Of a DNA stretch of 64,000 bases, positions 1 to 64,000 are shown in pieces. The notes beneath the pieces are model-generated. The model did not search any database. It was given only the letters and a program-made list of their open reading frames with translations, and was not told the DNA's origin. Every line of letters begins with the position of its first letter. Within the stretch, counting starts at the first letter, position 1. Source of the stretch: a virus; the IMG/VR virus record IMGVR_UViG_3300035698_017305, positions 1 through 64,000 of that record; one strand, written 5' to 3'. Both the position numbers and the translations under genes were made by a program.

Positions 1-5
1 CCCCC

Positions 6-605
6 CTAACTCCATACCCAGTTAATGCCATCTCCAACATTTGGGCCCTTATCCGCCCTCTCCACGTCCTTTATTATGGTTCTGTGTTTGACCACAACCA
101 CCGGGTAGTGCTGCGGGCCGCTGTTCACGCAGGTATACTGGGAATAAACCGATTGGGTCCCTGTGGCTAGAAGTCCCCGCCACTCAACCTGTACTATCCG
201 GACCCGGTAGTGATCAGAACTCCGCCAACTGTAGTGATCCATATCTTCCAGATAATGTACCCCATGTAAGTAGCCGTAGTCCTGACCCCAGGCTAATGCC
301 CCATCTAGGGTTGTGAAGATGTGAAACCCATTGTCATACTGGTTGTGCCCAAGAGCTTTCCCATAGTATGAGGTCATTGTTATGGGTCTGGTGCCAAGAC
401 TTGTAGATTCGATACCTTTGGCGTGGTAGACCATTTTACCAGTGAGTGGGTCACGGAAATTCATGAGAGCCCGATAACTGCTCTTCAAGAAGAACCCGGA
501 TGGGGCGACCACTACAAACCCGGTGTTAACCTCATCCGTAAATGCCATGTCTTCAACTGATAACGGGTTCTCCCCGTACTTCTTGATTACGTATGATAAA
601 CACAT
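6..605 (-). CDS. Phage protein of unknown function, paralogue family A
   Basis: A 199-residue soluble protein without signal peptide or membrane segment. It resembles the protein at 1737-2291: both begin MCL, and both have a central GFHIF...AIAWG or ALAWG block, a YRGVLA/WRGLLA...GTQ/GSQ block and a final R(F)RT segment. The start is ATG behind a GGAGGAGG stretch and the stop is TAG. It is the last gene seen of a four-gene array of related genes. The family is not recognised; the Trp/Tyr/His-rich composition suggests a compact globular domain. Confidence 0.8.
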   Translation of the reverse strand: MCLSYVIKKYGENPLSVEDMAFTDEVNTGFVVVAPSGFFLKSSYRALMNFRDPLTGKMVYHAKGIESTSLGTRPITMTSYYGKALGHNQYDNGFHIFTTLDGALAWGQDYGYLHGVHYLEDMDHYSWRSSDHYRVRIVQVEWRGLLATGTQSVYSQYTCVNSGPQHYPVVVVKHRTIIKDVERADKGPNVGDGINWVWS

Positions 606-614
606 ACCTCCTCC

Positions 615-1178
615 TTAATATGTTGAGTACGGGTGGAAATACGCGTCACTCCAGCTCATAAATCTGTCACTATCCTGCTTTGTAGGGAACTTGAGCAGAG
701 GGTCTTCCCCCAAAACCTCTTTGACATGCTTAACGTTGGTAGTGAACTTCCCCTTGAAGTATCGGTTTGCATCCCAGTCCCGATCCGCATGGTCTAGGTT
801 CTCCTTCCACTTCCGCTCAAACTCAGCATCGGTGATTAACAGCTTGATCAGGACCAGCTCACCTCCACGTTTAGCCACTTGCCTTATATCCCAGGCTGAG
901 GGGACGTATACACTTGTAATCGTGTCAGTAAAGACGTGTATACCTGTTTGGTCCGCCATTCTCGACTCACACCACCCCATGAAACCGTGGATATGCTTAC
1001 CCTCCATCCTTTTCAGCTTATGGTAAGTCATGGGGGTGGCTGTAACCGGTCGGCCCACCACGTATTCAAACTCGGGGGCCATCACAGAAAAATACCGTGG
1101 TACCCCACTGACTTTGTGCACAAACTTGGCAACTATCTTCCAGACCACATGGTCTGTCTTGTCTCTTTTATTCTTCAT
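615..1178 (-). CDS. Phage protein of unknown function, paralogue family B
   Basis: A 187-residue protein closely related to its upstream neighbour at 1175-1732. Both share VWKIVAKF near the N-terminus, YFSVMAPEFEYVVG, MEGK...GF.GW and GIHVF, and a later GG-[ET]-[LI]-V-[LI]-IK block. It overlaps that neighbour by four bases (ATGA), which implies translational coupling. The GIHVF motif is echoed as GFHIF in family A, so all four genes at 6-2291 may derive from one ancestor. Function unknown. Confidence 0.8.
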   Translation of the reverse strand: MKNKRDKTDHVVWKIVAKFVHKVSGVPRYFSVMAPEFEYVVGRPVTATPMTYHKLKRMEGKHIHGFMGWCESRMADQTGIHVFTDTITSVYVPSAWDIRQVAKRGGELVLIKLLITDAEFERKWKENLDHADRDWDANRYFKGKFTTNVKHVKEVLGEDPLLKFPTKQDSDRFMSWSDAYFHPYSTY

Positions 1179-1732
1179 TGGCCCCTCTCCTGCGCGTGTA
1201 AGAAGGGGGATATCCAGTCGTGGAACGGCCCCATACTTCGATTCTCCTTTAGATGCAGTCGGAAACTTGGGTCTTCACCAACAACCATCTTGATATGGCG
1301 GACACAGGTAGTGAATACTTCGTCACTAAATAAGGCTGGGTCCCACTTTTCATCTTCTGATTGATCGTAGGACCATCTTGTCCTCAACTCTTCTTCAGTT
1401 ACCAGCATCTTGATAATGACTATGGTCCCGCCCCTGAGAGCAATCTTCTCTACATCCGAGTAGGATGGAAGACACGCCCCAAAGCATTTACTGGAGAAGA
1501 CATGAATCCCCATTTCCGATAATTCTCTTGGAGCAGCCTCGGCTAGACTAACGCAGCCAACCCCCCAGCCTTCAAACCCATACCTACTCTTCCCCTCCAT
1601 CCCACATATTTCCCTGGCGGTGTAGGGGTGGGAGTCTAAGGGCTGGCCGACCACATACTCAAATTCAGGGGCCATAACACTGAAGTAACGTTCCCCAAAC
1701 TTGGCTACTATTTTCCATACTTCAAAATCCAT
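1175..1732 (-). CDS. Phage protein of unknown function, paralogue family B
   Basis: A 185-residue paralogue of 615-1178. The shared order is VWKIVAKF, YFSVMAPEFEYVVG, MEGK, GFEGW and GIHVF. It starts with ATG just after the stop of 1737-2291 and ends in an ATGA overlap with the next gene, so it belongs to one four-gene transcript. No catalytic motif is recognised. The tandem duplication in one operon argues for a dosage-dependent or rapidly diversifying role, but that is inference. Confidence 0.8.
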   Translation of the reverse strand: MDFEVWKIVAKFGERYFSVMAPEFEYVVGQPLDSHPYTAREICGMEGKSRYGFEGWGVGCVSLAEAAPRELSEMGIHVFSSKCFGACLPSYSDVEKIALRGGTIVIIKMLVTEEELRTRWSYDQSEDEKWDPALFSDEVFTTCVRHIKMVVGEDPSFRLHLKENRSMGPFHDWISPFLHAQERGQ

Positions 1733-1736
1733 CGTG

Positions 1737-2291
1737 TCATCCCTCCCAATCTTCGGGCATAACCCCGTCTTCAGTTATTCCTGTTAGAGTTCTGAACCGG
1801 GCTATAACTGTTGGCAGATGTGTCATCATACGGTCATGTCCCCGAGGTATGAAGTGCTGAGACCCAACGGCTAGGACTCCTCGATAATCACACTCCATGA
1901 GCATTAACCCGGAGACATAATCGTTGACCCATTTCCCCCTGATGTCAGGTCTCCGTACCCACCCCATAGTGGCCCCCCAGGCTATCGCTGACCCCCTGGC
2001 GCCAAAGATGTGAAAACCGGCGGGGTATGGGTTGTCGTTATTACTATTAGGGCCGCAGCCGTAAGCCGAGGTTTCCCAGCATATTGCTTCCTTTTCTTGG
2101 CCTAGGGCAAATCTGACCCTGTGTTCCCTAGGCCCCATATACACAATGGACCCATAATTGGGCAGCGGTGTAGGTTTGTTAACGTTGGGTAGGGGTGGGG
2201 GGGTCCGTCTCATTATGACAAAGCCGTGCCCCACAGTGTTCAGGTCTACTTTACCCGGTTCTATAGTTTCTATCACGCAGGTCAAACACAT
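1737..2291 (-). CDS. Phage protein of unknown function, paralogue family A
   Basis: A 184-residue protein related to 6-605 (MCL start, GFHIF block, AIAWG, YRGVLAVGSQ). The start is ATG behind GGGAGGAAAT. It is the first gene of the four-paralogue operon and is preceded by a promoter-like element at 2327-2336. No known domain is recognised. Confidence 0.8.
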   Translation of the reverse strand: MCLTCVIETIEPGKVDLNTVGHGFVIMRRTPPPLPNVNKPTPLPNYGSIVYMGPREHRVRFALGQEKEAICWETSAYGCGPNSNNDNPYPAGFHIFGARGSAIAWGATMGWVRRPDIRGKWVNDYVSGLMLMECDYRGVLAVGSQHFIPRGHDRMMTHLPTVIARFRTLTGITEDGVMPEDWEG

Positions 2292-2326
2292 ATTTCCTCC
2301 CGGTCCTGGTGTTGTTGTATTACTAA

Positions 2327-2336
2327 TCTTATGTCA
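2327..2336 (-). promoter_or_regulatory. Promoter-like extended -10 (TGACATAAG)
   Basis: On the minus strand this reads TGACATAAG, a TG-n-YATAAG extended -10 box that recurs in most minus-strand intergenic gaps here. It lies between the terminator of 2398-2592 and the start of 1737-2291. The promoter role is inferred from position and repetition. Confidence 0.5.
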
Positions 2337-2356
2337 GAAAAGGGAGGGGTTATAAG

Positions 2357-2380
2357 CTAAAAGGAGGGGCGGCCCTCCTC
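2357..2380 (-). terminator. Rho-independent terminator
   Basis: A perfect GC stem (AGGAGGG / CCCTCCT) is followed on the minus strand by TTTTAGC. It lies just after the stop of 2398-2592. Confidence 0.75.
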
Positions 2381-2397
2381 TTCCTTCGGTATACAGC

Positions 2398-2592
2398 TTA
2401 CCCTTTACGGGATCCGCCGCCACCTTTGCCTGCTCCTGTACCTTTACCCGTCCCACCCGTGGCGCACCCACCAGTGTTCCGGCCACCACGGAGCCCTCCG
2501 GTTCCAGATCCTCCACCTCTCCCATCCTTGGGCCGAGCCCCTCCTCGTGGGTTGGTGGATCCGCTTCCGCTTCCGCCTTTCCGTCCAAACAT
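2398..2592 (-). CDS. Small glycine-rich protein
   Basis: A 64-residue protein of low complexity (Gly, Ser, Arg, Lys and Thr repeats) that starts MFGRK. I chose the ATG at 2592 because GAAGGAG sits at ideal spacing; the longer reading from 2673 runs into the neighbouring gene. It is basic and probably disordered, so an RNA-binding or linker role is possible. It follows directly after the membrane protein 2594-3223 and ends at a terminator. Confidence 0.65.
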   Translation of the reverse strand: MFGRKGGSGSGSTNPRGGARPKDGRGGGSGTGGLRGGRNTGGCATGGTGKGTGAGKGGGGSRKG

Positions 2593-2593
2593 G

Positions 2594-3223
2594 TCAGTCT
2601 CCTTCAATTGGAGGTAGTGGGGTAATATTGTCCCGGGTGAAGTGTTCTGATACGACTGACTTCTTACCGCCACCTACCATGTGAGCCCAAAGGAACAGGT
2701 CGTAGATGTCCTCTGGGATAAGTCCTAGTAGAGTATCCTGGTCAATAAAGCTCTTAATCCTGTATCCGTTGGTACCGGTTTCATTCCCGGTGTAGTTGGC
2801 TGGGTAGATATCTTCCTGCCATTTGGTTATGGGCACGTCCAGAGTTACCATCTGCCCCGTTACATCCTTTACCCTTCTAACTCCCACCACGGTGAAAGTC
2901 AGGGTCCCAGCGGTTTTGCACGGAAATCCACAGGTGCCATCGCCAAATATGGAGTAGACCATAGTCTTATTAGATGCATGGAAATGGGTCAGGATTAGGT
3001 TCTCAAGCCCCGCATCACATGGTTTTGTTGTCCCCATATTGAGGTCCTTGACAAATTCGTCGGTGCCTTTGGTAAACCGTTCCTTCAACTGGTCGTAGTA
3101 GGTGAGCATGAACATCAGGAAGAATATGAACAATACGAAGGGGGCTATCCATCGGAATGGGCTCCGGTCATCTTCCTTGATTGGTATTGGTAAGTTGGTA
3201 TATCTCTTGGTATCTATTCCCAT
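2594..3223 (-). CDS. Single-pass membrane-anchored protein
   Basis: A 209-residue protein with one hydrophobic segment at about residues 28-42, preceded by a charged N-terminus. This is an N-in signal anchor followed by a mainly beta-type, Cys-containing outer domain (CDAGL...CGFPCK). No family is recognised. The gene lies between a UPF0489-like gene and a Gly-rich gene with almost no spacing, so the three are probably co-transcribed. A role in the host envelope is possible but not shown. Confidence 0.75.
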   Translation of the reverse strand: MGIDTKRYTNLPIPIKEDDRSPFRWIAPFVLFIFFLMFMLTYYDQLKERFTKGTDEFVKDLNMGTTKPCDAGLENLILTHFHASNKTMVYSIFGDGTCGFPCKTAGTLTFTVVGVRRVKDVTGQMVTLDVPITKWQEDIYPANYTGNETGTNGYRIKSFIDQDTLLGLIPEDIYDLFLWAHMVGGGKKSVVSEHFTRDNITPLPPIEGD

Positions 3224-3253
3224 GGGTTCCTCCTATATCTAGGATCTGTTTTA

Positions 3254-3967
3254 TCATCCGTCCACTTCCTTCCCTTTTTCTACTTCAGTTTCCCATGGGG
3301 GCGGCCCCAGTACTGAATACCCCTCCAGAGCTCTCAGGTTGTCCAGTATGGTCAAGAGTTCTGGATTGTCCAGGGTTGTGGGGTGGACATATTCAGGGCT
3401 TAGGCACACAGCAGCCCCGACCACGTTCATCACCTGTAGATCCTCCGGTTGAATCGTAGGGGAGGCTTGTGATCTGAGCTCACCCCACCCACAACTCTCA
3501 GCCAGGGTTGGTGATGCGAAGTTGGGGGTGCGGTAGTCGTGGCATTCAATGTCACATCGGCCTTGGTACAGAAGGGAGCAGGATCTTACCCAGACAAACA
3601 TAGAGTCCGGTTTCCATTTCCACGAAACATAGGTCCCCCAGGTGCCTTCGTTAGCCTCAGGGAAGGTACTCACTTCCTGCTCCGTGACTAGATCGGAGTG
3701 GTAGTCCACATTGATCAAGGTTGCCAGATCTGGTATATCCCTCCCGCTCTGGTTGATAATTGGGAGGTGTTGGTCATGGGTTTCGGTCACAGGGATGGAT
3801 AACCCCTTAGACTTTCCCATCCTCCATAACATGTGTAGGAAGTCTAAGGCCATGGGCATTCTGGATTCCATAACTTTCTCCAAGGGATGATCCACTGATA
3901 ACCAATAGTCTAGATCAACCGACAGCCATACAGGTCTTTGACCCAGGGCTTCTAATCTGAATCTCAT
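3254..3967 (-). CDS. UPF0489-like (arginase-fold-like) protein
   Basis: A 237-residue protein. It shows VDLDYW near residue 18, an ETHDQH segment, INVDYHSD and EGTWGTYVSW. The Asp/His clusters in this order resemble the metal-binding layout of UPF0489 proteins, a poorly characterised arginase/deacetylase-like family. The enzymatic role is unknown, and the assignment rests on motif order only. Its ATG overlaps the stop of 3964-4152 by four bases. Confidence 0.55.
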   Translation of the reverse strand: MRFRLEALGQRPVWLSVDLDYWLSVDHPLEKVMESRMPMALDFLHMLWRMGKSKGLSIPVTETHDQHLPIINQSGRDIPDLATLINVDYHSDLVTEQEVSTFPEANEGTWGTYVSWKWKPDSMFVWVRSCSLLYQGRCDIECHDYRTPNFASPTLAESCGWGELRSQASPTIQPEDLQVMNVVGAAVCLSPEYVHPTTLDNPELLTILDNLRALEGYSVLGPPPWETEVEKGKEVDG

Positions 3968-4152
3968 GCCAAACTCCTTGCTATCGTTATTAATACTGAC
4001 ACTGCCCCTCGGATCAGTAGGTAGGCTATTGCCCCCAGTAGCCCTAAGGCCACACTAGGCGGGGGTAATGGTGTTGTCACCCAGTGCAGGATGGCAGCCA
4101 CCACTATGTAGATGAGTGCTATCCAATCCAGCACCAATAGAATTTCCGCCAT
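3964..4152 (-). CDS. Small membrane protein with two predicted helices
   Basis: A 62-residue, strongly hydrophobic protein with helices at about residues 4-24 and 31-55, separated by a Pro-rich turn (TTPLPPPS). The start is ATG behind AAAGGAGGAGAT. It overlaps the following UPF0489-like gene by ATGA. This topology is common among phage small membrane proteins such as holins, but no holin-specific evidence is visible. Confidence 0.75.
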   Translation of the reverse strand: MAEILLVLDWIALIYIVVAAILHWVTTPLPPPSVALGLLGAIAYLLIRGAVSVLITIARSLA

Positions 4153-4191
4153 ATCTCCTCCTTTAACGTGGCATATTTCTTCTCCACTCTT

Positions 4192-4200
4192 CTTATGCCA
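4192..4200 (-). promoter_or_regulatory. Promoter-like element (GGCATAAGA)
   Basis: The minus-strand TGGCATAAGAAGAG is a member of the recurring TGnYATAAG family. It sits about 40 bases upstream of 3964-4152. Confidence 0.45.
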
Positions 4201-4254
4201 TATACCATGGGGGTAGACGCAGAGGTAGGCTGACCTAACATGTCAGAAAGTCGG

Positions 4255-4410
4255 TTAGTTTTTATTTGGATCTTGGGAATTGATAGGTTGGGTAGTGTCT
4301 GTGTTTACGTTATCATTAACCTTTTTACTTTTTCTTACGTAACCATAGTATCTCCTAATCTTTCTGGGAGATCTGGCAGCTACTTCGTATAAGGTTGATA
4401 ACTTAATCAT
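4255..4410 (-). CDS. Small basic protein (51 aa)
   Basis: This open frame begins MIKLSTLYEVAARSPRK and ends QDPNKN, filling an otherwise empty gap between a terminator and a promoter-like element. The N-terminal two-thirds is Arg/Lys/Tyr-rich and the tail is polar. The ribosome binding site is weak (GGGG next to the ATG), which lowers confidence. Function unknown. Confidence 0.5.
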   Translation of the reverse strand: MIKLSTLYEVAARSPRKIRRYYGYVRKSKKVNDNVNTDTTQPINSQDPNKN

Positions 4411-4430
4411 GCCCCAGTGTAACAGATACC

Positions 4431-4452
4431 TAAAAAGAGGGGAAGGCCCCTC
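4431..4452 (-). terminator. Rho-independent terminator
   Basis: A GAGGGG..CCCCTC stem is followed on the minus strand by CTTTTTAGG. It lies directly after the stop of 4462-5028. Confidence 0.75.
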
Positions 4453-4461
4453 TAATACTTA

Positions 4462-5028
4462 TTAACCGGGGGTGACATCCCCAATGAGTCTGGCTCTGGG
4501 CAGATACCACTGTTCACCGAACAGCTTGGATGAGTCGTGCATAAACTTGGCCCCTGGGAATGGGTGATCTTCCAGGTCCAGTTCATACTCAGTGACAGAC
4601 CCTGTGTTGTCGATGTCTACCATACCATCCTCATCAGAGGTGCAACCGGGCCCAATGTAGACTCCGAAGCAGTCGCCGTCTTCAAAGAAGTTGACCGCCT
4701 TGCCGAACTCGTTGAGGCCCTTAACGAAGTCTTCCGGGGTGGTGGCACTCTGGTACACAGCCTGACCCAGATCATTGAACACAGCCTGAGCTTTGATCAT
4801 AGTTTCCGCATGTTCCGGGGTTGTGACCAGAAGAACGGGATTCTGTGGGTGAGGCCATAGCACAACCGCCACAGACCCGTTGTAGGAGGCAACCTCTTCC
4901 AACTTGTACTTGAAGAAGGCGCTGTTCATGATCTCATCTGGTGTGTCCATCATGAACTCTTCTAAGTCACCGAAGAAGTAAGTGGTCGGTAGTACTCGTT
5001 TCAATGTAGCGAGAGGTGCGGCTTCCAT
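4462..5028 (-). CDS. Acidic protein of unknown function
   Basis: A 188-residue, strongly acidic soluble protein with two Asp/Glu-rich patches (DEDGMVDIDNTG and ELDLEDHP). The first resembles an EF-hand-like loop, but the spacing is not convincing. The start is ATG behind AGGAG. Its own terminator and an upstream promoter-like element suggest a monocistronic unit. Confidence 0.75.
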   Translation of the reverse strand: MEAAPLATLKRVLPTTYFFGDLEEFMMDTPDEIMNSAFFKYKLEEVASYNGSVAVVLWPHPQNPVLLVTTPEHAETMIKAQAVFNDLGQAVYQSATTPEDFVKGLNEFGKAVNFFEDGDCFGVYIGPGCTSDEDGMVDIDNTGSVTEYELDLEDHPFPGAKFMHDSSKLFGEQWYLPRARLIGDVTPG

Positions 5029-5058
5029 AACATTCTCCTAATGGTTTGTGTTAACCAT

Positions 5059-5067
5059 CTTATAGCG
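5059..5067 (-). promoter_or_regulatory. Promoter-like element (CCGCTATAAG)
   Basis: A minus-strand CGCTATAAG 31 bases upstream of the 4462-5028 start, just below the hairpin at 5083-5103. It is a variant of the recurring TGnYATAAG box. Confidence 0.45.
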
Positions 5068-5082
5068 GATTTTTAGCTAAGT

Positions 5083-5103
5083 GAGAAGGGGTGACCCCCT
5101 CTC
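5083..5103 (-). terminator. Terminator-like hairpin
   Basis: GAGAGGGGGTCACCCCTTCTC on the minus strand, after the GNAT gene. The U-tract is short and delayed, so it is weaker than the other terminators. Confidence 0.45.
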
Positions 5104-5117
5104 TAGCACTGTTATCG

Positions 5118-5735
5118 TTAGAACCGGAACCCCTGGATCGGCTGCACCGCAACCAACACATGGTCCCGACCTGTTTGGGTCAGGATCTCCGTGTGGGTCA
5201 ATCCGTCCAGGATGTGCTGAACTACCCCATCGCGGGGTATGTTTGCCAGAATGGCTTCCTCACCTTTGGCTCTGTCAGTGCCCAGGGTCGCTGCTACCAG
5301 CTTACCCCCGAACCCGTGTCGGCGATGGTCATCGTCAACCGCCACTAACAGGCTCCATTGTGTTGTCCCTTTGTCCCTTACCAGACAAGCCACCCCGACC
5401 AGTTTCCAATCCACATAAACACCGAAGCAGCCATCGAGATCATCACCGTAGTTCAGGGTCCCCCCGAACTTCTGGAAAAAGTCTCTCACCGTATACCTGT
5501 TGTGGATGGGTTTCAGCTCGATTTTAACTTCCCGGTGCCGGACCTGGGTGGTGGTGGTGTGAACAAACACTCGGGGGGTGCGGGTTTCTGCAATCAGGAT
5601 ATCTGCATACCCGATGACCGCGCACCCGGCAACCTTGGCCGCGCCTGCCCCTACTTTGCCGAGAATAGCCAAAGCCTTCTGGCCCTTAGTCTCAGTCTTT
5701 TCCGCATTGAACATATTTTTGAAAGGGTTTTGCAT
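5118..5735 (-). CDS. GNAT-family acetyltransferase-like protein
   Basis: A 205-residue protein. The C-terminal half carries the GNAT acetyl-CoA signature (D-H-R-R-H-G-F-G-G-K-L, i.e. RxxGxG/A) after a beta strand WSLLVAV, preceded by GCFGVYVDWKLVGVA. The N-terminal roughly 75 residues include a short hydrophobic stretch (AAKVAGCAVIGYADILIA). I chose the ATG at 5735 because GGAG lies eight bases upstream; earlier in-frame Met codons run back into the repeat region. GNAT enzymes acetylate amines on small molecules, proteins or tRNA; the substrate here is unknown. Confidence 0.7.
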   Translation of the reverse strand: MQNPFKNMFNAEKTETKGQKALAILGKVGAGAAKVAGCAVIGYADILIAETRTPRVFVHTTTTQVRHREVKIELKPIHNRYTVRDFFQKFGGTLNYGDDLDGCFGVYVDWKLVGVACLVRDKGTTQWSLLVAVDDDHRRHGFGGKLVAATLGTDRAKGEEAILANIPRDGVVQHILDGLTHTEILTQTGRDHVLVAVQPIQGFRF

Positions 5736-5793
5736 AACCATTACTCCTGACTGATGGGATGATTTTCGATTGGCATCGTCTCTCTTCATCATT

Positions 5794-5802
5794 CTTATAC
5801 CA
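5794..5802 (-). promoter_or_regulatory. Promoter-like element (TTGGTATAAG)
   Basis: The minus-strand TGGTATAAGAATG sits 60 bases upstream of the GNAT start. Confidence 0.45.
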
Positions 5803-5841
5803 ATAACCATATGCTTTTTCTCACTTTTTAAGCTAAAAAGA

Positions 5842-5886
5842 GGGGAGTTAGGGGAGTTAGGGGAGTTAGGGGAGTTAGGGGAGTTA
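5842..5886. repeat. Five tandem 9-bp G-rich repeats (GGGGAGTTA)
   Basis: There are five perfect copies of GGGGAGTTA on the plus strand, followed by GGGGAGG that starts the hairpin at 5887-5904. They sit between the hairpin and the T-run of what would otherwise be a normal terminator for 5917-6123. The G-runs have the spacing needed for a G-quadruplex. Confidence 0.85.
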
Positions 5887-5904
5887 GGGGAGGATACCCT
5901 CCCC
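5887..5904 (-). terminator. Terminator hairpin separated from its U-tract
   Basis: GGGGAGG..CCTCCCC stem just after the stop of 5917-6123. The U-tract (CTCTTTTTAGC) lies about 50 bases further on, beyond the 9-bp repeats. Confidence 0.5.
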
Positions 5905-5916
5905 GTCACAATTAGA

Positions 5917-6123
5917 TTACTGGCCGGTCCAGGGTTCGCTAACGACAGTTACCCTGGCGTCAACGCCTACCTTGGACATCACCTGCTCAGGAATAGTGAA
6001 CGATGGTTCGATTGCGGCCCTGAATGGGCAAGGACCCTCTTGGGTGTCCAGGGCATCCATGAAGATTGCCGGGAAGATACTGTAGTAGTGCTGGCTCACG
6101 TTGTAGCAGTCCAGACGCCACAC
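5917..6123 (-). CDS. Short protein of unknown function, start uncertain
   Basis: From the GTG at 6123 it encodes 68 residues. The same frame stays open and protein-like to about 6193 (reading FDRLYIVGHRINDG upstream) but has no normal start there. A GTG behind GGGGAGG sits one base out of frame across a run of four T. A single T deletion would give a protein of about 90 residues, so a homopolymer indel or sequence error is possible. Function unknown. Confidence 0.45.
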   Translation of the reverse strand: MWRLDCYNVSQHYYSIFPAIFMDALDTQEGPCPFRAAIEPSFTIPEQVMSKVGVDARVTVVSEPWTGQ

Positions 6124-6229
6124 AGGATCCTCAGGAGATCCGTCATTGATGCGATGACCTACGATGTAGAGGCGGTCAAAACACTTCCTCCCCTTTTATC
6201 ACCCTAAACCCTATCTTGGGTCAGAGCAA

Positions 6230-6448
6230 CTAGCAAAAACAGTCACTACAGAAGTTCCAGCGACCATACTTATTCACGCAGTCTTCACACATGACTGCGG
6301 GGCACCCCGGGTTATCACACCTTGTGCCTTCCCCTTTCTCTAAGGGCCGTCTGCATTTGTAACAGACCTCCTCGGAAGGTTTGCTTTTACTTCTCAGATT
6401 ATGGATAAACCTTAATAACTCAGGCCCCGCGAACTTGGTAAGTTTCAT
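6230..6448 (-). CDS. RING-like zinc-binding protein (C4C4)
   Basis: A 72-residue protein with eight Cys as C29-x2-C32-x11-C44-x4-C49-x4-C54-x2-C57-x9-C67-x2-C70 (and C72). The pairing resembles a C4C4 cross-brace RING or treble-clef fold, though the third-to-fourth spacing is longer than in classical RINGs. The N-terminal 25 residues form a basic amphipathic helix. Given the Ubl cassettes elsewhere in the window, an E3-like or adaptor role is conceivable but unproven; a plain zinc ribbon is the alternative. It is a single-gene unit behind a promoter-like box. Confidence 0.65.
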   Translation of the reverse strand: MKLTKFAGPELLRFIHNLRSKSKPSEEVCYKCRRPLEKGEGTRCDNPGCPAVMCEDCVNKYGRWNFCSDCFC

Positions 6449-6481
6449 GACCTTACTCCTATCTATTGTTTCTTCATTACT

Positions 6482-6490
6482 CTTATGTCA
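6482..6490 (-). promoter_or_regulatory. Promoter-like element (TGACATAAGA)
   Basis: The minus-strand TCTGACATAAGAGTAATGAAG sits 34 bases upstream of 6230-6448. It is one of the best matches to the recurring box. Confidence 0.5.
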
Positions 6491-6504
6491 GATCTTTAGT
6501 TAAA

Positions 6505-6536
6505 GGAACGGGGAGTGTGGGGTACACATCCGTTCC
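6505..6536 (-). terminator. Rho-independent terminator
   Basis: GGAACGG...CCGTTCC stem with an inner GTGT/ACAC pairing, followed by TTT on the minus strand. It serves 6628-7128. I see nothing else in 6537-6627. Confidence 0.55.
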
Positions 6537-6627
6537 ATCTCTCCAAGACCAGTAGTGGCAGGATATAGGGGGGGCTGTTTGCTCTTTGTCACTTCAACAT
6601 CAACTGGGAACAGGGAGAGGGGTTGAG

Positions 6628-7128
6628 TTATTTACGAACTATGACTATTCTCTTGACCATGCCTTGGGCCAGGGCCATCCGCTCTTCTGGATCCATGTCC
6701 TCGGGGGTGAATTTCTTCATTACCCACTTGATTCGAAGATCTTTGGCGCGTCGGGCTTGCCGGGTATCAAGTGTCAGTGCTTCCTGAGTCGCGGGATCCC
6801 CGATCATGTGGGATGCTTTCTTAACCGCTGCGTCCAGCCATCTCCTCCTGCACCGGTCACAATCCACATGTTTTGTTTGAACCCAGCCTTGGTCCCAATC
6901 GAATGTGAGCAGGCGGGAGTCGGTTACAGGTAGCCGCCCACATGAAGTCCGGCCATCCGGTTCCAGTATGTGCAGTTTCCCGAATGGAGCCAAGGCCCCT
7001 AGAACTCGTCGTCCATCGGCGTAGAAGCGGGCATAGGACATACGTTGGAATCGTCCCACACCAACTTTCTGAGCACGGGTTACCGACTCTTTCTCCTGTT
7101 TGTCTATCTTGTGCATAAACTCTGCCAT
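6628..7128 (-). CDS. Basic protein with paired-Cys motif
   Basis: A 166-residue, Arg/Lys-rich protein with a DCDRCRRRW segment (CxxC) after a 45-residue beta-rich region that includes SCGRLP. The C-terminal third is predicted helical and basic. The layout suggests a small zinc-binding nucleic-acid protein, but no family is recognised. The start is ATG behind AAAGGAG. Confidence 0.75.
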   Translation of the reverse strand: MAEFMHKIDKQEKESVTRAQKVGVGRFQRMSYARFYADGRRVLGALAPFGKLHILEPDGRTSCGRLPVTDSRLLTFDWDQGWVQTKHVDCDRCRRRWLDAAVKKASHMIGDPATQEALTLDTRQARRAKDLRIKWVMKKFTPEDMDPEERMALAQGMVKRIVIVRK

Positions 7129-7268
7129 TTGTTTCTCCTTTGTGACGTGGCATTAGAATTGTCAAGTATTTGAACAGAGGCCGACCCCCGGCAGTGTTAA
7201 CCAGGGGCACAGTTCACCGCCGTTTTCAGGGCCGGTCTCTGAGACTGTGAGGCGGAGGGCCCTTCACG

Positions 7269-7355
7269 TCACCTCCTGGTCTCGTCACTGGGGGCGGAGG
7301 AAACACTTGACGATGCCACGTCATCCCTCCCGCAGTGGGACAGGTTTAATGACAT
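7269..7355 (-). CDS. Possible 28-aa micropeptide
   Basis: ATG with an AAAGGAGGG ribosome binding site eight bases upstream, reading MSLNLSHCGRDDVASS and ending DETRR. It lies in the leader between a promoter-like box (7410) and gene 6628-7128. Its 3' end (AGGAGGTGA) overlaps another GGAGG. It could be a leader peptide or a chance frame. I see no other gene in 7129-7409. Confidence 0.3.
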   Translation of the reverse strand: MSLNLSHCGRDDVASSSVSSAPSDETRR

Positions 7356-7409
7356 TACACAGGCCCTCCTTTCATAGATAGTTTGGTGTATTTTCTCTCT
7401 CTCATACTT

Positions 7410-7418
7410 CTTATGTCA
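7410..7418 (-). promoter_or_regulatory. Promoter-like element (TGACATAAGA)
   Basis: The minus-strand CCTGACATAAGAAGTATGAG is upstream of the 7269-7355 frame and 6628-7128. Confidence 0.5.
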
Positions 7419-7439
7419 GGACTTGGGGGCGTATTTGTA

Positions 7440-7731
7440 CCTAAAAGGAGGGGGAGGGCGTAATGGGCCTCACCACACCACCCCCGTCCCTAACGAAGGT
7501 CCCCTTCCACCCACCACTTCCACCCACAGGTTGGAATAGCGATAGCATCAGTCTTGTTCCGCTTTACCGGAAGTACTTGTAACAACGGCCATTGTCTGTT
7601 GCGGTCACCAACATCAACGACATCACCATTACTTTCATATCCTCAGATGCGGCCTAGCTGGATGAGTTTTAGCTCGCTTCCTCTGTAAATAGAATCATCA
7701 GTGGGCGGGGGAAGGGGTGTTCGTTAAATAT
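7440..7731 (-). ncRNA. Candidate noncoding transcript between promoter box and terminator-like end
   Basis: About 290 bases with no convincing gene lie between a promoter-like CGCTATAAG (7732-7740) and a C-rich end followed by CTCCTTTTAGG near 7440. The only frame with some signal is a 24-codon one starting at an ATG near 7646. It could be a small RNA or a long leader; no known family is recognised. Confidence 0.3.
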
Positions 7732-7740
7732 CTTATAGCG
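7732..7740 (-). promoter_or_regulatory. Promoter-like element (CGCTATAAG)
   Basis: It overlaps the end of gene 7743-7970 and points into the gene-free interval 7440-7731. Confidence 0.4.
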
Positions 7741-7742
7741 GA

Positions 7743-7970
7743 TTACCGCCTCTGTTCTCTCAACGTTTCCAGGAACTTAACAGGGTCGTCGGTGTGGTAA
7801 TTGAACTTACCAACTCTACATTCGTTTATTATCTCTGCCATAACCGCCTGATTCGTCCGGACTTCCTCTAGCTTCCCATGCTCTACCGAATAACTGACCC
7901 ACCCAGTAAATGCTCCGACAAGAGCTGCATAGAGAACTAGCGCCAATATTGTTTCTTTCATTCTTCCCAT
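7743..7970 (-). CDS. Small single-pass membrane protein
   Basis: A 75-residue protein with one hydrophobic helix at about residues 6-26 (ILALVLYAALVGAFTGWV), then a polar tail with one Cys. The start is ATG behind AGGAGG. No family is recognised. It is monocistronic, with a promoter-like box at 8009. Confidence 0.7.
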   Translation of the reverse strand: MGRMKETILALVLYAALVGAFTGWVSYSVEHGKLEEVRTNQAVMAEIINECRVGKFNYHTDDPVKFLETLREQRR

Positions 7971-8008
7971 AGTGTTCCTCCTAGTAAGTGTGGCATCTCT
8001 TCACTACT

Positions 8009-8017
8009 CTTATGTCG
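8009..8017 (-). promoter_or_regulatory. Promoter-like element (CGACATAAGA)
   Basis: The minus-strand CCGACATAAGAGTAGTGAAG is upstream of 7743-7970. The downstream AGTAGTGAAGA is shared with several other copies. Confidence 0.5.
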
Positions 8018-8035
8018 GAGTGTACCCTCTATTTC

Positions 8036-8377
8036 CTACTTTTTCATAGCGGTAAGGTCTTTCTTATCCTGTGTTCCGGGCCAGTCGTTTTTGTAGTCAG
8101 GGTTGCTAATGATACGTAGTAAGTGTTGGCGGGTGACTTCTGTTTCCACATTCTCGTAGTCGCAAGAGATTTCACACAGTATGGGCTGACCTGATTCCTC
8201 CAGGAGTAGGACCCCCAGGAACATGTAAGCAGCCAGTAACGCGTCTTCTTCCTCAGAGCCTAGTACATCAACCATGACTTCTTTTAGGTGCCTACTCAGC
8301 CCCTCGATGGTATTTTGATCTTGAGCAGATGTGTCTTCCGGTTGTTTGAAATCAGATAGCTTTACAATATCTCCCAT
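8036..8377 (-). CDS. Small acidic soluble protein
   Basis: 113 residues from the ATG at 8377, chosen because GGAGGTATC lies directly upstream; the longer frame to 8431 runs into the preceding terminator. The protein is acidic and largely helical, with a central hydrophobic stretch (ALLAAYMFLGVLLLEESG) that looks like a buried core helix. Function unknown. Confidence 0.65.
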   Translation of the reverse strand: MGDIVKLSDFKQPEDTSAQDQNTIEGLSRHLKEVMVDVLGSEEEDALLAAYMFLGVLLLEESGQPILCEISCDYENVETEVTRQHLLRIISNPDYKNDWPGTQDKKDLTAMKK

Positions 8378-8440
8378 GATACCTCCAAAGTAATGTACTA
8401 CCAGCGTAGTAGATACCGTGGGCATATGCAAGTAGCTAAA

Positions 8441-8456
8441 AAGGGGAGGCCCCCTT
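8441..8456 (-). terminator. Rho-independent terminator
   Basis: AAGGGG..CCCCTT followed by TTTTAGC on the minus strand. It overlaps the stop of 8455-8940. Confidence 0.65.
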
Positions 8457-8940
8457 AGTTACGCCTCCCTCTCATACCGGAGAGTACTCCAGCATACCTC
8501 GGATCCTTCTTAGACAGAGTTACCAAAGACCTGTAATCCCCGCCTTGGGCCTTTCGTTCCAAAGCCTGTTTTTCCCTAACCCCAAAGCGGTCAGGGTGCT
8601 CTGTCCTAACGCCGGTTAATTTGAACACTACCACCCTGGGGTTAGTAGGGTCAGAGAATACACATACCCAGTAGCGGTGTACTTTCTCCAACGCTCCACT
8701 CTTCCTGTGGAGTTTGCCCCCGTAATACAGAACCTTGTCCATAAGATCCTGGGTCGTCCCGCCTCTACCCGCCATTTTGGTAATGGTGTTAGATACCACC
8801 ATATAATGGTCAAACCCCCTATCCGAATATGGGGGTCTGTAAGACGCGGGCCAAGTCCCTCCATCATTAACGGATGGAGCCAACCCGATCCCCTTCATTG
8901 GATCTATGATTTCTTTTACAATAACTAACGGAATTGCCAT
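8455..8940 (-). CDS. Basic protein of unknown function
   Basis: A 161-residue soluble protein. A hydrophobic strand (YWVCVFSDPTNPRVVVFKLTGV) is followed by a basic, Arg-rich tail ending GMRGRRN. It is flanked by a promoter-like box (8974) and a terminator, so it is a single-gene unit. No family is recognised. Confidence 0.7.
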   Translation of the reverse strand: MAIPLVIVKEIIDPMKGIGLAPSVNDGGTWPASYRPPYSDRGFDHYMVVSNTITKMAGRGGTTQDLMDKVLYYGGKLHRKSGALEKVHRYWVCVFSDPTNPRVVVFKLTGVRTEHPDRFGVREKQALERKAQGGDYRSLVTLSKKDPRYAGVLSGMRGRRN

Positions 8941-8973
8941 AATGCCCCTCTACTTCATGTTTCCTTCACACCT

Positions 8974-8982
8974 CTTATACCA
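8974..8982 (-). promoter_or_regulatory. Promoter-like element (TGGTATAAGA)
   Basis: The minus-strand TGGTATAAGAGG is 34 bases upstream of 8455-8940 and preceded by TTTTAGCTATAAAC. Confidence 0.5.
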
Positions 8983-9050
8983 GTTTATAGCTAAAACAGA
9001 TCAGGGTTCACTAAGTGATACCCCTGACCGTTCCCCGGTTTCCCAGTCTG

Positions 9051-9536
9051 TTATGCTGCTGAAGACCCCGATGATGTTATGTCTGATAACAATTCCTCAT
9101 ATGCCTCTGTCAAACGTTCCTTATGGAACTGACCCTCAACGCTAGCGTTAGCGCGATATATCTTGGCGTTGTATTTGCCATCGACTGACGAGTACTCTAC
9201 CAAGAAGTATAAGGTGGGCTTGATCCCACTACCGAATAGTTGCCCCCCAACTGTATCCATGCTGACACGTTCTTCTTTACCGGTACCTCTCTTTGTTATA
9301 TCTTGTGATAGCTCATACAGGTTGGTGTCGTCCCATACAAACACCCTCGTCCAGGATATCAACCTTCGGTCACCGTTTCTCACATCGCGCAGAACAGGAG
9401 TTGCCGCCAACAACACGTCATCGGCTTTCAATACAACAGCAGAACTGACGTGTATGGGTGAAACTCCCAGTTCCTTCAACACCGAAGAGAATGCTGGGAA
9501 ATCCCTTATCAGTAGCTCGGCTTTGTATGCTTTCAT
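9051..9536 (-). CDS. Protein of unknown function
   Basis: A 161-residue soluble protein with alternating beta-strand patterns (TRVFVWDDTNLYELS, TLYFLVEYSSVDGKYNAKIYR) and a Ser/Ala-rich C-terminus. No catalytic signature is visible. It is flanked by a promoter-like element at 9580 and has no obvious operon partner. Confidence 0.7.
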   Translation of the reverse strand: MKAYKAELLIRDFPAFSSVLKELGVSPIHVSSAVVLKADDVLLAATPVLRDVRNGDRRLISWTRVFVWDDTNLYELSQDITKRGTGKEERVSMDTVGGQLFGSGIKPTLYFLVEYSSVDGKYNAKIYRANASVEGQFHKERLTEAYEELLSDITSSGSSAA

Positions 9537-9579
9537 TGGACCAGTCCTATATAGTTGATGTTTACTTCCTCTTACTTAT

Positions 9580-9588
9580 CTTATAGCG
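9580..9588 (-). promoter_or_regulatory. Promoter-like element (CGCTATAAG)
   Basis: The minus-strand CCGCTATAAGATAAG is upstream of 9051-9536, directly after the terminator at 9603-9620. Confidence 0.45.
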
Positions 9589-9602
9589 GAATTCAGGGCT
9601 AA

Positions 9603-9620
9603 GGGGAGGATTCCCTCCCC
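9603..9620 (-). terminator. Terminator hairpin
   Basis: GGGGAGG..CCTCCCC stem after the stop of the vWA gene, followed by TTAGCCC. The U-tract is weak. Confidence 0.5.
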
Positions 9621-9625
9621 CCACA

Positions 9626-10384
9626 TCACTGTGTGAAGAAACCGTGAGAGCTCACGGTCCCCGTAGCTGCTTTGCTTGCCCTTATAACAGAGCTAGACAC
9701 TACTCCCATAGCCGCCCTGATTTCACTCGGGTCGGATGTCAGGATGTTCTTCTCCGGAATACCGATGTCTGAGGCCACTTTCTTGGGGTCATACCCAAAC
9801 GCAACCAGTCCTGGGATCAGGATCTCGTCGTGAATACCATTCTCGATCAGCACCTTGGTATTCTTGGCAGAGTCCCGAAGGCTGCTGTTATCCTGGCCGT
9901 CGGTGATAAGCACCCACATAACCCGGACACGGTACCTTGCGTTCTTGAGCAGATCCTGGGCATAGGCCAAAGCCCCGGCCAGTGAACGCTCTGCTGCTGT
10001 GTACTCAGCCGTGGCATCGCCATCAGCGTCGTAGTCTGCCGTGGTGATGGGCTTCACGTCCGCCATCTTCTGGTTGGCGAAGATAATGTCGATGTGGTTC
10101 CGGGTGTCGAACTTCCAGAGTGTCATCAACATAGTATCCGACTCCTTCGAGTTCTGAAGGGAGTCTATCAGGTTGTTGGCACCGTCGATCACTGCATCCC
10201 GGTGACCAGACATGCTCACTGAGTTATCGAGAACCAGGACCACGAGGTTAGCTTCCTCAGCGTCATCCATGTCATCCAGGTCAGGACCGACAGCAGCACT
10301 TGCCGCGTCGTCGTTCATGTTGGTAATGATGGTTTGAACTGCACCATCCTCAAACAGTTGTGCCAGAGCTTTCTTGTCCGCCAT
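9626..10384 (-). CDS. TerY-like von Willebrand factor A domain protein
   Basis: A 252-residue protein. The vWA domain follows an acidic linker, with a MIDAS metal site DNSVS starting at residue 53, later conserved Thr/Asp positions, and WVLITDGQDN. Such TerY-type vWA proteins act as protein-binding scaffolds in kinase/phosphatase signalling cassettes. The gene is the last of a cluster that also encodes a nicotinamidase-like enzyme, a kinase and a PP2C phosphatase, matching the TerY-P triad. The target is unknown. Confidence 0.85.
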   Translation of the reverse strand: MADKKALAQLFEDGAVQTIITNMNDDAASAAVGPDLDDMDDAEEANLVVLVLDNSVSMSGHRDAVIDGANNLIDSLQNSKESDTMLMTLWKFDTRNHIDIIFANQKMADVKPITTADYDADGDATAEYTAAERSLAGALAYAQDLLKNARYRVRVMWVLITDGQDNSSLRDSAKNTKVLIENGIHDEILIPGLVAFGYDPKKVASDIGIPEKNILTSDPSEIRAAMGVVSSSVIRASKAATGTVSSHGFFTQ

Positions 10385-10393
10385 ATTCTTTCC

Positions 10394-11479
10394 TTAGACC
10401 AACCCACACAGGCCGTCGTTAGAGGTTACGATGTTAGCGCCCATTGCCGCAAAGCGGGCGAATTCTGCTTCCGCGATTTCATTGAACTTGATCATGGACC
10501 CGTCGGGCAGAGGGGTGTCCGGAACACTGCTCATGCAGTCTTCGACTATATACACCCTCTTTTTCATATTGTCGTTCAGGGCTCGTCCATCCACTCCATC
10601 GAACAGTTGCTGCAAGGATGTGAGGACACAGTGAGACTTGGCCTGCCCAAACACGAACAAGGCATCCAACTTCTCGATTGCCTGGATGACTTCCAGGTTG
10701 AGACCCTGAGCCGTTGGGTACGAGCTGCTCGGTACAGTCTTCTCCGGAGAGAAGATCCCATAATTCTCTGTCATACCCTCTTGTCCCTTGGACAGCACCT
10801 TGGGCTCCATGATTCGGGCCATGCTCCAGAACATTGCGGCTTCAGCCAGCAGGGGCATCAGAGCCCGGTATGCTGCGAACTGGACACAGTGTGTCGGCCA
10901 GAGGACCAGGGGCGGCTTACCATTGGCTGCGAGGTACTCCACATACTCCACAGCGTCCTTCAGGACCATGGTGAAGGGGCGGATTTTGCCTGCCCGCAGA
11001 ACATCAGGGGTGATGACGGTAAACGGTGCGGGGTGGTTGTTGGTTGAGTCGTCCCACCACGACCAGGGATGAAAGATGCTGAAGATGTGATGGGTGTCCA
11101 GGGATGCCCTGATGGAGGTGACGGCATGGCCATGGTTGTACAGCCACTCTGCGGTTTTAGCCACATCTTCTTGTGCTCCAGGAACATATAATGACCCGGT
11201 GGAAGGTCCAAGGACTCGGGCTATGTCTGCTGCCAGTGGCTCTGTATCTGTCACCCCTACGCTGCCAAGGCACTTCTTCACCTGGGCTTCAAACTCACCC
11301 GGGCCTTCCAGGCAGAAATCGGGCTGCATGTCTATCCAGAGGACCCCGATGTTGGGCCGGGCAGGATCTGCGTTAACTGTGTCCCATCCGGAAGCGTTGG
11401 CCGCCGGTTCGATAATGCTCAGGTCCGGTTGGAACATGAGCCCCGCTTTTCTCCTGTCGAAGAATGAAGGCAATGCCAT
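10394..11479 (-). CDS. Nicotinamidase/isochorismatase-fold cysteine hydrolase
   Basis: A 361-residue protein. It shows the nicotinamidase order: catalytic Asp in WIDMQPDFC (D50), metal-ligand region SLDTHH, LWPTHC, and the nucleophile Cys in GQAKSHCV near the C-terminal third. It is longer than typical PncA (about 200 residues), with insertions after DTHH. Nicotinamidases convert nicotinamide to nicotinic acid; a nicotinate phosphoribosyltransferase-like gene at 19340-20491 could take the product onward. It lies between the TerY-like vWA and the kinase gene, so it may share their regulation. Confidence 0.75.
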   Translation of the reverse strand: MALPSFFDRRKAGLMFQPDLSIIEPAANASGWDTVNADPARPNIGVLWIDMQPDFCLEGPGEFEAQVKKCLGSVGVTDTEPLAADIARVLGPSTGSLYVPGAQEDVAKTAEWLYNHGHAVTSIRASLDTHHIFSIFHPWSWWDDSTNNHPAPFTVITPDVLRAGKIRPFTMVLKDAVEYVEYLAANGKPPLVLWPTHCVQFAAYRALMPLLAEAAMFWSMARIMEPKVLSKGQEGMTENYGIFSPEKTVPSSSYPTAQGLNLEVIQAIEKLDALFVFGQAKSHCVLTSLQQLFDGVDGRALNDNMKKRVYIVEDCMSSVPDTPLPDGSMIKFNEIAEAEFARFAAMGANIVTSNDGLCGLV

Positions 11480-11481
11480 AA

Positions 11482-13389
11482 TTACTTTCCTTTTCTCATA
11501 GTGATGTGTACGATCCGGTTACTATCTACAGCCAGCAGACCATTACCACATACATGCAGTGATGTCTCTGCTGACACTATACCTTTGGTGTCGGGGAACT
11601 TAGTTATCTTGGTCGTACCATAGATCTCCATCCCGTCATCTGTTGGCACCGCCAATGATTCCCGGAGAAGGGCGATGCCATGCACATCCTCCACATCTGG
11701 TTGGATAGACATAGTAGTTCTGCCAGTGGCGGTATCTATGAAGTCGGCATAGATGGTCTCAACTCCCTTCACCACCAGCTTCTGGAGAATGACTGCCATG
11801 CTGTGGCTATCATCAAACTTGATACTCATGTCCACCATCTTGTAAGGCGGCATCATATCTGTCTGTACCTTGGCCAGGATATAGCCCTGACTGGGGTGTC
11901 TGATAAACCAACTGTCCTTATCAAAGGACCGGTAGAACCCGGCTATAACTCCTGCCGGTGACACGCTGAACCATGTCTGACCCGCAATGGCCCCACACAC
12001 CTGCGAGGACATGAGTCCATACTTCAGATCTTTGGTCTTCACTATGTGAGGTCCCCGTATGAAGTACACGTTATCGCTGTCATCAGTTTCAAACACAGGC
12101 TTAACCCCGTTGTACAGATCAACAGGTGTACGGTCCACGTTACAGTCCCCAATCGCCGTTATCTCAGAAGGTTCCCGGGATACGCCGGACATGATGGTGT
12201 AGTTGGGAGACAGCGCATACCTTGGAGCGCATCCAGGAGTCCGTAGGTCCGTACCACTCACCCCTCCTCTTGTGTTCCTTCTCCACACCATGTCGTTTCC
12301 ATGGCCCTTAGTTATCCAGGCGGCAGAGCCATCCCCGAACAGGCGGAAAGTGGTTATCGGATTGTGCCTATCTGTTGACCACCACGACTCCACTTCGATA
12401 GCTCCTTTCACCGTTACTGCCTGCGGTGCTAGCTGTACCATGGGGGCTACCTTGCTGCACGCTGGGCACGCCTTTCTTTCCTGGCTGAAGAATGCTCCAC
12501 AATCAGAACAGGTGACCCCTTTACCCAGCTCTGCCACCACAGCCGCTATGATGGCTTGGGGAGTCACTGTCTTCTTGTCCCGGAACACCCCAATTAACAT
12601 GTCCAACATCTCGTTAGACATCACGGTGTGCGGAATACCTGATCTGGGGTACTCAACATCTGGGCTTAGCACGTCCACACCTTTCTGAATCCGCAGGATC
12701 AGGTTGCCATTTGGGAACTTCGCATCGTCTGTGTGCCGTCCGCCAAACGGATGTATCATGGTCATACTCTGGAACAGCATCACTAACAATGCCCACCAGT
12801 CAGTTTCCTTGGTGAAGTAGGCGTGGCCGTCATCCAGGTTCTTCCCAATCAATGATGGATGTATGAACTTCTGGGATGCCACCACACACGGGAACCCTTT
12901 GATCTGGAATGAGTCTGCATCCATCCATAGAGTTTTGTGCAGGTTAGGGATGTTCTGTGTCATGTGCATAATGCCGAGGTCATTGAGATCACCGACCACA
13001 ACTCCAAACCCATGTATGACATCAAGGGTTGTAGCGGCATGCCGCATCACGGACAGTGAATCTTTGTTGGTAGCTCCTGACTTTCTTCTCCTACCTTTGG
13101 AAGACAGATCATATACTTCAATAGCCTCACCCAAGGGGGCTAGTTTCATAACAAACCCTATGACCTTTCCTTTCTGGAAAACCAAGTCTTGAGGGGCAAG
13201 TACGTTGGAGGGGAGTGGGAGACTCGCTACAAATGCCTCCAGTTTCTTCCCTCTGTTTGGGGTTGGGTCATGGTATAGCTTTACCGCTAAATCGGTGCTA
13301 AGCCTCACCACTGCTCCTTCCCCTCCCTTACCAAGTAGATCTTTCTGTGGGTCAAGCGTTACTGTCTTGCCCTTTATCTCCACCTTCAT
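11482..13389 (-). CDS. Protein kinase with zinc ribbon and C-terminal beta-rich domain (TerY-P kinase type)
   Basis: A 635-residue protein. The glycine loop GKGGEG is at residues 20-25, the ATP Lys in AVKLY at 37, the catalytic-loop Asp in VVGDLND at 134 and the DFG equivalent DAD at 157-159. A zinc ribbon (CSDCGAFF...CPACSK) follows near residue 300. The remaining roughly 300 residues consist of repeated strand patterns, possibly a beta-propeller. This architecture matches the kinase of TerY-phosphorylation triads. Its gene overlaps the PP2C gene by 38 bases, supporting coordinated expression. Confidence 0.85.
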   Translation of the reverse strand: MKVEIKGKTVTLDPQKDLLGKGGEGAVVRLSTDLAVKLYHDPTPNRGKKLEAFVASLPLPSNVLAPQDLVFQKGKVIGFVMKLAPLGEAIEVYDLSSKGRRRKSGATNKDSLSVMRHAATTLDVIHGFGVVVGDLNDLGIMHMTQNIPNLHKTLWMDADSFQIKGFPCVVASQKFIHPSLIGKNLDDGHAYFTKETDWWALLVMLFQSMTMIHPFGGRHTDDAKFPNGNLILRIQKGVDVLSPDVEYPRSGIPHTVMSNEMLDMLIGVFRDKKTVTPQAIIAAVVAELGKGVTCSDCGAFFSQERKACPACSKVAPMVQLAPQAVTVKGAIEVESWWSTDRHNPITTFRLFGDGSAAWITKGHGNDMVWRRNTRGGVSGTDLRTPGCAPRYALSPNYTIMSGVSREPSEITAIGDCNVDRTPVDLYNGVKPVFETDDSDNVYFIRGPHIVKTKDLKYGLMSSQVCGAIAGQTWFSVSPAGVIAGFYRSFDKDSWFIRHPSQGYILAKVQTDMMPPYKMVDMSIKFDDSHSMAVILQKLVVKGVETIYADFIDTATGRTTMSIQPDVEDVHGIALLRESLAVPTDDGMEIYGTTKITKFPDTKGIVSAETSLHVCGNGLLAVDSNRIVHITMRKGK

Positions 13390-14221
13390 CGTCTTCTGCC
13401 CCCCTGTTCCAAATTAAACATACTACAGCCGTGTCATCGTCAAAGCCCCACTCCGGGTCCGGCTTCGGTTTGAACAATGCGTGACCCGAGTTCATCCACC
13501 TCTGTAGTTTCTTAGGTCCCAAATTAAACAGTTCCTGAGTCCTATCCTCCTTTACCAACCTTTCCATTCCATCAGTGGATATGAACAGGAGGTAAGGGTC
13601 GAGAGAGTAGAAGTTCACTAGGTTGAACTGTTTGTCCCCCATCCCTTTCAGGCTCAATGGGTCCACAGTCCTGTAGGCCAAGTAGGATGGGGTGTTATCC
13701 TTATCTCCCAGTTCGTGCACAACCACCTTATCGTTGTGGGATTGCCGCACCCCCAAGTACCCGTCTCCAGCAGAACCAACGAATACGTGGGCATCCACTG
13801 TCAGGGAGTAGATGATTGTGGTCAGGAAGAATTCGTTAACGAACCAACTCCGCTCATGCTCTGACCGAATGACTGGTAGGCATTGTGCCAGTGTCAGGTT
13901 GATAAGATTTAGACAGGCGTTCTCAACCGCTTGGCTAACCCACTCTTGTTCAGGTACCCCATTATGAACCCCCATGAAGATCAGACGGGAGTTGATTACT
14001 TCCGGTATTATGTTTAGTAGTAGGGTACCTAGGAGGGAGGAGCCAACTTCCGAATGCTTACCACTCCCGCACCCATCCAGCACAACCCCGAAGGTGCACT
14101 TCCTGTCACCGATCTCCCAGGAGCGCACCCCTGAAAAATCCTGACAGTTCTTCCCCTGTAACGCGTGATCCCGTCCCTGTATACAGGCAGAGTACGCAGT
14201 AAAGAAATCCCGCCGTTCCAT
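13352..14221 (-). CDS. PP2C-type serine/threonine phosphatase
   Basis: A 289-residue protein. Metal-binding motifs follow the PP2C order: VVLDGCGSGKHSEVG (D49), a central GDGYLG, STDGMERL and a C-terminal DDDTAVV. It would remove phosphates added by the kinase encoded immediately downstream. I chose the ATG at 14221 because GGAGG is five bases upstream. With the kinase and vWA genes it forms a complete TerY-P signalling triad, a set usually linked to stress or phage-resistance functions in bacteria. Confidence 0.85.
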   Translation of the reverse strand: MERRDFFTAYSACIQGRDHALQGKNCQDFSGVRSWEIGDRKCTFGVVLDGCGSGKHSEVGSSLLGTLLLNIIPEVINSRLIFMGVHNGVPEQEWVSQAVENACLNLINLTLAQCLPVIRSEHERSWFVNEFFLTTIIYSLTVDAHVFVGSAGDGYLGVRQSHNDKVVVHELGDKDNTPSYLAYRTVDPLSLKGMGDKQFNLVNFYSLDPYLLFISTDGMERLVKEDRTQELFNLGPKKLQRWMNSGHALFKPKPDPEWGFDDDTAVVCLIWNRGAEDDEGGDKGQDSNA

Positions 14222-14255
14222 CACATCCTCCTTGTTTGTTTACTTCGTCACTACT

Positions 14256-14264
14256 CTTATGGCA
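14256..14264 (-). promoter_or_regulatory. Promoter-like element (TGCCATAAGA)
   Basis: The minus-strand ATGCCATAAGAGTAGTGACG is 35 bases upstream of the PP2C gene and overlaps the last codons of 14257-14811. Confidence 0.5.
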
Positions 14265-14811
14265 TTTCGTGGTACTGTTTTCCGTACTTCTGGTTCCAGA
14301 GTCTGATAGCCTCTGTTACTAGCCGCCCGTTGTTAGACTCTCTGGAACAGATCCTAGCTGCCTCTTCCCCGCCAACTAACCTCTTCAGTAAGTCTAGGGT
14401 TTTCCCTCTACTGTTAAACAGATCCGACCATTTCGGAACTTCCTGCCTAGGGTTAGGTGGGAGAGAGTCTCTACCCATTTCCCACAGCCCGTCATGATCC
14501 ATTGAGGGCATAGTCTCAACCAGTTCTTGGAGGACCTTCATGGCATTAACCTTATTTGGGTAGGTGGCTCCGGGTATGTCCAACTCTAGCTTATCGACCG
14601 CAGCAGTGTTTACAATACCGATACCTATCTCAGTCCTCTCCTTCTCCCTGGGGCATTCCAGTTGTCCCCACGCATCCAGCATACGCTCTTCCTCTTCTTC
14701 CCTTGATACCACGTTCACCTTTACTTTAACTTTCTTTCTATTGTCTATTGGTAACTGTTCTTTTTCGAGTTTGTGCACAGAGATGTGCGAGCTGACCTTG
14801 GGCATACTCAT
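14257..14811 (-). CDS. Protein of unknown function upstream of the TerY-P set
   Basis: A 184-residue soluble protein. The N-terminal part has a basic beta segment (KKVKVKVNVV), followed by an acidic helix (REEEEERMLDAWG) and a helical C-terminal half. The start is an ATG with GAGG upstream. A downstream promoter-like box lies inside its 3' end, so the phosphatase can be transcribed separately. No family is recognised. Confidence 0.65.
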   Translation of the reverse strand: MSMPKVSSHISVHKLEKEQLPIDNRKKVKVKVNVVSREEEEERMLDAWGQLECPREKERTEIGIGIVNTAAVDKLELDIPGATYPNKVNAMKVLQELVETMPSMDHDGLWEMGRDSLPPNPRQEVPKWSDLFNSRGKTLDLLKRLVGGEEAARICSRESNNGRLVTEAIRLWNQKYGKQYHEMP

Positions 14812-14838
14812 GGTTAACCTCTTGATGTTATTGATACT

Positions 14839-14847
14839 CTTATGACA
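14839..14847 (-). promoter_or_regulatory. Promoter-like element (TGTCATAAGA)
   Basis: The minus-strand TTTGTCATAAGAGTATC is upstream of 14257-14811, immediately after the terminator at 14846-14883. Confidence 0.5.
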
Positions 14848-14883
14848 AAAAAACGCCCATAGTCTGGAGGGTTGACTATGGGC
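14846..14883 (-). terminator. Strong rho-independent terminator
   Basis: A perfect 10-bp stem (GCCCATAGTC / GACTATGGGC) with a nine-base loop, followed by GTTTTTTT on the minus strand. No protein gene ends here, which points to a noncoding transcript upstream. Confidence 0.85.
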
Positions 14884-15112
14884 AAATATAGAACGTGTCT
14901 CACACAGTTACAGTGTAGACCTAAAAGGGTATTGGGTCAATCAGGAGCTAAGGTGATAGCCCAGGGCCGAAGCCCTGAGCACACACCCAAATATTGAACA
15001 TCCAAGTTCAAACATTACCGCACAGAATATCTAATGGAGTAGAAACTCCGAGTATGCCCCTGTTATGGAAGTGAGGTTTTAGTCTCGTGAAACGTCCCGT
15101 TTCTTCTTCCAC
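14848..15112 (-). ncRNA. Candidate small structured RNA (about 260 nt)
   Basis: This gene-free interval is bounded upstream by a promoter-like GCTATAAGAGTAGTGG (15117-15125) and downstream by a textbook terminator. Inside are three local hairpins on the minus strand: GGAGT/ACTCC, TTGAAC/GTTCAA and a CAGGGC-TTCG-GCCCTG stem with a UUCG tetraloop. No start codon with a ribosome binding site is present. No known RNA family is recognised. Confidence 0.6.
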
Positions 15113-15116
15113 TACT

Positions 15117-15125
15117 CTTATAGCT
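15117..15125 (-). promoter_or_regulatory. Promoter-like element (GCTATAAGA)
   Basis: The minus-strand TTAGCTATAAGAGTAGTGG drives the gene-free interval 14848-15112. Confidence 0.55.
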
Positions 15126-15130
15126 AAAAA

Positions 15131-15157
15131 GGAGAGGGTGTTCGCACCACCCTTCCT
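15131..15157 (-). terminator. Rho-independent terminator
   Basis: AGGAAGGGTG..CACCCTCTCCT stem followed by TTTTTAGC on the minus strand, after 15168-16082. Confidence 0.75.
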
Positions 15158-15167
15158 CTTATTGCTC

Positions 15168-16082
15168 TCAGTCGAGCCAGAACACTCCACCAGGACCAGT
15201 GAAGGCACCGGAAGCCTCTGCCCCTACCTCATTGTTCCGGATGACGTGGAACCATTTACGCCCCAACTTGAGGGGTGCATGGTCGGAATGGGTCACACGC
15301 CCTCTTACGAACACTTCCTGGGGACGTACACTGAATCCGTGCTTGAGCCGGTAAGCTTCCGGGATGGTCCTCACGATTTCAGCCGCCTTGTGCGGATTAC
15401 CCCCCGGTCCAATCGGTTCACCTTTGTGGATGAGGTGAGGTTCATCAGCCAGGACCCTCTCCAGGCTCTTCTGCCGTTCCTCATTCAGAGGGAGGAAGAA
15501 CCATTCACCCTGCCTCTTGGTACCCTTGCCAGTGGGTCCATCGGCCAGAGTCAAGGTGGTTGGTTTCAGGCTTACATGGGCATCCTTCACGGAAGTCCCT
15601 TTGATGAACTGAGCGATGAAAAGCTGACGTTCATCAACCCCCATCAGGAACTTGCGGGTGCCCCCTCCAACCTTGGTCTGCCTCCTCTGAACTTGGATGG
15701 AGGACTTTTCGCAGAACTGCTCTTTGCAGATCAGGTTCTTTTCCTTGACAGTGGGGTTGTGGTCCATGCGATGGGTGCGATGGGTGTTGCCGGACACATA
15801 CACATCCCACACGGTCGTGAGCTCTCCCTCTTCTTTGACCAGGAGTGTCAACTGGCGCAGAGATTTGTCAGTGGACATTATCGTAATATTAGCGATCCCA
15901 GGCCACACGCGGAAGACTTCACCACGAGTGGACTTGTGCTTCTTGGAGAACTTACGATTGATGTCGATCTGGAACTGATCCTCGTTGAAAGCCCTCAAGG
16001 GCTTCTGGAGAACCTGGATCTTAAGTCCGGCACGGTCAAAACCTTGCCGAATAACGTGTGCTGCTGTTACTGTTGCCGTCAT
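15168..16082 (-). CDS. Phage protein with RQGEWFFLP and RGRVTHSDH motifs
   Basis: A 304-residue protein. Two motif blocks stand out: KRQGEWFFLPL near residue 185 and VRGRVTHSDHAPLKLG..WFHVIRN near residue 265. Similar blocks occur in uncharacterised phage and bacterial proteins; I cannot name the family. His/Asp clustering in the second block could form a metal or catalytic site. The start at 16082 follows AGGAGGTGG. It ends in its own terminator. Confidence 0.7.
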   Translation of the reverse strand: MTATVTAAHVIRQGFDRAGLKIQVLQKPLRAFNEDQFQIDINRKFSKKHKSTRGEVFRVWPGIANITIMSTDKSLRQLTLLVKEEGELTTVWDVYVSGNTHRTHRMDHNPTVKEKNLICKEQFCEKSSIQVQRRQTKVGGGTRKFLMGVDERQLFIAQFIKGTSVKDAHVSLKPTTLTLADGPTGKGTKRQGEWFFLPLNEERQKSLERVLADEPHLIHKGEPIGPGGNPHKAAEIVRTIPEAYRLKHGFSVRPQEVFVRGRVTHSDHAPLKLGRKWFHVIRNNEVGAEASGAFTGPGGVFWLD

Positions 16083-16106
16083 TACCACCTCCTGGTTAGT
16101 ATTGTT

Positions 16107-16991
16107 CTAATCGAACCTATCTCTCCTACGCATCTTCTTCTTCAACTGGGCCATGTGGTCCTCCAGTCTCTTCTCAGCTTCTTTGACCCTATCCTCAGCA
16201 TCTTTGAGCCTAGCCGTCTTAGCGTCTATTCTCTGAAACTCAGGCATGGGCATGGGCGCTCTGGGTAAACCATATCCTCTTCGGCTGCTGACGGGGGGTT
16301 CTATGACATTTTGGAGTTCGGAGTGTATACATGGGTTTCCAATTACCGCCCACAACGCCTTACCTTCAGTCTCCCATCTCCCCTTTTGCTTGTCCGCAAA
16401 CTCTCTCAGGGACTCTGGGGACTCAACGGAGTAGTTGTCAAACCGGTAGAAGTAACGCCACTTCCAGTGGTCGCCTTCCATATAGTATTCCCCAAACCCA
16501 AAGGTCTTGATCCGGCCCCAGTACTTCTTGCTGATGATGTTCCGGGCTATGTCAGCCTCTGGTCTTCCAAACTCAGGCTTAACCAGCATGCCGGTGTGTA
16601 TAGCTCCGATATATCCACCCTTTGTTTTGTACACACATGCTATGTGAGCACCAGCACCACTGTCTAATGGAGTGTGAAAGGAGACTCGGAACAGGCACTT
16701 GTCTTTGTATAACTTGGGTGTGAGGTAATACTTGAACCATATCGCTGCATCCTCACAGTCACCACCTCTGTCCTGATCCGTTTCTTCCACTGTTTTGGGG
16801 TAGCCTCTCCCCACTTCATCAAACTGGTATTCCAGGATTAGGTGCCAGTATAGGAATAGTGTCCAGTCTGTCCCTCTCGTCTCCGCACTGAAAAAGTTAC
16901 AGTATACCCACTCGTAAACCCAGGATATGGGTGATCGCACCACATACCAGATCTTCAGTAGGTATTCCATTTGGTTTCTGTTTAGGGTCAT
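16107..16991 (-). CDS. Transglutaminase-like (papain-fold) protein
   Basis: A 294-residue protein. The core has the Cys motif GGDCEDAAIWFKYYL near residue 88 and a downstream His motif AGAHIACVY near residue 120, the pattern of transglutaminase-like thiol enzymes. The C-terminal 40 residues form a charged coiled coil (DAEDRVKEAEKRLEDH). Members hydrolyse or cross-link peptide bonds; whether this one acts on host proteins, cell wall or a Ubl conjugate is unknown. It is translationally coupled (ATGA) to the HD protein upstream. Confidence 0.65.
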   Translation of the reverse strand: MTLNRNQMEYLLKIWYVVRSPISWVYEWVYCNFFSAETRGTDWTLFLYWHLILEYQFDEVGRGYPKTVEETDQDRGGDCEDAAIWFKYYLTPKLYKDKCLFRVSFHTPLDSGAGAHIACVYKTKGGYIGAIHTGMLVKPEFGRPEADIARNIISKKYWGRIKTFGFGEYYMEGDHWKWRYFYRFDNYSVESPESLREFADKQKGRWETEGKALWAVIGNPCIHSELQNVIEPPVSSRRGYGLPRAPMPMPEFQRIDAKTARLKDAEDRVKEAEKRLEDHMAQLKKKMRRRDRFD

Positions 16992-17578
16992 GGGTATTCT
17001 CCGCATACTTTGAACAAGTCATCTAGTTCCTTCCAGGCGGCCTCTCCTATGCCAGTGTCTAAGGCTTCCCGGAATTTCTTGTGTTCCTTGTGGTACATAA
17101 GCAATTTGTGGTGGGAGTCGGCGCGGGATCGCCGAACATTAGCTATCCTGTCACATAACTTCAACCATGTAGCTGTGGGGTGCCCATCTATTTTCAGATA
17201 GGTCTTCTCATGTCTCTCTTTACGGTTACGCCCCGGTTCATCTGTAACTCTCCATACCGCTTCAGCCACTGATGGACCGAACCAAAACAGTACATCCAGT
17301 TGGGTGACGTTTGTGTCTTCCACTATGTCGTGGAGGTAGGCGCATATGCGTACAAGTATGGGTAGGTTAAACTCGCGGACAATTGAGTCCACATCTTCCA
17401 GGTGGCAGTAATAAGGTTCCCCGTGTCCGTACTCTTGACCTCTATGACACGACTCTGCCATTTCTCTGGCGAGTTGTAGGAACGCTTTATCTGGGGTGGG
17501 TATTGTGCAGAAGACTGATGCAGGCAGGCTGGATCTTGTCCAGACATCCAATGGATTGCAGTTTGGTATGAGAGTCAT
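16988..17578 (-). CDS. HD-domain (p)ppGpp hydrolase-like protein (SpoT/MESH1 type)
   Basis: A 196-residue protein. HD-type metal motifs occur in SpoT/MESH1 order: PYYCHLEDV, ICAYLHDIVEDT (the HD pair) and KLCDRIANVRR. The single-domain size matches small alarmone hydrolases, which remove pyrophosphate from ppGpp and so can dampen a stringent response during infection. No synthetase domain is present. The start ATG is in a TAATG overlap with 17578-17808. Confidence 0.8.
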   Translation of the reverse strand: MTLIPNCNPLDVWTRSSLPASVFCTIPTPDKAFLQLAREMAESCHRGQEYGHGEPYYCHLEDVDSIVREFNLPILVRICAYLHDIVEDTNVTQLDVLFWFGPSVAEAVWRVTDEPGRNRKERHEKTYLKIDGHPTATWLKLCDRIANVRRSRADSHHKLLMYHKEHKKFREALDTGIGEAAWKELDDLFKVCGEYP

Positions 17579-17808
17579 TACCAAGTACTCGATCTAAGCT
17601 GGATCGGTGGGGTTGCATGGACCGTCCATTTAGGTAGAGTGTCCTCGTTACCGTTGGTCAACTCGGCTACCAGATCAGAGGAAGGCCGCCTCCATGGGCC
17701 CCTGGATAACTTATACTGTGCCCATACCCACATTTTAATGAATAGGTTATCCGGCAGCCTTATGTATTCTATCAAGGATTTACGGGGATGATTGCGAATG
17801 AGTATCAT
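17578..17808 (-). CDS. Small basic protein of unknown function
   Basis: A 76-residue protein with an aromatic N-terminal half (LPDNLFIKMWVWAQYKL). The start is ATG behind AGGAG and the stop overlaps the HD gene start (TAATG), so the two are coupled. It is the first gene of a three-gene transcript with the HD and transglutaminase-like genes. Confidence 0.65.
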   Translation of the reverse strand: MILIRNHPRKSLIEYIRLPDNLFIKMWVWAQYKLSRGPWRRPSSDLVAELTNGNEDTLPKWTVHATPPIQLRSSTW

Positions 17809-17832
17809 TGTATTCTCCTATGGGTGGGTAAT

Positions 17833-17906
17833 GCCCGTGGAGGGATTTGAACCCCCGACACAGAGTACTAGAAGCTCCTGCTCTAACCAGACTGAGCTAC
17901 ACAGGC
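17833..17906 (-). tRNA. Predicted amber suppressor tRNA, anticodon CTA
   Basis: A complete 74-nt cloverleaf: acceptor GCCTGTG/CACGGGC, D stem GCTC/GAGC, anticodon loop TTCTAGT (T33, anticodon CTA) and T arm GGGGG-TTCAAAT-CCCTC. The anticodon stem has a C31-A39 mismatch and a G-T pair, so it is weaker than usual. CTA pairs with UAG. The charged amino acid cannot be read from sequence. Confidence 0.8.
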
Positions 17907-17910
17907 TTAT

Positions 17911-18033
17911 GGCGGCGGGAGGAATTGAACCTCCAACCTTCCTAGTCCGTCCAGTGTTCCCAAATCAACAGCATTTGACTACGTGTTGTTTGAAGGACGC
18001 CAAGGATGCATCTACCAATTGAGCTACACCGCC
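17911..18033 (-). tRNA. tRNA-like gene with about 50-nt insertion in the anticodon region
   Basis: The acceptor stem (GGCGGTG/CGCCGCC) and T arm (GGAGG-TTCAATT-CCTCC) are intact and the D arm nearly so (GATGC in place of GAGC). The anticodon arm is expanded to about 60 nt. The insert can fold on its own (GTCC/GGAC closing pair and an inner AACA..TGTT pairing). If TTGGCGT is the loop start the anticodon would be GGC, but this is uncertain. It is either an intron-containing, decayed or recombined tRNA. Confidence 0.55.
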
Positions 18034-18082
18034 TTAGTGGGGATGAGGCTGTCACCTCCCACCCCCCTCTAGTTCAAAGTCC

Positions 18083-18388
18083 TTATAATAGCTTCAGCGA
18101 TCCCACTGCGTCAGCCATATCTCCGGATGGGGGTCCCATGAATGTGTAAGCTGTGGCTTCATTGCCTATGTCCGGCTCCACAAATATAGCCCCGTCTGGG
18201 ATTGATTCCACAAAGTCTTTCAACTCCGATTCGTCCTGGACCTTTAACAACACCATAGTGCTGTCCCAGTCAGCTAACTATCCAGGGGCTGCGTCAGCAA
18301 CGTATTCTGCTACTGAGTGGCAGGCTTGAACAGCTTGTTGGGATTTGCTTAAATCAGCTCTGACTAATGTGTACAGTCGCTTCTTCAT
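18083..18388 (-). CDS. Peptidyl-tRNA hydrolase 2-like gene with in-frame TAG
   Basis: This reads as one 102-codon frame if codon 37 (TAG, 18278-18280) is decoded as an amino acid. Before it: MKKRLYTLVRADLSKSQQAV then QACHSVAEYV. After it: DWDSTMVLLKVQDESELKDF, then a conserved-looking end TYTFMGPPSG. This order of blocks matches the PTH2 family, which frees tRNA from peptidyl-tRNA; normal length is about 115 residues. A tRNA with anticodon CTA lies 180 bases downstream on the same strand. It is either a recoded gene or one broken by a nonsense mutation. It ends in TAA. Confidence 0.65.
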
Positions 18389-18695
18389 CGCTTTCCTCCA
18401 TAGCTGGCTTTGGGATCCTGTAGTCCCCCGATTCGTGTCCCACTTCAGTCACAAAGTCCTGAGCGTATTCGCGTACATCTACACCGAAATGCTTCTCAAT
18501 GAAGTACAGCACAGATCTCTTTGTCGGTTGGTTATGTTCACGATTCTTTTGTTCAATCATACGTAGGGACCGGCCTTTGAGTAAACAATAGGCGATATGA
18601 TTAAATCTCAGGGTTTCTGAGCTAGCAGTGTCCTTCAGATCTTTCTGAAGTTGCTTCAGGTGGGCCATCTTTTCTAGGAACTCTTGTCGTTGCAC
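18354..18695 (-). CDS. Helical protein overlapping the PTH2-like gene
   Basis: A 113-residue, charged and mostly helical protein (EKMAHLKQLQKDLKD, then RSLRMIEQKNREHNQ) with an acidic tail (MEESDEEATVH). The likely start is GTG at 18695 with a weak ribosome binding site. Its last 35 bases overlap the start of the PTH2-like gene in another frame, so the two are probably co-translated. Function unknown. Confidence 0.6.
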   Translation of the reverse strand: MQRQEFLEKMAHLKQLQKDLKDTASSETLRFNHIAYCLLKGRSLRMIEQKNREHNQPTKRSVLYFIEKHFGVDVREYAQDFVTEVGHESGDYRIPKPAMEESDEEATVHISQS

Positions 18696-18773
18696 CTACG
18701 TCATGATCCTGTCCTTTCAGTTACAGGTTATGGTGTATACATGAATGTAACCATCCATGTTCGTGTGTTAAGT

Positions 18774-18846
18774 CGGGGCGAGAGGATTCGAACCTCCGAC
18801 ATCATGCTCCCAAAGCATGCGCGCTACCGGACTGCGCCACGCCCCG
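18774..18846 (-). tRNA. tRNA-Pro(TGG)
   Basis: Cloverleaf with acceptor CGGGGCG/CGCCCCG, anticodon stem CATGC/GCATG, loop TTTGGGA and T loop TTCGAAT. Confidence 0.93.
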
Positions 18847-18921
18847 TTACCCCCTATCTATATCACAGACTGTTGATGATGACCACAAAGAATGCAGTTA
18901 AAATCCCAGACATCAAAATAA

Positions 18922-19227
18922 TTATCCTACCCATCTCCCTTCTTTCGTAAAGCCAGCTCTACGTCCTTTCTTTTTCAGCTTGGCTAAGACGTCCCTCTTA
19001 ACAGTCTCGCCAGCCTTAGTCAGTTTCACCCATCTTGGACCCATATCACGCACATGATCATCGTCCCAGACCAACTCCAGTAACCCCTTGTTGACTAATG
19101 CCATCAGGGTTTGGGTCCTATACTCCATCCCGGGAATTTGGTACAGCCCCGGGTGTCCATCTCCAGTATCTTCCCCGGGGTCCGGGATAAAGGTGATCCA
19201 GGTTTTCATTAGTGATGTTAGCCGCAT
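18922..19227 (-). CDS. Small winged-helix-like protein
   Basis: 101 residues from the ATG at 19227, which follows AGGAGG; the longer frame is an artefact of reading through the tRNA-Leu gene. The segment RTQTLMALVNKGLLEL, then WVKLTKAGETVKRDVLAKL looks like a helix-turn-helix plus wing as in small MarR/PadR-like modules. The C-terminus is Lys/Arg-rich. The DNA-binding role is inferred. Confidence 0.55.
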   Translation of the reverse strand: MRLTSLMKTWITFIPDPGEDTGDGHPGLYQIPGMEYRTQTLMALVNKGLLELVWDDDHVRDMGPRWVKLTKAGETVKRDVLAKLKKKGRRAGFTKEGRWVG

Positions 19228-19242
19228 GCCTCCTCCTAAAGT

Positions 19243-19329
19243 GCCTGAGGCGGGAGTTGAACCCGCATGGCCGTATAAGGTACCCAGGGATTTTAAGTCC
19301 CTTGTGTCTACCAGTTCCACCACCCAGGC
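19243..19329 (-). tRNA. tRNA-Leu(TAA)
   Basis: An 87-nt class II tRNA. Acceptor GCCTGGG/CTCAGGC, anticodon stem AGGGA/TCCCT, loop CTTAAAA, long variable arm, T loop TTCAACT. Confidence 0.93.
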
Positions 19330-19339
19330 TAGGATAGTA

Positions 19340-20491
19340 TTATGGCGAACCTACGAATGGAAATCCACTAGTTAATCTGCGGGTGTCTGCATTAAGTACC
19401 CATTGCCTACCTGCCTTTGCCGAGTTAGTCCAGTTGGCATCGCCAGCCTTCTTAACCTTAACGACGTCAGATGTCCCACCACACAGCTCTATATAGCTGC
19501 CAGTTAGCACAGCATCCTTCTTAGGGTCTAAGGCTTTGTGTCCGTAGAATGCGGCAGTCTTCTCAGCATTGAACCCAGATGATAGCATGATGCCTTTATG
19601 TCCACATCTATCCCGGGCTAGTGTACCTTGTACCGCGTGGTATGCCTCCATGCTCACGCCTCTACCATGCTCCCACTTGTCCATCTCCGTGACTAGAACC
19701 TTCTCCTTACCCATAGGAATAGGTACACACCCTTCACAGTACCGTTCACCCGCCGTATCCAACCGGACTCCCCACCACATAGGGTTATCCTTGAACGCGT
19801 CACATGCCTGCCGGGTGGCCTGTAGCTCTTTGCCCTCATAATCTAGCAGGACTACAAACGGAGTACGCGGGTGGGTCTTGTTGAACATGTATGCACTATC
19901 CACTGACGCTAACTCAGCTACACGGTATTCCCGTTCAGATGCTACGCTAACCAAGGTGTTGAGTGCGTGGGGGATAGTACCTACTGGGTTCTTGTCCATA
20001 CCATCGAACGCGTATACTGCACCCTCCATAGTAGAGGTACCGCTGGCTCCTCCTATAGAAGCTGCTCTAACTATATAGGGCCATAACTCTGGCGGGTAGT
20101 GCCGAGCTGATGCATCATATACTGGGGCACCATGGGCAGCAATCCATATGTCGTGCATGTTTAATGCTGTTTTGCACATAGTAAGGGTGGACAGAATCCA
20201 GGTTTCCCATGGGATCAAGTCTACAGCCTTGCCCTCAAACAGGAGCACTATCTCTTTGGCCTCGAAGATCCTACCCTCTTGCAGATACTTGACCCGGGTT
20301 GCCCCCGCTCTTTCAAGCCCGGCAAGAACCCTGTCCATACCAGATATCATTCCAGGTTTACGGAAAAAGGTACGGTATTGTACCTGAGTGTTTATATCTA
20401 TCCCGCTACTAAGGTTCCTGATGACCTCTACTGATCGGGGGAAGTAGATATCTGAATATCTCTTTATAGCAACGTGGTTTGGAATTAACAC
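19340..20491 (-). CDS. Nicotinate/nicotinamide phosphoribosyltransferase family protein
   Basis: 383 residues from the GTG at 20491. I chose it because GGAGG is five bases upstream and the longer frame crosses a terminator hairpin. Family motifs are present: YFPRS, GGASGTSTMEG, GTIPHALNTL, a WGVRLDTAG loop and IMLSSGFN near the phosphate-binding end. These enzymes join nicotinate (or nicotinamide) to PRPP to make the mononucleotide for NAD synthesis. Together with the nicotinamidase-like enzyme at 10394-11479 it could rebuild NAD by the Preiss-Handler route. Confidence 0.8.
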   Translation of the reverse strand: MLIPNHVAIKRYSDIYFPRSVEVIRNLSSGIDINTQVQYRTFFRKPGMISGMDRVLAGLERAGATRVKYLQEGRIFEAKEIVLLFEGKAVDLIPWETWILSTLTMCKTALNMHDIWIAAHGAPVYDASARHYPPELWPYIVRAASIGGASGTSTMEGAVYAFDGMDKNPVGTIPHALNTLVSVASEREYRVAELASVDSAYMFNKTHPRTPFVVLLDYEGKELQATRQACDAFKDNPMWWGVRLDTAGERYCEGCVPIPMGKEKVLVTEMDKWEHGRGVSMEAYHAVQGTLARDRCGHKGIMLSSGFNAEKTAAFYGHKALDPKKDAVLTGSYIELCGGTSDVVKVKKAGDANWTNSAKAGRQWVLNADTRRLTSGFPFVGSP

Positions 20492-20507
20492 ATCTACCTC
20501 CAAAGTT

Positions 20508-20534
20508 GAGGGGGCTGCACTACACAACCCCCTC
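20508..20534 (-). terminator. Terminator hairpin
   Basis: GAGGGGG...CCCCCTC stem with a 13-base loop followed by AACTTT on the minus strand, after 20541-20753. The U-tract is weak. Confidence 0.55.
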
Positions 20535-20540
20535 CGTTTA

Positions 20541-20753
20541 CTAAATACCCTGTGCCGCTTTCAGAGCTTGGCACACCGCGCTTTCCCATGATGTCTTGAT
20601 ACAGGATGCAGTCAGAGATTTGTTGATGTTCCTACCAATCTTGAGTACTTCCTTAGATATAGGATCCGGTTCAGCCGTAGTCTCGGTCTTAACCTCAGCC
20701 TTGGGCTTAACAACCGGTGCCGGTTTGGGGTCTTTGGAACGATCATATTTCAC
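20541..20753 (-). CDS. Small Pro/Lys-rich protein
   Basis: 70 residues from a GTG start. The first half is Pro/Lys/Glu-rich and probably disordered (KPAPVVKPKAEVKTETT); the second half is a predicted helix with two Cys. The ribosome binding site is weak. It follows the SPFH gene closely and may belong to that operon. Function unknown. Confidence 0.5.
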   Translation of the reverse strand: MKYDRSKDPKPAPVVKPKAEVKTETTAEPDPISKEVLKIGRNINKSLTASCIKTSWESAVCQALKAAQGI

Positions 20754-20773
20754 TCGGTGGCGATTTAGGGAAC

Positions 20774-22051
20774 TTACTTTTTTCTTGTTCCGGAAGGTAC
20801 GCTCATATCAAGTGAGATGTCTTGGGCTGCCTTCATGCCCAGGATGGACATGAAATCAGTGGATGTGAACCCAGCGCCTTTGCCATCACCCCCACCCATA
20901 ACGATACTGGGCACCATCGACGGCCATGTCTTGGAAGCACTGGCCCAGAACTCTTGGCTCTTAACCCAGGCATCCAATTTCGGTTGGAGCGCGCCATCCG
21001 CTTGCATGTTCAGCCTTTTACGTTCAGCTTCACCTTGGCCAAGGAGGATATTCCTCTGTTTGGTTTCAACAGCAGCCAGTCGGTCCAGCTTGGCTTGCTC
21101 CAAACTTGCCTCAGCCCTCACAATCTTCTGTGTTTTCGCCACTTCTTCAATGGCCCTTGTCTCTTCAACTTGTGCCAAAGCCTCTGCCTTGGCCTTTTCA
21201 GCACGGGCCCCAGCTTGCAGGGCCTCAGCTTGCTGGGTTATGATATCCATTCGTGCCTTCCTTTGCTTCTCGATCTGGTCCATAACCACCGTCGGGTAGT
21301 CGATGCCGTCGATTACAAAGTTTGTCATTTGGATACCGTACCGTTCGAAGGGGGACTCTTGCCGGAGGAATCCGTTGATGCATTTGGGGTTGGTGATGTC
21401 GGTACAAGCGGTGCCATGGGCGATCTTGACCTTCTTGACTTCACCAGTAACCTCGTCGGTGACATCTTCCTCCTTCAGGTTAACCACCAGGACACCATGG
21501 CGTAACTGATCTTCCGCCAAGCCCAGGAACTCTGCTCGTCTTGCACTGTAGGACTCTGCCGCAGTCATGTGGGGGCCAGTAGCGAAGATAGCCTTACGGG
21601 ATTGGGGGCCGACCAGATTGGATAGCATTCCCTTATGCCCATGGAACTCTGTGTGCATCTGAATCAACTGGCTACACACCATGGGGGTCAACACTCGAAC
21701 CGATCCTGATACAGGTGCCTTGGTGCCATCACTGAATCGAGTAGGTAACGGACCACTCAGGATATCGGTGTTCTCATCGCCTTCACCACGAACTCGGAAA
21801 GCGTATGTGGACGCGACGGGGTACGTGTAAATGTCCCCGAGTCCCTGCCAGTACGTGCCGGGGTCCAACCGACATGTCATTGTGCCAGAATAGATAGCCT
21901 GCTTCACTTGGTAGTAGCCTACCCGGTTTGTCTCGAACAAGTTGCCGCCAAGCATAACCACCACCAGTAGGGCAATGATCCCAATGCATACACCGATAAT
22001 CAGTTTGACCGGCGGGCCAGCACTACGAGCCTGTGAGCTTTTGTCTGCCAT
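20774..22051 (-). CDS. SPFH/band-7 (prohibitin-like) membrane protein
   Basis: A 425-residue protein. One transmembrane helix at about residues 16-36 (LIIGVCIGIIALLVVVMLGG), then a band-7 domain containing FVIDGIDYPTVVMDQIEKQ, then a long Ala/Glu-rich coiled coil (about residues 260-345: AGARAEKAKAEALAQVEE). SPFH proteins assemble into membrane 'cages' that organise microdomains or guard FtsH-type proteases; in phages they may protect or remodel the host membrane. It is the last of four consecutive membrane-protein genes. The start is ATG behind GGAGGTG. Confidence 0.85.
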   Translation of the reverse strand: MADKSSQARSAGPPVKLIIGVCIGIIALLVVVMLGGNLFETNRVGYYQVKQAIYSGTMTCRLDPGTYWQGLGDIYTYPVASTYAFRVRGEGDENTDILSGPLPTRFSDGTKAPVSGSVRVLTPMVCSQLIQMHTEFHGHKGMLSNLVGPQSRKAIFATGPHMTAAESYSARRAEFLGLAEDQLRHGVLVVNLKEEDVTDEVTGEVKKVKIAHGTACTDITNPKCINGFLRQESPFERYGIQMTNFVIDGIDYPTVVMDQIEKQRKARMDIITQQAEALQAGARAEKAKAEALAQVEETRAIEEVAKTQKIVRAEASLEQAKLDRLAAVETKQRNILLGQGEAERKRLNMQADGALQPKLDAWVKSQEFWASASKTWPSMVPSIVMGGGDGKGAGFTSTDFMSILGMKAAQDISLDMSVPSGTRKK

Positions 22052-22080
22052 TTTTACTTCACCTCCAGAATGTTACGGGT

Positions 22081-22497
22081 TTATACCCTGTCCTTGTTTT
22101 GGTCCGGGGAATCATCGGTGTCCGAACCGTCACCGTTATATACTTCGCCTTGCTCAGCTTCCAGTTCCCCGATAAGGGTGTCCTCTTTGTCGATCTGAAT
22201 CTGTAACTGTATCAAGCTGTCTGTGGATGTTTTCATCTCCTTCGTGATCTGGGCTTCGGTTGTAGCTAGTGATAGCTGTGCTTGCAGTACCTTACGGTGC
22301 CGCTTCTTATCCTCCAATCTTTCCCGTGCCGACTCCAGGGCGATCTCATCCCCGAATGGGTCGTCATCCTCTTCCTCTTCTGGCTCCTTCTTTGTAGTGA
22401 GGAGTGGTATGATCACCTTCCACACTATGAGTCCAAGAATGAGCAATCCCGTTAGATAGATCAGTGCTTGTCCTAACAAGGCTCTTTCTCCTTCCAT
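22081..22497 (-). CDS. Membrane-anchored coiled-coil protein
   Basis: A 138-residue protein with an N-terminal hydrophobic helix (LIYLTGLLILGLIVWKVIIPLL, about residues 12-33), then an acidic linker and a heptad-rich coiled coil to the end. Its ATG overlaps the stop of 22473-22607. It sits directly upstream of the SPFH gene, so the coiled coils may interact. Confidence 0.7.
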   Translation of the reverse strand: MEGERALLGQALIYLTGLLILGLIVWKVIIPLLTTKKEPEEEEDDDPFGDEIALESARERLEDKKRHRKVLQAQLSLATTEAQITKEMKTSTDSLIQLQIQIDKEDTLIGELEAEQGEVYNGDGSDTDDSPDQNKDRV

Positions 22498-22607
22498 GCT
22501 CGCACTATTACTGAAATGAAGTCTATTGCCGCTATCGTCACTACCAACCCTATGGACGCCAGAACTATCATAGTCTGGTTGTCATTTTTCTTCTTCCGCC
22601 ACCACAT
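22473..22607 (-). CDS. Tiny single-pass membrane protein (44 aa)
   Basis: It starts MWWRKKKNDNQ from the ATG at 22607 with AGGAGG upstream, followed by a transmembrane helix (TMIVLASIGLVVTIAAIDFI) and a charged end. It overlaps genes on both sides by 25 bases, typical of coupled small phage genes. The positive-inside rule predicts a cytoplasmic N-terminus. Confidence 0.65.
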   Translation of the reverse strand: MWWRKKKNDNQTMIVLASIGLVVTIAAIDFISVIVRAWKEKEPC

Positions 22608-23097
22608 GCTCAACTCCTCCTGTACAGCGTATGTATTTATCCATCCCGTCAATCTTAATGAAGTACTTGACCCCGCGTTCATCTTCCTTCGTATACAGGC
22701 TCACCCGCTTCCGCTTAGGGATGTAGGGGACCGTCATGTCCTGGACAGTGATGAGAGTTATGTCCGTCTCTATAACGGAGTAACCCCCAACCTTAGTTGA
22801 AGGAGTCATGCCAGCAACCTTCCCAAGGTTCTTCTCTACCAGCTTATATTCACTTTGCTGGGACACTACTTCCGATAGTTGTTCCTTAGGAGTCTTATGT
22901 CCGAAAACGCCCAGCGATGACAGGTAAGCCACACCCAGCATTGCCAGCCCAACCCCCATAACTAGCAGCGTCATCCAAGGCAGAGGATTGTTCAAGCGAA
23001 GAGTCAGGCGACGGGTTGGACGATAAACAGACTGTGGCCGCCTCGGTTTTGGCTTTAACTGTCGGTTTCTAACAGGCAGCAGGTTTACTTTTATCAT
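22582..23097 (-). CDS. Membrane protein with basic N-terminus
   Basis: 171 residues from the ATG at 23097. About 45 Arg/Lys/Pro-rich residues precede one membrane helix (MTLLVMGVGLAMLGVAYLSS), then a soluble beta-rich domain. It is the first gene of the four-gene membrane cluster ending with SPFH. No family is recognised. Confidence 0.65.
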   Translation of the reverse strand: MIKVNLLPVRNRQLKPKPRRPQSVYRPTRRLTLRLNNPLPWMTLLVMGVGLAMLGVAYLSSLGVFGHKTPKEQLSEVVSQQSEYKLVEKNLGKVAGMTPSTKVGGYSVIETDITLITVQDMTVPYIPKRKRVSLYTKEDERGVKYFIKIDGMDKYIRCTGGVEHVVAEEEK

Positions 23098-23157
23098 TGC
23101 TCCACATCTCCTTTTCAACTGCTCAGCAGTCTGCTAGTATCAGCTAACCTTTACGGT

Positions 23158-23189
23158 TATTGATAATTTAAAACCATTTCAGGTATAAG
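23158..23189 (+). promoter_or_regulatory. Plus-strand promoter (TTGATA-18-TATAAG)
   Basis: TTGATA and GGTATAAG are spaced 18 bases apart, about 45 bases upstream of 23235-23552. It is the best -35/-10 pair among the TATAAG elements in the window and lies in the divergent gap between the membrane cluster and the two plus-strand genes. Confidence 0.6.
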
Positions 23190-23234
23190 TGCCTGCAATC
23201 AGGTTACATCCTCCAACAACACAAGGAGAACAAG

Positions 23235-23552
23235 ATGGCCAAGACTCAGTGTGCGGTCCCGGGGTGCAAGAACACAGCAAGCAAACGGTATGATGACCGA
23301 CCTGCGGTGTGCTTGTCCTGCTACCGGACGTTACCACGAAATGGTAATGTTCCAGTGATACCAGGGCTGGATGACGAGCCACAAGCGGTAGAGGCAGACA
23401 GTATTCATTTAGCTCATAATGATACTCCAGAACCGAAACGACTATGGAGACAAGGGATAGATGTGCTGCATCAGGTACAGAAACTCTCTGATAGGTCCAG
23501 AGGTCGGATCGAAACACACATTGCCACCCAGATACTTACTGACACCCCGTAG
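23235..23552 (+). CDS. Small zinc-finger protein
   Basis: A 105-residue protein with an N-terminal zinc-binding module CAVPGCKN...CLSCYR (four Cys), then a charged helical region. The start is ATG behind AAGGAG. It is followed within six bases by the phosphoesterase gene and is likely co-transcribed. It may bind nucleic acid. Confidence 0.7.
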   Translation: MAKTQCAVPGCKNTASKRYDDRPAVCLSCYRTLPRNGNVPVIPGLDDEPQAVEADSIHLAHNDTPEPKRLWRQGIDVLHQVQKLSDRSRGRIETHIATQILTDTP

Positions 23553-23557
23553 CTATT

Positions 23558-24295
23558 ATGTGGTCTGCCGACTGGCATTTGGGCAGCCTTAGCACAGACG
23601 CGAGGGGCGTTGAGAAACATCTAGATCTGCTCATCAACTCACCCGAACTTAGAATGGTCACGGTCGGGGATCTCATTGAGAACACTCGGGTCTTCAGGTC
23701 TTTGGAAGCGGTCACTTCCCAGTCTATTAGCCCTGAACTACAAATGGATATCGCAGAAGATCTTATTGAGGACCTGTCTTCCAGGGATCTGCTGCTTGCG
23801 GCATTTTGGGGCAATCATGATGTGGAAAGAGACGAACGCCTCTTCGGATCATCACCCCTAGCCAAGATATTCGCCCAGTACTCAGTACCCTACTTTGCCG
23901 GTATCGGGGTCATGGATCTTATTGTGGGATCTCAAACCTACAAGATAGTAGCCACCCACAAGTACAAGGGTAACAGCGCCACTAATGACCTCCACAGTCC
24001 CAATAAGCTACACATGGAAAAGTGCTCGGATGCGGATGTAGCAGTTACTGCTCACACCCATAGGCCAGCTCACAGCACCGTGTTTAGGTACTTGGGTGGG
24101 ATCGAACGGCAAGTGGAACTAATTAAAACAGGCACGTACAAAAGTGATGACGTGTTCAGTGTCAGGCATTTCTCTCCAGGGGTGGTCGGGGTCCCAACAA
24201 CAGTGTTCTACCCTCACCACAAAGAGATGATTACATTCTCTAGTCCGATGGCAGCGGTCACCTACATTCGGGCTGAAAGGAGAGTGAACAAGTAA
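23558..24295 (+). CDS. Calcineurin-like metallophosphoesterase
   Basis: A 245-residue protein. Metal-ligand motifs follow the family order: SADWHLG (DxH), VGDLIENT (GD), WGNHDVERDE (GNHD), ATHKYKG and TAHTHRP (GHxH type). The size fits single-domain phage phosphatases or nucleases of the Mre11/SbcD-like or YfcE-like groups. The substrate is unknown. The start is ATG although its ribosome binding site is weak; it is probably coupled to the preceding gene. Confidence 0.8.
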   Translation: MWSADWHLGSLSTDARGVEKHLDLLINSPELRMVTVGDLIENTRVFRSLEAVTSQSISPELQMDIAEDLIEDLSSRDLLLAAFWGNHDVERDERLFGSSPLAKIFAQYSVPYFAGIGVMDLIVGSQTYKIVATHKYKGNSATNDLHSPNKLHMEKCSDADVAVTAHTHRPAHSTVFRYLGGIERQVELIKTGTYKSDDVFSVRHFSPGVVGVPTTVFYPHHKEMITFSSPMAAVTYIRAERRVNK

Positions 24296-24304
24296 AGGGT
24301 AAGC

Positions 24305-24376
24305 GCCCCGGCCAGGATTCGAACCTGGGACCTACGGCTTAGAAGGCCGTTACTCTATCCGCTGAGTTACCGGGGC
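24305..24376 (-). tRNA. tRNA-Arg(TCT)
   Basis: 72 nt. Acceptor GCCCCGG/CCGGGGC, anticodon stem ACGGC/GCCGT, loop CTTCTAA, T loop TTCGAAT. Confidence 0.93.
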
Positions 24377-24385
24377 GCAAAACCT

Positions 24386-24565
24386 TTAGAACGGATGGGA
24401 GGGTAAGTACATCATACCCAATATGATCAGGAACACCAACAGATAAGGTATAAAGGCAAAGATCATCCCGTTTAACCATGGGTGATCCATCTGGTCTAAT
24501 GGTGTGTAGTCATAGTCGGGAGGCGGTATATGATTGTTTGGGTCAGTCTTCCATTTCTCTTTCAT
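24386..24565 (-). CDS. Small tail-anchored membrane protein (59 aa)
   Basis: A frame of 59 codons begins MKEKWKTDPNNHIPPPDYDY and ends with a hydrophobic helix (GMIFAFIPYLLVFLIILGMM) just before the C-terminus. The start is ATG with GAGGGG six bases upstream. Its topology is N-in with a C-terminal anchor. It lies between two tRNA-Arg genes. Confidence 0.7.
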   Translation of the reverse strand: MKEKWKTDPNNHIPPPDYDYTPLDQMDHPWLNGMIFAFIPYLLVFLIILGMMYLPSHPF

Positions 24566-24672
24566 TTTTAGCCCCTCATTTGCTACGGATAGTTGTACCT
24601 TACTATCATTAACTCGATCAATGTGAAACCCCTCTTACTTTTCATACCCGCACTCCTTATAATTATTGTGGT

Positions 24673-24744
24673 GCCCCCAGAAGGATTCGAACCTTCGACC
24701 TACCGCTTAGGAGGCGGTTGCTCTATCCCCTGAGCTATGGAGGC
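24673..24744 (-). tRNA. tRNA-Arg(CCT)
   Basis: 72 nt. Acceptor GCCTCCA/TGGGGGC, anticodon stem ACCGC/GCGGT, loop CTCCTAA, T loop TTCGAAT. Confidence 0.92.
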
Positions 24745-24751
24745 TATTTAC

Positions 24752-25327
24752 CTATGTCGCTGAGATCGCTACGTAGTAGTACTTTCCCTTCTCTAGTATA
24801 GCCCCGCTGAGTTCAAGGTACTGTACCATTAGTTCGTCATCTTCACTGCCTGCTTGGATTACGACCATGGATGAATCGTCGTGGGTGCTGGCACCCCTAG
24901 CTACGCACCAGTCTATCAGGTCATCACCAAAACCCGCAGCATCTATCTGGAAGCATAGTGTCAGGCCCCTATCAAATCCTGGTTTGATGGCGTACTCTAG
25001 GTCCTCCTTTACGGATTCAGGGTCGGTCAGGTAGAACTTGGATACTTTCCCATCCCCCTCTACTACCATCGCTATAGCGCCAATGCCGGTAGTAGAGGTA
25101 CCGAACAGTCCGTTTAAGAACCCCAGGGCTCCGAGAGTGTACCACTTGTTATTCTCATCCCCAGCAGAGGAAGTTACCACCTGTATGGAAGGGTGCTTCG
25201 CTACTTTCTCGTTAACCCCAACCCGAATACCGTCCATGAAAACCTGGCATCCCGGTGGGTCATTCTCTAACAGCCAGTTCAGTTGGTCTACCACATCCTG
25301 TGGTGTTATGCTCTTTTTGAATCCCAT
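24752..25327 (-). CDS. Soluble protein of unknown function
   Basis: A 191-residue, acidic protein. It has a Gly-rich hydrophobic middle (LGALGFLNGLFGTSTTGIGA) that is too polar for a clear membrane helix, and alternating strands towards the end. The start is ATG behind AGGAGG. It is 10 bases upstream of the next gene start on the same strand, suggesting an operon with 25337-25708. Confidence 0.7.
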   Translation of the reverse strand: MGFKKSITPQDVVDQLNWLLENDPPGCQVFMDGIRVGVNEKVAKHPSIQVVTSSAGDENNKWYTLGALGFLNGLFGTSTTGIGAIAMVVEGDGKVSKFYLTDPESVKEDLEYAIKPGFDRGLTLCFQIDAAGFGDDLIDWCVARGASTHDDSSMVVIQAGSEDDELMVQYLELSGAILEKGKYYYVAISAT

Positions 25328-25336
25328 TGTACCTCC

Positions 25337-25708
25337 TTAACTGAATGGACTATTATGTTTCGTCACATGCTTTCTCAGGTACTCCTGTGTTTGAGAGGAC
25401 GTCTCAAGCTCCTTGGTCTTTATCTTCTCCAAGAACACATCAAAGGCACTGGAGGTAGGGGCAAGCCGAGTAGGGTACCGTAGGAAGAACGTCCTGTTTA
25501 TGGTATCAATCAACTCTCCTATACACGCGTTGCACCAGTCATACTTCTCTGAGTGGGACTCCCTGTAGTCACTATCACAGTCTACTTCCGCACCATCCGC
25601 GAAGTCAAACCGCACAATCCCATTATTTCCTTGGTCTGACCGGACCACTTTGCCACAACAGTCACAGGTTGTTTCAACTATGGCTGGTTGTATCACCTTT
25701 CTAGACAT
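25337..25708 (-). CDS. Zinc-binding protein
   Basis: A 123-residue protein with CDCCGK near residue 15 and CNACIG near residue 65, which can form one four-Cys zinc site around an acidic beta region. The C-terminus is Ser/Lys-rich. A promoter-like TGACATAAG at 25736-25744 precedes it. Function unknown. Confidence 0.7.
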   Translation of the reverse strand: MSRKVIQPAIVETTCDCCGKVVRSDQGNNGIVRFDFADGAEVDCDSDYRESHSEKYDWCNACIGELIDTINRTFFLRYPTRLAPTSSAFDVFLEKIKTKELETSSQTQEYLRKHVTKHNSPFS

Positions 25709-25735
25709 ATATAATCCTCCGTATTCATTGTAGTA

Positions 25736-25744
25736 CTTATGTCA
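25736..25744 (-). promoter_or_regulatory. Promoter-like element (CTGACATAAG)
   Basis: The minus-strand ATCCTGACATAAGTACTAC is 28 bases upstream of 25337-25708 and follows the terminator at 25766-25788. Confidence 0.5.
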
Positions 25745-25765
25745 GGATAACTAGCTAAAGAGAAA

Positions 25766-25788
25766 GGGTGGAGATTTCCCCCACCCCC
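25766..25788 (-). terminator. Rho-independent terminator
   Basis: GGGTGG..CCACCC stem with CTTTCTCTTTAGC behind it on the minus strand, after 25819-26241. Confidence 0.6.
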
Positions 25789-25818
25789 CTCAGAACTCGC
25801 GTAGCCGGTTGGCCTACC

Positions 25819-26241
25819 TTATTTCTTGCCCGTCGTAACTGCTTTCTTCTTGTACTTCTTTACCACTTTCTTCTTGGCAGTGGCCTTGGTAAGTTTGCCT
25901 TCACATACAGACAGTGCCGTCTTGGACTTGGACAGGCTCATGTTGGCGTCACTGTAGTTAGAGTTGGCCTTGCTCAAGCTGAGCTTCAGTTTACCAATTT
26001 CACCGGCCTGCGCCTTGATGTCGGAGTTGGCCTCAGTCAGCTTGGTGGCGTAACTGCCGTACCCTCCACCGAAGCCGAGTCCGAGGCAGATCAGCCCAAC
26101 CATGATCAGGATGAAGTATTGCATACCGGTCCAACCCGGGTCATCCTTCTTGTCAATCTTGGCGGGGACTTTCACAGGGATTGCCTCCTTCGGTAATACT
26201 GCGTCATCTTTCTTCAGGTCATTGGTCTTGTCTTCGTTCAT
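25819..26241 (-). CDS. Membrane-anchored coiled-coil protein
   Basis: 140 residues from the ATG at 26241 with GGAGG upstream; the longer frame reads through the tRNA-Met gene. A charged N-terminus is followed by one membrane helix (YFILIMVGLICLGLGFGGGY, about residues 41-60), a Ser/Lys/Asn-rich coiled coil and a Lys-rich end (KKKVVKKYKKKAV). This layout resembles spanin-like inner-membrane subunits, but no lipoprotein partner is visible. Confidence 0.65.
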   Translation of the reverse strand: MNEDKTNDLKKDDAVLPKEAIPVKVPAKIDKKDDPGWTGMQYFILIMVGLICLGLGFGGGYGSYATKLTEANSDIKAQAGEIGKLKLSLSKANSNYSDANMSLSKSKTALSVCEGKLTKATAKKKVVKKYKKKAVTTGKK

Positions 26242-26278
26242 GCGTCCTCCATTAAGGAATGTGGTGTGGGAAACTGGT

Positions 26279-26351
26279 GGGCCCAGAAGGATTCGAACCT
26301 TCGACAATCCGGTTATGAGCCGGGAGCTCTAGCCAACTGAGCTATGGGCCC
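26279..26351 (-). tRNA. tRNA with anticodon CAT (Met or Ile2)
   Basis: 73 nt. Acceptor GGGCCCA/TGGGCCC, loop CTCATAA, T arm GAAGG/CCTTC. Elongator Met and lysidine-modified Ile2 cannot be separated by eye. The acceptor does not look like an initiator. Confidence 0.9.
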
Positions 26352-26357
26352 TAAGGT

Positions 26358-26645
26358 CTAAACTGCTTTAGGGACATCATCCTCTTCAATCCACTCTTGC
26401 ACCTGCCTGAGTGGGTAACTCCTCCTCTTGCCTTCGGCCAGGAACCGTACCATGGGCCCCAGCACTTGAATTGTATGAACTGCCTTTATGGTCCTCCACT
26501 GCTGGACCGCCTTTAACTTCCGAATAGGTAATGTGCCGTCCTCATCACAGGGCTCAGGTACCAACTCAGACAGTAGATGCACTTTTACAGTGGTCGGTTT
26601 GTCCATTTTGATGGTGAGATATTCACCCACGATCTTGTCTGACAT
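26358..26645 (-). CDS. Small soluble protein
   Basis: 95 residues with several strand patterns (LTIKMDKPTTVKVHLLSEL; TIQVLGPMVRFL) and an acidic C-terminus. The start is ATG behind AAAGGAGGAG. It lies between the tRNA-CAT gene and a promoter-like box at 26681-26689. No family is recognised. Confidence 0.7.
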   Translation of the reverse strand: MSDKIVGEYLTIKMDKPTTVKVHLLSELVPEPCDEDGTLPIRKLKAVQQWRTIKAVHTIQVLGPMVRFLAEGKRRSYPLRQVQEWIEEDDVPKAV

Positions 26646-26680
26646 GTCTCCTCCTTTGGGCTAGTTTCTTCTCTAACCCT

Positions 26681-26689
26681 CTTATGGCA
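26681..26689 (-). promoter_or_regulatory. Promoter-like element (TGCCATAAGA)
   Basis: The minus-strand TGTGCCATAAGAGGG is 36 bases upstream of 26358-26645 and borders the tRNA-end repeat. Confidence 0.5.
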
Positions 26690-26694
26690 CAAAG

Positions 26695-26715
26695 TAGGAC
26701 GAGAGGGATTTGAAC
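26695..26715 (-). repeat. Orphan copy of the tRNA-Leu(CAA) 3' end (21 bp)
   Basis: It is identical over 21 bases to 26941-26961, the T-arm and acceptor end of tRNA-Leu(CAA). The small gene 26718-26927 lies exactly between the two copies. Confidence 0.85.
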
Positions 26716-26717
26716 TA

Positions 26718-26927
26718 CTAATCATAATCTTCCCCACCGGCATCTAAATATCTAAGATATGATTTATTGTATTCGTCAAGTTCTCCTCCTTTAAACCATT
26801 TATCCCAACACCTAGATGAGCAGAAATGATCTTTCCACACAGGATTTTCAATAGTAGACTTTGTATACGCCTTCTTGCATGTTGTGCACATTACGATAGG
26901 AGTCTTCTCTTTGTCTGCCACTTTCAT
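26718..26927 (-). CDS. Small zinc-finger protein between tRNA-end repeats
   Basis: A 69-residue protein with CTTCKK...CSSRCWDKWF, a four-Cys zinc module of the type found in small DNA-binding or HNH-like proteins, and an acidic Tyr-rich tail. It looks more AT-rich than its neighbours and ends in TAG. Direct copies of a tRNA 3' end on both sides suggest the segment was inserted as a unit. Confidence 0.65.
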   Translation of the reverse strand: MKVADKEKTPIVMCTTCKKAYTKSTIENPVWKDHFCSSRCWDKWFKGGELDEYNKSYLRYLDAGGEDYD

Positions 26928-26941
26928 TATGATCCCCTAAT

Positions 26942-27024
26942 AGGACGAGAGGGATTTGAACCCTCACAAGGTTTCCCCCACCAGATTTTGAATCTGGCGC
27001 GTCTACCAGTTCCGCCACCGTCCC
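26942..27024 (-). tRNA. tRNA-Leu(CAA)
   Basis: 83 nt, class II. Acceptor GGGACGG with TCGTCCT, anticodon stem CCAGA/TCTGG, loop TTCAAAA, T loop TTCAAAT. Confidence 0.9.
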
Positions 27025-27027
27025 ATA

Positions 27028-27255
27028 TTACAGTGCTGATATAGAGCTCCACCACCATCCAGTCATGGTACATACCCCGACCATCAGGGACATAAGCATC
27101 AATGGTAAGATCCTCTTACGGATAAGCTTAGGTCTATCTGCTGCAAAGGGGAGAATTGTATCTTCCTCAAACTTTCCGCGCTGTTCCCACCCAAAGAAAC
27201 CCCCAAGGAAAAACAGTAAGGCTATCACTCCAGCGAAGAGTACAGAGTCCATCAT
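27028..27255 (-). CDS. Small protein with two membrane helices
   Basis: 75 residues. Helices lie at about residues 4-22 (SVLFAGVIALLFFLGGFFG) and 50-70 (LPLMLMSLMVGVCTMTGWWW), with a charged loop between them. It sits among tRNA genes. No family is recognised; a holin-type function cannot be excluded. Confidence 0.7.
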   Translation of the reverse strand: MMDSVLFAGVIALLFFLGGFFGWEQRGKFEEDTILPFAADRPKLIRKRILPLMLMSLMVGVCTMTGWWWSSISAL

Positions 27256-27297
27256 TGTGGCACCTCATATATTTGTGTAGGTTTATCCAGAACCAGT

Positions 27298-27369
27298 TGC
27301 CGTGAGTGGAGTCGAACCACCTACCTAACGCTTATCAGGCGTTCGCTCTACCAGATGAGCTACACGGCA
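27298..27369 (-). tRNA. tRNA-Ile(GAT)
   Basis: 72 nt. Acceptor TGCCGTG/CACGGCA, anticodon stem AACGC/GCGTT, loop CTGATAA, T loop TTCGACT. Confidence 0.92.
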
Positions 27370-27372
27370 ATA

Positions 27373-27449
27373 AGCCACCCCCCGGAATCGAACCGGCAAA
27401 GTTGGATGTTTTGCAGACATCCCGCCCCAACCAGGAACACAAGGTGGCT
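27373..27449 (-). tRNA. tRNA-Cys(GCA)
   Basis: 77 nt. Acceptor AGCCACC/GGTGGCT, anticodon stem GATGT/ACATC, loop CTGCAAA, T loop TTCGATT. The D arm is atypical (GTTCCTGGTTGGGGC). Confidence 0.87.
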
Positions 27450-27458
27450 TCTATCTAT

Positions 27459-27544
27459 GGACTACCTAGGAATCGAACCTAGCTGACCGCTTCCACGATA
27501 CTGAGTTTACAGCCCAGTCACCCTCCATAGATGGCTAGTAGTCC
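27459..27544 (-). tRNA. tRNA-Tyr(GTA)
   Basis: 86 nt with a long variable arm. Acceptor GGACTAC/GTAGTCC, anticodon stem CTGGG/CTCAG, loop CTGTAAA, T loop TTCGATT. Confidence 0.9.
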
Positions 27545-27549
27545 TTCTC

Positions 27550-28101
27550 TCACTTATTGTACCAGATCCAAGACCAGCACCATAACATATCTCCGTTGGA
27601 TAGTATCAGCCCTACTGGGATAATTCTACCATCCCCGTCATTGGGTCCAGTGCATCCTGTGTACCCATGGCCCATGAACACCTTATGAAGGTCACTGAGG
27701 ATAGGACCCTTGGCTTTAGGATCCATAGAACTTCTCCAGAAGTTGACATCGCACGCCATGTCCCACTTGTAGTTGCTCTTCATCTCACCTGGGTAGGAGT
27801 TAAACGTGGGGTCATCTGTTACCAGCATCTGAGGGATGAGCCAGTAGTATTTGTTTCCATATTCTAAAGGGCACTCGTACTTCACACACTCTTCCACCGT
27901 GCGAGAGTCTACCCCGAAGCGTTTCCGTAGGGTAACCCAAGGGTTAAAGTCAAAGCAGCTCAGAAAGACCTGAGTCTTGAAGTCAGTTACGTCCGGTGGG
28001 GGCAGTATATAGTCCTCCCCGCGTATGAAGTCGCCTCCTATATCATCTGGGACATACACATTAGGGGCTTTCAGAATCTCTACTCTCTTTTCAGTCGCCA
28101 T
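27550..28101 (-). CDS. Soluble protein of unknown function
   Basis: 183 residues, rich in aromatic residues and Cys (FLSCFDFNPW, ECVKYECPLEYGNKYYW, GYTGCTGPNDGDG). It ends in MLWCWSWIWYNK. The Gly/Asp-rich loop before a final beta hairpin is the only notable motif. Its start overlaps 28091-28309 by 11 bases, suggesting coupling. Confidence 0.7.
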   Translation of the reverse strand: MATEKRVEILKAPNVYVPDDIGGDFIRGEDYILPPPDVTDFKTQVFLSCFDFNPWVTLRKRFGVDSRTVEECVKYECPLEYGNKYYWLIPQMLVTDDPTFNSYPGEMKSNYKWDMACDVNFWRSSMDPKAKGPILSDLHKVFMGHGYTGCTGPNDGDGRIIPVGLILSNGDMLWCWSWIWYNK

Positions 28102-28309
28102 TGCCGTTCCCTTTCATCAATTCCTTGTTACATCCAGACTCCACCCGATACTGGCCACCTTCCCTATTTGGGTCATTGGTTTGCATCTGTCGTAATAGAT
28201 CCCGTATCATAGTCATTGCTTCATCATTAGTTAGGTCTATCACTAACAGGTCCCGCATGTGATCCTTCGGGTTATCCCAATCAGGCTTCCTTAGTAAACT
28301 TGCTCTCAT
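28091..28309 (-). CDS. Small soluble protein
   Basis: 72 residues, mainly helical (DEAMTMIRDLLRQMQ) with a basic Asn-rich end. Coupled to 27550-28101. Function unknown. Confidence 0.6.
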   Translation of the reverse strand: MRASLLRKPDWDNPKDHMRDLLVIDLTNDEAMTMIRDLLRQMQTNDPNREGGQYRVESGCNKELMKGNGNGD

Positions 28310-28337
28310 TCAACCCACTCCATCCACTGTTGTTAAT

Positions 28338-28409
28338 GTGCCGAGCGGGACTTGAACCCACAGTCAACAGATTAAAAGTCTGCTGCTTTACCAATTAAGC
28401 TACCGACAC
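28338..28409 (-). tRNA. tRNA-Lys(TTT)
   Basis: 72 nt. Acceptor GTGTCGG/TCGGCAC, anticodon stem GCAGA/TCTGT, loop CTTTTAA, T loop TTCAAGT. Confidence 0.92.
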
Positions 28410-28419
28410 TAGACACTAT

Positions 28420-28671
28420 TTACGCCAGATCATACCGCCTCAGGCTCTCGATGCCCTCTTCTGTGTACTGACTCTTGGGGTATAGCAGTATCACATCGCT
28501 ATGCCAGGGTTCCCCAAAGTCCAGCCTGTGCTCTCTGGTAGGAGTGTAGACAGGTTCTTCAACCTCATCCTCCGGTTCCGGTTCACTGCCTACAGGTTTG
28601 GCCGTTATGGCCTCTACTGCAAACGCCATAAACCCGACTAGCACTAACATTACCAACACAATGTCAAACAA
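28420..28671 (-). CDS. Small membrane-anchored protein
   Basis: 83 residues from a TTG start with GGAGG seven bases upstream. An N-terminal membrane helix (IVLVMLVLVGFMAFAVEAIT) is followed by an acidic Pro/Glu linker and a short soluble tail. Topology is N-in with an outer or periplasmic tail, or the reverse. Confidence 0.65.
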   Translation of the reverse strand: MFDIVLVMLVLVGFMAFAVEAITAKPVGSEPEPEDEVEEPVYTPTREHRLDFGEPWHSDVILLYPKSQYTEEGIESLRRYDLA

Positions 28672-28683
28672 CGTCCTACCTCC

Positions 28684-29118
28684 TTAGTCTAGGAAAACTG
28701 TTTCTGCCTTATTCGTCTTAGGGTCCCAGGTCAACCTCAGTGTCATGGCGGTGATGCAACCAACTCCGTCAAACTTGTAGGTCTTACCGTCACTGGACAC
28801 AAATGGGTATAGCCACACCGAGTTACCCTTATGAACCGTAACCCTGGAGCACCTACATCCATTATGCGGGAAGTAACAGTGGTCGATACCGACAGGACCT
28901 ATCTTCACTTGGGTAAACACGGGCATGGGCAACATGAACCCGGAGTCCATGATAGCGTCTACCAGCTCTTCTGAAGATTTTTGTATCACGTCTACCACAG
29001 ATAGATCTAGCTTCTCCTGAGCCATTTTGCGTATTTCTAACCGACTGTGATATTCTACCCAATCCCTGGTCAATTTGCGCCAATCAACTTCACATACATC
29101 CTCACTTAGGAATTCCAT
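28684..29118 (-). CDS. Soluble protein of unknown function
   Basis: 144 residues from the ATG at 29118. The N-terminal half is helical and the C-terminal half is beta-rich with HCYFPHNGCRCSRV, a Cys/His cluster that may bind metal. It ends directly before 28420-28671. No family is recognised. Confidence 0.65.
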   Translation of the reverse strand: MEFLSEDVCEVDWRKLTRDWVEYHSRLEIRKMAQEKLDLSVVDVIQKSSEELVDAIMDSGFMLPMPVFTQVKIGPVGIDHCYFPHNGCRCSRVTVHKGNSVWLYPFVSSDGKTYKFDGVGCITAMTLRLTWDPKTNKAETVFLD

Positions 29119-29150
29119 AGTCACCTACTCTTTCTACTTATTGTGTTAAA

Positions 29151-29221
29151 GCGGATGATGGGAGTCGAACCCACAACCTTTAGCTTGGAAGGCTCCTGCT
29201 CTACCATTGAGCTACACCCGC
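29151..29221 (-). tRNA. tRNA-Gly(TCC)
   Basis: 71 nt. Acceptor GCGGGTG/CATCCGC, loop CTTCCAA, T loop TTCGACT. The anticodon stem GGAGC/GCTAA has a weak lower end. Confidence 0.88.
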
Positions 29222-29335
29222 AGATGACCGCTGGCAAGTTGTCTAAGGGGACGGTCAACTCCCTTTGTCCCACTTATACCCGGCATGCCTTTACCTGATG
29301 TTAGGTGGGATCAGAATAACGAAGTAGTTTACAGG

Positions 29336-29447
29336 ACAAGGGGGAGAGAACGATGAGCCGTACACAGGATCAGAACATCGGGTAGACTCTTCAAAGAATC
29401 CCTAGTCGTCCTACGTCGAACACTCACCTGCCTCCTCTCCCCCTTGT
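29336..29447 (-). ncRNA. Candidate structured RNA closed by a 13-bp helix
   Basis: ACAAGGGGGAGAG and CTCTCCCCCTTGT pair perfectly across 112 bases. An inner hairpin (GGGATTCTT / AAGAGTC..CCC) fits inside. It lies in the gap between the two tRNA-Gly genes, where no frame has a good start; the overlapping frame begins inside a tRNA. No known family is recognised. I see nothing else in 29222-29517. Confidence 0.45.
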
Positions 29448-29517
29448 GGTTCCTGAGGGTGACTATGATATCATTGTCGGACAGTTGAAGCTGACCTCGC
29501 CACCTTTTTCGTTGTAA

Positions 29518-29588
29518 GCGGACAGTGGGATTTGAACCCACGGCAACCTGCATGGCAAGCAGGTACTCTACCACTGAGTTATGCCCGC
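29518..29588 (-). tRNA. tRNA-Gly(GCC)
   Basis: 71 nt. Acceptor GCGGGCA/TGTCCGC, anticodon stem CCTGC/GCAGG, loop TTGCCAT, T loop TTCAAAT. Confidence 0.92.
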
Positions 29589-29599
29589 ACATAGGGAAT

Positions 29600-30660
29600 G
29601 GAGTTACTCGGCAAGAAGCCTACACAGGTCTCGAATCTGGGATTCAGTATTCACCTTTTCGGGTACTGGGTTGTTCCCCTATCCCACTTGCCGCCAATCC
29701 GCGTGTCCCTATTCTGAGTACGATACCACAAGTGTGCTGTCACGCCAAAGAACATGTCATCTCACTCCTCGTGACCCGTCTACCCACATCCCTTTTGAGA
29801 AGCGAAGGAACGGATGTAGGACCGGTGTGTCTCCGGTAGGCGTGGCATGCCCGAGTTTAACCTAACTACGCAGCCGTAGTGTGGCCGGACATGTCAGCAG
29901 TACCCTTGCAGGAGCCCCTATCAGGCACACCCGGAACTCATTCGACAACCACGGCCAATGTGGCGGCAAATGACCGGACCTTTAGTTCTCTCCCTACGGG
30001 CCTGTGCGATCACAAAGGTTCACTCATTATAGGCAACCCTTCAACCCCACTGATACTAAGGTTGTTGGGAAGGGACGGTTAATTCCATCCTGGCTGCTTC
30101 TAAGCCCACCTCCTGATGGTATTCGTACCACAGACTGGGTTGTGAGTTTCCAGCTCACGTCCCGCCTGATTATTGATTAGTGACAGCATAGGTGTGCTGT
30201 TACGCCAAAGAGAAACCCCTTTCCTGTCGCTGAAGGTTACCTGTCCCTAGGAGACTGGTAGGGTTACTTCCACATTTACCCAAGCCTTGAAGTTCACATC
30301 CTGTTACCAGACACACTCCGTTCCTCGCTTGGTGCTTCGTCTCACTCCTTAGAAGCGACTTGACATCCAGAGATGTCAAGAAGGGACAGTTAATTCCGTC
30401 CTGGCTGCCTCTATGCCAACTTTCCTATGCTATCGAATGGGTAGGTGGTCTTTCAGATATTTTTGCATACTTTTTGACATTTAAACAGTTTGTCCATTTA
30501 CACATTACATCCTACACGCCTTACGTCTGCAACATAAACCTTATTAGGGTCGATAGTGTTTGGGATCATATCAATTCGCCTTCACCCAGGAGGCTAGCTA
30601 TACTTTCGGGTATAACGCCTACTCGTGCTTAGGCACGTCTTCTCTTACTCAACCCGCCTA
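29600..30660 (-). ncRNA. Candidate giant structured RNA (GOLLD- or ROOL-like setting)
   Basis: About 1 kb without a credible gene on either strand, in the middle of a tRNA belt. It has an internal duplication: block X (GTGTGCTGTYACGCCAAAGA on the plus strand) at 29732-29751 and 30192-30211, and block Y (GGGACRGTTAATTCCRTCC) near 30071 and 30382, in the order X-Y-X-Y. One X copy forms an 11-bp hairpin with upstream GTGACAGCA. Giant phage RNAs such as GOLLD and ROOL are known to sit beside tRNAs; the class here is inferred from size, position and structure only. Strand is assumed from the neighbours. Confidence 0.5.
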
Positions 30661-30669
30661 CCCAAGGCG

Positions 30670-31206
30670 TTATAGTTCCATCTCTAGATAGTCCAGGTCA
30701 GCAGCTTCCAATGGGATTTCCAGTTCCAACGCATTGAGTTTAGACAATCTGGCCTGCAACTCTCTCTTCCTCTTCTTCAGCCCCTTGATCTGGAGCTTTA
30801 TACTGGCACGGCTGTCCAAAGGTCTCACCTCTACCTCGGTGATTACCTTCAGCCCGCCGTTTACTTCAACGCTGCTTCTCTTGGATGCTTCCGATCCTTC
30901 CAGAGCTACATCACATAAACCCAGTAATTCCTCAGTGTTCTTGATATCCCGCACAGTTTCACCCACGCCGTTGTTTGTGTTGAACGCGGCGAGGTGTGTG
31001 TTAACCAAATTGGACACTCGGAATGCGGCCTTGACCTTGGGCAGATATGTATCGAAGTCATCCATCTCCCCACGGCCTTCTACCACTACCCCATCGTTTA
31101 AGACCTCATGGTAGGCTACTCTGAATCTGGATTTCCCCAGCAAGGCGTTAACCACCTGCATAATTTCATTCTTGATAGGTAACCATTCGTTCACCGTTTT
31201 TCTCAT
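30670..31206 (-). CDS. Coiled-coil protein of unknown function
   Basis: 178 residues. The N-terminal two-thirds is mixed alpha/beta (RFRVAYHEVLNDGVVVEG); the end is a strong coiled coil with heptad Leu (IKGLKKRKRELQARLSKLNA) and an acidic tail. The start is ATG behind AAGGAG. It stands alone between RNA genes. Confidence 0.7.
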   Translation of the reverse strand: MRKTVNEWLPIKNEIMQVVNALLGKSRFRVAYHEVLNDGVVVEGRGEMDDFDTYLPKVKAAFRVSNLVNTHLAAFNTNNGVGETVRDIKNTEELLGLCDVALEGSEASKRSSVEVNGGLKVITEVEVRPLDSRASIKLQIKGLKKRKRELQARLSKLNALELEIPLEAADLDYLEMEL

Positions 31207-31255
31207 ACGTTTTACTCCTTAATTGTACGTGGGCCCCTCTGCCTGTCAGAGTTAA

Positions 31256-31343
31256 GAGCATACCGGGATTCGAACCCAGACCAATGCCATAACAGGTAGG
31301 AATCGAACCTATGGGGGAAGCTAACCCGACCGACTCTTTGCTC
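31256..31343 (-). tRNA. Degenerate tRNA-like element with two T-loop motifs
   Basis: Acceptor GAGCAAA with TATGCTC (one mismatch) and T arm CTGGG-TTCGAAT-CCCGG. The middle contains a second ATAGG-TTCGATT-CCTAC hairpin; if that is the anticodon arm the anticodon would be CGA (Ser). The D arm is poor. It is either a diverged tRNA-Ser or a tRNA relic. Confidence 0.4.
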
Positions 31344-31398
31344 AAGGCCCTTTATTTATAGTAACATTCGTCCTGTTAGTGTGCATGTTTTTGGTTAC

Positions 31399-31514
31399 TG
31401 TTGATGACCTGGGGCAGGATAGTTCTAGCCGCAGAGGGGCACCTAGATGCATCTAGATACTCCGTCCGTCCTTTCCGCCATGCTTGCAGAGGGCACTAAC
31501 ACAGGTCATCAACA
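31399..31514 (-). ncRNA. Long-range hairpin, possible noncoding RNA
   Basis: A perfect 13-bp pairing (TGTTGATGACCTG with CAGGTCATCAACA) encloses about 90 bases that contain the palindrome CTAGATGCATCTAG. It lies in the gene-free interval 31344-31686, between a tRNA-like element and the tmRNA. That interval also has an isolated T-arm-like hairpin (CTTAGG-TTCGATT-CCTAAG) near 31660. Confidence 0.4.
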
Positions 31515-31686
31515 ATATTGTTTCAGGCAGGAGGCAACCTACCGAGGGACTGTAACTCCCGAGGGTGTGCCAAGGGCGCAGGCGCTGCGGGATATCAGCT
31601 CCCTCAACTTTGTCTCCGGAGACTCTATTGAGTTTGCTCTAGACAGTATCATCTTAGGAATCGAACCTAAGCTCCATGCCCTTGTA

Positions 31687-32040
31687 TGGTGGAGGTGGCG
31701 GGAATCGAACCCGCGTCCGCGAACACTTACCGTGCTCATCTACGTGTGTGTCCAACCTTTCTATCCTGAAAGACATGGTTGGCAACGCTTTCAGGACCCC
31801 ACTGCCTTACCCGTGTGGGGAACACCGGGACGGGTTTTGTCAGCTATTACCCGATACTGACAACCGGGGAGTCTAAGGTGACGTTCTAGCCTACAGCGAC
31901 TCTCCGTAGGTAGACCGCGCTACTCTCTAAGCAGCGATGGGAAGTTGATTTTCGGCAACTATCTAGGTTTGTTCTGTAACGTAGAACATCCGACACGCAA
32001 AGCACGACTCAATTATTCCCGTCGAATCCAGGTCACCCCC
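31687..32040 (-). ncRNA. ssrA: Transfer-messenger RNA (tmRNA)
   Basis: The 5' end GGGGGTGACCTGGATTCGAC and 3' end GGTTCGATTCCCGCCACC + TCCACCA are canonical tmRNA termini; GGGGGTG pairs with CACCTCC and CCA is encoded. The tag frame at 31927-31956 reads Ala-Glu-Asn-Gln-Leu-Pro-Ile-Ala-Ala and stops with TAG. It follows TAGTT, where the resume codon is expected. GC-rich helices downstream fit the pseudoknot ring. tmRNA rescues stalled ribosomes and tags the product for proteolysis. It lies 7 bases after tRNA-Glu on the same strand. Confidence 0.93.
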
Positions 32041-32046
32041 ATAAGA

Positions 32047-32118
32047 GCTCGGGACGGGACTTGAACCCGCGATCACCAGATTGAAAGTCTGGTGGCTTAA
32101 CCACTGGCCTACCCGAGC
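32047..32118 (-). tRNA. tRNA-Glu(TTC)
   Basis: 72 nt. Acceptor GCTCGGG/CCCGAGC, anticodon stem CCAGA/TCTGG, loop CTTTCAA, T loop TTCAAGT. It is directly upstream of the tmRNA. Confidence 0.93.
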
Positions 32119-32124
32119 AAAGCA

Positions 32125-32427
32125 CTATTTCTTTTTGGGTTTTATCTTAACCTTGACCAAACGCCGAAGCTCTACTGTATCTCCATCCAGTAAATCAAGC
32201 AAGCGTGTTTTGAGATTTTCGATCTTAGCCTTCAGCCCCTTCTTCTCACCTTCTGGTAGGGATGGTTCAGTTAACTTCTTGACATGCCGACGTACCTGAG
32301 CGGCTAGCTCTGCTGCCTTAGACTTACGTATGGACTCAGCTCTTACACTGACCTCGCACATCTCAAACAACTTAGAGGCGTCGGCTTTCTTTGCAGCAGC
32401 CTGTATCGCATCCCGAATATTTTCCAT
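32125..32427 (-). CDS. Small helical basic protein
   Basis: 100 residues, almost entirely helical and Lys/Arg/Glu/Ala-rich (AAELAAQVRRHVKKLTE; GLKAKIENLKTRLLDLL) with a Lys-rich C-terminus. The start is ATG with GGAACC upstream and a promoter-like box at 32467. It could be a nucleic-acid-associated coiled-coil protein. Confidence 0.65.
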   Translation of the reverse strand: MENIRDAIQAAAKKADASKLFEMCEVSVRAESIRKSKAAELAAQVRRHVKKLTEPSLPEGEKKGLKAKIENLKTRLLDLLDGDTVELRRLVKVKIKPKKK

Positions 32428-32466
32428 GGTGGAAGGTTCCTTTCCGTGTGATTTTGCTTCATATTC

Positions 32467-32475
32467 CTTATGTCA
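32467..32475 (-). promoter_or_regulatory. Promoter-like element (CCTGACATAAG)
   Basis: The minus-strand ATCCTGACATAAGGAATATG is 40 bases upstream of 32125-32427, right after a terminator. Confidence 0.5.
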
Positions 32476-32486
32476 GGATTTACAGC

Positions 32487-32510
32487 TAAAAAGCGGGGGG
32501 GTTCCCCCAC
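32487..32510 (-). terminator. Rho-independent terminator of the Ubl cassette
   Basis: GTGGGGG-AA-CCCCCC stem followed by GCTTTTTAGC on the minus strand, just after 32521-33576. Confidence 0.8.
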
Positions 32511-32520
32511 TTAATTCCAC

Positions 32521-33576
32521 TTATGCGGTAGTAAAGATCTGCTGAATCCTCTCATCTTCCCAGTATACTTTGGGTGGTTCCTTGCCAACCCACGGTGGGG
32601 GCAACTTTTCAAGATGAGAATGTCCTAGCAGAGCTTCATCATAAGGTCTGTCAAAGTCTAGACCTTCTAAGGCTCTCCATACAGGGAACAAATCCCGTAG
32701 GAATTGCTTGACCATGTAGCGTAGAGCCATGTTGTGCATGTGCCCCTTCCAACCCTTCTCATCCTTACGGGCGAGCAGGTCCTCCCTATGGGCAAGCCTG
32801 TAACGGTATTGATCATAGATTTGTCTGTAGCGTTTGTGACCACACTTAATCAGGTTAGCGGACATCACCCCGATCAACTTAGTTTTGAGCGTAGGGTTGA
32901 AGGTGATAGCCTTCTTTGTCTTCGTCTCACCCGCCGCATTAAGGTACTCCACATCAACCAAGTGCTCTGCTCTACGACTCCTGCCTAGCCCGTCCTTTGC
33001 AACGTCTAGACCTGCATACTTCCACAGACTGGATACGTGCCGTGCTTTGTGGATGTCAAACTCGGCGACTATGATACCACCCATGGCGGGGCCAATACCA
33101 CTGATACGTTCCAAGTATTCATTCCAGATAGGAAACTCTTCCAGCCCCATCCTGATAAGGCTTAGTTGTTCCCTTTCAACCCGTTCCAGCGCGACGTAGT
33201 GTTCCACTAGTTTGAGGGTGGCATAGTCTCCTATAACCCCGTCCCCTTCAAACTTGTGTGGTCTGATCCGTACAACGCCGTCTGTGATTCTCTTGTACGA
33301 CAGCTTCAGTGTCTTGAGGGTAGACTTGGCTTCCCCGCTGAGCTCATCCTTTTCAGCCTTCCCTGGGATCTTTCCGTTCTTGACCTTCCAGCTCTCTACC
33401 ACTCGGTTCCCCAGACCTATCCGTGTTTTCTGGATGTCCAGGTTCCCTCTGACCTGTGCTCTGAACCTCATTCGAGGTCCATCTGGGTCCACCACTGGGT
33501 CTGGAGGAGGAGCTTTTGCCTTCGGTTTGACCTTCGGTTTGACCTTGGATACCCTGGATTCTGCTGCTTCTCCCAT
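32521..33576 (-). CDS. IS110-family C-terminal (Transposase_20)-like protein
   Basis: A 351-residue protein. A basic, Pro-rich disordered start is followed by a helical region, then a helix-hairpin-helix-like block (ISGIGPAMGGIIVAEF), WKYAGLD and a long helical end. This is the order seen in the C-terminal domain of IS110/IS116 transposases; the N-terminal DEDD catalytic domain is missing, so it is unlikely to transpose. It is the last gene of the Ubl cassette and may be a DNA-binding partner or target. Confidence 0.65.
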   Translation of the reverse strand: MGEAAESRVSKVKPKVKPKAKAPPPDPVVDPDGPRMRFRAQVRGNLDIQKTRIGLGNRVVESWKVKNGKIPGKAEKDELSGEAKSTLKTLKLSYKRITDGVVRIRPHKFEGDGVIGDYATLKLVEHYVALERVEREQLSLIRMGLEEFPIWNEYLERISGIGPAMGGIIVAEFDIHKARHVSSLWKYAGLDVAKDGLGRSRRAEHLVDVEYLNAAGETKTKKAITFNPTLKTKLIGVMSANLIKCGHKRYRQIYDQYRYRLAHREDLLARKDEKGWKGHMHNMALRYMVKQFLRDLFPVWRALEGLDFDRPYDEALLGHSHLEKLPPPWVGKEPPKVYWEDERIQQIFTTA

Positions 33577-33585
33577 AAGTTCCTC

Positions 33586-34239
33586 CTACAAGGTGGTCAT
33601 AGTGGCGAAGTCCATACGCGTCACCTTGTTGAATGTTCCACCGTTGATGTGCTGTTTGATAACGCCTGTGATAATACACGCGATACCAAATGCTGTATAG
33701 ATGATTGCTCTTTCCGTGCACGGTGCAGGAGTAGCCTCACTACTGGGATAGAGATTCTTTTCGTACATCTCTATGTCATCTGGATCGGTGGGGTCCACAG
33801 CGTACACCTCAGCATACTCTGCTCCCATGCGGGCTTCGATGAATAGGGGGATGTTGAAGTTGGACTTGCAGGCATTCCATATCTTGATACGGGTATCCAT
33901 TGAGTCAACTGCTACCACCACGGTACCTTCCAACTTTTGACTGGTGTACCACATAGGTTTGGTAGTGAGGGACGTGTCATGGAAGCACTTGACGATTTCG
34001 TTCATCGCCACCACCTTCATCTTACCCAGGTCTTCCTTCCGGAACATTTGGTTGGGGAGGTTGTGTGCTTCCACCTTATCGTTATCCCATACCGTCACCT
34101 TGCTTACACCCATCTTAGTGAGGGCAAACGTGGTGGGTGAACCTATTCCACCGACTCCGATGATGTGGACTTCGTAGTCTTTGATGGCGTCGGCACGGAG
34201 AATTCCGCTTTGACGGCAATAGATATCGCTTGCGAGCAT
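33586..34239 (-). CDS. E1/ThiF-family adenylyltransferase, Ubl cassette 1
   Basis: A 217-residue protein. The nucleotide-binding loop GVGGIGS is at residues 28-34, VWDNDKVEAHNLPNQ follows and a candidate catalytic Cys is in APCTERA (C174). E1/ThiF enzymes adenylate the C-terminus of a ubiquitin-like protein and pass it to Cys. The size is that of a minimal single-domain E1. Its start lies 97 bases inside the JAB gene in another frame; the N-terminal RQSG supports the long start. Confidence 0.88.
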   Translation of the reverse strand: MLASDIYCRQSGILRADAIKDYEVHIIGVGGIGSPTTFALTKMGVSKVTVWDNDKVEAHNLPNQMFRKEDLGKMKVVAMNEIVKCFHDTSLTTKPMWYTSQKLEGTVVVAVDSMDTRIKIWNACKSNFNIPLFIEARMGAEYAEVYAVDPTDPDDIEMYEKNLYPSSEATPAPCTERAIIYTAFGIACIITGVIKQHINGGTFNKVTRMDFATMTTL

Positions 34240-35225
34240 TGTAGTATGTCCTTTAAGTGGGATTTCTTCGTGTACAAGTATTCATCTAGTTCAATGATAC
34301 CATTGTCACCTTCAGATTCGTTTATGAAGAGGTCATCAAGTAGCTCCATCATCTTTTCAGATGAAGCTTGGACGATGCTGGCTAGGCGATTTGAATCTCC
34401 GATGACAGGCTCTTCCTTAGGCATATCCACCCAAGTGTCCTCTATCTCATCTTTTACCTTTTCTGCCGCGAGATCTTCTGCCATGAGTTCTTCTTCGTCC
34501 CCTACTACGTGAAGACCCATTTCCGCCAGCTCGTCCTCCATTTTTTTTGCTAGAGACTCCTGTAGATGTGCATCCATCTCCAGGTCTCCATACTCATCCT
34601 CCATGTACATGTTGTGAGGACTGCATAAGCCACGGGGGTCACCCCTACCGTTGCCCCTAGCAGTACCGTTACCACCGGGCCATGGACCTCCTTGACCGTA
34701 GTGGTGGGTGTGTACAGGTAAGGCTCGTTTTACCTTCTCTTCAATCTCTGCTTTGGCTATAGCCATCTCATCTATATTCACCTTCAGCACTGGGGTGATG
34801 AGTACATTGCTAACTGTGAGTCGCAACGGTTTGTACACGTCCACCCTACAGGAGTATTCCCCCCTCTTGTTCATGCACAACGATATTAGGAACGTATCGT
34901 TCTTCAGATCGTCGTCGATGGTGGAGTCGTCTACTGATGAGAAGGCGGTGTCCATGTCAACGTGTGAGTGCTGCCATAGGCGTAGTAGCACAGGGTCTAC
35001 CCCCGCCTTGTCTAGGTCATACACTAACTTACCGACATCATCTTGGTCCATATCCGTAGAGGCCCCATGACATTCCTGCTTAGGCAGGTACACATCAGAT
35101 ATGTGGAGCTTATTTGGGCGGTTCTCATCTTGGTGCACAATCCCTAGAGAGGACATCTCAATAGGGCAGGCGCTTACCCAAGCTTTCAGCTTATCCCAAG
35201 CTTTCTGGTCAATAGTAATTTCCAT
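34143..35225 (-). CDS. JAB/MPN metallopeptidase with JAMM motif, Ubl cassette 1
   Basis: A 360-residue protein. The N-terminal JAB domain has Glu23 (PIEMSSLG) and the zinc motif H86-S-H88-x7-S96-x2-D99. These peptidases cleave after the Gly-Gly of ubiquitin-like proteins, to mature a precursor or remove it from targets. A Gly/Pro-rich linker follows near residue 190, then a strongly acidic C-terminal region that may bind partners. Encoded six bases after the E2-like gene. Confidence 0.88.
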   Translation of the reverse strand: MEITIDQKAWDKLKAWVSACPIEMSSLGIVHQDENRPNKLHISDVYLPKQECHGASTDMDQDDVGKLVYDLDKAGVDPVLLRLWQHSHVDMDTAFSSVDDSTIDDDLKNDTFLISLCMNKRGEYSCRVDVYKPLRLTVSNVLITPVLKVNIDEMAIAKAEIEEKVKRALPVHTHHYGQGGPWPGGNGTARGNGRGDPRGLCSPHNMYMEDEYGDLEMDAHLQESLAKKMEDELAEMGLHVVGDEEELMAEDLAAEKVKDEIEDTWVDMPKEEPVIGDSNRLASIVQASSEKMMELLDDLFINESEGDNGIIELDEYLYTKKSHLKDILQCSQAISIAVKAEFSVPTPSKTTKSTSSESVE

Positions 35226-35230
35226 ACAAT

Positions 35231-37648
35231 CTACTCCTGGTCTTCTTCTTCTTCTGGTTCTTGCTCTCTCAACGCTTCTACCAACTCGTCTCCAATGGCG
35301 TCCAACATGGCTGCCGAGACAGTCCCTGCGTCTATGACAGCGGGTACCGGTGGTATTCTGAGTGTTGCCTCATTCAGTACTCTATGTACGGCCTGTATCG
35401 CCGCATCCCTAGCTGGGGTTTCCTCAGTCATAATTGACGGTGATATAACTATAGGCTCAAGTGCCTCACCTTCTGCGTCCAGGGCGGCTTGGAAACTATC
35501 CCTCATACCCTGTAACTCTGGGGAACCTTGTGCTAGCTCTACTATGCTTGGGTCTATCTCCAACACATCCTCAAGGGACTCCCCACTGCAACGGTCTACT
35601 TGCTCAACCGCAGAATCAACCTCAGCTATGTAATTCATAACTTCTTGGGCTCCTGGACTGTCCAGTGGGCCATACGGTACCGGTTCCTCATCTGCCATGT
35701 CCTCATCCCCAATGATCATCTCGTCTACAACCCTAGCAAACTCCCGGTCTTCCTCACTACGAATTTCAGTTGTTACACTAATCTCGTAAGGTTCAGCTCT
35801 CCCATATGACCAAGGCACAGTTGTTGAATCGTGGGCTGGAGGCATAGTCGGACTAGCGGCATCTACATGTCTCTGTGGAGCCCTGGGTGCTGCCACAAAC
35901 CCATACTGATTAAACCCATCACCACTGTCAGGTTGCCCCTCAACTACTTCAACTCCTACCTGCGGCGGTTCCACAGCGGCCTCAGATGCAGTTGAGTGTG
36001 CACATCTCGGGGATATGGTGCACCGAGCACAAGCTTGGGACCTATTTACCCTGTCGTAACAGAACTGTTGAGCAGCGACAATGGGGTAGTAGGGGCAGCC
36101 CGCTTGGTGGCATTCGGTACCCGATGAAGAAGATCCACTCACACGTCGTCTCTGTAAACAACTAATAGGTCCGGTCTCACCAATCTGTTGACCGTTTTGA
36201 CACGCGGTAATGCTCCGGTCTGTCCCTTCAGTGCAGTCATCCCTACTAGAACAAGTAGCACACTGAGACCAGTCACCTTCTTCTTCTAGATACTCAGCGC
36301 ACCTAGTGTAGCCAGAGTCGAAGTGGGGGCAATTCTCATCATCACAGACAGCGCAATCATGGTAACCGCTGTTTTCCCAACAACTATCCCGTCTGTTATC
36401 ATCGTCCTCATCTTCGTCATAGTCCTCATCATCACTGCCCCCATCACTGCCCCAGTTAGCAACCCTGACGTAGGAATCGTTGTCATTAGCATGGCGGAGG
36501 TAATCAGCTATTAGAGCCAATGCTGCCGCATACTCCTTGGTCTCTATCAGGTTCATTAACTGGTTGTCAATATTACCTAGGCAAGGGATACCAGAGTCAG
36601 AAATGTGCGGGTGACCAGAGCTCCGCCTGAACTTGGTGTCGTCCTGTTGATTTATCTTGAGGGCCCCAGTCCTGTCGTTGAGGGTTACCTCAAACCACCC
36701 CACGTCATACTTTACCCCATCATTCTCTCCAACGATGATGACCCTGGGGGTTGTGGCTACTATGTTGTCCTCTGATACCCTGATCTCTCTGTACACGTTG
36801 GGGATGAGTTTACACATAGCACCAAACTGGCCATCAAACTGAGACTTTTCCGAATCTTCAAAGTAGAGGTTGATGGACTTCATCTCTACCCTCTTCTTAT
36901 CACGCTCTCTACCCAGGACTAGGGCTTTTTGTCTCAGCTCCCTAATCTCGTGTCCAGCGGTGGTAATCTCCAGGTGAATGGCTGCAACCCTCTCCGATAC
37001 TGTCTTTCTACGCGTCCTGATGAAGTCCTCTTTGAGCTGTGTTGGGTCCCACACATGGTCTAACTCCTTGGTCAGCATCACCTCAATAGCCGCCCAAAGC
37101 CAGTTTACAGGGGCTTCTACGTCCGTACTGGACATATTTCGGAAACTTAGGGGTAAGAAGATATGACTACCCCCGTAAGAGAATCCGAAAAGTCCCGCCT
37201 CTTCTACTGGCGGGATTAGCTCAAAGGGTGTGCCTTCGTTTACATGCAAGGCTGTGTTGTATGGGCTTGAAATGACTCGTACCCCAGCCCCCAGGATTCT
37301 CCTTTTGGTCGCGTTTAGATCAGAGTAGAACTTAGCGTAATCAAATACTTTCGTTTTGACCTCAATGATCTTGTCCTTGACCTCGGTCCTGAACGTCTTC
37401 ATATCTCCTGACGTGTTGGATTGTACATATAGATGTAGTCCACGCCTCAGTACCATGTACCCTTCCGGATCTCGGTTGGTATACCCTTCAATCGGGTGAT
37501 CCCCAGCTAGTAACCGGGATAGTGGCTGTTGTAAGTCACATTCCGTATAGATGATTGGGATCCCCTTACTTGAGGAGAAGAACTCTAGTTGAGCCTTTAG
37601 TGCTGGGGGTGGTGCCGTTGTTGTGTTTTGTATCTCCGCTGTCGGCAT
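35231..37648 (-). CDS. E2-like protein with coiled coil and Cys-rich tail, Ubl cassette 1
   Basis: 805 residues from the ATG at 37648, behind GGGAGGAA. The central domain carries HPHISDSGIPCLGN, with His346, His348 and candidate catalytic Cys356; this HPH...G.[PI]C.G motif marks bacterial E2/RWD-fold proteins in Ubl operons. A coiled coil precedes it (about residues 205-255). After residue 420 comes a very acidic stretch, then about 18 Cys spread over 150 residues in CxxC-type pairs, perhaps several zinc knuckles acting like an E3. The final 200 residues are acidic and low-complexity. Confidence 0.78.
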   Translation of the reverse strand: MPTAEIQNTTTAPPPALKAQLEFFSSSKGIPIIYTECDLQQPLSRLLAGDHPIEGYTNRDPEGYMVLRRGLHLYVQSNTSGDMKTFRTEVKDKIIEVKTKVFDYAKFYSDLNATKRRILGAGVRVISSPYNTALHVNEGTPFELIPPVEEAGLFGFSYGGSHIFLPLSFRNMSSTDVEAPVNWLWAAIEVMLTKELDHVWDPTQLKEDFIRTRRKTVSERVAAIHLEITTAGHEIRELRQKALVLGRERDKKRVEMKSINLYFEDSEKSQFDGQFGAMCKLIPNVYREIRVSEDNIVATTPRVIIVGENDGVKYDVGWFEVTLNDRTGALKINQQDDTKFRRSSGHPHISDSGIPCLGNIDNQLMNLIETKEYAAALALIADYLRHANDNDSYVRVANWGSDGGSDDEDYDEDEDDDNRRDSCWENSGYHDCAVCDDENCPHFDSGYTRCAEYLEEEGDWSQCATCSSRDDCTEGTDRSITACQNGQQIGETGPISCLQRRRVSGSSSSGTECHQAGCPYYPIVAAQQFCYDRVNRSQACARCTISPRCAHSTASEAAVEPPQVGVEVVEGQPDSGDGFNQYGFVAAPRAPQRHVDAASPTMPPAHDSTTVPWSYGRAEPYEISVTTEIRSEEDREFARVVDEMIIGDEDMADEEPVPYGPLDSPGAQEVMNYIAEVDSAVEQVDRCSGESLEDVLEIDPSIVELAQGSPELQGMRDSFQAALDAEGEALEPIVISPSIMTEETPARDAAIQAVHRVLNEATLRIPPVPAVIDAGTVSAAMLDAIGDELVEALREQEPEEEEDQE

Positions 37649-37740
37649 GTTGGGTTCCTCCCTAAATAAAAGGTGGGGGTGGGGGAAAAGGAAGGGGGAG
37701 TGCTGTCCTCCCCACATCCTACGCATCCCCCCGGAATGCT

Positions 37741-37950
37741 TTAGTTTCCACCCTCGATCTTGGGCACGAGCTGAATGGTGTCCTCTTCCCCGATCTGGAC
37801 AGTGGGGGAGGCTTCTTCACCGTTGAGCAAGACGCGGAATCCTGAGCGATCCAGTTGGGCAGCGGCCAGGGCATCCTGAATTGTAGCGCCCGGTTCCACT
37901 TCGACTTCTCTTGTGTTAGTACCCTGTTTCAACACTCTTACAGTGGCCAT
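37741..37950 (-). CDS. Ubiquitin-like (MoaD/ThiS-type beta-grasp) protein
   Basis: 69 residues from the ATG at 37950 with AAGGAG upstream. The strand-helix-strand order of a beta-grasp fold is visible: ATVRVLKQG, REVEVEPGATIQDALAAA, FRVLLNGEEA, DTIQLVPK. It ends EGGN, so one residue follows the Gly-Gly and would have to be removed, probably by the JAB peptidase encoded two genes on. It heads the operon with E2-like, JAB and E1 genes. Confidence 0.85.
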   Translation of the reverse strand: MATVRVLKQGTNTREVEVEPGATIQDALAAAQLDRSGFRVLLNGEEASPTVQIGEEDTIQLVPKIEGGN

Positions 37951-37997
37951 GTTTTCTCCTTCTTTCCCAGGTATGAATTGGGGTTTACGTTGACCCA

Positions 37998-38006
37998 CTT
38001 ATGGCA
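37998..38006 (-). promoter_or_regulatory. Promoter-like element of the Ubl cassette (TGCCATAAG)
   Basis: The minus-strand CCTGCCATAAGTGGGTC is 48 bases upstream of the Ubl gene. It matches the recurring extended -10 box and is divergent to the plus-strand glycan operon. Confidence 0.55.
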
Positions 38007-38028
38007 GGCTTTTTCTTATATTCTCTAC

Positions 38029-38038
38029 ATGCTATACT
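38029..38038 (+). promoter_or_regulatory. Plus-strand extended -10 (TGCTATACT)
   Basis: TGCTATACT is 23 bases upstream of the glycan-operon start. The -35 region is T-rich (CTTTTTC). Confidence 0.5.
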
Positions 38039-38060
38039 CGGGGCGGAGGGTTATAATTCA

Positions 38061-40916
38061 ATGATTTATGTTCTCACATCTCGCCCTAGCGGTAAGGGGT
38101 GCAAGGCTATGCTCCAACGGGGTAAGTCTTTAGGCATTCCCATCAAAGTCATTACAGGCAACACCGCAATGAGTCCAGGTGACGTGGTATTTGTATACGA
38201 AGCCAAGAAGCCAGCACTCAACACTATCAAGAACAGAACTGATATCACTGTAGTTAATGGTGTTAGGTACAACAAGCAGGGCCAGTATAAGATTCTTGCC
38301 CCGGGCGGTGTACCTGTACCTAACTGGGCTCTGTTAAAGCCGGGCCAGAAAAACCGTTTCGATACAGTGGCTTTCCCCGCTATCATGAAACCCAACGTCG
38401 GGGGATACGCCCGTGGGGTTAAGCTGGTACCCTCAGCAGATAAGGCTAAGTCTATAAGGCTCAAGGAGAATATGATTCTCCAAGAGTATGTGGACTGTAA
38501 GGGGGAGTGTACCAGAGTCCTGATGGTTGGGGACGACCCAGCTATTGTTGTGACCAGGATAGCGCATGATGGGTACATAGCGGCATACGACTTTGGTCGG
38601 AAAGGTAAGTTGGAGTTCACACCCCTGACGGACAAAGAGCTGGAGATATGTATAAAGGCGTGTAAGCTTCTAAAGATCGAGATTGGTGGGGTAGATATCA
38701 TCCGGGACTCCAAAACAGGAGAGCCCTATATACTGGAGGTGAATCACTTCGCAGTACCCTTCTACCTCAAAGAGATGTATAAAGACGCTACAGATACTAT
38801 ATTGAGGTATCTACACAAATTGGAAAAGCCGAGAACTACCAATATCAAAAGGACGAAGGCCGTGCCTACTAAAACCTCTATCAAACCAGCTAAGCCGAGA
38901 GTGCTGTGGATCGTAGATAAGCCAGGGTGGTCCCATGACAACAAGACTGAGGCTATCACCCGTCAATTATCTGATGAGTTTGACTTTGATAAACAGTATT
39001 TGTACCAGTCAGGCAATGTCTACGACTACTCTAAGTACTCACACGTACACATCTCACTGTGGTATTGGCCCGTTCAGCATAAGGACTTCCCAAGACCCCC
39101 CGCAGACATCACTACAACTACCATCAGTAGCTGGCAGTCCTGGGAGAAGTATGGGAGGGCCAAGACAGCGGCTCATGTGAAACATCTGTATGGTGGAGCT
39201 GTTTGTGTGAACCGAGAGCTGTTTAATGAATTCTCTCCTATCATACCTAGGACCTACCACTGCCCCAATGGGGTAGATACCGAAATGTTTACACCAGGAC
39301 CCGCCACCTCAAACCCAAAGTTCACGGTAGGGTTTGCCGGTAACCCCTGGATGCACAAGGGGCGCAAGAAGTACTTCAAGCTGATTAAACCTGCGTTGGA
39401 CTCTTTGAAGAACGTGACTCTACGCACCGCTCTGGGTAAGTACCCATACAAGGACATAAAGCCTCATGCTGAGATGCCCGCGTTTTACCAATCACTGGAT
39501 GCTTACGTCCATGCCGCTGGGGGCAAGTGGGATACAGCCCCTAACCCAGTGTTGGAGGCCGCTGCCTGTGGAATCCCGATAATTATCTCCCCAGTGGGTG
39601 ATTGGAAAGAGTTGTTTGTGGATGGTGAAACCGCGTTGGTGCTGCCTACTGACCCCAATCCTAAGGATATAGTTAATGCTATCAATAGGTTAGCTGGGGA
39701 TAAGAAGCTACAGCGCAAGCTAGCTATTGGGGCTAGGTTCGTAGCAGAGAAGCTTAGCTGGAGTGGGTTGGCTGAGAAGTATAGAAAAGTGTTTAAGGCG
39801 CACAACAGGCCACGGGGAGTTATAAAACCATCCAAGACTAGAACAGGGCTATCCTTAAAGGACAGGTTGGGTAGAAGGGATGCTATGAAGACAACTCTAC
39901 CCACGTTAAATAGTAAGATTAAGAAGTCCCCCAAGGCACAGGTCATAAAATCAAAACCACGCATAGGATTGCTAGTTGATTATAAAGGGTGGGCCTGGGA
40001 TATCAATGCCCATAACATAGCTAAGCACCTATCTCAGTACTACGACTTTGACATATACTATACATCCGGTGGGGGTGGTGGTCGAATACTGTTCCCCGGA
40101 CTAGACCTAGTGCTGTGTTTCAGAATAGATGAGACGCAACGACGAGGTGGTTACGTTAGAAGGATACCTGCCCATAAAAGGTTAGCATCCATATCCAGTT
40201 TTACCAACAAGGTGGCCAAACGGATACTGTCTGATAACAAGGAAGGGGCAAAGTTCCTACGTAACAGTTATGCTGGGGTGGGGGCTGTGTCCAGGGAACT
40301 CGCCGACTTCATTAAACCCTACCACAGACGCGTATACTACATCCCTAGGGGGGTTGAGACAGACCATTTCTTACAGGCTCCTAGGCCAAACGGTAAGAAG
40401 CTAGTGGTGGGTTGGGTAGGGACCCGGGACAGGGCCAACAAAGTGTACCCAGCATTTGAATTAGCTAAGAAGCATCTCGGTGACAAGTTCATTTGGTCTC
40501 CCAGGACAGAGAGTAGGGGGAACCCGGGCAGTCCCAAGTTGACCCATGAGGATATGGCCACCTACTACAGTAAGCTGGATGTGCTAGTTCACACAGCGTG
40601 CCATGACGGCACTCCTAACCCTATCTTTGAAGCTGCCTCATCTGGAGTCTGCATCGTTAGCACCCCGGTCGGGTCAGCCCAGGAGTTTATGCGGGATGGG
40701 GTTAACTGTCTAAAGCTAGAAAATGGGGGCAAGAGGGACATCGCAAGGTCTTTGGTAACTGCGTTAGAAAAGCTAGATGGCAACAGAGAACTAGTTGATA
40801 GGTTCGGTAGGACTGCCTCCAGAGAGATGAGAGATAATTGGGACTGGGAGAAGATCATACCGTTGTACAAACGGATGTTCGACCAATCCCTAACCCGAAG
40901 AAAGGGAGTAAGGTAA
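38061..40916 (+). CDS. ATP-grasp ligase fused to two GT4-type glycosyltransferases
   Basis: 951 residues from the ATG at 38061; GGAGG lies 11 bases upstream, and the earlier ATG at 38001 lacks a ribosome binding site. Residues 1-265: RimK-like ATP-grasp (PAIMKPNVGG, LQEYVD, GGVDIIRD...ILEVN). Residues about 275-590: a first GT-B domain (CPNGVD, VGFAGNPWMHKG, PNPVLEAAACGIPIIIS). Residues about 625-945: a second GT-B domain (YIPRGVET, VGWVGT, TPNPIFEAASSGVCIVS). An amide-ligase plus two sugar transferases in one chain suggests assembly of a decorated glycan or glycopeptide. Confidence 0.85.
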   Translation: MIYVLTSRPSGKGCKAMLQRGKSLGIPIKVITGNTAMSPGDVVFVYEAKKPALNTIKNRTDITVVNGVRYNKQGQYKILAPGGVPVPNWALLKPGQKNRFDTVAFPAIMKPNVGGYARGVKLVPSADKAKSIRLKENMILQEYVDCKGECTRVLMVGDDPAIVVTRIAHDGYIAAYDFGRKGKLEFTPLTDKELEICIKACKLLKIEIGGVDIIRDSKTGEPYILEVNHFAVPFYLKEMYKDATDTILRYLHKLEKPRTTNIKRTKAVPTKTSIKPAKPRVLWIVDKPGWSHDNKTEAITRQLSDEFDFDKQYLYQSGNVYDYSKYSHVHISLWYWPVQHKDFPRPPADITTTTISSWQSWEKYGRAKTAAHVKHLYGGAVCVNRELFNEFSPIIPRTYHCPNGVDTEMFTPGPATSNPKFTVGFAGNPWMHKGRKKYFKLIKPALDSLKNVTLRTALGKYPYKDIKPHAEMPAFYQSLDAYVHAAGGKWDTAPNPVLEAAACGIPIIISPVGDWKELFVDGETALVLPTDPNPKDIVNAINRLAGDKKLQRKLAIGARFVAEKLSWSGLAEKYRKVFKAHNRPRGVIKPSKTRTGLSLKDRLGRRDAMKTTLPTLNSKIKKSPKAQVIKSKPRIGLLVDYKGWAWDINAHNIAKHLSQYYDFDIYYTSGGGGGRILFPGLDLVLCFRIDETQRRGGYVRRIPAHKRLASISSFTNKVAKRILSDNKEGAKFLRNSYAGVGAVSRELADFIKPYHRRVYYIPRGVETDHFLQAPRPNGKKLVVGWVGTRDRANKVYPAFELAKKHLGDKFIWSPRTESRGNPGSPKLTHEDMATYYSKLDVLVHTACHDGTPNPIFEAASSGVCIVSTPVGSAQEFMRDGVNCLKLENGGKRDIARSLVTALEKLDGNRELVDRFGRTASREMRDNWDWEKIIPLYKRMFDQSLTRRKGVR

Positions 40917-41986
40917 TGGGAAACATACGACTATTAGTTCTGGGAATGAACCGTAAGTGGTTTACGAGAAGGTCTACAGACTTTGACGATTCAGTTAACA
41001 CTGACCTACTTGAAAAGCATGGCATAGATGCCTTTGTCATAGGCCCTGGACATGGTGAAGTGCCACGTTCCTTTAAGGAGGTACTAACCATCATGGGGGG
41101 ACCCCCAGATGTAATCATCACCTCCGCTGTCTGGAAGTCCCAGTACTGGCGTAAAGGAGACCCCAGGAAGAGGTTGGTAGAAAAACTAATAGGGGCTACC
41201 CCTCTTCAGTTTGAGAACTTCAATAGGATCTGGGAAGAGGTCATGGCCTCTGAATCCCTATTCAAGATCGCTAGAATCGAACATGACTTCTGGTTGAAAA
41301 AGGATTCAGGTAGTGTGGTGGCGCAGCCACAGGCTGACTACAGGATAATCAACCCATACGCCTCCCCGTCTATGCTGGGGGATATATCCAGGTTCTGGCC
41401 CAATGCAAGGGTGTACTTTTTGCCCTTCAGTGTGAAGCCGGAGTTTATCAGGGACGTTAACCCGCCCAATAAGATATGGGATGTGTGCGTGCCGGGTAAG
41501 GGTAATCTAGGGCACCCATTGTACCCCTACCGTGGGCCTATGAGAGCCATAATGACGTCCTCAGGATTCTCTTATCCACCGTACAGTAACTCCACGGGTA
41601 AGCGACCGACTCAATGGGATTTCTTTAACCTCATGCGTGCCAGCAGGATGGTGGTGTTTAGTGGCACTAATTGGAAGGTACCGATAAAGAAATTCTCCGA
41701 GTCATTGGCTTCCGGGTCCTTGGTACTGGCTCATCCAGGTCTCAAGATATACAAGGATCTAGGGATAGTACACGGTAGACATTTCATACAGTGTCCTATA
41801 GATGAGGCGGAAAGTACGGTTAAGAGGTTCCTAGATAAGCCTAGGCTGCGGGAGAAGGTGGCTGCGGCGGGTAAGAAGTTCTTTATAGAAAACCTATCAC
41901 AGGACGTAGTGACCGAGAGGTGGTTTGTCCCATTAGTCCATGAGATACATGGGGAGAGTGAAGTTAATATTAGAGGTAAGCTATGA
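40916..41986 (+). CDS. Glycosyltransferase (GT-B type)
   Basis: 356 residues from the ATG at 40916 (TAATG overlap). The C-terminal motif KKFSESLASGSLVLAHPG, then a short helical end (TVKRFLDKPRLREKV), is typical of the donor-binding half of GT4/GT1 enzymes. The N-terminal half has the acceptor-side Rossmann pattern (IRLLVLGMNRKWF). Part of the six-gene plus-strand glycan operon; donor and acceptor are unknown. Confidence 0.75.
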   Translation: MGNIRLLVLGMNRKWFTRRSTDFDDSVNTDLLEKHGIDAFVIGPGHGEVPRSFKEVLTIMGGPPDVIITSAVWKSQYWRKGDPRKRLVEKLIGATPLQFENFNRIWEEVMASESLFKIARIEHDFWLKKDSGSVVAQPQADYRIINPYASPSMLGDISRFWPNARVYFLPFSVKPEFIRDVNPPNKIWDVCVPGKGNLGHPLYPYRGPMRAIMTSSGFSYPPYSNSTGKRPTQWDFFNLMRASRMVVFSGTNWKVPIKKFSESLASGSLVLAHPGLKIYKDLGIVHGRHFIQCPIDEAESTVKRFLDKPRLREKVAAAGKKFFIENLSQDVVTERWFVPLVHEIHGESEVNIRGKL

Positions 41987-42711
41987 ACCTGATCTTGACT
42001 AGCTACTTCACGGGCAGTGACAATCCTATGTTTGGGGCTAACAAAAAAGGACTGCATAGAATTCAGCAGCACTCCCCTGACCAGTTCGCTCTGATGGAGA
42101 GTTGGTATAGATCGGTGGAGAGGCATGGGTTGAGCGCAGTTGTCCTGCATGATGAGCTGTCGGACGCCTTCGTGGAGAAGTACTCTACTGATCAGATCTC
42201 ATTCCTTCGCACCCCTCTTCAACACCCCCACCTATCCATTAACGAGGAAAGGTTCATACTTTGGAGGAAATTCCTTCTGGAAAAGGGGGACGTTGAGTAC
42301 GCCCTTCTAACTGATTTATTTGATGTTCATTTTCTTCGGGACCCTTTCCCCTTCATGGAAGAGCATCCTGAGTCTGGTTTGTTCACAGGGGACATCCAGG
42401 GTAAGCTACTTAGTGACCGGAAGGGTAAGTACACCTACACTCAGATCGTAAAACTGTTCGATGACTTCCCTTACTGGGACAATCCCAAACTAGGAGCCGG
42501 TACGGTGGGGGGAAGCAGAGAGAACTTGCTGAAACTGTTGGGGGGCATGGAGCAGTTGTTCCTCCACTTTAGGCAACCCAGAACTGATATGGCTGTGTTC
42601 AACTACTGCGCCTATTCCCTATTTGGTGGCCGCATCTTCTGTGGTCCTCCATTTAACAGCCCCTTCGGGGGATATGTTACGGGTGGGGACTTCATCGTGG
42701 TTCACAAGTGA
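41983..42711 (+). CDS. Nucleotide-diphospho-sugar transferase-like protein
   Basis: A 242-residue protein. LLTDLFDVHFLRDPF places an acidic DxxD/DxH motif after a hydrophobic strand, as in GT-A-type putative nucleotide-sugar transferases; GAGTVGGSRENLLKLL and DMAVFNY follow. It overlaps the preceding gene by ATGA. The specific reaction is unknown. Confidence 0.65.
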   Translation: MNLILTSYFTGSDNPMFGANKKGLHRIQQHSPDQFALMESWYRSVERHGLSAVVLHDELSDAFVEKYSTDQISFLRTPLQHPHLSINEERFILWRKFLLEKGDVEYALLTDLFDVHFLRDPFPFMEEHPESGLFTGDIQGKLLSDRKGKYTYTQIVKLFDDFPYWDNPKLGAGTVGGSRENLLKLLGGMEQLFLHFRQPRTDMAVFNYCAYSLFGGRIFCGPPFNSPFGGYVTGGDFIVVHK

Positions 42712-42718
42712 GGAACAT

Positions 42719-43636
42719 ATGATTATATACACGCCATTGCTTAATGAGATGCCGTGGACTCCGTTCCTACTACGTAGTCTGCTAGATCATGACTGCCCTA
42801 TAGTACTGGCTGAGGGGAGGTCTGATTGGTTAAGTGGGATGGACACATCCAAGGATCCTTTTGAAGCCGCCCGTAGTGATGATGGTACTTGGGAGCTGTG
42901 TAAGCACTTCGCTAAGACTTGGCCGGATAGGGTTACACTGAGATACAACGACCCAGGGGAACAAAAGGTTACCTCAGGTAGGGAGAAGCGCAGACCTAGA
43001 CATCTCCACAGAGAGTATGCCTTCTCCCAGATTAAGAACGGGGATTGGCTTCTGACTTTGGATGGCGATAGTTTCTTCTATCCACCCGACATTCCTAAGC
43101 TAAAAAAGCTTATGGGGGCCAAGGAGAACAAGGAAGTGTTGCAGGTACTAGTGGCACAGAAGGTGTTCGTCCTGAACTTCCAGACGTATGTAACTAAGAA
43201 GAAGGTTCCAGGATTGGTTAGTACGTGGGCGTCCTTGTGGCCACTCATTTACCGTAAGGATCCTAGGGTTACTATCCCTATAGGGGATGAGCTGTACAGG
43301 TCTCTTACAGGTAGGCGGATAGTTAAAACTGGATGGCAGAGTAAGGAGTCTTTGCAAAGTGGAGTGGTGCGCCCCAACCCTCATGCTCTAATAGACAGGG
43401 GGATACAGTTCTTCCACTACAAAGGGGTTAAGAAGACGCACAACAGGCGTCTAAGGTATGGAAGAGCGGGAGGGGAAGCATTTGTGGAGCACCCATTAGA
43501 GGCTCCTTATCTCCACCCATATGACGGGCCACACCCAGCCTTGCTTGATACTCACCCGTGGAGGAATGTACCGGATGTTAGAAAAGAAGACCCCAGTTTT
43601 GATTGGCGTGACTACGCTTACCTACTGGATAGATAA
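42719..43636 (+). CDS. Glycosyltransferase (GT2-like, DxD motif)
   Basis: 305 residues from the ATG at 42719 with GAGGAA upstream. WLLTLDGDSFFYPPDI carries the DGD metal motif of GT-A enzymes. An Arg/Lys-rich loop precedes it (SGREKRRPRHLHREY), and aromatic His/Tyr segments follow. Part of the glycan operon. Confidence 0.72.
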   Translation: MIIYTPLLNEMPWTPFLLRSLLDHDCPIVLAEGRSDWLSGMDTSKDPFEAARSDDGTWELCKHFAKTWPDRVTLRYNDPGEQKVTSGREKRRPRHLHREYAFSQIKNGDWLLTLDGDSFFYPPDIPKLKKLMGAKENKEVLQVLVAQKVFVLNFQTYVTKKKVPGLVSTWASLWPLIYRKDPRVTIPIGDELYRSLTGRRIVKTGWQSKESLQSGVVRPNPHALIDRGIQFFHYKGVKKTHNRRLRYGRAGGEAFVEHPLEAPYLHPYDGPHPALLDTHPWRNVPDVRKEDPSFDWRDYAYLLDR

Positions 43637-43647
43637 AGAGGATTACG

Positions 43648-44187
43648 ATGGGTAAATTGGAGAGGTATGTTCAGTCACCCAACAGGTTAGACTCCTACAG
43701 GTACCAAGCCATTAAAAGGATATGCAGTGGGCTGTATACCACTGGTAGTACTGCACTGGAGGTCGGCCCAGCAGATGGCACCTTTGCCAGACTGATATCT
43801 GATTTAGGGTTTACCACCACAGCGGTAGACATGGAGAGGAACCCGCAGGTCAGGACTGAAAAGAGAAACGCATACGAGTATGTTATTGTCCCCGGTGGGA
43901 TAGAGAAGTTTGACCATACCCCGTTTGATCTCGTCCATGCTGGGCAAATGCTGGAGCATGTACCCGATCCTTATGAAGTACTATCCCATATCAAGCAATT
44001 GGTTAGGGGGCATATGATCATGACAGTACCGAACTTTCAGATAAAGAGCGGTGAGCACCTAACGGTGTTTACTAAAGAATCAGCTATGGACCTGTTCTCT
44101 AGTTGCTTTGAGGTGACCCACTCAGAAGTGGTGAGGGACCCCAGGAAACATAAAGAGGATTATGTCCTAGTTGGGAGGCCAATATGA
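43648..44187 (+). CDS. Class I SAM-dependent methyltransferase
   Basis: A 179-residue protein. SAM motif I ALEVGPADGTFARL at about residue 35, acidic end of strand 2 AVDME, FDLVHAGQMLEHVPDPYEV (motif II region) and HMIMTVPN. These short enzymes often methylate sugars or other small molecules in glycan clusters. Encoded 11 bases after the GT2-like gene and overlapping the next by ATGA. Confidence 0.85.
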   Translation: MGKLERYVQSPNRLDSYRYQAIKRICSGLYTTGSTALEVGPADGTFARLISDLGFTTTAVDMERNPQVRTEKRNAYEYVIVPGGIEKFDHTPFDLVHAGQMLEHVPDPYEVLSHIKQLVRGHMIMTVPNFQIKSGEHLTVFTKESAMDLFSSCFEVTHSEVVRDPRKHKEDYVLVGRPI

Positions 44188-45209
44188 GCCCTGTTATATC
44201 CAAGAGTGAGCCAGACATTCTAGCACTCCATGCCGCTGGAGGCAGTGGACACTCCGGTGCTTTTCTAAACTATGTAAAGAGACACCATCCAAACTTCTGG
44301 TCCAGGATAGGGATGCGGCGGTTCAACATGTCCAAGGATGCAGCACGAACTGATACGTTTCCGTGTGTGGCTGATAAGTACAAGCTCCTGCTACTATGGT
44401 CCCGTGACAGTCTAGGTCTCACTAACCCAGTACTGCTACAGAGGCTGATGGAGCTGGAGGCTAGAGCTTCCACTAAAGGTGTACCATTCATTAACCCACC
44501 TTCAGCATCTGACTCCACCTCCCGTACAGAGCAGTGCCGGATTTGGTATGAGTATTCTCTGCCCGGCGCTGTAGTTCAGGTATGCCCACGAACACTGGAG
44601 GGGTTCAAACACTTCGGTGACACCTATGGCTGGCCATTCATCATAAAGCGTAACTGGGGGCACGGTGGGGGTGACCACGTACAGCTTATAAGCTGCATTG
44701 AAGACGTGAACCTAGAGTCTATGGTAACTGATCGTGTTTGCATTCAATATGTGGAAACTAAGGGACAAGATGGGCTGTATAGGAAGTACAGAGCTGTCGT
44801 GGTGGGTAATCAAGTCATACCTGCTCATGTACAGATATCTAAAACGTGGATGGTAAATTCCGGATCTCAGGATGTTCCCAGCCAGCTTCTGTCTCAAGAG
44901 ACCAAGGAGTATGTGGATGATGACATGCTACCTCACCTACGCTACAACCTGAAGCTGGCGGTACACACACTAGGCTTGACCATAGGGGCGGTGGACTATT
45001 CCTTTGACGCTAAACACGGTTTGGTGCTGTGGGAGGTCACGCCCTGTTTTTCTTTAGCTGACACTATTAAAAGGTATGGATCCGCTGTGTCTAACCGAGT
45101 GTGTGAGGCTATCTACCGGCATTACAAGACTACGTTGGGGGAAGAGTTTAAGGACTTTGAGCTAAAAAGGAAGTGGCCGTTAGACCACCCCTTTTTGTTA
45201 CGCAGCTAA
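44184..45209 (+). CDS. ATP-grasp family protein
   Basis: A 341-residue protein. WPFIIKRNWGHGGGDHVQL (nucleotide loop), VCIQYVETK, RKYRAVVVGNQVIP and AVDYSFDAKHGLVLWEVTPCF (metal-binding end) follow ATP-grasp order. It probably forms an amide bond or phosphorylates a substrate; partner unknown. It closes the plus-strand glycan operon and converges on the DUF932 gene, overlapping its end by 12 bases. Confidence 0.78.
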   Translation: MSPVISKSEPDILALHAAGGSGHSGAFLNYVKRHHPNFWSRIGMRRFNMSKDAARTDTFPCVADKYKLLLLWSRDSLGLTNPVLLQRLMELEARASTKGVPFINPPSASDSTSRTEQCRIWYEYSLPGAVVQVCPRTLEGFKHFGDTYGWPFIIKRNWGHGGGDHVQLISCIEDVNLESMVTDRVCIQYVETKGQDGLYRKYRAVVVGNQVIPAHVQISKTWMVNSGSQDVPSQLLSQETKEYVDDDMLPHLRYNLKLAVHTLGLTIGAVDYSFDAKHGLVLWEVTPCFSLADTIKRYGSAVSNRVCEAIYRHYKTTLGEEFKDFELKRKWPLDHPFLLRS

Positions 45210-46235
45210 GCCAGCAGCCTCTAGCTTGATGAGGTTGTAGGCCATAGCTTTCTTGCTGGCCCCGTCATCAAACCACGCTGATTGGTAGCGTTTCCCGTCA
45301 TCGGAACCACGGTGGTGGTCCAGGTATTCAACGATAGCGTTGTAACCCCCCCACCATGTTCCATGGATTCTGTCCGACCCAAACCCAGCCCCCTCGTGCA
45401 GGCCGAGGATAGAATCCCAGATGTTTTGGGTCCGTGCTGACGCTTCCCCTTCCTCAGGTTCCGGCCAAATTCTCTTAATCACCCTGAACAAACGCTCGTT
45501 GGTCATGTTGGATCCTGCCAACTGGAGGAATTCACCCTGCATATTCCCGAATATGACATCACTACCCCTGACCATATCTTGCATGTCGCCCATTCGTTGG
45601 AGGGCACCTGACCTATGGACTATCCTGAAGAGGCGGGAACCGGTGCGTAGGGCGGTCATGAGCATGTTTGTGCAGGTGACCCTGATAGCTGTTAGTGACA
45701 TCCACAAAGCCCCAGTTCCACCATGCGCGTTAGTTACCATGACATACTTGGTAAGCTGATCTCCACGAACATCCATGGACCCGCCGGGGTATTGGAACAT
45801 CATGAATACCTTCTTACCGTTAGCGTAGTGACCAGCTACTGCCGGGATCATGCCCATCGCTATGAGCTCGTTGGCAATTCCGACCAGCATGCCATTCTGG
45901 ATTGGGATGTACCGTTCTGTCACGGTTCCCAGGGAGATGGGTGGGTGGTTAGGCCCTAGGTCCCGGATGATTTTGTAGTCTCCGTCATGGATGACTTGGG
46001 TCTTAACCTCCGTTTCAACCCACTCACCATTCTCATCAACAGTGGTGGGCGCAGTCTGTTTGAATGGGTAGTACAGGGGCATTTTCGTTACATCCCAGTT
46101 CAACCCAGCCGTCTCTAGAAGTTGCGCTCCAGTCCCCACCCCTCTCAGGTTGGTGGCGGATGAATGGTCTGACTCTTCTAAAGCCAAAGGTAGCCAGTTT
46201 TCAATAGGTTCATTCTCTGGTCTTTCAAAGGACAT
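45198..46235 (-). CDS. DUF932-family protein
   Basis: A 345-residue protein. GTVTERYIPIQNGMLVGIANEL and the block TALRTGSRLFRIVHRSGAL, as well as a central TNAHGGTGALWMSLTAIRVTCTNM-like region, match DUF932 phage/plasmid proteins, which are common on mobile elements and linked to replication or recombination without proven activity. It is convergent with the glycan operon. Confidence 0.78.
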   Translation of the reverse strand: MSFERPENEPIENWLPLALEESDHSSATNLRGVGTGAQLLETAGLNWDVTKMPLYYPFKQTAPTTVDENGEWVETEVKTQVIHDGDYKIIRDLGPNHPPISLGTVTERYIPIQNGMLVGIANELIAMGMIPAVAGHYANGKKVFMMFQYPGGSMDVRGDQLTKYVMVTNAHGGTGALWMSLTAIRVTCTNMLMTALRTGSRLFRIVHRSGALQRMGDMQDMVRGSDVIFGNMQGEFLQLAGSNMTNERLFRVIKRIWPEPEEGEASARTQNIWDSILGLHEGAGFGSDRIHGTWWGGYNAIVEYLDHHRGSDDGKRYQSAWFDDGASKKAMAYNLIKLEAAGLAA

Positions 46236-46293
46236 GATCTACTCCTTATGTTTACTTAGTATTCTTTTGACAGAATTAGGGCCTCGATTACTC

Positions 46294-46323
46294 TTGACAT
46301 CACTATGCAATCACCTCTACAAT
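46294..46323 (+). promoter_or_regulatory. Sigma-70-type promoter (TTGACA-18-TACAAT)
   Basis: A consensus -35 TTGACA and TACAAT separated by 18 bases, 37 bases upstream of the TTG-start frame at 46360. It is the only near-consensus sigma-70 pair I found in this gap. Confidence 0.65.
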
Positions 46324-46359
46324 TCTAGGTATACAATACTTGCTTGAGGAGTTGGTGCA

Positions 46360-46527
46360 TTGGAAACAAATTGGACAAAGGCTCGCAAGGCTGGAAATGA
46401 TAATGCGCTTATCAGGACACACTTCCCTAGGCGGGCTGTAAGGCTGCGCCCACAGAGTCGCTCAATAGTTGATATCCTTACTATTTACGTCCCAGTAATA
46501 GCTGGGCTAGTCGGTACAGCCGGATAG
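46360..46527 (+). CDS. Possible 55-aa membrane peptide (TTG start)
   Basis: The frame starts METNWTKARKAGNDNALI with GAGGAG eight bases upstream. It has an Arg-rich middle and a C-terminal hydrophobic segment (ILTIYVPVIAGLVGTAG). It lies downstream of a strong promoter in an otherwise empty gap (46236-46568). Tail-anchored topology is likely if it is real. Confidence 0.45.
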   Translation: METNWTKARKAGNDNALIRTHFPRRAVRLRPQSRSIVDILTIYVPVIAGLVGTAG

Positions 46528-46568
46528 AGTTCTTAGTAAACCATACCAAGAAAGGGGGGCGCACAGAG

Positions 46569-46808
46569 ATGAAAACGCCCGGAGAATTGCAAACTGAGTT
46601 GCTAGATTTACCTGGGGTTGTCTTCGCTTCCGTGAAGGCATCTCAACGTGTTGGGGCTATGGCTGTGTACATCGGTACTAGCATCGAAGAAGAAGATGCA
46701 GCCGGTCTCATCCGTGAACTGTTGGGGCAATACCCTAACCACGACTTCGGTGTACAGATTGTACGTGGGGAGACCAGCCTACGATTTAACCGAGGATTGG
46801 TGAATTAA
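46569..46808 (+). CDS. Small soluble protein
   Basis: 79 residues with a ferredoxin-like beta-alpha-beta pattern (VVFASVKASQRVGAMAVYI; AAGLIRELLGQYP; FGVQIVRGE). A ribosome binding site is present (AAAGGGGGGCG). It is coupled by ATG overlap to the zinc-ribbon gene. Function unknown. Confidence 0.65.
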   Translation: MKTPGELQTELLDLPGVVFASVKASQRVGAMAVYIGTSIEEEDAAGLIRELLGQYPNHDFGVQIVRGETSLRFNRGLVN

Positions 46809-47017
46809 TGCAAGGGTCCAAGGTACCAGCACCACTGTGTCCGAATCCTTTATGCCGCAATCAGTTCACCATACGAGTGAAGACTGTGGCAGGTGGGAAG
46901 CGCGCTGAATACATCTGTCCTAAATGCGCGGAGTCTTTTGAGATTCCTCGTGTTGTTATGGGGGAACCCAACCTAAAAAGAAGGGGGAGCACCATTGGCT
47001 CTCCCCCCTCTGACTAA
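46808..47017 (+). CDS. Zinc-ribbon protein
   Basis: 69 residues with LCPNPLCRNQF and YICPKCAESFE, a classic CxxxxC...CxxC ribbon. Such proteins bind nucleic acid or RNA polymerase. The last 40 bases overlap a terminator serving the opposite strand. Confidence 0.7.
   Translation: MQGSKVPAPLCPNPLCRNQFTIRVKTVAGGKRAEYICPKCAESFEIPRVVMGEPNLKRRGSTIGSPPSD
46972..47007 (-). terminator. Terminator of the E1-2 gene, inside the opposing zinc-ribbon gene
   Basis: On the minus strand GGGGGGAGAG...CTCCCCC followed by CTTCTTTTTAGG. The stem lies within the coding end of 46808-47017 and may also act on the plus strand. Confidence 0.65.
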
Positions 47018-47664
47018 CTGAACAGGTTGTAGGCAGTCATCTTCATGTCTTTCAACGTGAACATGTATCCTAGGTACTCGTCGTTGTCTATAAACCGGCA
47101 TATAGCCTCAGCCATCATACCCACAGTGAAGTGTACTAGGTTACGCGCAAGTGGGTACTCACACACATCCAGTCCGTCCTCTTCAACAGCGGGTCGTTTA
47201 AACCTAGGGTTCCAATACACCTCGGAGTAACCTTGAGCGGCCATCCCTCCGTGTAAGCAGGGCACCACACCATTTCCGCATGTGTCATGGATTAGTTGCC
47301 GGGAGTCCCAGTTGTCAAACGCATCCACCACAAGGCGGTTGCCCCTAAGTATCTTGAGTGCGTTCTTTTCAACCAGCCTACACGTCTCTATCACAGGTTT
47401 AACCCGGTATGCTTGGTAGATCATAGCCTGCATCACAGCAGCTTTGTTCTTCCCAATGAACCTCCTTTCAAAGTTCTGGTTACCTAGGTTATGAGATTCT
47501 ATCTTGTCATCATCCAGGAACCTGACGTTATTAAACCCCAGTTGGTACAGGATAGGAATTAGGTTTGACCCTAAAGCCCCCACGCCACACACCATTATCT
47601 GTGAGTTCTTTCTTCGTGTCAGGTCACCTCGATACAACTCCTCATGGGTTAGGGCATCCGCCAT
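47014..47664 (-). CDS. E1/ThiF-family adenylyltransferase, Ubl set 2
   Basis: A 216-residue protein. GVGALGSN at residues 27-34, FLDDDKIESHNLGNQNF and VVDAFDNWDSR, with a candidate catalytic Cys in DVCEYPLARN (C168). It differs clearly from the E1 at 33586-34239, so the phage has two E1 types. Its start lies inside the JAB-2 gene (23-base overlap), as expected for an E1-JAB pair. Confidence 0.88.
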   Translation of the reverse strand: MADALTHEELYRGDLTRRKNSQIMVCGVGALGSNLIPILYQLGFNNVRFLDDDKIESHNLGNQNFERRFIGKNKAAVMQAMIYQAYRVKPVIETCRLVEKNALKILRGNRLVVDAFDNWDSRQLIHDTCGNGVVPCLHGGMAAQGYSEVYWNPRFKRPAVEEDGLDVCEYPLARNLVHFTVGMMAEAICRFIDNDEYLGYMFTLKDMKMTAYNLFS

Positions 47665-48127
47665 TTTTCCCTCTTATCTGCGGTAGACATGCCTGTCCGA
47701 GTATGGAGGCCCCTTCAAAGTAAAGGTTTCGTCCACGCATGGATAGCAGATCTATGCGGTTGTGGATTTGAATTGGTTGCTTATCCGGCAGGGGTAGAAA
47801 CAGGAAACACCCTATGGTTTGGAAGTCACCAGACGCTGATGCGATGATACATAGCAACGGTCTTCCCAATGCTATTGCCCACCCTGAGTGAGTCCTATGG
47901 TCTGTAGCACTCCAGTGCACGCCCCCACCCGGTGGATGCGTATGCAAGAAGCCAATGAAGTCACTGTGGGGTACAGACAGTTCGTGCAGTCTTTCCATAG
48001 TGACTTCAAAGTCGAAGTTAGCCGGTCCGTTGTCAGTGTAATCAATAGGTATCTTCTGGAGGAGGTGCTCAGCATCTATAGCCTCAGCGAAGTGCAAGGT
48101 CCATCCTAGTTCCCGGAACCTAGTCAT
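47642..48127 (-). CDS. JAB/MPN metallopeptidase, Ubl set 2
   Basis: 161 residues from the ATG at 48127. The zinc motif is H62-T-H64-x8-S73-x2-D76 (LHTHPPGGG..WSATDH). It is shorter than the JAB of cassette 1 and has no acidic tail. It would release or mature a Ubl; the partner may be the protein at 52809-53036. Coupled to the vWA gene upstream and E1 downstream. Confidence 0.85.
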   Translation of the reverse strand: MTRFRELGWTLHFAEAIDAEHLLQKIPIDYTDNGPANFDFEVTMERLHELSVPHSDFIGFLHTHPPGGGVHWSATDHRTHSGWAIALGRPLLCIIASASGDFQTIGCFLFLPLPDKQPIQIHNRIDLLSMRGRNLYFEGASILGQACLPQIRGKNGGCPNP

Positions 48128-48890
48128 AGTAGACACCCCGATTGACCAGACCGCGTTTAGCGGCTTCTATAACCTGGGGGCTGACTCCCAGCTCATCCAT
48201 CATCTGTGAGGTGTGTAGGTTCCGTTCCACTATCATAGAGAACACTCTCCGCTCTAGGTCAAGCTGCTGTACAGCCTCAGTGAGAACTGTAGTCACGCCC
48301 TCACTGGATGTAACAGCCCGTACCGTACCACCAGTTGGGGCTGCAAACTCGGCGAATGCTTCCTCCAACGGTATATCGTGGTGTCCATGTACACATAGGG
48401 CGTGAATGATCACACCTTTCTTCTCAAATGCGGATGACACGTCATCCTCTGTGATACCTTCCCCCTGAGGGTAATGGTCATACTCCTTGTACTTGGGGAT
48501 CCCGTGTTGAGGGGCGTCACCAACCAGTATGCAGTACTTAAGGGAGTGCTCCCTCCATGGGTACTTCAGCGAGGCCGCCAACCCAGTCAGTACTGCCTCA
48601 GGAGCGTCAGCCCCTCCACCAGCGGTGAGCTTACGGATCATAGGTCCCACTTCGGATACCGGGACTAACCTACCATCCGTCATGTCCTTAACTATCCAGG
48701 CATCTGTGAAGTCTCGGTAGGCTGTCACCCCAACTTTGATGTCGGTGTCGGTGTCCTTGGCTACCTTGTTGATCATGCTGAGCATGGTTGTTTTGCAGTA
48801 TTCTAGATCTCTACCCATGGATCCAGTGGCGTCTAAGCAGAACACCAAATCCAGGGATGAGATGTTCTCTTTTTCACCAATCGTATTCAT
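48120..48890 (-). CDS. vWA domain protein with C-terminal helical part
   Basis: 256 residues from the ATG at 48890, which has ACGGAG upstream. MIDAS motif DATGS near residue 18, then YRDFTD and GGGADAPEAV, followed by LVGDAPQHG. This resembles the vWA subtype found with E1/JAB or ternary signalling sets. It starts inside the preceding gene and abuts JAB-2, so all three are probably translated together. Confidence 0.82.
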   Translation of the reverse strand: MNTIGEKENISSLDLVFCLDATGSMGRDLEYCKTTMLSMINKVAKDTDTDIKVGVTAYRDFTDAWIVKDMTDGRLVPVSEVGPMIRKLTAGGGADAPEAVLTGLAASLKYPWREHSLKYCILVGDAPQHGIPKYKEYDHYPQGEGITEDDVSSAFEKKGVIIHALCVHGHHDIPLEEAFAEFAAPTGGTVRAVTSSEGVTTVLTEAVQQLDLERRVFSMIVERNLHTSQMMDELGVSPQVIEAAKRGLVNRGVYYD

Positions 48891-49743
48891 CATCATCTCC
48901 GTCATCATCGTCATCTCCAATAGAGTCGGCCCCGTTGGTCCCGGGAACGCTCACTCTGTAGATCAGTTTTCTACGTTCCCCCTCAGCCACTACGCTTCCT
49001 AGTGCGGTTAGGTCATACACCTTGTCGGTACCATTCAGACATATCCCGGCGTTTACCACCTGGAAGTTAGTCTTTCTGACCCTGGTGAAGTAGGGGTTGC
49101 CAGCCCTAGACTTCCATTCGATCACAAGGTGGTCTCCTTGGTCCATCAGACGCATGAGCTTTCCGCCTGAGGCTAAGAGAGCGTCTCCTACCAACTCCTC
49201 TACAGATTTCTTGCGCCGTGCTTTCTCGTGCTGTACAGCCATGGCTAGGGCTAACAAGTCTGTGGGGGTCATGAACTTGGCTTTCTCTACAGTACCTGCC
49301 TTGAACATCTCTAACATGACAGGGGTTTGATCGAACCCTATCCCAGCAGGTTCCCAGTAGTACCAGTTGGTATGATCGGAGGCTACCCTGACCACATCAA
49401 ACCTTTCCGCACCCTCGACCAAGTGGATCGGAATGATCTCATCGTTCCAGGCACCAAACCAGATGCCGTCTTCTTCATAGAACAAACGTACATTAGCCTT
49501 CACAGGGAGGCACTTCAGGTAGTCGTCCTTCTCTATCTCATCTGCGGGCCGTTGAATTCTTAACCAAGGGGGAGCACATCTGAACAGATGCCACCCATGA
49601 GATGGATTACCCTGCACCTTGAGGGTTACCAGGGTCTTGTCCATTATCACTTTGATGCGCCTACTCCCTAGGAAAGGAGCTACCACGTCAGTAGGTGGTT
49701 TGGCACGCTCCTTTTGGATCATCTTTTCGACAAGACTATCCAT
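48874..49743 (-). CDS. Protein of unknown function with acidic tail
   Basis: 289 residues. It has strand-rich halves (TLVTLKVQGNPSHGWHLFR; YRVSVPGTNG), a central helix with KARRKKSVEELVGDALL, and a run of Asp/Gly at the C-terminus that could bind Ca2+ or a partner. Its 3' end encodes the start of the vWA gene. No family is recognised; the position ties it to the Ro60/E1/JAB island. Confidence 0.7.
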   Translation of the reverse strand: MDSLVEKMIQKERAKPPTDVVAPFLGSRRIKVIMDKTLVTLKVQGNPSHGWHLFRCAPPWLRIQRPADEIEKDDYLKCLPVKANVRLFYEEDGIWFGAWNDEIIPIHLVEGAERFDVVRVASDHTNWYYWEPAGIGFDQTPVMLEMFKAGTVEKAKFMTPTDLLALAMAVQHEKARRKKSVEELVGDALLASGGKLMRLMDQGDHLVIEWKSRAGNPYFTRVRKTNFQVVNAGICLNGTDKVYDLTALGSVVAEGERRKLIYRVSVPGTNGADSIGDDDDDGDDDEYDW

Positions 49744-49784
49744 AGGACTCTCCTTTCATTGTTTAGGAATGTGTGGGTAGGGAG

Positions 49785-49858
49785 GGAGAATGACGGGATT
49801 CGAACCCGCAGTACCTGGAGTCACAGTCCAGTGCCATAACCGTTAGGCTACACTCTCC
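49785..49858 (-). tRNA. tRNA-His(GTG)
   Basis: 74 nt with the extra G-1:C73 pair typical of tRNA-His (GGAGAGTG / CATTCTCC). Anticodon stem CTGGA/TCCAG, loop CTGTGAC, T loop TTCGAAT. It separates the TROVE gene from the vWA group. Confidence 0.92.
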
Positions 49859-49887
49859 ATAAATTCTCCGCCCCCTACCCACACTAA

Positions 49888-51606
49888 TTAGGCTGCTCTA
49901 TCGTCTACGGGCAGTGGTGTGTCCATGATCTCTTGCAGAGTGTTCCTAAGAGTTCTGCGAGACAGGAACCTGATAACATCCGGGACCGCAATGAGGTCAG
50001 TGCTGTCGTCCAGGTTGAACACTTGAATGGCGGTGCCAGCGGTGGCCGCAGCATCACGTACACAGCGGTGTCTCTTGTCTTCCAGACTGCCCCACCTTCC
50101 CAGTTTAATCAAGCAAATACTTACCTCATCTGATCCAGGAGGAGCCGTCTCCAGATACTTGGGCCACACATCCGGGAACCGAGGAGCACTATTCTCTCCT
50201 TCATCCGTGATGATAATGACGTTTTCCGCAAAGTCACCACTCCTCATCATCTCGTCGATGCCTACACCAACAGAGGTGGATCCAAGTGCTCTTACCCTAC
50301 GGAACGCCGTAGTCCAGTCCTGTAGCGTACCTCTGCCCGGTACATTGATCTTGTCGGCTTTCACCTCGAAGGTGTATGTGTGCAGAGGAGTACCCGCAAC
50401 CATGGAGGCCGAAATCATAGACCCCAAGGTCTTGGCCAGCTCGATTGCAGCACCCATGGACGTACTACAGTCAACCAGAAGAACGGTCGGCTTGTTGATA
50501 ACCTTCTTGACGCGGGCGTCAGACACTTGGAGAATTTTCTCCTTGATATCTGCGCTGACAGCGGTAGATTCCGCAGCTTTCACCGCCTTTAAGGTATCAA
50601 CCCGACCAGACTTCTTGGCCTTCTTCAGTCGAGACTCCAAGAGCTTGGCAAGGTCCGGGTTGTCCCATGCACCTTTCTTCCTGAATGCTTCCACATTCAT
50701 CAGAAGCTCCTGAGGAGACATTACACTGATCAGTGCTGCCATAACAGCAGGAGTCTGAGTAGTCACCGAGCCTACCGCGATTGGGTAGGGGATTTTGTAC
50801 TTGGCGATCAATTCAGCCTGCTCAGCAGGGTCACTTGTGGTACTCAGCACCTTCTGGTAGTACAGCTTAGGAGTCCTGTGTTCGAGTGGATTCTTCTCAA
50901 ACAGGGCTGACTGTACCCATCCAACTGGTGGTGTATGCGTCCAACTGTACAGAGACTTCAGTGCGCTACCAGCTCTGACAGCGATGGCATCAAACATTTC
51001 TGTGTTGTCCTCCAGGTCACGGAGTAGGCCACCCACAACCTTGCTGACCCTCTTAGGAATGTTCTTAGCTCCCGGGATACCGGTTACCTGGAACACTGAG
51101 GTCATGTAGGTGCCGTCCCGATTCTTCTCAAACCGGAGGTCTGCATCTTTTGCTCTGGGAATCTTGGCTTTGACCAACCTCAGGAATGCTTCCCGTTCCG
51201 TAGCCGTGGAAGTGCCGTTCCGTAGCTTTGGGTTTAGGTCCGTCTTTGCCTTCATGATGTCCTTGTCGTCAGACAATTTCACCACAACCTTACCTTCCTT
51301 GAGCAGGTTGATGATCCGGTGAATCTCATACACTGGGAACCTGGGCAGTAAGGCAGCCCCAACATCCCTGAACAGGACGTCATCAGGCATACCTCGGAGT
51401 AAGTACGCTGTCATCAGTTCCTTGTGATCCCGGATCTCCGTGTTGTCCATGGCCCATACAGCGAGGTGGGCGAAGAATTCCGGGTCCGCTTCGAACATTG
51501 TCCGGAATAACTCATGAGATCCCTTGCCGATATTCCGGTGTGGAGTACTCATGAAAGCCTTTAGCATGTCCAATCGGACATCAGCTTCTCTGGTTTCGGT
51601 CGCCAT
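49888..51606 (-). CDS. rsr: TROVE-domain protein, Ro60/Rsr homologue
   Basis: A 572-residue protein. The N-terminal and middle parts form the TROVE helical-repeat ring (FRTMFEADPEFFAHLAVWA; YLLRGMPDDVLF; SWTHTPPVGW). The C-terminal vWA-like domain has the MIDAS-like VLLVDCSTSMG and GVGIDEMM. Ro60 proteins bind Y RNAs on the outside of the ring and misfolded RNA ends in the hole, and in bacteria work with PNPase and rRNA maturation. Seven Y-like RNA elements lie directly upstream on the same strand, which supports the call. Confidence 0.92.
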   Translation of the reverse strand: MATETREADVRLDMLKAFMSTPHRNIGKGSHELFRTMFEADPEFFAHLAVWAMDNTEIRDHKELMTAYLLRGMPDDVLFRDVGAALLPRFPVYEIHRIINLLKEGKVVVKLSDDKDIMKAKTDLNPKLRNGTSTATEREAFLRLVKAKIPRAKDADLRFEKNRDGTYMTSVFQVTGIPGAKNIPKRVSKVVGGLLRDLEDNTEMFDAIAVRAGSALKSLYSWTHTPPVGWVQSALFEKNPLEHRTPKLYYQKVLSTTSDPAEQAELIAKYKIPYPIAVGSVTTQTPAVMAALISVMSPQELLMNVEAFRKKGAWDNPDLAKLLESRLKKAKKSGRVDTLKAVKAAESTAVSADIKEKILQVSDARVKKVINKPTVLLVDCSTSMGAAIELAKTLGSMISASMVAGTPLHTYTFEVKADKINVPGRGTLQDWTTAFRRVRALGSTSVGVGIDEMMRSGDFAENVIIITDEGENSAPRFPDVWPKYLETAPPGSDEVSICLIKLGRWGSLEDKRHRCVRDAAATAGTAIQVFNLDDSTDLIAVPDVIRFLSRRTLRNTLQEIMDTPLPVDDRAA

Positions 51607-51651
51607 ATGACTTTCTCCTTTTCATTTCTGGACCGCTACCGTTTTATAGGT

Positions 51652-51712
51652 ATAAAAAAAGATCGCAGGAAGTCACCGAGGTAGGTCCAATACCACGGAA
51701 GTGCTTGCGATC
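51652..51712 (-). terminator. Terminator of the Y-like RNA array
   Basis: AGATCGCA / TGCGATCT stem with an inner hairpin (CACTTCCGTGG / ... GACTTC region), followed by TTTTTTT on the minus strand. It ends the array transcript 45 bases before the Ro60 start. Confidence 0.8.
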
Positions 51713-51746
51713 TTCCCCATGTGGGGACTGTCTAATGAATATGGTT

Positions 51747-51825
51747 AGAACAGCTAGCTAGTCGTGGGAACCGTTGTTTTTCGCCAAATGAAAATGTATG
51801 TTCCGACTGTAGGGCTAGCTGTTCT
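51747..51825 (-). ncRNA. Y-like RNA element 1 (no tRNA domain)
   Basis: A perfect 12-bp outer stem (AGAACAGCTAGC / GCTAGCTGTTCT), the conserved internal loop strands CCTACAGTC and CACGACTA, an inner stem GGAAC/GTTCC and a 28-nt unstructured loop. It is the minimal form of the repeat and shows the scaffold stands alone. Confidence 0.8.
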
Positions 51826-51839
51826 TTTCTGACTTGGTT

Positions 51840-51986
51840 TCTGGGGTAGCGAGTCTGTAGGCCCAATTGATTTGTTAGTCTGATCCGTAGTCAGATGCCT
51901 TAACCACTTGGCCACATATGATTTCTCACATGATGGGATTCGAACCCACGTTAAAATGTATGGCCCACATGTAGGGCTACCCTAGA
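51840..51986 (-). ncRNA. Y-like RNA element 2, permuted tRNA-like domain
   Basis: 11-bp outer stem and inner GGCC pairing. The insert reads on the minus strand: T arm (GTGGG-TTCGAAT-CCCAT), acceptor 3' strand CATGTGA, a GAAA tetraloop, acceptor 5' strand TCATATG, D arm, and anticodon arm TCTGA-CTACGGA-TCAGA (ACG). The tRNA is thus opened between its variable region and T arm. Confidence 0.82.
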
Positions 51987-51999
51987 ACTGTATAGTGTT

Positions 52000-52149
52000 T
52001 TTCGAGAGTGCTAGTCGAAGGACCCATTGTAAAACTGGATGCTCTACCATTGAGCTACTTGGGCTCAAGCCCAAGACAGGAATTGAACCTGCGCCTTCCC
52101 CTTGGTATGGGACGTTTGTGTATGGCCCGTCTGTAGGGCACTCTCGAAA
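52000..52149 (-). ncRNA. Y-like RNA element 3, permuted tRNA-like domain
   Basis: Perfect 12-bp outer stem TTTCGAGAGTGC / GCACTCTCGAAA. Insert order: anticodon arm (CCC-ATACCAA-GGG, ACC by position), T arm (GCAGG-TTCAATT-CCTGT), acceptor CTTGGGC, TTGA loop, GCCCAAG, D arm. It is opened between the D and anticodon arms. Confidence 0.8.
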
Positions 52150-52163
52150 TTGTGTATAAATGC

Positions 52164-52317
52164 TATGGAACTAGCGAGTCGTAAAGCCCATTGATCTTTA
52201 ATCGCTTGTGCTAAATACAAGTGCCTTTACCAATTTGGCCACTCTGGGTGAGCCCCAGAGGAAGGATTCGAACCTCCAAAATGATATGTATGGCTTAACT
52301 GTAGGGCTAATTCCATA
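52164..52317 (-). ncRNA. Y-like RNA element 4, permuted tRNA-like domain, anticodon TTA
   Basis: Outer stem TATGGAACTAGC / GCTAATTCCATA (11 of 12 pairs), inner stem AAGCC/GGCTT. Insert order: T arm, acceptor CTCTGGG, GCTCA loop, CCCAGAG, D arm, anticodon arm CTTGT-ATTTAGC-ACAAG, then a variable-arm-like GAT..GATC hairpin. TTA would pair with UAA. Confidence 0.8.
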
Positions 52318-52330
52318 TTGAAACTGTTAA

Positions 52331-52468
52331 GGTGCGGCTAGCTAGTCGAGAGACCCATATTAGGTACACCGAGGTGGAATTGAACCACCGACTTTTTGCT
52401 TAATAGGCAAATGCTCTATCCAACTGAGCTATTGGTATGTATGGCCTAACTGTAGGGCTAACCGAACC
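52331..52468 (-). ncRNA. Y-like RNA element 5 enclosing a linear tRNA
   Basis: Outer stem 10 of 12 pairs, inner stem around GGCC/GACC. The insert is an ordinary-order tRNA at 52366-52438. Confidence 0.78.
52366..52438 (-). tRNA. tRNA or tRNA-like domain, anticodon ATT (Asn codon AAU)
   Basis: 73 nt. Acceptor ATACCAA/TCGGTGT (one A-C mismatch), D stem GCTC/GAGC, anticodon stem TTTGC/GCAAA, loop CTATTAA, T arm GGTGG-TTCAATT-CCACC. A34 is unusual for Asn, where GTT is expected, so it may be a mimic. Confidence 0.7.
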
Positions 52469-52492
52469 TATATTTGATTTCCAAAGAACTGA

Positions 52493-52664
52493 ACATTAGA
52501 GAAGATGGGGCAGCTAGTCGAGAGATCCCAAGTAACTTAACTAAGCTACTCCCCCGTAGTGGTGGGGGAGGCTGGAATTGAACCAGCGACACTTTACTTT
52601 CACGTAAATGCTCTACCATTGTTTGTATGATCCAACTGTAGGGCTACCTCATCATCTCTAATGT
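52493..52664 (-). ncRNA. Y-like RNA element 6, tRNA-like domain opened in the D loop
   Basis: The longest outer stem (20 of 22 pairs) and an inner GATC pairing. Insert order: D-arm 3' half (AATGGTAGAGC), anticodon arm (TTTAC-GTGAAA-GTAAA, GAA-like), T arm, acceptor CTCCCCC, loop ACCACTAC (contains ACCA), GGGGGAG, then D-arm 5' half TAGCTTAGTT. Confidence 0.8.
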
Positions 52665-52674
52665 CAAAGAATTA

Positions 52675-52810
52675 AACTGTGAGCGGGTAACTAGTCGAAG
52701 GGCCTTTGTAACGTTCTGCTTCATCAGCAGCCCCCGTATGGTGGAGGCTCAGGGAGTTAAACCCCGAACTGTTATGTACGGTCCCACTGTAGGGTTACCC
52801 CGTCACAGTT
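52675..52810 (-). ncRNA. Y-like RNA element 7, reduced tRNA-like domain
   Basis: Outer stem 15 of 17 pairs, inner stem GGGCC/GGTCC. Insert: T arm (CGGGG-TTTAACT-CCCTG), acceptor AGCCTCC with ACCA in the loop and GGGGGCT, then a CTGCT/AGCAG hairpin in place of D and anticodon arms. Its 5' end touches the stop codon of 52809-53036. Confidence 0.75.
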
Positions 52811-53036
52811 ATTTACCGAACTTACCGTCTGGCCTCAAGTGTACTGTGCCGGACGCTTCAAATGGGTCTGCAACAAACGAGTTGAATGTTGAGACGTCTT
52901 TGCTGAGTGCACCGGCTACTGCCAGCTTAAGGTCTGCTTCATCGAAGACATCTCCTAAGTCCAACTCCTCCACTGGGAGTGTTTGGGATTGTCCGTCAAC
53001 GAACACGTTTATGAATTGGAAGTTATTACGTTCCAT
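52809..53036 (-). CDS. Possible second ubiquitin-like (beta-grasp) protein
   Basis: 75 residues from the ATG at 53036 with AAGGAG upstream. Pattern: strand FQFINVFVDGQ, strand SQTLPVEEL, helix DEADLKLAVAGALS, strands with FVADPFE and GTVHLRPDGKFGK. This fits a small beta-grasp fold, and single-domain Ubls in E1/JAB operons often end in ..KFG. There is no Gly-Gly. It lies upstream of the Y-like array and in the same direction as E1-2 and JAB-2. Confidence 0.45.
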   Translation of the reverse strand: MERNNFQFINVFVDGQSQTLPVEELDLGDVFDEADLKLAVAGALSKDVSTFNSFVADPFEASGTVHLRPDGKFGK

Positions 53037-53083
53037 CTTGATCTCCTTATGGCGTACTTTATACCTGATTCTCAGATGGCCCG

Positions 53084-54103
53084 TCAAGAACTTTTTATTT
53101 TTGATTTCCCCCACATGACCGGTGCAGGTTTTCCGTCCTTGAGTATGGGCTTAGCCTTGTGTTTCTTCTTTGGCCTGGGGGGAGGGGCTGGTAGCTTGTC
53201 AGACTTCCTGATCTTATCCAACGTTAGCTTAGCCACGGCCTCTCCTATAGCCAGTGCCTGTGAGTCCCTGGGGAATAGATGGCGTTTACCATCAGATAAC
53301 CCGTAGTGCCGGTTACCTTCCCAGAATATATAGCTACCATCCCGTAGTTTACTGTAGTCTAGTGCTACGAAATCGTGTCCGAGCAGTTGGCCCGCCCGCA
53401 ATACTTGATCAGCATTAGGCTCACCGCCCCTCAAGAACATCCTGTCCTCGTGCAGGGCCTGTGGGTGTGTAAGTGTATCCCTCATGTGAACGTTCCACTT
53501 GTCAGCGACAACCAACTGGCGCAGAATCAGTTGATCTCCTATGACAAACGTTCTCCACTTCCGGTAGTATCCATCTTCACTCTGGTAATCTGCATACTTG
53601 ATAGCCAGGGTTAGCTTTACCCTACTGTCTTTGATTACCTTAGCCGCCTCTTTACTGTTGTGTACGAGGTGCATGTGACGGCCACCATGGTCACTGTCTC
53701 TTCTTAGAATGGCTGGGTAGCCAATAGATAGAGCAGTGAATGATGAGAACAGTTGATGCTGCGGAGTTGGGATACCATTATCTTCCCACACCCTATACAT
53801 CGTAGAGTGTTTGTTATCGAACTTACTGATTGGTTGTATCACAGGCAGGCCAATCTCGCGTGCCCGGACTTCTATCTGTTTGGCTTTGGAGAGGTACTCT
53901 TGCTTGGCTCCATACGACCAGAACAAGATCGCATCATAGTCGAACAACTTGGGCATGGCCGTGAACTGGGGACATATAGTTGTCCATTTCAGCCCAGCCT
54001 TTTGAAACCCGTCAGTCAGGGATTTACCTGCGGGGTTACGGGTAAACATCGCTTCTGTGTTAGTTACCACTAGAACTCTAGGTCCCTGACCGACTGGTGC
54101 CAT
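53084..54103 (-). CDS. ATP-grasp family protein
   Basis: A 339-residue protein. YPAILRRDSDHGGRHMHLV (nucleotide loop), LAIKYADYQSEDGYYRKWRTFVIGD, FVALDYSKLRDGSYIFWEGN (metal end). A basic Pro/Lys-rich tail follows (PPPRPKKKHKAK). It resembles the ATP-grasp protein at 44184-45209 (both have a G-Y/LYRKYR/W block), so they may act on the same type of glycan or peptide. Confidence 0.75.
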   Translation of the reverse strand: MAPVGQGPRVLVVTNTEAMFTRNPAGKSLTDGFQKAGLKWTTICPQFTAMPKLFDYDAILFWSYGAKQEYLSKAKQIEVRAREIGLPVIQPISKFDNKHSTMYRVWEDNGIPTPQHQLFSSFTALSIGYPAILRRDSDHGGRHMHLVHNSKEAAKVIKDSRVKLTLAIKYADYQSEDGYYRKWRTFVIGDQLILRQLVVADKWNVHMRDTLTHPQALHEDRMFLRGGEPNADQVLRAGQLLGHDFVALDYSKLRDGSYIFWEGNRHYGLSDGKRHLFPRDSQALAIGEAVAKLTLDKIRKSDKLPAPPPRPKKKHKAKPILKDGKPAPVMWGKSKIKSS

Positions 54104-54107
54104 TATG

Positions 54108-54563
54108 TTATCCCCTCCACAAAGATTTGTGCCCTATTGGTACGATGGAACGAGCCCTGTCAACGATACCCTTTGCGCCAGGGTTCACGATCTTAAGGCT
54201 GTCGGTTCTCCTTAGACCCGCTAGGATAGCACGGGTGAAGGCCAGAGTCTCGCCTACTATTCTTTCTTCCCCATCCTCATCCACTTTGAGAGCGATACCG
54301 GTGGCAGTTCCAGTCGGTGTTGTGATGAAGCAGGTACGGATGCTGGATTTATCCGCATACCTCTTTAGTTTGAACTGTACATCAGATGCCTCCAGGCTTT
54401 CGACCGCGATCCTGTTCATCCTTTTCTGGATCTGTGGCCCTACCACCCCCAGAACTTCGGAGTCCTTTTCATCCACGAAGTCTTCCAGGATGTAGTTCAG
54501 GGTTCTCTTGACTGACCTTTGCGTTCGATGGTTGTGTGCGTGGTTTATTGCTCGTTGTCCCAT
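54108..54563 (-). CDS. Soluble protein of unknown function
   Basis: 151 residues. A basic N-terminus (HAHNHRTQRSVKRTL) is followed by a beta-rich middle with ITTPTGTATGIALKVDEDG and a helix-rich end. Separated by four bases from the ATP-grasp gene and abutting 54564-54791; likely one operon. Confidence 0.65.
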   Translation of the reverse strand: MGQRAINHAHNHRTQRSVKRTLNYILEDFVDEKDSEVLGVVGPQIQKRMNRIAVESLEASDVQFKLKRYADKSSIRTCFITTPTGTATGIALKVDEDGEERIVGETLAFTRAILAGLRRTDSLKIVNPGAKGIVDRARSIVPIGHKSLWRG

Positions 54564-54791
54564 TTACAATGCTCCTTTGTCTCGTAGCTCTTCAATGACT
54601 GCTTTTTGAATCCGCTTCTTTTTCAACGCTGGTGGCCTATCCACCACTACTCTCTTCTTGCTGCCATCAGGCACCAGGACTGTAGTGAACAGTGTCCGGG
54701 CCCTGGCCTTGGCTAATAACTCATCCTCAAATACATGGCATGCAACTTTTATCCCATCGACCAATATGGGAACAATCAGACCGTTTAACAT
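54564..54791 (-). CDS. Small basic protein
   Basis: 75 residues from the ATG at 54791 behind GGAGG; the longer frame crosses the promoter-like box at 54816. N-terminal beta hairpin (NGLIVPILVDGIKVACHVFE), C-terminal Lys/Arg-rich helices. It is the first gene of the minus-strand Ro60/Ubl island. Confidence 0.6.
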   Translation of the reverse strand: MLNGLIVPILVDGIKVACHVFEDELLAKARARTLFTTVLVPDGSKKRVVVDRPPALKKKRIQKAVIEELRDKGAL

Positions 54792-54815
54792 AGAATACCT
54801 CCAAGTCTTGAACCT

Positions 54816-54824
54816 CTTATGGCG
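54816..54824 (-). promoter_or_regulatory. Promoter-like element of the Ro60/Ubl island (CGCCATAAGA)
   Basis: The minus-strand CCGCCATAAGAGGTTC is 25 bases upstream of 54564-54791. It is divergent to the plus-strand promoter region at 54844-54895. Confidence 0.5.
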
Positions 54825-54843
54825 GGAACTGATCAGTTTTTCC

Positions 54844-54895
54844 TTGACAGATGAGTATGGTTTATTCATATACTTGAGTACTGTATATGTATAAC
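54844..54895 (+). promoter_or_regulatory. Plus-strand promoter region of the assembly operon
   Basis: TTGACA with TATACT 19 bases on, and a second TATAAC box ending near 54895, just ahead of 54906-55151. Either pair could serve the operon. Confidence 0.5.
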
Positions 54896-54905
54896 CGGAG
54901 TTGGA

Positions 54906-55151
54906 ATGGCAAACGTAAAAGAGGGTGAAGGATACCAGAGGGAGTTGGACGAACTCCTAGATATACTGGATTCGAAGAAGAAAGCCCGTAGTGCTAACAA
55001 CCGTATAGCCCATTGTCCTAAGTGTGACTCAACAAAGTACCGTGTAAAAGTAGCAGGCAGAACAGTTACTTACACCTGCAAGGACTGTGGTGGGTCTTGG
55101 CAGGGAACCATGTTTTCACCTATGGGAGTTATAGCGAATGGCAGAGAATGA
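54906..55151 (+). CDS. Zinc-ribbon protein, first gene of the assembly operon
   Basis: 81 residues. A charged helical N-terminus precedes a zinc ribbon (HCPKCDSTKYR...YTCKDCGGSW). Such ribbons occur in transcription factors such as TFIIS-like or anti-terminator proteins. The start is ATG behind GGAG. It overlaps the next gene by 14 bases. Confidence 0.7.
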   Translation: MANVKEGEGYQRELDELLDILDSKKKARSANNRIAHCPKCDSTKYRVKVAGRTVTYTCKDCGGSWQGTMFSPMGVIANGRE

Positions 55152-55941
55152 GGGACCGACGATCCAAGATCTACTTGAGGCGACCAAAGGAAAGAGCGCC
55201 CCGCGTGGAGGAGCAGGTGCAGAGGATGGAGTTAAGAGGATAGTTAATCGTCCGGCTAAGGGGGGCGGATCCAAAATTGACCCTGAGGCGGCCATGGCTA
55301 TGCTGGAGGGCATGATTCAAAAGCAGGAAGGCTCACCTAGCATGTCGGAAGATGCATTGGAACAGCATCTAGATGAACAGCAGCACGTCCCAGAACCGGT
55401 AGCGGCAGTAGAACCGCAGGAGACTAACCCAACTGATGATCTCCAAATGGAGATGCTGGCGGAAGAGGAAGCTTTCGCAGAAGTCTCAGAGCATATTACA
55501 GCCCTTGTTTCAGACTATAGAAGGGAGGCCATCGAGAAGCGGTGCACCCCACTAGACGTGGAACAGCTCATTGTAAACGGTGAAGTGAGGCAAAGGGTCA
55601 TCGTGGTACCGGGTAAGTTCGAACCCACCTTCAGATCAAACAGCACCAGAGAAGACATGTTCATCAAAGAAGTGATGTTCGGAGTTACTGGGTCAGCCCA
55701 ATACATCCGGGACAAGTTCGCTTTGATGCAACTGACCCTCGGGGTTGTGGCAATTAACAACCAACCATTACCGTCTCACCTGGATGGGTCAGGTAGGCCG
55801 ACTAAGGATCTGTTCTGGGCTAAGTACGAAAAGACCCTGGACCTTCCTGCTACTCTCATTGCGGACTTGGCTGTCAACCACACATGGTTTAGCCAGCGAG
55901 CCCAAGGTCTGACAATATTCGACGAAGTAAAAAATGGTTAA
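55138..55941 (+). CDS. Acidic phage protein, possibly structural or assembly
   Basis: 267 residues. The first 110 are acidic and Gln/Glu-rich (EQHLDEQQHVPEPVAAVEPQ) and probably disordered; the remainder is an alpha/beta domain with many strands (RQRVIVVPGKFEPTF). Position among small genes suggests a virion or chaperone-type role. Coupled to the next gene (TAATG). Confidence 0.65.
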   Translation: MAENEGPTIQDLLEATKGKSAPRGGAGAEDGVKRIVNRPAKGGGSKIDPEAAMAMLEGMIQKQEGSPSMSEDALEQHLDEQQHVPEPVAAVEPQETNPTDDLQMEMLAEEEAFAEVSEHITALVSDYRREAIEKRCTPLDVEQLIVNGEVRQRVIVVPGKFEPTFRSNSTREDMFIKEVMFGVTGSAQYIRDKFALMQLTLGVVAINNQPLPSHLDGSGRPTKDLFWAKYEKTLDLPATLIADLAVNHTWFSQRAQGLTIFDEVKNG

Positions 55942-56312
55942 TGACTCCACTAGGGTGGGCAGTAGGCAATATGATGTACGACAAATCGCCTGTGCCCGAA
56001 CATGGCACCCCCGTGGAGTTGATGTTCCTATTGATCCGGTCCATGAAGTTCAATGCGGATATCGAGAAGACTCGTGCTTTGATGACTGCGGCGATCAACC
56101 CGGAGAAGGCACAGGATGCTTTCAAGGAATACAGGATAGCCGTACTTCCCTACCTAGTGAAGCAGGAAGAGAAGGAGAAAGCAGAGTTGGCTAAGGTCAT
56201 GGACAGGATGGTAGCTCAAGGACCACTGCAAATCACCCCGATGGTTGACCTAGGTGACCAGTTGCGGAAGATGAAGAAGGATGCACGTAGTGCCAAAAAA
56301 ACCGCAAATTGA
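55941..56312 (+). CDS. Helical phage protein
   Basis: 123 residues, almost all helical, with a C-terminal basic segment (QLRKMKKDARSAKKTAN). Tightly packed after the acidic gene. Function unknown. Confidence 0.65.
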   Translation: MTPLGWAVGNMMYDKSPVPEHGTPVELMFLLIRSMKFNADIEKTRALMTAAINPEKAQDAFKEYRIAVLPYLVKQEEKEKAELAKVMDRMVAQGPLQITPMVDLGDQLRKMKKDARSAKKTAN

Positions 56313-56463
56313 TATCACTGATGCCATGAAGACGTTTAAGAGAGGGGTCACTGCGGGTGAGAAGATAGCTGAACAATTGGAGAGGCTCAACAATACTTTA
56401 GACAAGGTGGTTAAGTCCACTTCTAAGAAGAGTTGGCCTCTCCCAGGCACGGAGAAGGTATGA
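56290..56463 (+). CDS. Small helical protein
   Basis: 57 residues from the GTG at 56290 (AAGG nine bases upstream). Heptad-like helix (AGEKIAEQLERLNNTLDKV). It overlaps genes on both sides by a few bases (ATGA at the end), so it is very likely translated. Confidence 0.55.
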   Translation: MPKKPQIDITDAMKTFKRGVTAGEKIAEQLERLNNTLDKVVKSTSKKSWPLPGTEKV

Positions 56464-56804
56464 CGCCAAGAATTGAACTAATCGGACTAGTTAATGTGGT
56501 AGAAACAGATCTATTTGGTAACTGTAGTTCTAACCAGTCTTTCATCAAGGTTAGAGTTGACGGAAACGAACAATTGATCCCTGGGACTATCAACAAGGAG
56601 GCTTTGGCATCTCTCCGTAAGACCACTGAGCCTTTGTATGAGAGCATGGGGTGTAAGGTGCCTGACGCTGAACCCGTGGAGGTAGAAGCAGCCCCTTTTC
56701 CAAGCCCCCAGATGCCTATGACTCCGGAAGGGTTGCAGGAAGAGATCGAGACACTGGCAGGGGGAGACCCACACACAGACTCGGACGGGGTAGCGCCCCT
56801 TTAA
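56460..56804 (+). CDS. Small phage protein
   Basis: 114 residues from the ATG at 56460 (ATGA overlap). N-terminal beta hairpins (RIELIGLVNVVETDLFG), then a Pro/Glu-rich acidic tail. Function unknown. Confidence 0.6.
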   Translation: MTPRIELIGLVNVVETDLFGNCSSNQSFIKVRVDGNEQLIPGTINKEALASLRKTTEPLYESMGCKVPDAEPVEVEAAPFPSPQMPMTPEGLQEEIETLAGGDPHTDSDGVAPL

Positions 56805-56813
56805 AGGTAAGTG

Positions 56814-57209
56814 ATGAGCAAAGAATCAATACTAGCGGAGTCTCTATTACGCATCGAGGGGAAACTGGACTGGCTGGCCTTAGCCATGGTGCAGAAGGCG
56901 AGGTACGACGGAGCCCCATTCGATCCACTACCGGAGGCCCCACCATACGATATATCCGTGGTTGGAGGCAGATGTCCTTTTTGCAACCACGACATCAAGC
57001 TGGTGTCCCAGGACGGGGTAGCAGTAAGGCAGTGCGAATGTAAGTCAGGGGTGAAACCTATGGATGTAGGGGCACTCAAAGATATAACTGATGCCGTTGG
57101 TGAAAGACTGCGGCAGGAACAAGAAACTGTGAGGAGAACGAACGATGCCAGAAGCGCCGACGCAAGCAGATTATCTGAGACAGATGGGGATGACTCTACC
57201 GGAGCGTAG
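56814..57209 (+). CDS. Zinc-ribbon-containing phage protein
   Basis: 131 residues from the ATG at 56814. An N-terminal helix (LRIEGKLDWLALAMVQ) precedes a four-Cys module CPFCNHDIK...QCECKSG, then a helical end. It overlaps the following gene by 65 bases in another frame. Confidence 0.6.
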   Translation: MSKESILAESLLRIEGKLDWLALAMVQKARYDGAPFDPLPEAPPYDISVVGGRCPFCNHDIKLVSQDGVAVRQCECKSGVKPMDVGALKDITDAVGERLRQEQETVRRTNDARSADASRLSETDGDDSTGA

Positions 57210-57528
57210 TACCGGTAAGGCTCAGGTATTAGGAGTGTTTAAGATTGAACACCTTCTAGCAATCAAGTATGACGATGGACGGAAGATCAATACCCAGATG
57301 GGGTTTATGGCGGGGGATGAGGTAGTACTACTCCCCATTGATGTTGGTAAGGAGAAGTACAAACCGGACCACGCAACCACGTCCAAAGCTTCCGGGTTCA
57401 TTAACGAAGCTATCAAGAAGTGGAAGAAGAGGTTTGACGCGGCCATTGGTAAGGTGGACGTGGATCTAGCCCCAGAAGCACCTATGATGGGAGGAGAAGA
57501 CAAAGATGGCGATGAAGCCTCTAAATAA
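57145..57528 (+). CDS. Small phage protein
   Basis: 127 residues. The start is ATG behind GAGGAG. Strand-rich N-terminal half (QVLGVFKIEHLLAIKYDDG), then a basic helix (FINEAIKKWKKRFDAAIG) and an acidic end. It sits just before and overlaps the GroES-like gene. Confidence 0.6.
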   Translation: MPEAPTQADYLRQMGMTLPERSTGKAQVLGVFKIEHLLAIKYDDGRKINTQMGFMAGDEVVLLPIDVGKEKYKPDHATTSKASGFINEAIKKWKKRFDAAIGKVDVDLAPEAPMMGGEDKDGDEASK

Positions 57529-57814
57529 ATGGGTTCAGATAAAGCCCGATCCCCGTCCAGAAACTACCGAAGCTGGCTTAGTGTTGGTTGAGTCCACCAC
57601 TGAGAAGCTAAGTGCGAGCGCGGGGACGGTCCTCGCGGTGGGCCTAGATGTTGATCATGCAAAAGTGACTGTCGGGGATCGGGTTATGTACAGGTTCTTC
57701 TTGGAACAAGCCCACACTCTGCAAGACGACTCGTGCTTGATTAAATACGATGACCTGATGGCTGTTGTTGACAAGGACACACCAGTAGGGTTCCTGAACA
57801 AGACAGGAGACTGA
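57506..57814 (+). CDS. GroES-like co-chaperonin
   Basis: 102 residues. The cpn10 order is clear: PLNKWVQIKPDPRPETTEAGLVLVE, then AGTVLAVG, VTVGDRVMYRFFL and CLIKYDDLMAVV. The mobile-loop region has EAGLVL-like residues. Phage GroES homologues (e.g. T4 gp31) cap host GroEL so that large capsid proteins can fold. A roughly 10-residue C-terminal extension is unusual. Confidence 0.85.
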   Translation: MAMKPLNKWVQIKPDPRPETTEAGLVLVESTTEKLSASAGTVLAVGLDVDHAKVTVGDRVMYRFFLEQAHTLQDDSCLIKYDDLMAVVDKDTPVGFLNKTGD

Positions 57815-57815
57815 C

Positions 57816-58538
57816 ATGGGAGAGATCAGAAATGTATCCCCGCGTAAGGTTGATTACTACTGGGTTATACCCCTTAGTGAGATAGACTTCCCGGTTAAGG
57901 GCATCTATAAAACTCGGAGTGGGGAATTGCCCACGCGTATGAAGTTCCTACACCCCAAGGCTTACTGGGATTTCAAACGTCTTCAGAGGGACACTGACTT
58001 CAAGCTGGTGTACTCAGACATGTACCGGTCCTTTGCGGAGTCTCTGGCTGCTAAGAAACGTAAGCCTAGGCTGGTAGCGTCTCCCTCTTTCAGTGGTCAC
58101 AACTTCGGTGTCAGCTTTGACATCGACATGGGTAAGGCCCAGGAAGTGATTGGGAAGATACATGGCGCTGCCGATGCTACAGTGTTTGCAGTCCAGCAGT
58201 TCCTAGCGAAGTATGGGTGGACTCATATCAACAAGGAAAGCTGGCATTTCAACCATGTAACTGGGTACGGTTACTCTAGGCCATGGATAGACGCTACATA
58301 CGGTGACGAGTTTAACCTGACTGCTGAAGAGATTCAGTCGGCTCTGAACGAACTTGGGTACAACGTATGGCCTATTGACGGAGACATCGGTCCCCAAACT
58401 GAGGCAGCAGTTGAAGAGTTCCAGGAGGACTACAGCCTTGCTGCTGATGGGGTCCCGGGCAGAATGACCCAGAGGATTCTGGCTAGCTTTGCCGCTGAAA
58501 TTGAACTCATAGACCCGGTGGAATATACTAATGAGTAA
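57816..58538 (+). CDS. Endolysin: M15-type D,D/L,D-peptidase with peptidoglycan-binding domain
   Basis: 240 residues. The M15 metallopeptidase domain has H95/D102 (GHNFGVSFDID) and the E141/H144 end (KESWHFNH). Residues about 165-235 form a PG_binding_1 repeat (EIQSALNELGYNVWPIDGDI). No signal peptide is visible, so a holin would be needed. This enzyme class cleaves peptide cross-links of the cell wall, which supports a bacterial host. Confidence 0.85.
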   Translation: MGEIRNVSPRKVDYYWVIPLSEIDFPVKGIYKTRSGELPTRMKFLHPKAYWDFKRLQRDTDFKLVYSDMYRSFAESLAAKKRKPRLVASPSFSGHNFGVSFDIDMGKAQEVIGKIHGAADATVFAVQQFLAKYGWTHINKESWHFNHVTGYGYSRPWIDATYGDEFNLTAEEIQSALNELGYNVWPIDGDIGPQTEAAVEEFQEDYSLAADGVPGRMTQRILASFAAEIELIDPVEYTNE

Positions 58539-58686
58539 GAAAGTTCGGGTTAACTACCTGATACCGGAAGACGTCAAGAAGTTCTTGGGCAAGTACGCCA
58601 AGGACAATGACACTACCTGTACGTCCGTGGTGGTTAAGCTCATAAAAAGGCTCAAGCACGAGGTAGAACATGTCGAATCAGTATGA
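58531..58686 (+). CDS. Small RHH-like protein (51 aa)
   Basis: It starts MSKKVRVNYLIPEDVKKFLG, overlapping the lysin stop and the next gene start. A strand followed by two helices (DVKKFLGKYAKDN; SVVVKLIKRLKHEVE) matches a ribbon-helix-helix DNA-binding fold, usually an autorepressor. No operator is evident. Confidence 0.6.
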   Translation: MSKKVRVNYLIPEDVKKFLGKYAKDNDTTCTSVVVKLIKRLKHEVEHVESV

Positions 58687-59290
58687 TGGCTACAAACTAG
58701 TAACGGATACCTATCCTCTACCGGTTAAGGCCACATTAGACGATGTTATCGGGGCACTGAAGGAAGTATTCCGACAGCCCTTTGTGCAGAGTTTAGTGAT
58801 CAGGATAGGTCTCGGCGATCCTGTTACGGTGGAGAGGTATGTCCCTGCGGATGCCGTTAGGGAAGTGACTGAATACGTAGAAACTAGTGTGTTGTCGGCT
58901 ATACGCAACGCTGATATGGAGGGTTTGAGGTCAGATGAACTTCCTCAGACAGTGCTTGGTAAGGTGGCAGCTATGTTCTACTACATCCAAAACAGGCGTC
59001 TACAACCAGCTTTTGTAGTTGTAGGATCGGTATCATTTCTTCTGGGTGAGTTAAGTAAAGAAGTAGAGGGTACTCCTCTAGCGAGCATGGTTGCTGACAA
59101 TATAGAAGAGGGGATCGACCGCATACTCGGAGTGTCTCTGGTGGAGGACGATGATCTCCCACCCGATGCTTTGATAGTATGCGGTGCCCCTACATCATTA
59201 GCTGAGCCTATAGACGTTAAGCTCAGTGTTATCACAACCATGGAGAACGCGAATGAACCCATCAGAGAAAGCCCCGATCCTGGAAGTTAG
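58670..59290 (+). CDS. Phage protein of unknown function
   Basis: 206 residues. Long helical stretches with a hydrophobic segment (RLQPAFVVVGSVSFLLGELSK) that looks like a buried helix rather than a membrane anchor. The start is ATG behind GAGG. Possibly a virion-associated protein by position. Confidence 0.65.
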   Translation: MSNQYDGYKLVTDTYPLPVKATLDDVIGALKEVFRQPFVQSLVIRIGLGDPVTVERYVPADAVREVTEYVETSVLSAIRNADMEGLRSDELPQTVLGKVAAMFYYIQNRRLQPAFVVVGSVSFLLGELSKEVEGTPLASMVADNIEEGIDRILGVSLVEDDDLPPDALIVCGAPTSLAEPIDVKLSVITTMENANEPIRESPDPGS

Positions 59291-59408
59291 GAAAGACAGG
59301 CTGAAGATTGATCTAACCGATGAAGGTATTGATTTCAAACTGGACATGTCGTTGTCCAAGATACTGGATGCAATTGAACGATGGCTGAAATCTCTACGCA
59401 AGGGTTAA
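59253..59408 (+). CDS. Small phage protein (51 aa)
   Basis: 51 residues (starting MNPSEKAPILEVRKDRLKID), beta-rich then helical with a basic end. Strong GGAG site and overlaps with both neighbours support translation. Function unknown. Confidence 0.6.
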   Translation: MNPSEKAPILEVRKDRLKIDLTDEGIDFKLDMSLSKILDAIERWLKSLRKG

Positions 59409-59680
59409 GTCTACGTACTGTCGAGGCAGAGATAGTGGAGTCTAGTCTCGACTACAGATCCTTATTCGATGCTAGAGACGGTGTACGTAAGCGGGTGGAG
59501 GCCCAGTCTGACATCCCTCGAATGCTAACCCCACTACAGTATTGGTCTGGTACCGACGCTGTTCTTGGGTCTTTGGATATGGCTATCAGTGCGGTAGAGC
59601 GGACGATGGCAGAACTGAAAGAACTTTCCCGAAAGATTAGGGCGGGTGAGATACCCAACTTAGACACCGGGATTAATTGA
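59381..59680 (+). CDS. Small helical phage protein
   Basis: 99 residues, helical, with a Leu/Glu-rich second half (AISAVERTMAELKELSRKI). The ribosome binding site is weak; it is probably coupled to the preceding gene by overlap. Confidence 0.6.
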   Translation: MAEISTQGLSLRTVEAEIVESSLDYRSLFDARDGVRKRVEAQSDIPRMLTPLQYWSGTDAVLGSLDMAISAVERTMAELKELSRKIRAGEIPNLDTGIN

Positions 59681-59687
59681 GGTAGGC

Positions 59688-60170
59688 ATGGCTGAATTCG
59701 ACAAGTCCCTAGTGGACCAAATAGTTAGAGCCCTGAACGCAACAGGGGGAGAGGTGATTGAAGTCACTTCGGTGACCCCACAGGTTAACTTCATTTGTAG
59801 GGTCAAGCCCGAAGATGAGGGGCAGTGGGTGCATGGACCGGTTGAACGGCTGGTTAAGTTTGCATTTGATTACAAGATGGAAAATGCAGGGGCTGAGCAA
59901 TGGAAGATCCATGCCTGTAAGCAGTATATGTACCGTCTACAGAAAGTAGGCGGGGCTAAGTATGCTTACGGTTGGAACCTATCATTCCGATTCAACATCC
60001 CCCTAGAAGACCTAATGGATGAGGTAGTCGGTTGTATCAGAGGGGTAGACGACAACAAGAAGGTGAATATCACTGAGATGGATCTACCGTTTGATCCTAC
60101 CTCCCCAGCTAACCCAGATGCCAGGGGCCTTCTAAGGGCCGGTAGGGGCATGACACCGGTTGAAAGTTAA
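59688..60170 (+). CDS. Phage protein of unknown function
   Basis: 160 residues with alternating strands (QVNFICRVKPEDEGQWVHG; AYGWNLSFRFNIP) and a Gly/Arg-rich end. The start is ATG behind GAGG. A structural role is suggested only by position. Confidence 0.65.
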   Translation: MAEFDKSLVDQIVRALNATGGEVIEVTSVTPQVNFICRVKPEDEGQWVHGPVERLVKFAFDYKMENAGAEQWKIHACKQYMYRLQKVGGAKYAYGWNLSFRFNIPLEDLMDEVVGCIRGVDDNKKVNITEMDLPFDPTSPANPDARGLLRAGRGMTPVES

Positions 60171-60173
60171 ACT

Positions 60174-60746
60174 ATGGAGTCAGTACCGTACAGTGTTCAA
60201 CTAGGGCGTGAGGGAGCAGGTAAGGACCATGACTGGGGTAAGTGGAAGGTAGAGATCACCTTTGCCAAAGACAGAACCCCCGGAGGACCTAACTCTTTTG
60301 TGGTAGAGGTATATGAAAATGGCATAGCCTTGGGTGCAGCAGGAGATATGAGAGCTTACCTATGTAGAGACATCGAAGAGAAGGATCTTGGGTGTCAAAA
60401 GGTATTCTCCGCCCTGTACGTTGACTTCAAGACCATAGCGGTGTGCCCTCACTGTAAACGGACCTGGAACCCCAACAGGTTAACCACGACCGTGGTATAC
60501 AGGCTGTCCACAGACAAAGCCGCTATCGCCATAGCCAAGATTATGCGGAGGGTTGAGTTTGATGCGGACATCTTTATCAAGTACCACCCCTCTGATATAC
60601 GTTACCAGGAAATGGTTAGAGAGCTGGGGTTGGACAAGGCTGCTACCCTACAAGGACTACTGGTATACAAGAAGTCAGACCTGATAAATGCCATATCAAC
60701 TGGAAAAGGTTTGGAAGAAGAGTTGAAAGGACTGCTCAGTGCGTAA
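60174..60746 (+). CDS. Phage protein with CxxC motif
   Basis: 190 residues. The middle carries MRAYLCRDIEEKDLGC and VCPHCKRTWNP, which can form one zinc site. The C-terminal half is helical. Encoded four bases after the preceding gene. Confidence 0.65.
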   Translation: MESVPYSVQLGREGAGKDHDWGKWKVEITFAKDRTPGGPNSFVVEVYENGIALGAAGDMRAYLCRDIEEKDLGCQKVFSALYVDFKTIAVCPHCKRTWNPNRLTTTVVYRLSTDKAAIAIAKIMRRVEFDADIFIKYHPSDIRYQEMVRELGLDKAATLQGLLVYKKSDLINAISTGKGLEEELKGLLSA

Positions 60747-60758
60747 TATACTATACCC

Positions 60759-61196
60759 ATGTATTCTTTTTTACACGAGACAGACCAAATCAAACTCTCC
60801 GGTCTCAATGACTGGCTAGGGAAGATACGGTCAACTAAGGAACCTTCGCAACGGAACGTTGATAGGGCGGAGAGGTTAGCTAACGATCCTAACTGGAAGG
60901 ACTTCAATAGACGCCTGTTAGACCCACAGTTTCAGATGGCTGTCATTGAGAACAAGGATAGCGATGATAGGCTAAAAAGATATGTCATTTCGATGGCCCA
61001 ACTCTACAAGGGGGATAAGGTCGGACGAGTGAAGGGCAAGTCAGGCTCTTATGAAGTGCGGCAATTAGCAGATGGTAGACTGGGATGTACATGCCTGGAT
61101 TGGAAGTACGCTAAGTCACATAGAGGCGAGGACTGTAAGCACATCACAGCTTGGAAGAAGACACATCGTTCAGAGGGGAAGAATGTGAGGCTATGA
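60759..61196 (+). CDS. SWIM zinc-finger protein
   Basis: 145 residues. The C-terminal part has CTCLDWKYAKSHRGEDCKH, i.e. CxC-x12-CxH, the SWIM finger signature of DNA- or protein-binding modules. The N-terminal half is helical. It is followed by about 110 bases without a gene (61197-61312), containing two hairpins (GGCCGG..CCGGC and GGCGG..CCGCC) of unknown role. Confidence 0.7.
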   Translation: MYSFLHETDQIKLSGLNDWLGKIRSTKEPSQRNVDRAERLANDPNWKDFNRRLLDPQFQMAVIENKDSDDRLKRYVISMAQLYKGDKVGRVKGKSGSYEVRQLADGRLGCTCLDWKYAKSHRGEDCKHITAWKKTHRSEGKNVRL

Positions 61197-61312
61197 GAAC
61201 TTCACCTTTCTCCTCTTCTACACATTCTGTGTTCTCCGATTCAATCAGTGAGGTGGCCGGTCTCTACCGGCGGATTCCAATGCCGCCATTCTCCTTATAG
61301 CAGGAAAGTAAT

Positions 61313-61582
61313 ATGAAGTTCCATGAGCTAAAACAGAAAGAAACTACGTTAATGCACCGAGCTGCGGTGCTATCCAGGGTAGCTGGGTTTATCAAGACTA
61401 ACTACCTACCAGATGACTCAGGTGAAGCCTCTGGTAAATTGTATGTTGAAGGCTGTTCTGTAAGTGAGGTCCCGGAAGAGACTCTATCAGACATGTACGA
61501 TACATTCATCGAGGAGATCCAGGACATCAATAAAGAGATAGACACACTACATAATTTGGAAGTTCAGGAGGGTGACGAATGA
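61313..61582 (+). CDS. Small acidic coiled-coil protein
   Basis: 89 residues, helical and acidic (ETLSDMYDTFIEEIQDINKE). The start is ATG behind CAGGAAAG. It overlaps the next gene by ATGA and probably forms a pair with it. Confidence 0.65.
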   Translation: MKFHELKQKETTLMHRAAVLSRVAGFIKTNYLPDDSGEASGKLYVEGCSVSEVPEETLSDMYDTFIEEIQDINKEIDTLHNLEVQEGDE

Positions 61583-62022
61583 GTAAAGGCAAGAAGAGCA
61601 AGTCTGTAGACCCTGGCCGGGTGTCCTACAAGGACCTACTATTCAGGCAGGTAAAAGCAGAAAGAGCCATTGAAGCACTTGGACTTGATCTTACTGCGTT
61701 TAAGAAGAACGTCAGGGAGGCCATAAGTACTCTGTACGAGAACCAGATACTACTGGGCCGTAAGGTGGACACCCTTGATGAGTCTCTGACCGTTATAATC
61801 AGACTCCTACAGGACAAGAACATCATAGAATCTACTGAGGAGATCGCCGAGCTGTCCAAGGAGATGAGACAGGTGGTGGCAGCATCCAACTTGATTCTGT
61901 TGCTCACGGCACCGGTGGCTAAAAAAGGAGAGGGGGTAGAGTCTCCCCCACCCCCATCTACACCGCCGCAAGAAGCGGGGGCGCAACCGTATCCAAAAGG
62001 AGCCAGGATCTATAAGTCCTAG
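61579..62022 (+). CDS. Coiled-coil protein with proline-rich tail
   Basis: 147 residues. A long coiled coil (AIEALGLDLTAFKKNVREA) and a Pro/Gly-rich C-terminus (PPPPSTPPQEAGAQPYPKG). Convergent with the minus-strand gene 62019-62360. Function unknown. Confidence 0.65.
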   Translation: MSKGKKSKSVDPGRVSYKDLLFRQVKAERAIEALGLDLTAFKKNVREAISTLYENQILLGRKVDTLDESLTVIIRLLQDKNIIESTEEIAELSKEMRQVVAASNLILLLTAPVAKKGEGVESPPPPSTPPQEAGAQPYPKGARIYKS

Positions 62023-62360
62023 ACTTCCATAGTTCCGTCCTTTGAATTGATCTTAAGGCCATCCCGCACAGGGACAACGTATCTGATCATGTCTTTGTGT
62101 ACCATTAGAACGATTTCGGGGGTAACATCAGTGTTGTCCTCTTCCTCCTCACCGTCCTTGGGGGGCTTGCTCATCCTACGGAAGAACCCAATGAAGTCGT
62201 CCCCGATCTCGGAGATAGCACACACTGATTTGATCTTTACCGGGTTAGCATCCACTTCCGCTCCCTCCTTTGTCGGCTCCATAACAAGCAGCACATCAAT
62301 TGAATCAACGTCCCCGTACCCTTCGAAGTCAATCATCTCTGTATCGCAGTAAGTTCCCAT
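62019..62360 (-). CDS. Small acidic protein
   Basis: 113 residues with strands (SIDVLLVMEPTKEGAEV; VKIKSVCAISEIGDDF) and an acidic loop (GEEEEDNTDV). Two bases separate it from 62362-62619, suggesting one operon with the ligase. Function unknown. Confidence 0.65.
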   Translation of the reverse strand: MGTYCDTEMIDFEGYGDVDSIDVLLVMEPTKEGAEVDANPVKIKSVCAISEIGDDFIGFFRRMSKPPKDGEEEEDNTDVTPEIVLMVHKDMIRYVVPVRDGLKINSKDGTMEV

Positions 62361-62361
62361 G

Positions 62362-62619
62362 TCATCTACTCCATTTCTCTATGAATTTCACTCGCTCGGC
62401 CCTGGTGATAAACTCCGGATTCGGTTCATCTTCCCCAATGTCGTGGGGGCTGTAGAACACCAGATGCTTACCTCTTTCCTCAATCAGAATTGTGTTTGAA
62501 ACCCGCAGCACTTGGTTTGGTTCATCGGGCTTCACCGACTCCACTATCACCTTCAGTGTCTGGGGCTTGTTGTACTCTGCTACCTTTACCGGTCTGTCTT
62601 CCTGCTGCTCTTCGCTCAT
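62362..62619 (-). CDS. Small protein next to DNA ligase
   Basis: 85 residues from the ATG at 62619 (GGAG six bases upstream). Charged N-terminus, then strands (TLKVIVESVKP; VLRVSNTILIEERGKHLVFYS). It follows the ligase stop by two bases. Function unknown. Confidence 0.65.
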   Translation of the reverse strand: MSEEQQEDRPVKVAEYNKPQTLKVIVESVKPDEPNQVLRVSNTILIEERGKHLVFYSPHDIGEDEPNPEFITRAERVKFIEKWSR

Positions 62620-62621
62620 GC

Positions 62622-64000
62622 TCACTCCATATCAAGTAGTTCGTTCCCACACTCACTCGGTTCTTTGTCAGTCCGAACCCTCCTCTGCCTAGGAAAGGTT
62701 ACGGCGTTGGATATCTCTCCACGGGAAAGGTACTTCCTTTTAGCGTACTCCACTTCCCAAACCTGCGGGTACATACTCGGATCGGCATTATCTTTAGCCC
62801 AGTCGTCCGTAAAGCCTGAACCACAGTTACAGATAAAGACTGGAGTTCCTTTCGAATCGTACTGGTATAACGCCACTGATCCCACATGCCCCATATGTTT
62901 CCCTGTTCCATATTCTCCCATCCCTTCATCTGGATTCCAATAAATTACGAAGTCATCTTCAAAGATTGGCTTCACCTTACACGACACCGCTGATGGCCTG
63001 TACGGTTTCCCATGAAACATTAGGCCCTGTTCACCCATGATACCGTCTGGGTCTGTCACCACAAACCCTTCCCACTTGGCTTCAACCGCGATAGCTAACG
63101 CTACTGCCACCGGGTCCTTCATGTCTACCTCGGTCCTATCTGGGCCACTTACTCCTGATAGTAGGTTCCCCGTACTTAGAACTTCTGGGGGTAGAAGCTG
63201 CTCAAATCCTCGACACCCGGTGATCTTGTCCTTAACCCAACCGATCCGTTCCCTCATGTTCATGCTGCGGATGTAGTCATTCCCATCTACAAATGCTACG
63301 TCCCACACGTAGTAGAACAGCTTACCCTGCTTAGCTTGGCGCTCTACCGCGTCATTAGCATTGGATATACCGGTTACGTAGTCGAAGTTATCATCTTCCT
63401 TAGAGGCTACCAGTTCCCCCAGTAGTACTGTGTTGTGGGGGATCTTACCCATAGCACACCAAGTCTCTAACGACCTGACTATGTGGTCAAACTTCTCACT
63501 CCAAGTGATTGACTCCGTTTTCTTCTTATCCAGAAGTCTCCGGGAGTACAGCCTAGCTTTGCCGTCATCTTGGATCACTGCCACGCACATAAGTCCATCC
63601 CTCTTACGCATGAACCACGCGGTCTTGTCCACCAGGATCTTCTTCATCATAGCTTTGCTGGGGTTGTGGGCTGGCTTATAGAATGCCCAGTTCTGTGGTA
63701 GTGGTCCGTCGAATACAAACCCCTCATACTTTGTCATGTTCAGTTTCTCTACTTCTTCCTGCTTCACCGACCCGTCACTGTTTAACCCAATGTATCCCTC
63801 CCTCTGTTTCATCTCAGCCTTACGGGTTGCCGTGTTGATAGCTACCTGTTCCGGGCTGATCTCATTTGTCTTACCAACGTTCTTGGCTAAACAAACATCT
63901 GTTGTAGACTGCATCTTCCCACCCTTGATACCCCAAGTGGCAGTGACTGATGAGCCCTCTGTCTCAATCGACCACGCCTTTGTTTTGGCCGTCCGGCCTC
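62622..64000 (-). CDS. ATP-dependent DNA ligase with WGR-like N-terminal domain (partial)
   Basis: The reading frame is open to the window edge, so the start is outside. From the internal Met at 63914: motif I KRDG (K104-G107), motif III LLGELVAS, motif IV WEGFVVTD, motif V SCKVKP, then an OB-fold-like end. Upstream of that Met the frame continues T-K-A-W-S-I-E and TWGIKGGKMQST, the WGR-like lead-in found on some phage ligases. It seals nicks in DNA using ATP. Confidence 0.82.
   Translation of the reverse strand, partial: GRTAKTKAWSIETEGSSVTATWGIKGGKMQSTTDVCLAKNVGKTNEISPEQVAINTATRKAEMKQREGYIGLNSDGSVKQEEVEKLNMTKYEGFVFDGPLPQNWAFYKPAHNPSKAMMKKILVDKTAWFMRKRDGLMCVAVIQDDGKARLYSRRLLDKKKTESITWSEKFDHIVRSLETWCAMGKIPHNTVLLGELVASKEDDNFDYVTGISNANDAVERQAKQGKLFYYVWDVAFVDGNDYIRSMNMRERIGWVKDKITGCRGFEQLLPPEVLSTGNLLSGVSGPDRTEVDMKDPVAVALAIAVEAKWEGFVVTDPDGIMGEQGLMFHGKPYRPSAVSCKVKPIFEDDFVIYWNPDEGMGEYGTGKHMGHVGSVALYQYDSKGTPVFICNCGSGFTDDWAKDNADPSMYPQVWEVEYAKRKYLSRGEISNAVTFPRQRRVRTDKEPSECGNELLDME

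Follow-up and report, generated by a model that had tools for sequence, protein, structure and literature searches.

The viral DNA analysed here, hereafter the window, corresponds to positions 1-64,000 of a phage record 132,813 bases long. It contains a locus in which every feature lies on the minus strand: a putative amber suppressor tRNA with a CUA anticodon, a gene for a PTH2-like peptidyl-tRNA hydrolase interrupted by an in-frame TAG, and a partner gene, gene A, directly upstream of the latter (Table 1). A further tRNA-like gene sits between PTH2 and the tRNA(CUA), and an HD_4 domain gene is the downstream neighbour of the group.

Table 1. Coordinates of the features at the locus, numbered along the window
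Feature	Position	Strand	Evidence or remark
HD_4 (SpoT/MESH1-type) domain gene	16988..17584	-	Pfam HD_4, 33.2 bits
Putative amber suppressor tRNA, anticodon CUA	17832..17906	-	ARAGORN, Rfam tRNA
tRNA-like gene, anticodon arm with an insert of 29 nt or more	17910..18033	-	Rfam tRNA, 39.9 bits
PTH2-like peptidyl-tRNA hydrolase gene	18083..18388	-	phrog_1866, weak Pfam PTH2, AlphaFold, Foldseek
In-frame TAG, codon 37 of the PTH2-like gene	18278..18280	-	loop between helix 1 and strand 2
Gene A, partner overlapping PTH2, motif RxxHIAYCLLKGRSL	18354..18704	-	best start ATG 18704-18702
In-frame TAG, codon 3 of gene A	18696..18698	-	reading M-T-*-V

The first-pass annotation had described a tRNA with anticodon CTA next to a PTH2-like gene carrying TAG at codon 37, ending in TAA and resembling its family on both sides of the TAG. 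Each part of this description is confirmed, and the minus-strand location, the TAG at codon 3 of gene A, the atypical loop of the tRNA and the tRNA-like gene with its insert come in addition to it. The tRNA is placed on the minus strand by both ARAGORN and Rfam (56.5 bits, E 1.7e-9) and folds as a cloverleaf presenting CUA. Its anticodon loop, UUCUAGU, departs from the usual U33-CUA-A37 arrangement in having G37 and U38, and the stem contains a C31-A39 mismatch; A37 is found in 63 of 65 aligned tRNAs. An exact-sequence search for this tRNA gave no match. The neighbouring tRNA-like gene is called by ARAGORN only when introns are allowed.

Translation of the PTH2-like frame gives MKKRLYTLVRADLSKSQQAVQACHSVAEYVADAAPG*LADWDST...SLKLL*, the first asterisk being the TAG at codon 37 and the second the TAA that ends the frame. 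The match to phrog_1866 spans residues 1-100, end to end across the TAG (E 7.5e-10). The Pfam PTH2 profile (PF01981) aligns with residues 5-63 at 19.5 bits, under the 23-bit cut-off, and the relative L121 scores 43.2 bits against the same profile. An AlphaFold model built from the family alignment has a pLDDT of 95.6, and the top Foldseek matches are archaeal and human PTH2 structures (TM 0.77, E 1.9e-5). On the basis of this model, the window protein is confidently predicted to have the PTH2 fold. The phage family resembles archaeal and eukaryotic Pth2 enzymes (MJ0051, 2zv3; AF2095, 3erj; human Bit1, 1q7s) in fold and overall sequence, but it differs from them in the region of DAG-x-TQ, which is replaced by EPD-x-GN, and at the archaeal GKGK lysine. 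In an alignment with 2zv3, 24bt and AF2095, the phage family retains a Thr and an acidic residue, whereas this lysine is not conserved, which makes hydrolase activity uncertain.

Gene A overlaps the PTH2-like gene by 35 nt and begins ATG-ACG-TAG-GTG. A Shine-Dalgarno sequence, AAAGGA, is well placed for the ATG and too distant from the GTG that follows the TAG. No other gene of the phage combines a Shine-Dalgarno sequence, ATG, one codon, TAG and a long frame. A total of 61 distinct matches to the family, which has the motif RxxHIAYCLLRGRTLEQIE, were found, and most of them immediately precede PTH2; the arrangement found in the window is frequent among relatives without being universal. The two genes are fused in frame in L076, L089, L104, L115 and L122, and a lone TAG separates them in L081. 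An early TAG was considered as a general trait of gene A and rejected, being restricted to the window, with an internal TAG in L070. Neither Pfam nor PHROGs assigns gene A to a family; its predicted structure is all-helical with moderate confidence, and a search for structural matches returned none.

Use of TAG in the window phage

The window phage reads the standard genetic code. TAG terminates 14 of 86 long ORFs and 24 of the 123 ORFs of at least 90 codons, in keeping with the initial description of TAG as a normal stop, and only two genes look interrupted. Genome-wide reassignment of UAG (code 15) could be invoked, since the phage has both a CUA tRNA and in-frame TAGs. Indeed, the TAG-recoded crAss-like and Lak phages likewise combine a phage tRNA(CUA) and in-frame UAG codons with a standard-code host (PMC9523058, PMC10879173). 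However, taking TAG as sense raises the coding density only from 0.85 to 0.88 (0.86 for the TGA control), and this gain, together with the terminating TAGs and the two interrupted-looking genes, makes such recoding extremely improbable; it was rejected. Contrary to code-15 phages, where TAG is sense throughout the genome, UAG here is still a normal stop, and in-frame UAG is concentrated in the gene adjacent to the tRNA.

Searches with large proteins of the window and of the rest of the phage found no close relative of it. The window also encodes a tmRNA (31687-32040, minus strand; tag AENQLPIAA; Rfam, 126 bits), another component of ribosome rescue. On the plus strand, 38001-40916 encodes a large protein in which a RimK-like ATP-grasp domain is joined to a group 1 glycosyltransferase domain.

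PTH2 genes and tRNA(CUA) in related viruses

In the seven viral contigs found with the window protein, a CUA tRNA is present near the PTH2-related gene in all seven cases and is usually the sole tRNA within 10 kb. A profile search yielded 80 PTH2 loci, reduced to 76 non-redundant viral contigs after removal of duplicates. A CUA tRNA lies within 1.5 kb of PTH2 in 53 of these 76 loci. Counted by length of sequence, 57 CUA tRNAs occur in 239 kb near PTH2 versus 5 in 1,099 kb further out, a 52-fold enrichment, compared with 1.9-fold for other tRNAs (odds ratio 28, p 3e-21). The 57 near CUA tRNAs all share the strand of PTH2, and 23 lie no more than 100 nt downstream of it. The window follows this arrangement, with its CUA tRNA less than 1.5 kb away on the same strand. 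Control DNA-polymerase loci contained no tRNA of any kind. In a blind test in the reverse direction, starting only from a DNA pattern of CUA tRNAs, PTH2 was recovered in 19 of 46 confirmed CUA-tRNA loci, many of which are incomplete.

The CUA tRNAs of the relatives are diverse in sequence (median identity 0.60), and their anticodon loop is nearly constant, CUCUAAA or UUCUAAA. Among loci without a called CUA tRNA, one has a UUA tRNA and several carry opal-type (UCA) tRNAs, in which UUCAA is part of an 8-nt loop. Such UUCAA-loop tRNAs are observed downstream of PTH2 in L096, L098, L099, L101, L106, L107, L116 and L118; sometimes two in tandem, they could serve opal or four-base decoding.

The HD gene was also considered as a general partner of PTH2 and rejected, a similar gene being found 0.3-1.1 kb downstream in only 6 of 81 loci. 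In the phages XacN1 and CM1, PTH2 is a C-terminal fusion to an HD-domain protein; in the window, the HD_4 gene adjoins the PTH2 and tRNA genes.

In-frame TAG codons in PTH2 genes

A six-frame search for stop codons spanned by homology, run against non-overlapping genes, pointed to PTH2. Within 105 distinct PTH2 domains, in-frame stops are TAG in eight cases, including that of the window, and neither TGA nor TAA occurs. The bias extends to the beginning of the gene. When the first upstream stop preceded by ATG and one to eight codons was scored ahead of the PTH2 domain, it was TAG in 31 cases, TGA in one and TAA in one, as against 50 TAG, 58 TGA and 68 TAA among the early stops of control ORFs from the same loci (p 2e-12). 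The early-TAG bias is, at the level of sequence, specific to the PTH2 gene. The early TAG usually stands at codon 3-4, most commonly at codon 3 (ATG-NNN-TAG), with readings such as MT*IKN, MA*IKK, MS*GAT, ML*NKT and others. Often, no alternative start exists between this TAG and the first strand of the fold. Of the 31 cases, L124 is questionable, as its TAG is followed by a good start codon, and it was excluded from the TAG label on the tree. L124 is a relative of Myrna, whose start-TAG was rejected since a better-spaced Shine-Dalgarno sequence serves the GTG past the TAG. In L142 and L007, an apparent frameshift occurs after codon 28 of PTH2, behind the early TAG, and may reflect an error or recoding. 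A genome scan added two MAG loci, one of which (Planctomycetales) has both an early TAG and a CUA tRNA.

Several cultured phages share the early TAG. PTH2 starts with ATG ACG CAC TAG in Serratia phage BF and Erwinia phage pEa_SNUABM_47, ATG GCA CAA TAG in Cronobacter GAP32 and Pectobacterium CBB, ATG GCT CAC TAG in Xanthomonas XbC2, ATG CTG TAG in Salmonella Arash and ATG ACT TAG in Acinetobacter ME3. A CUA tRNA was confirmed in BF, GAP32, CBB, XbC2, Arash and ME3. In the public records of these phages, PTH2 is mostly unannotated or annotated from an internal start only; the TAG is probably the reason why it was truncated or missed in several of them. XacN1 (L061) and CM1 (L274) have CUA tRNAs and a TAG-free PTH2. 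Klebsiella RaK2 also has a TAG-free PTH2, and a CUA tRNA was looked for there and not found.

The short early frames call to mind the bar minigenes of phage lambda (AUG-AUA-UAA), which are toxic when Pth is lacking (PMC8012679). By analogy, ATG-NNN-TAG could cause drop-off of peptidyl-tRNA and thereby tune or sense the level of the hydrolase, and the prevalence of codon 3 would fit this idea. However, such a minigene would require neither TAG over TAA or TGA nor a CUA tRNA, it would leave the mid-gene TAGs unexplained, and the frequent lack of a start codon ahead of the fold is at odds with it. We therefore regard it as a distinctly poor candidate.

The nucleotide that follows the TAG is also biased. 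It is a purine in 27 of 27 early TAGs and in 7 of 7 internal TAGs of the relatives, whereas ordinary TAG stops have one in 53 of 102 cases. A purine at position +4 raises amber suppression, according to the work of Bossi as cited in PMC6266110. On a tree of 101 PTH2 domains, about 16 changes are counted, the eight internal TAGs being eight separate changes, these counts being approximate because the alignment has few columns. A tRNA is present together with a TAG-free PTH2 in 38 loci of at least 10 kb, which indicates that gating by UAG is not universal.

These last data could be taken to mean that the tRNA is kept for another reason and that TAGs simply pile up in PTH2, where they would be harmless, without any switch: the internal TAGs are scattered in position and each arises on its own in the tree, and many loci have the tRNA and no TAG. 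Against this, the other genes of the loci show no near-start TAG bias and only isolated convincing internal TAGs, as in L108, and the early TAGs recur at codon 3-4 with all the relatives' TAGs in a purine context. Neutral tolerance thus appears rather improbable. In L108, the gene concerned (10695-11324) encodes an HD-domain protein and lies between PTH2 and two CUA tRNAs; a Q occupies the position of its TAG in the L106 and L098 homologues.

For the window itself, the alternative is that the TAG is no more than a nonsense mutation, both PTH2 and the tRNA beside it being in decay; the arrangement would then be real elsewhere and broken here. The atypical loop and mismatched stem of the tRNA favour this reading, as do the T found at +4 after the codon-37 TAG, where relatives have a purine, and the long branch of the window PTH2 on the tree, with no close relatives found. 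Judged from the loop and the TAG context, both of which are atypical, suppression may be weak in this phage. Nevertheless, the 64 codons past the TAG outscore 93% of equally long fragments of genuine phage genes and every fragment read in a wrong frame. Since these codons score as strong coding sequence, the tail of PTH2 does not appear to have decayed. Moreover, the residues conserved in the family are kept after the TAG up to the natural TAA, with no frameshift or second stop, and the adjacent gene A has its own TAG at codon 3 behind a well placed start. Decay at this locus is accordingly viewed as unlikely.

A candidate UAG-gated cassette

The reading that we favour, with a probability of about 0.78, is that the locus represents a divergent member of a widespread cassette in which PTH2 is gated by UAG and made by means of the phage's own suppressor tRNA(CUA). 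The cassette would consist of a PTH2-fold gene, a co-directional tRNA(CUA) and often the small upstream gene A, and would be carried by phages in which UAG elsewhere serves as a stop. The linkage with the tRNA, a bias towards TAG alone that is confined to PTH2, the purine context and the repeated origins lead us to infer that the UAG of PTH2 is read through by the phage tRNA. If so, the PTH2 protein would report suppressor activity, its yield being limited by the presence and charging of the phage tRNA and by its competition with RF1 at UAG. Since many loci have the pair and no TAG, PTH2 was probably linked in function to the tRNA at first, with gating acquired later and repeatedly. The idea that suppressor activity switches on a rescue enzyme, voiced in the first-pass annotation for this locus, gains support from the CUA tRNA found beside PTH2 in relatives, many of which have their own in-frame TAG. 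The finding held there to speak against it, relatives in which a sense codon goes together with the absence of a suppressor tRNA, is not what the survey returned, the tRNA being retained in most loci. One qualification concerns the position of the stop, PTH2 being usually gated at codon 3-4 and the codon-37 TAG of the window belonging to the internal cases.

What the enzyme would do is a more tentative matter. Pth recycles short peptidyl-tRNAs (PMC10192219), and minigenes in which a stop follows the start codon become toxic when Pth is absent (PMC8012679). Peptidyl-tRNA would be expected from suppression and from early stalling, and the enzyme might clear the peptidyl-tRNA that arises from suppression or drop-off. 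In that case, PTH2 would be made in proportion to suppression and would limit its damage. This raises the possibility, for which we would give less than even odds, of a homeostatic circuit of nonsense suppression, where the UAG-gated hydrolase removes the peptidyl-tRNA that suppression creates, perhaps that of the suppressor tRNA itself. Alternatively, the gate might act as a clock rather than as a feedback, PTH2 being made late, after phage tRNAs have accumulated, and serving general tRNA recycling. Phage tRNAs would indeed need transcription and maturation before the gene becomes readable, and PTH2 is found in jumbo phages generally (PMC7824862). The association of PTH2 with the CUA tRNA specifically, even when no other tRNA is nearby, argues against a clock of this kind, which we consider possible and hold with little confidence.

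The bacterial RF2 gene prfB is autoregulated, an early in-frame UGA being passed by a +1 frameshift. The cassette resembles prfB in that a gene concerned with translation quality would be gated by an early in-frame stop that reports the state of translation. It differs from prfB in that the stop would be read by a cognate phage suppressor tRNA and in that the product is PTH2-like, not a release factor. A likeness also exists with the lambda bar minigenes and host Pth, with a stop almost directly after the start and a link to peptidyl-tRNA hydrolase (PMC8012679); bar is a toxic two-codon ORF ended by UAA, whereas here the short leader would run through UAG into the hydrolase gene. The PTH2 of jumbo phages (PMC7824862) and the CUA tRNAs of XacN1 (PMC5852040) have been noted separately, and neither description reports the linkage or UAG within related PTH2 genes. 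The authors of the XacN1 study sought target genes of their suppressor tRNAs and found none (PMC5852040). In the open-licence literature, we found no report of the linkage between PTH2 and CUA tRNA, though its components have been described separately.

The presence of CUA tRNAs in phages whose genomes are not recoded has so far been a puzzle, and the PTH2 gene is a candidate for their dedicated target. The unexplained pairing of this tRNA with PTH2 becomes a testable circuit, with laboratory phages available as systems, and it hints at a natural blueprint for stop-codon suppression that limits itself. If this is true, the UCA (opal-type) tRNAs found next to the PTH2 gene would extend the principle beyond UAG.

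What the first reader, a model, noticed from the sequence alone, without database searches (positions are those of the whole stretch)
31687..32040. Phage-encoded tmRNA with tag AENQLPIAA ending in TAG
Both termini and tag frame are canonical. Phage tmRNAs are uncommon. The tag stop is TAG, the very codon read by the phage suppressor tRNA, so suppression could extend the tag (the next in-frame codons run on) and change protease recognition.
Basis: seen in the sequence. Interest (0 to 1): 0.7.

Follow-up and report, generated by a model that had tools for sequence, protein, structure and literature searches.

The report
Phage tmRNA gene, amber-ended tag
This virus of bacteria carries its own complete copy of a ribosome-rescue RNA, a known but uncommon kind of phage gene; its tag ends in the stop codon that the phage's own suppressor tRNA could read, but comparison with other phages gives no sign that this match is more than coincidence.

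Summary
The tmRNA is real. It lies at 31687-32040 on the minus strand of a 132.8 kb virus contig. ARAGORN and Rfam RF00023 find it (126.3 bits, full length). Three strong downstream pseudoknots stand; 0 of 1000 shuffles have three. The tag is AENQLPIAA, then UAG, in the conserved frame. It sits 4 nt behind a tRNA-Glu in an array of 16 tRNA genes, without SmpB or release-factor genes. A CUA-anticodon tRNA exists 14 kb away.

The suppression idea is possible but unsupported. UAG ends 24 of 122 phage ORFs as an ordinary stop. One suppression event would add 12 residues and meet UAG again. Among the other phages found with both a CUA tRNA and a tmRNA, 0 of 11 tags end in UAG. Phages without a CUA tRNA, and bacteria, also use UAG. 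The phage's CUA tRNA has an atypical anticodon loop (G37, U38).

Best reading: an ordinary phage tmRNA working with host SmpB and alanyl-tRNA synthetase. The tag most resembles Acidobacteriota tags, but a tree does not settle the host.

By-product: CUA-tRNA contigs carry tmRNAs more often than tRNA-bearing control phages (8/16 vs 1/15; 6/16 with one detector, p = 0.05, no phylogenetic correction). That deserves a proper survey.

The parts
31687..32040 (-). one-piece tmRNA (ssrA) gene, CCA encoded, 354 nt
   Evidence: ARAGORN; Rfam RF00023 126.3 bits full length; fold z -2.1
31927..31956 (-). tag reading frame GCC...GCT + TAG = AENQLPIAA*
   Evidence: aligned with bacterial tags
31869..31910 (-). 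pseudoknot, gene positions 131-172 (CCUACGG/CUGUAGG with GAGUC/GACUC)
31831..31863 (-). pseudoknot, gene positions 178-210 (UUGUCAGU/GCUGACAA with CGGGU/ACCCG)
31752..31797 (-). pseudoknot, gene positions 244-289 (GUCCUGAAAG/CUUUCAGGAU with CCAACC/GGUUGG)
32045..32118 (-). tRNA-Glu(UUC), 4 nt upstream of the tmRNA; probably co-transcribed
   Evidence: no sigma-70-like promoter between 31300 and 32600
17832..17906 (-). tRNA with CUA (amber) anticodon, loop UUCUAGU, C31xA39 mismatch, no encoded CCA

Best explanation
A bona fide phage-encoded one-piece tmRNA, made within the phage tRNA array and used in infection for standard trans-translation. Host alanyl-tRNA synthetase charges it, host SmpB and EF-Tu bring it to ribosomes stalled on broken messages, the stalled chain receives AENQLPIAA, host RF1 releases it at UAG, and host proteases degrade it. 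Shown here: gene, structure, frame, alanine determinant, no phage SmpB or RF gene found in the contig. Inferred: expression, use of host partners, degradation. The UAG stop is an ordinary variant, and the CUA tRNA is probably not a dedicated partner of it.
For: gene and pseudoknots; frame, extension; no SmpB, no RF1/RF2 domain; tags AENQLALAA, ADNQLALAA, ANEQLPLAA in Acidobacteriota; UAG stops in some bacterial tmRNAs; UAG ends 24/122 ORFs; 0 of 11 other CUA-tRNA phages have a UAG-ended tag; PMC9004378 and PMC7162821 for phage tmRNAs and proposed roles.
Against: No expression or function data. The RNA is divergent (at most 59% identical to any relative), so loss of function cannot be ruled out. 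PK1 is weak. No close relative was found to show conservation.
Confidence: 0.82

Rival explanations
1. The phage amber suppressor reads the tag UAG in infection, so that some tags become AENQLPIAA-X-RVARSTYGESL and lose the C-terminal -AA degron. This switches tagging from degradation to release without degradation.
For: CUA tRNA and UAG stop both present, with A after the UAG. Changing the E. coli tag end from AA to DD stabilises tagged proteins (PMC6207430).
Against: 0 of 11 other phages with CUA tRNA plus tmRNA have a UAG-ended tag. UAG also ends 24/122 phage ORFs, which would all be extended. The tRNA has G37/U38 where other phage CUA tRNAs have A37/A38, so its efficiency is doubtful. A second UAG follows after 11 codons.
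Confidence: 0.06
2. Suppressor tRNA and tmRNA form a functional pair in phages whatever the tag stop: the suppressor makes ribosomes run past stops to message ends, and the tmRNA rescues them.
For: tmRNA in 8/16 contigs of at least 40 kb with a confirmed CUA tRNA, against 1/15 tRNA-bearing control phages. SsrA copes with readthrough caused by suppressor tRNAs in bacteria (Ueda 2002, cited in PMC8012679).
Against: With the same detector the counts are 6/16 vs 1/15, p = 0.05, with no correction for relatedness; controls are isolates, the CUA set metagenomic. Several tmRNA phages with large tRNA arrays have no suppressor found (G010, G016, X1, Marzo, Calle_1).
Confidence: 0.15
3. The tmRNA is a decaying or decoy copy picked up from a host, without a role.
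For: Long branch, lower RF00023 score than the acidobacterial genes listed (126 vs 143-213 bits); a tRNA-fragment-like hairpin nearby.
Against: All functional elements, the frame and three pseudoknots are intact.
Confidence: 0.1

Closest known systems
Bacterial one-piece tmRNA, Rfam RF00023, nearest in tag to Acidobacteriota tmRNAs (ADNQLALAA, AENQLALAA, ANEQLPLAA)
   Same: tRNA-like domain with CCA, tag frame, pseudoknots, tag length and AENQL.../...LP.AA pattern
   Different: encoded by a phage; about 57-59% identical; tag ends PIAA and stops with UAG (mostly UAA in the bacteria sampled)
Phage tmRNAs: Bacillus phage G, Stenotrophomonas phage DLP6, Xanthomonas phage XacN1, Cellulophaga phage Calle_1, Streptomyces phage Limpid
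   Same: tmRNA in a phage with many tRNA genes; phage G, DLP6 and XacN1 also encode a tRNA with a suppressor anticodon
   Different: DLP6 and XacN1 have two-piece (permuted) genes and UAA stops; phage G has a UAG stop with a UUA-anticodon tRNA
Phage amber-suppressor tRNAs (Salmonella phage Arash, XacN1, DLP6)
   Same: CUA anticodon; the window tRNA resembles Arash's, including the GGAGC anticodon stem and C31xA39
   Different: window loop UUCUAGU instead of CUCUAAA; no encoded CCA

Membership tests
tmRNA (RF00023) | covariance-model match over the whole length above gathering score | tested here: met
   126.3 vs 47 bits, positions 1-374
tmRNA (RF00023) | tag frame with resume codon and stop at the homologous place | tested here: met
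tmRNA (RF00023) | pseudoknots (typically four) | tested here: met
   three strong ones, 0/1000 shuffles; PK1 weak
tmRNA (RF00023) | G3-U70 acceptor pair for alanine and CCA end | tested here: met
   GGGGGUG/CACCUCC, ACCA
tmRNA (RF00023) | SmpB-dependent tagging activity | not testable with these tools
   no phage SmpB found; needs an experiment
stop-codon-recoding phage (code 15, TAG=Q) | TAG inside genes, TAG absent as a stop | tested here: not met
   TAG ends 24/122 ORFs, extensions no longer than for TAA; no RF2
amber suppressor tRNA | tRNA cloverleaf with CUA anticodon | tested here: met
   decoding efficiency not tested

The most novel reading that the evidence does not exclude
Phages pair an amber-suppressor tRNA with a tmRNA as a module that first provokes and then cleans up readthrough; in this phage the tag itself ends in UAG, so the suppressor also sets the length and stability of the tag.
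Probability: 0.06. Interest if true: 0.7.

Novelty: new member of a known kind. Interest (0 to 1): 0.3.

Why it matters
It adds a structurally complete one-piece tmRNA from a phage with few known relatives. It also shows that the eye-catching stop/suppressor match is not a general pattern. The by-product, more tmRNAs among phages with CUA tRNAs than among control phages, would, if it survives a corrected survey, link two unexplained groups of phage translation genes.

Tried and rejected
TAG recoding: rejected. In-frame TAG joins 15168-17006 and 32521-34239: ordinary gene junctions with Shine-Dalgarno and ATG close behind the TAG. Near relatives of this phage: none in the phages collection by megablast of 30-50 kb; only distant portal-protein relatives (38-49% in IMG/VR, ~30% in Salmonella phage Arash); among those records only Bacillus phage G has a tmRNA over the cut-off. 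Same tag in other viral contigs: none. Host from the tmRNA tree: not resolved; the window sits on a long branch at an open fork with Zixibacteria, Bacteroidota and viral rows, so Acidobacteriota rests on tag likeness only. Enrichment of UAG tag stops in amber-tRNA phages: none (1/12 vs 3/15).

Full report
What is there. Window 31687-32040, minus strand, holds a complete one-piece tmRNA gene. ARAGORN reports it with tag AENQLPIAA*, and Rfam RF00023 matches it from the first to the last model position at 126.3 bits against a gathering score of 47. The record G000 is a 132,813-base virus contig, 49.8% GC. The RNA begins 4 nt behind tRNA-Glu(UUC), within an array of 16 tRNA genes that ARAGORN finds between 17.8 and 52.4 kb, all on the minus strand and all within the window. 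No sigma-70-like promoter was found around them, so co-transcription with the tRNAs is likely (inference).

Structure. The acceptor stem GGGGGUG/CACCUCC carries G3-U70, the alanine determinant, and CCA is encoded. The tag is GCC GAA AAT CAA CTT CCC ATC GCT GCT TAG, preceded by TAGTT. The stop lies at the place where most bacterial relatives have TAA. Downstream of the tag are three strong, non-overlapping H-type pseudoknots (gene positions 131-172, 178-210, 244-289); none of 1000 dinucleotide shuffles has three. PK1 is weak.

What lies behind the stop. Reading on gives UAG-RVARSTYGESL-UAG-ARTSP-UAG-TPRLSVSGNS-UGA. One suppression event adds 12 residues and then meets UAG again.

Is TAG special in this phage? 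TAG ends 24 of 122 ORFs of at least 100 aa (TAA 63, TGA 35), including long ones. The open stretch behind TAG stops (median 11.5 codons) is no longer than behind TAA (14). Two places where reading TAG would join two frames, 15168-17006 and 32521-34239, have a Shine-Dalgarno sequence and ATG close behind the TAG. No RF1/RF2 domain and no SmpB were found in the contig. The phage uses the standard code as far as can be seen.

The CUA tRNA. 17832-17906 minus folds as a cloverleaf with anticodon CUA in ARAGORN's model. It resembles CUA tRNAs of Salmonella phage Arash and of 16 viral contigs, sharing the GGAGC anticodon stem with a C31xA39 mismatch, but its loop is UUCUAGU rather than CUCUAAA and it lacks the encoded CCA. 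G37 next to an anticodon that reads a U-initial codon usually weakens decoding (general knowledge), so its suppressor strength is unproven.

Does the tag stop go with the suppressor? Eleven other phages with a CUA tRNA and a tmRNA were found: DLP6 (stop), XacN1 and G014, and contigs L335, L349, L363, L364, L366, L367, L368, L377. Their tag stops are UAA or UGA, never UAG. UAG-ended tags occur in G010, G011 and phage G, where no CUA tRNA was found (phage G has a UUA one), and in 5 of 52 bacterial tmRNA calls sampled, one of them a doubtful second call. With the window, 1/12 against 3/15: no association. The match in this phage is best taken as coincidence.

A by-product. Contigs were fetched by a CUA-tRNA anticodon-arm pattern. 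Of 16 contigs of at least 40 kb with an ARAGORN-confirmed CUA tRNA, 8 carry a tmRNA (L364 is the least certain, L366 and L377 were seen by ARAGORN only). Of 15 phage records chosen only for a tRNA-Arg, one does. One-sided Fisher p = 0.01, or 0.05 if only RF00023 calls count (6/16). Four of the CUA contigs without tmRNA are near-copies of the Arash type. Relatedness is uncorrected, controls are isolates and the CUA contigs metagenomic, so this is a lead and not a result. A possible reason has been described: suppressor tRNAs cause readthrough, which the SsrA system relieves (Ueda 2002, cited in PMC8012679).

Kinship and host. The nearest tags are acidobacterial: AENQLALAA in L053, isolate gp18 AA62, ADNQLALAA and ANEQLPLAA. 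Best identity to any tmRNA is 57-59%. The tree leaves the window on a long branch at an open fork. The host is therefore unknown, with Acidobacteriota suggested by the tag only. The portal protein places the phage far from known isolates (31% to Arash).

Verdict. A known kind of gene in a little-known phage: phage tmRNAs occur in 402 of 18,146 phage genomes (PMC9004378), and roles in keeping ribosomes free or sensing host state have been proposed (PMC9004378, PMC7162821). The suppression scenario stays possible but unsupported.

Noticed in passing
window 17910-18033, minus strand: A 124-nt tRNA-like RNA (Rfam tRNA 39.9 bits) directly before the CUA tRNA, with an extra ~48-nt hairpin in the anticodon arm; folds better than shuffles (z -2.4) and plain ARAGORN misses it.
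   Followed up: partly
window 51867-52064 and 52363-52438, minus strand: Two weak tRNA-like matches (25-28 bits) and a tRNA with anticodon AUU (rare A34) close together.
   Followed up: no
window 31640-31686, minus strand: A lone T-arm-like hairpin (CTTAGGTTCGATTCCTAAG) just downstream of the tmRNA, perhaps a tRNA remnant.
   Followed up: no
L202 8933-9369 (Bacillus phage G): An ochre-anticodon (UUA) tRNA lies 54 nt upstream of the phage G tmRNA, whose tag AKLNITNNELQVA ends in UAG.
   Followed up: partly
L377 6220-6718: In a 352-kb viral contig a two-piece tmRNA is followed 15 nt later by a CUA tRNA.
   Followed up: partly
L260 2625-3477 (Tunturiibacter phage Tunturi_4, Acidobacteriota host): A permuted tmRNA candidate, unannotated in the record, next to a short RF-1-domain protein gene.
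   Followed up: no
window 33586-34239 and 38001-40916: A ThiF-like (E1-type) protein, and a 971-aa RimK/ATP-grasp plus glycosyltransferase fusion, near the tRNA array.
   Followed up: no
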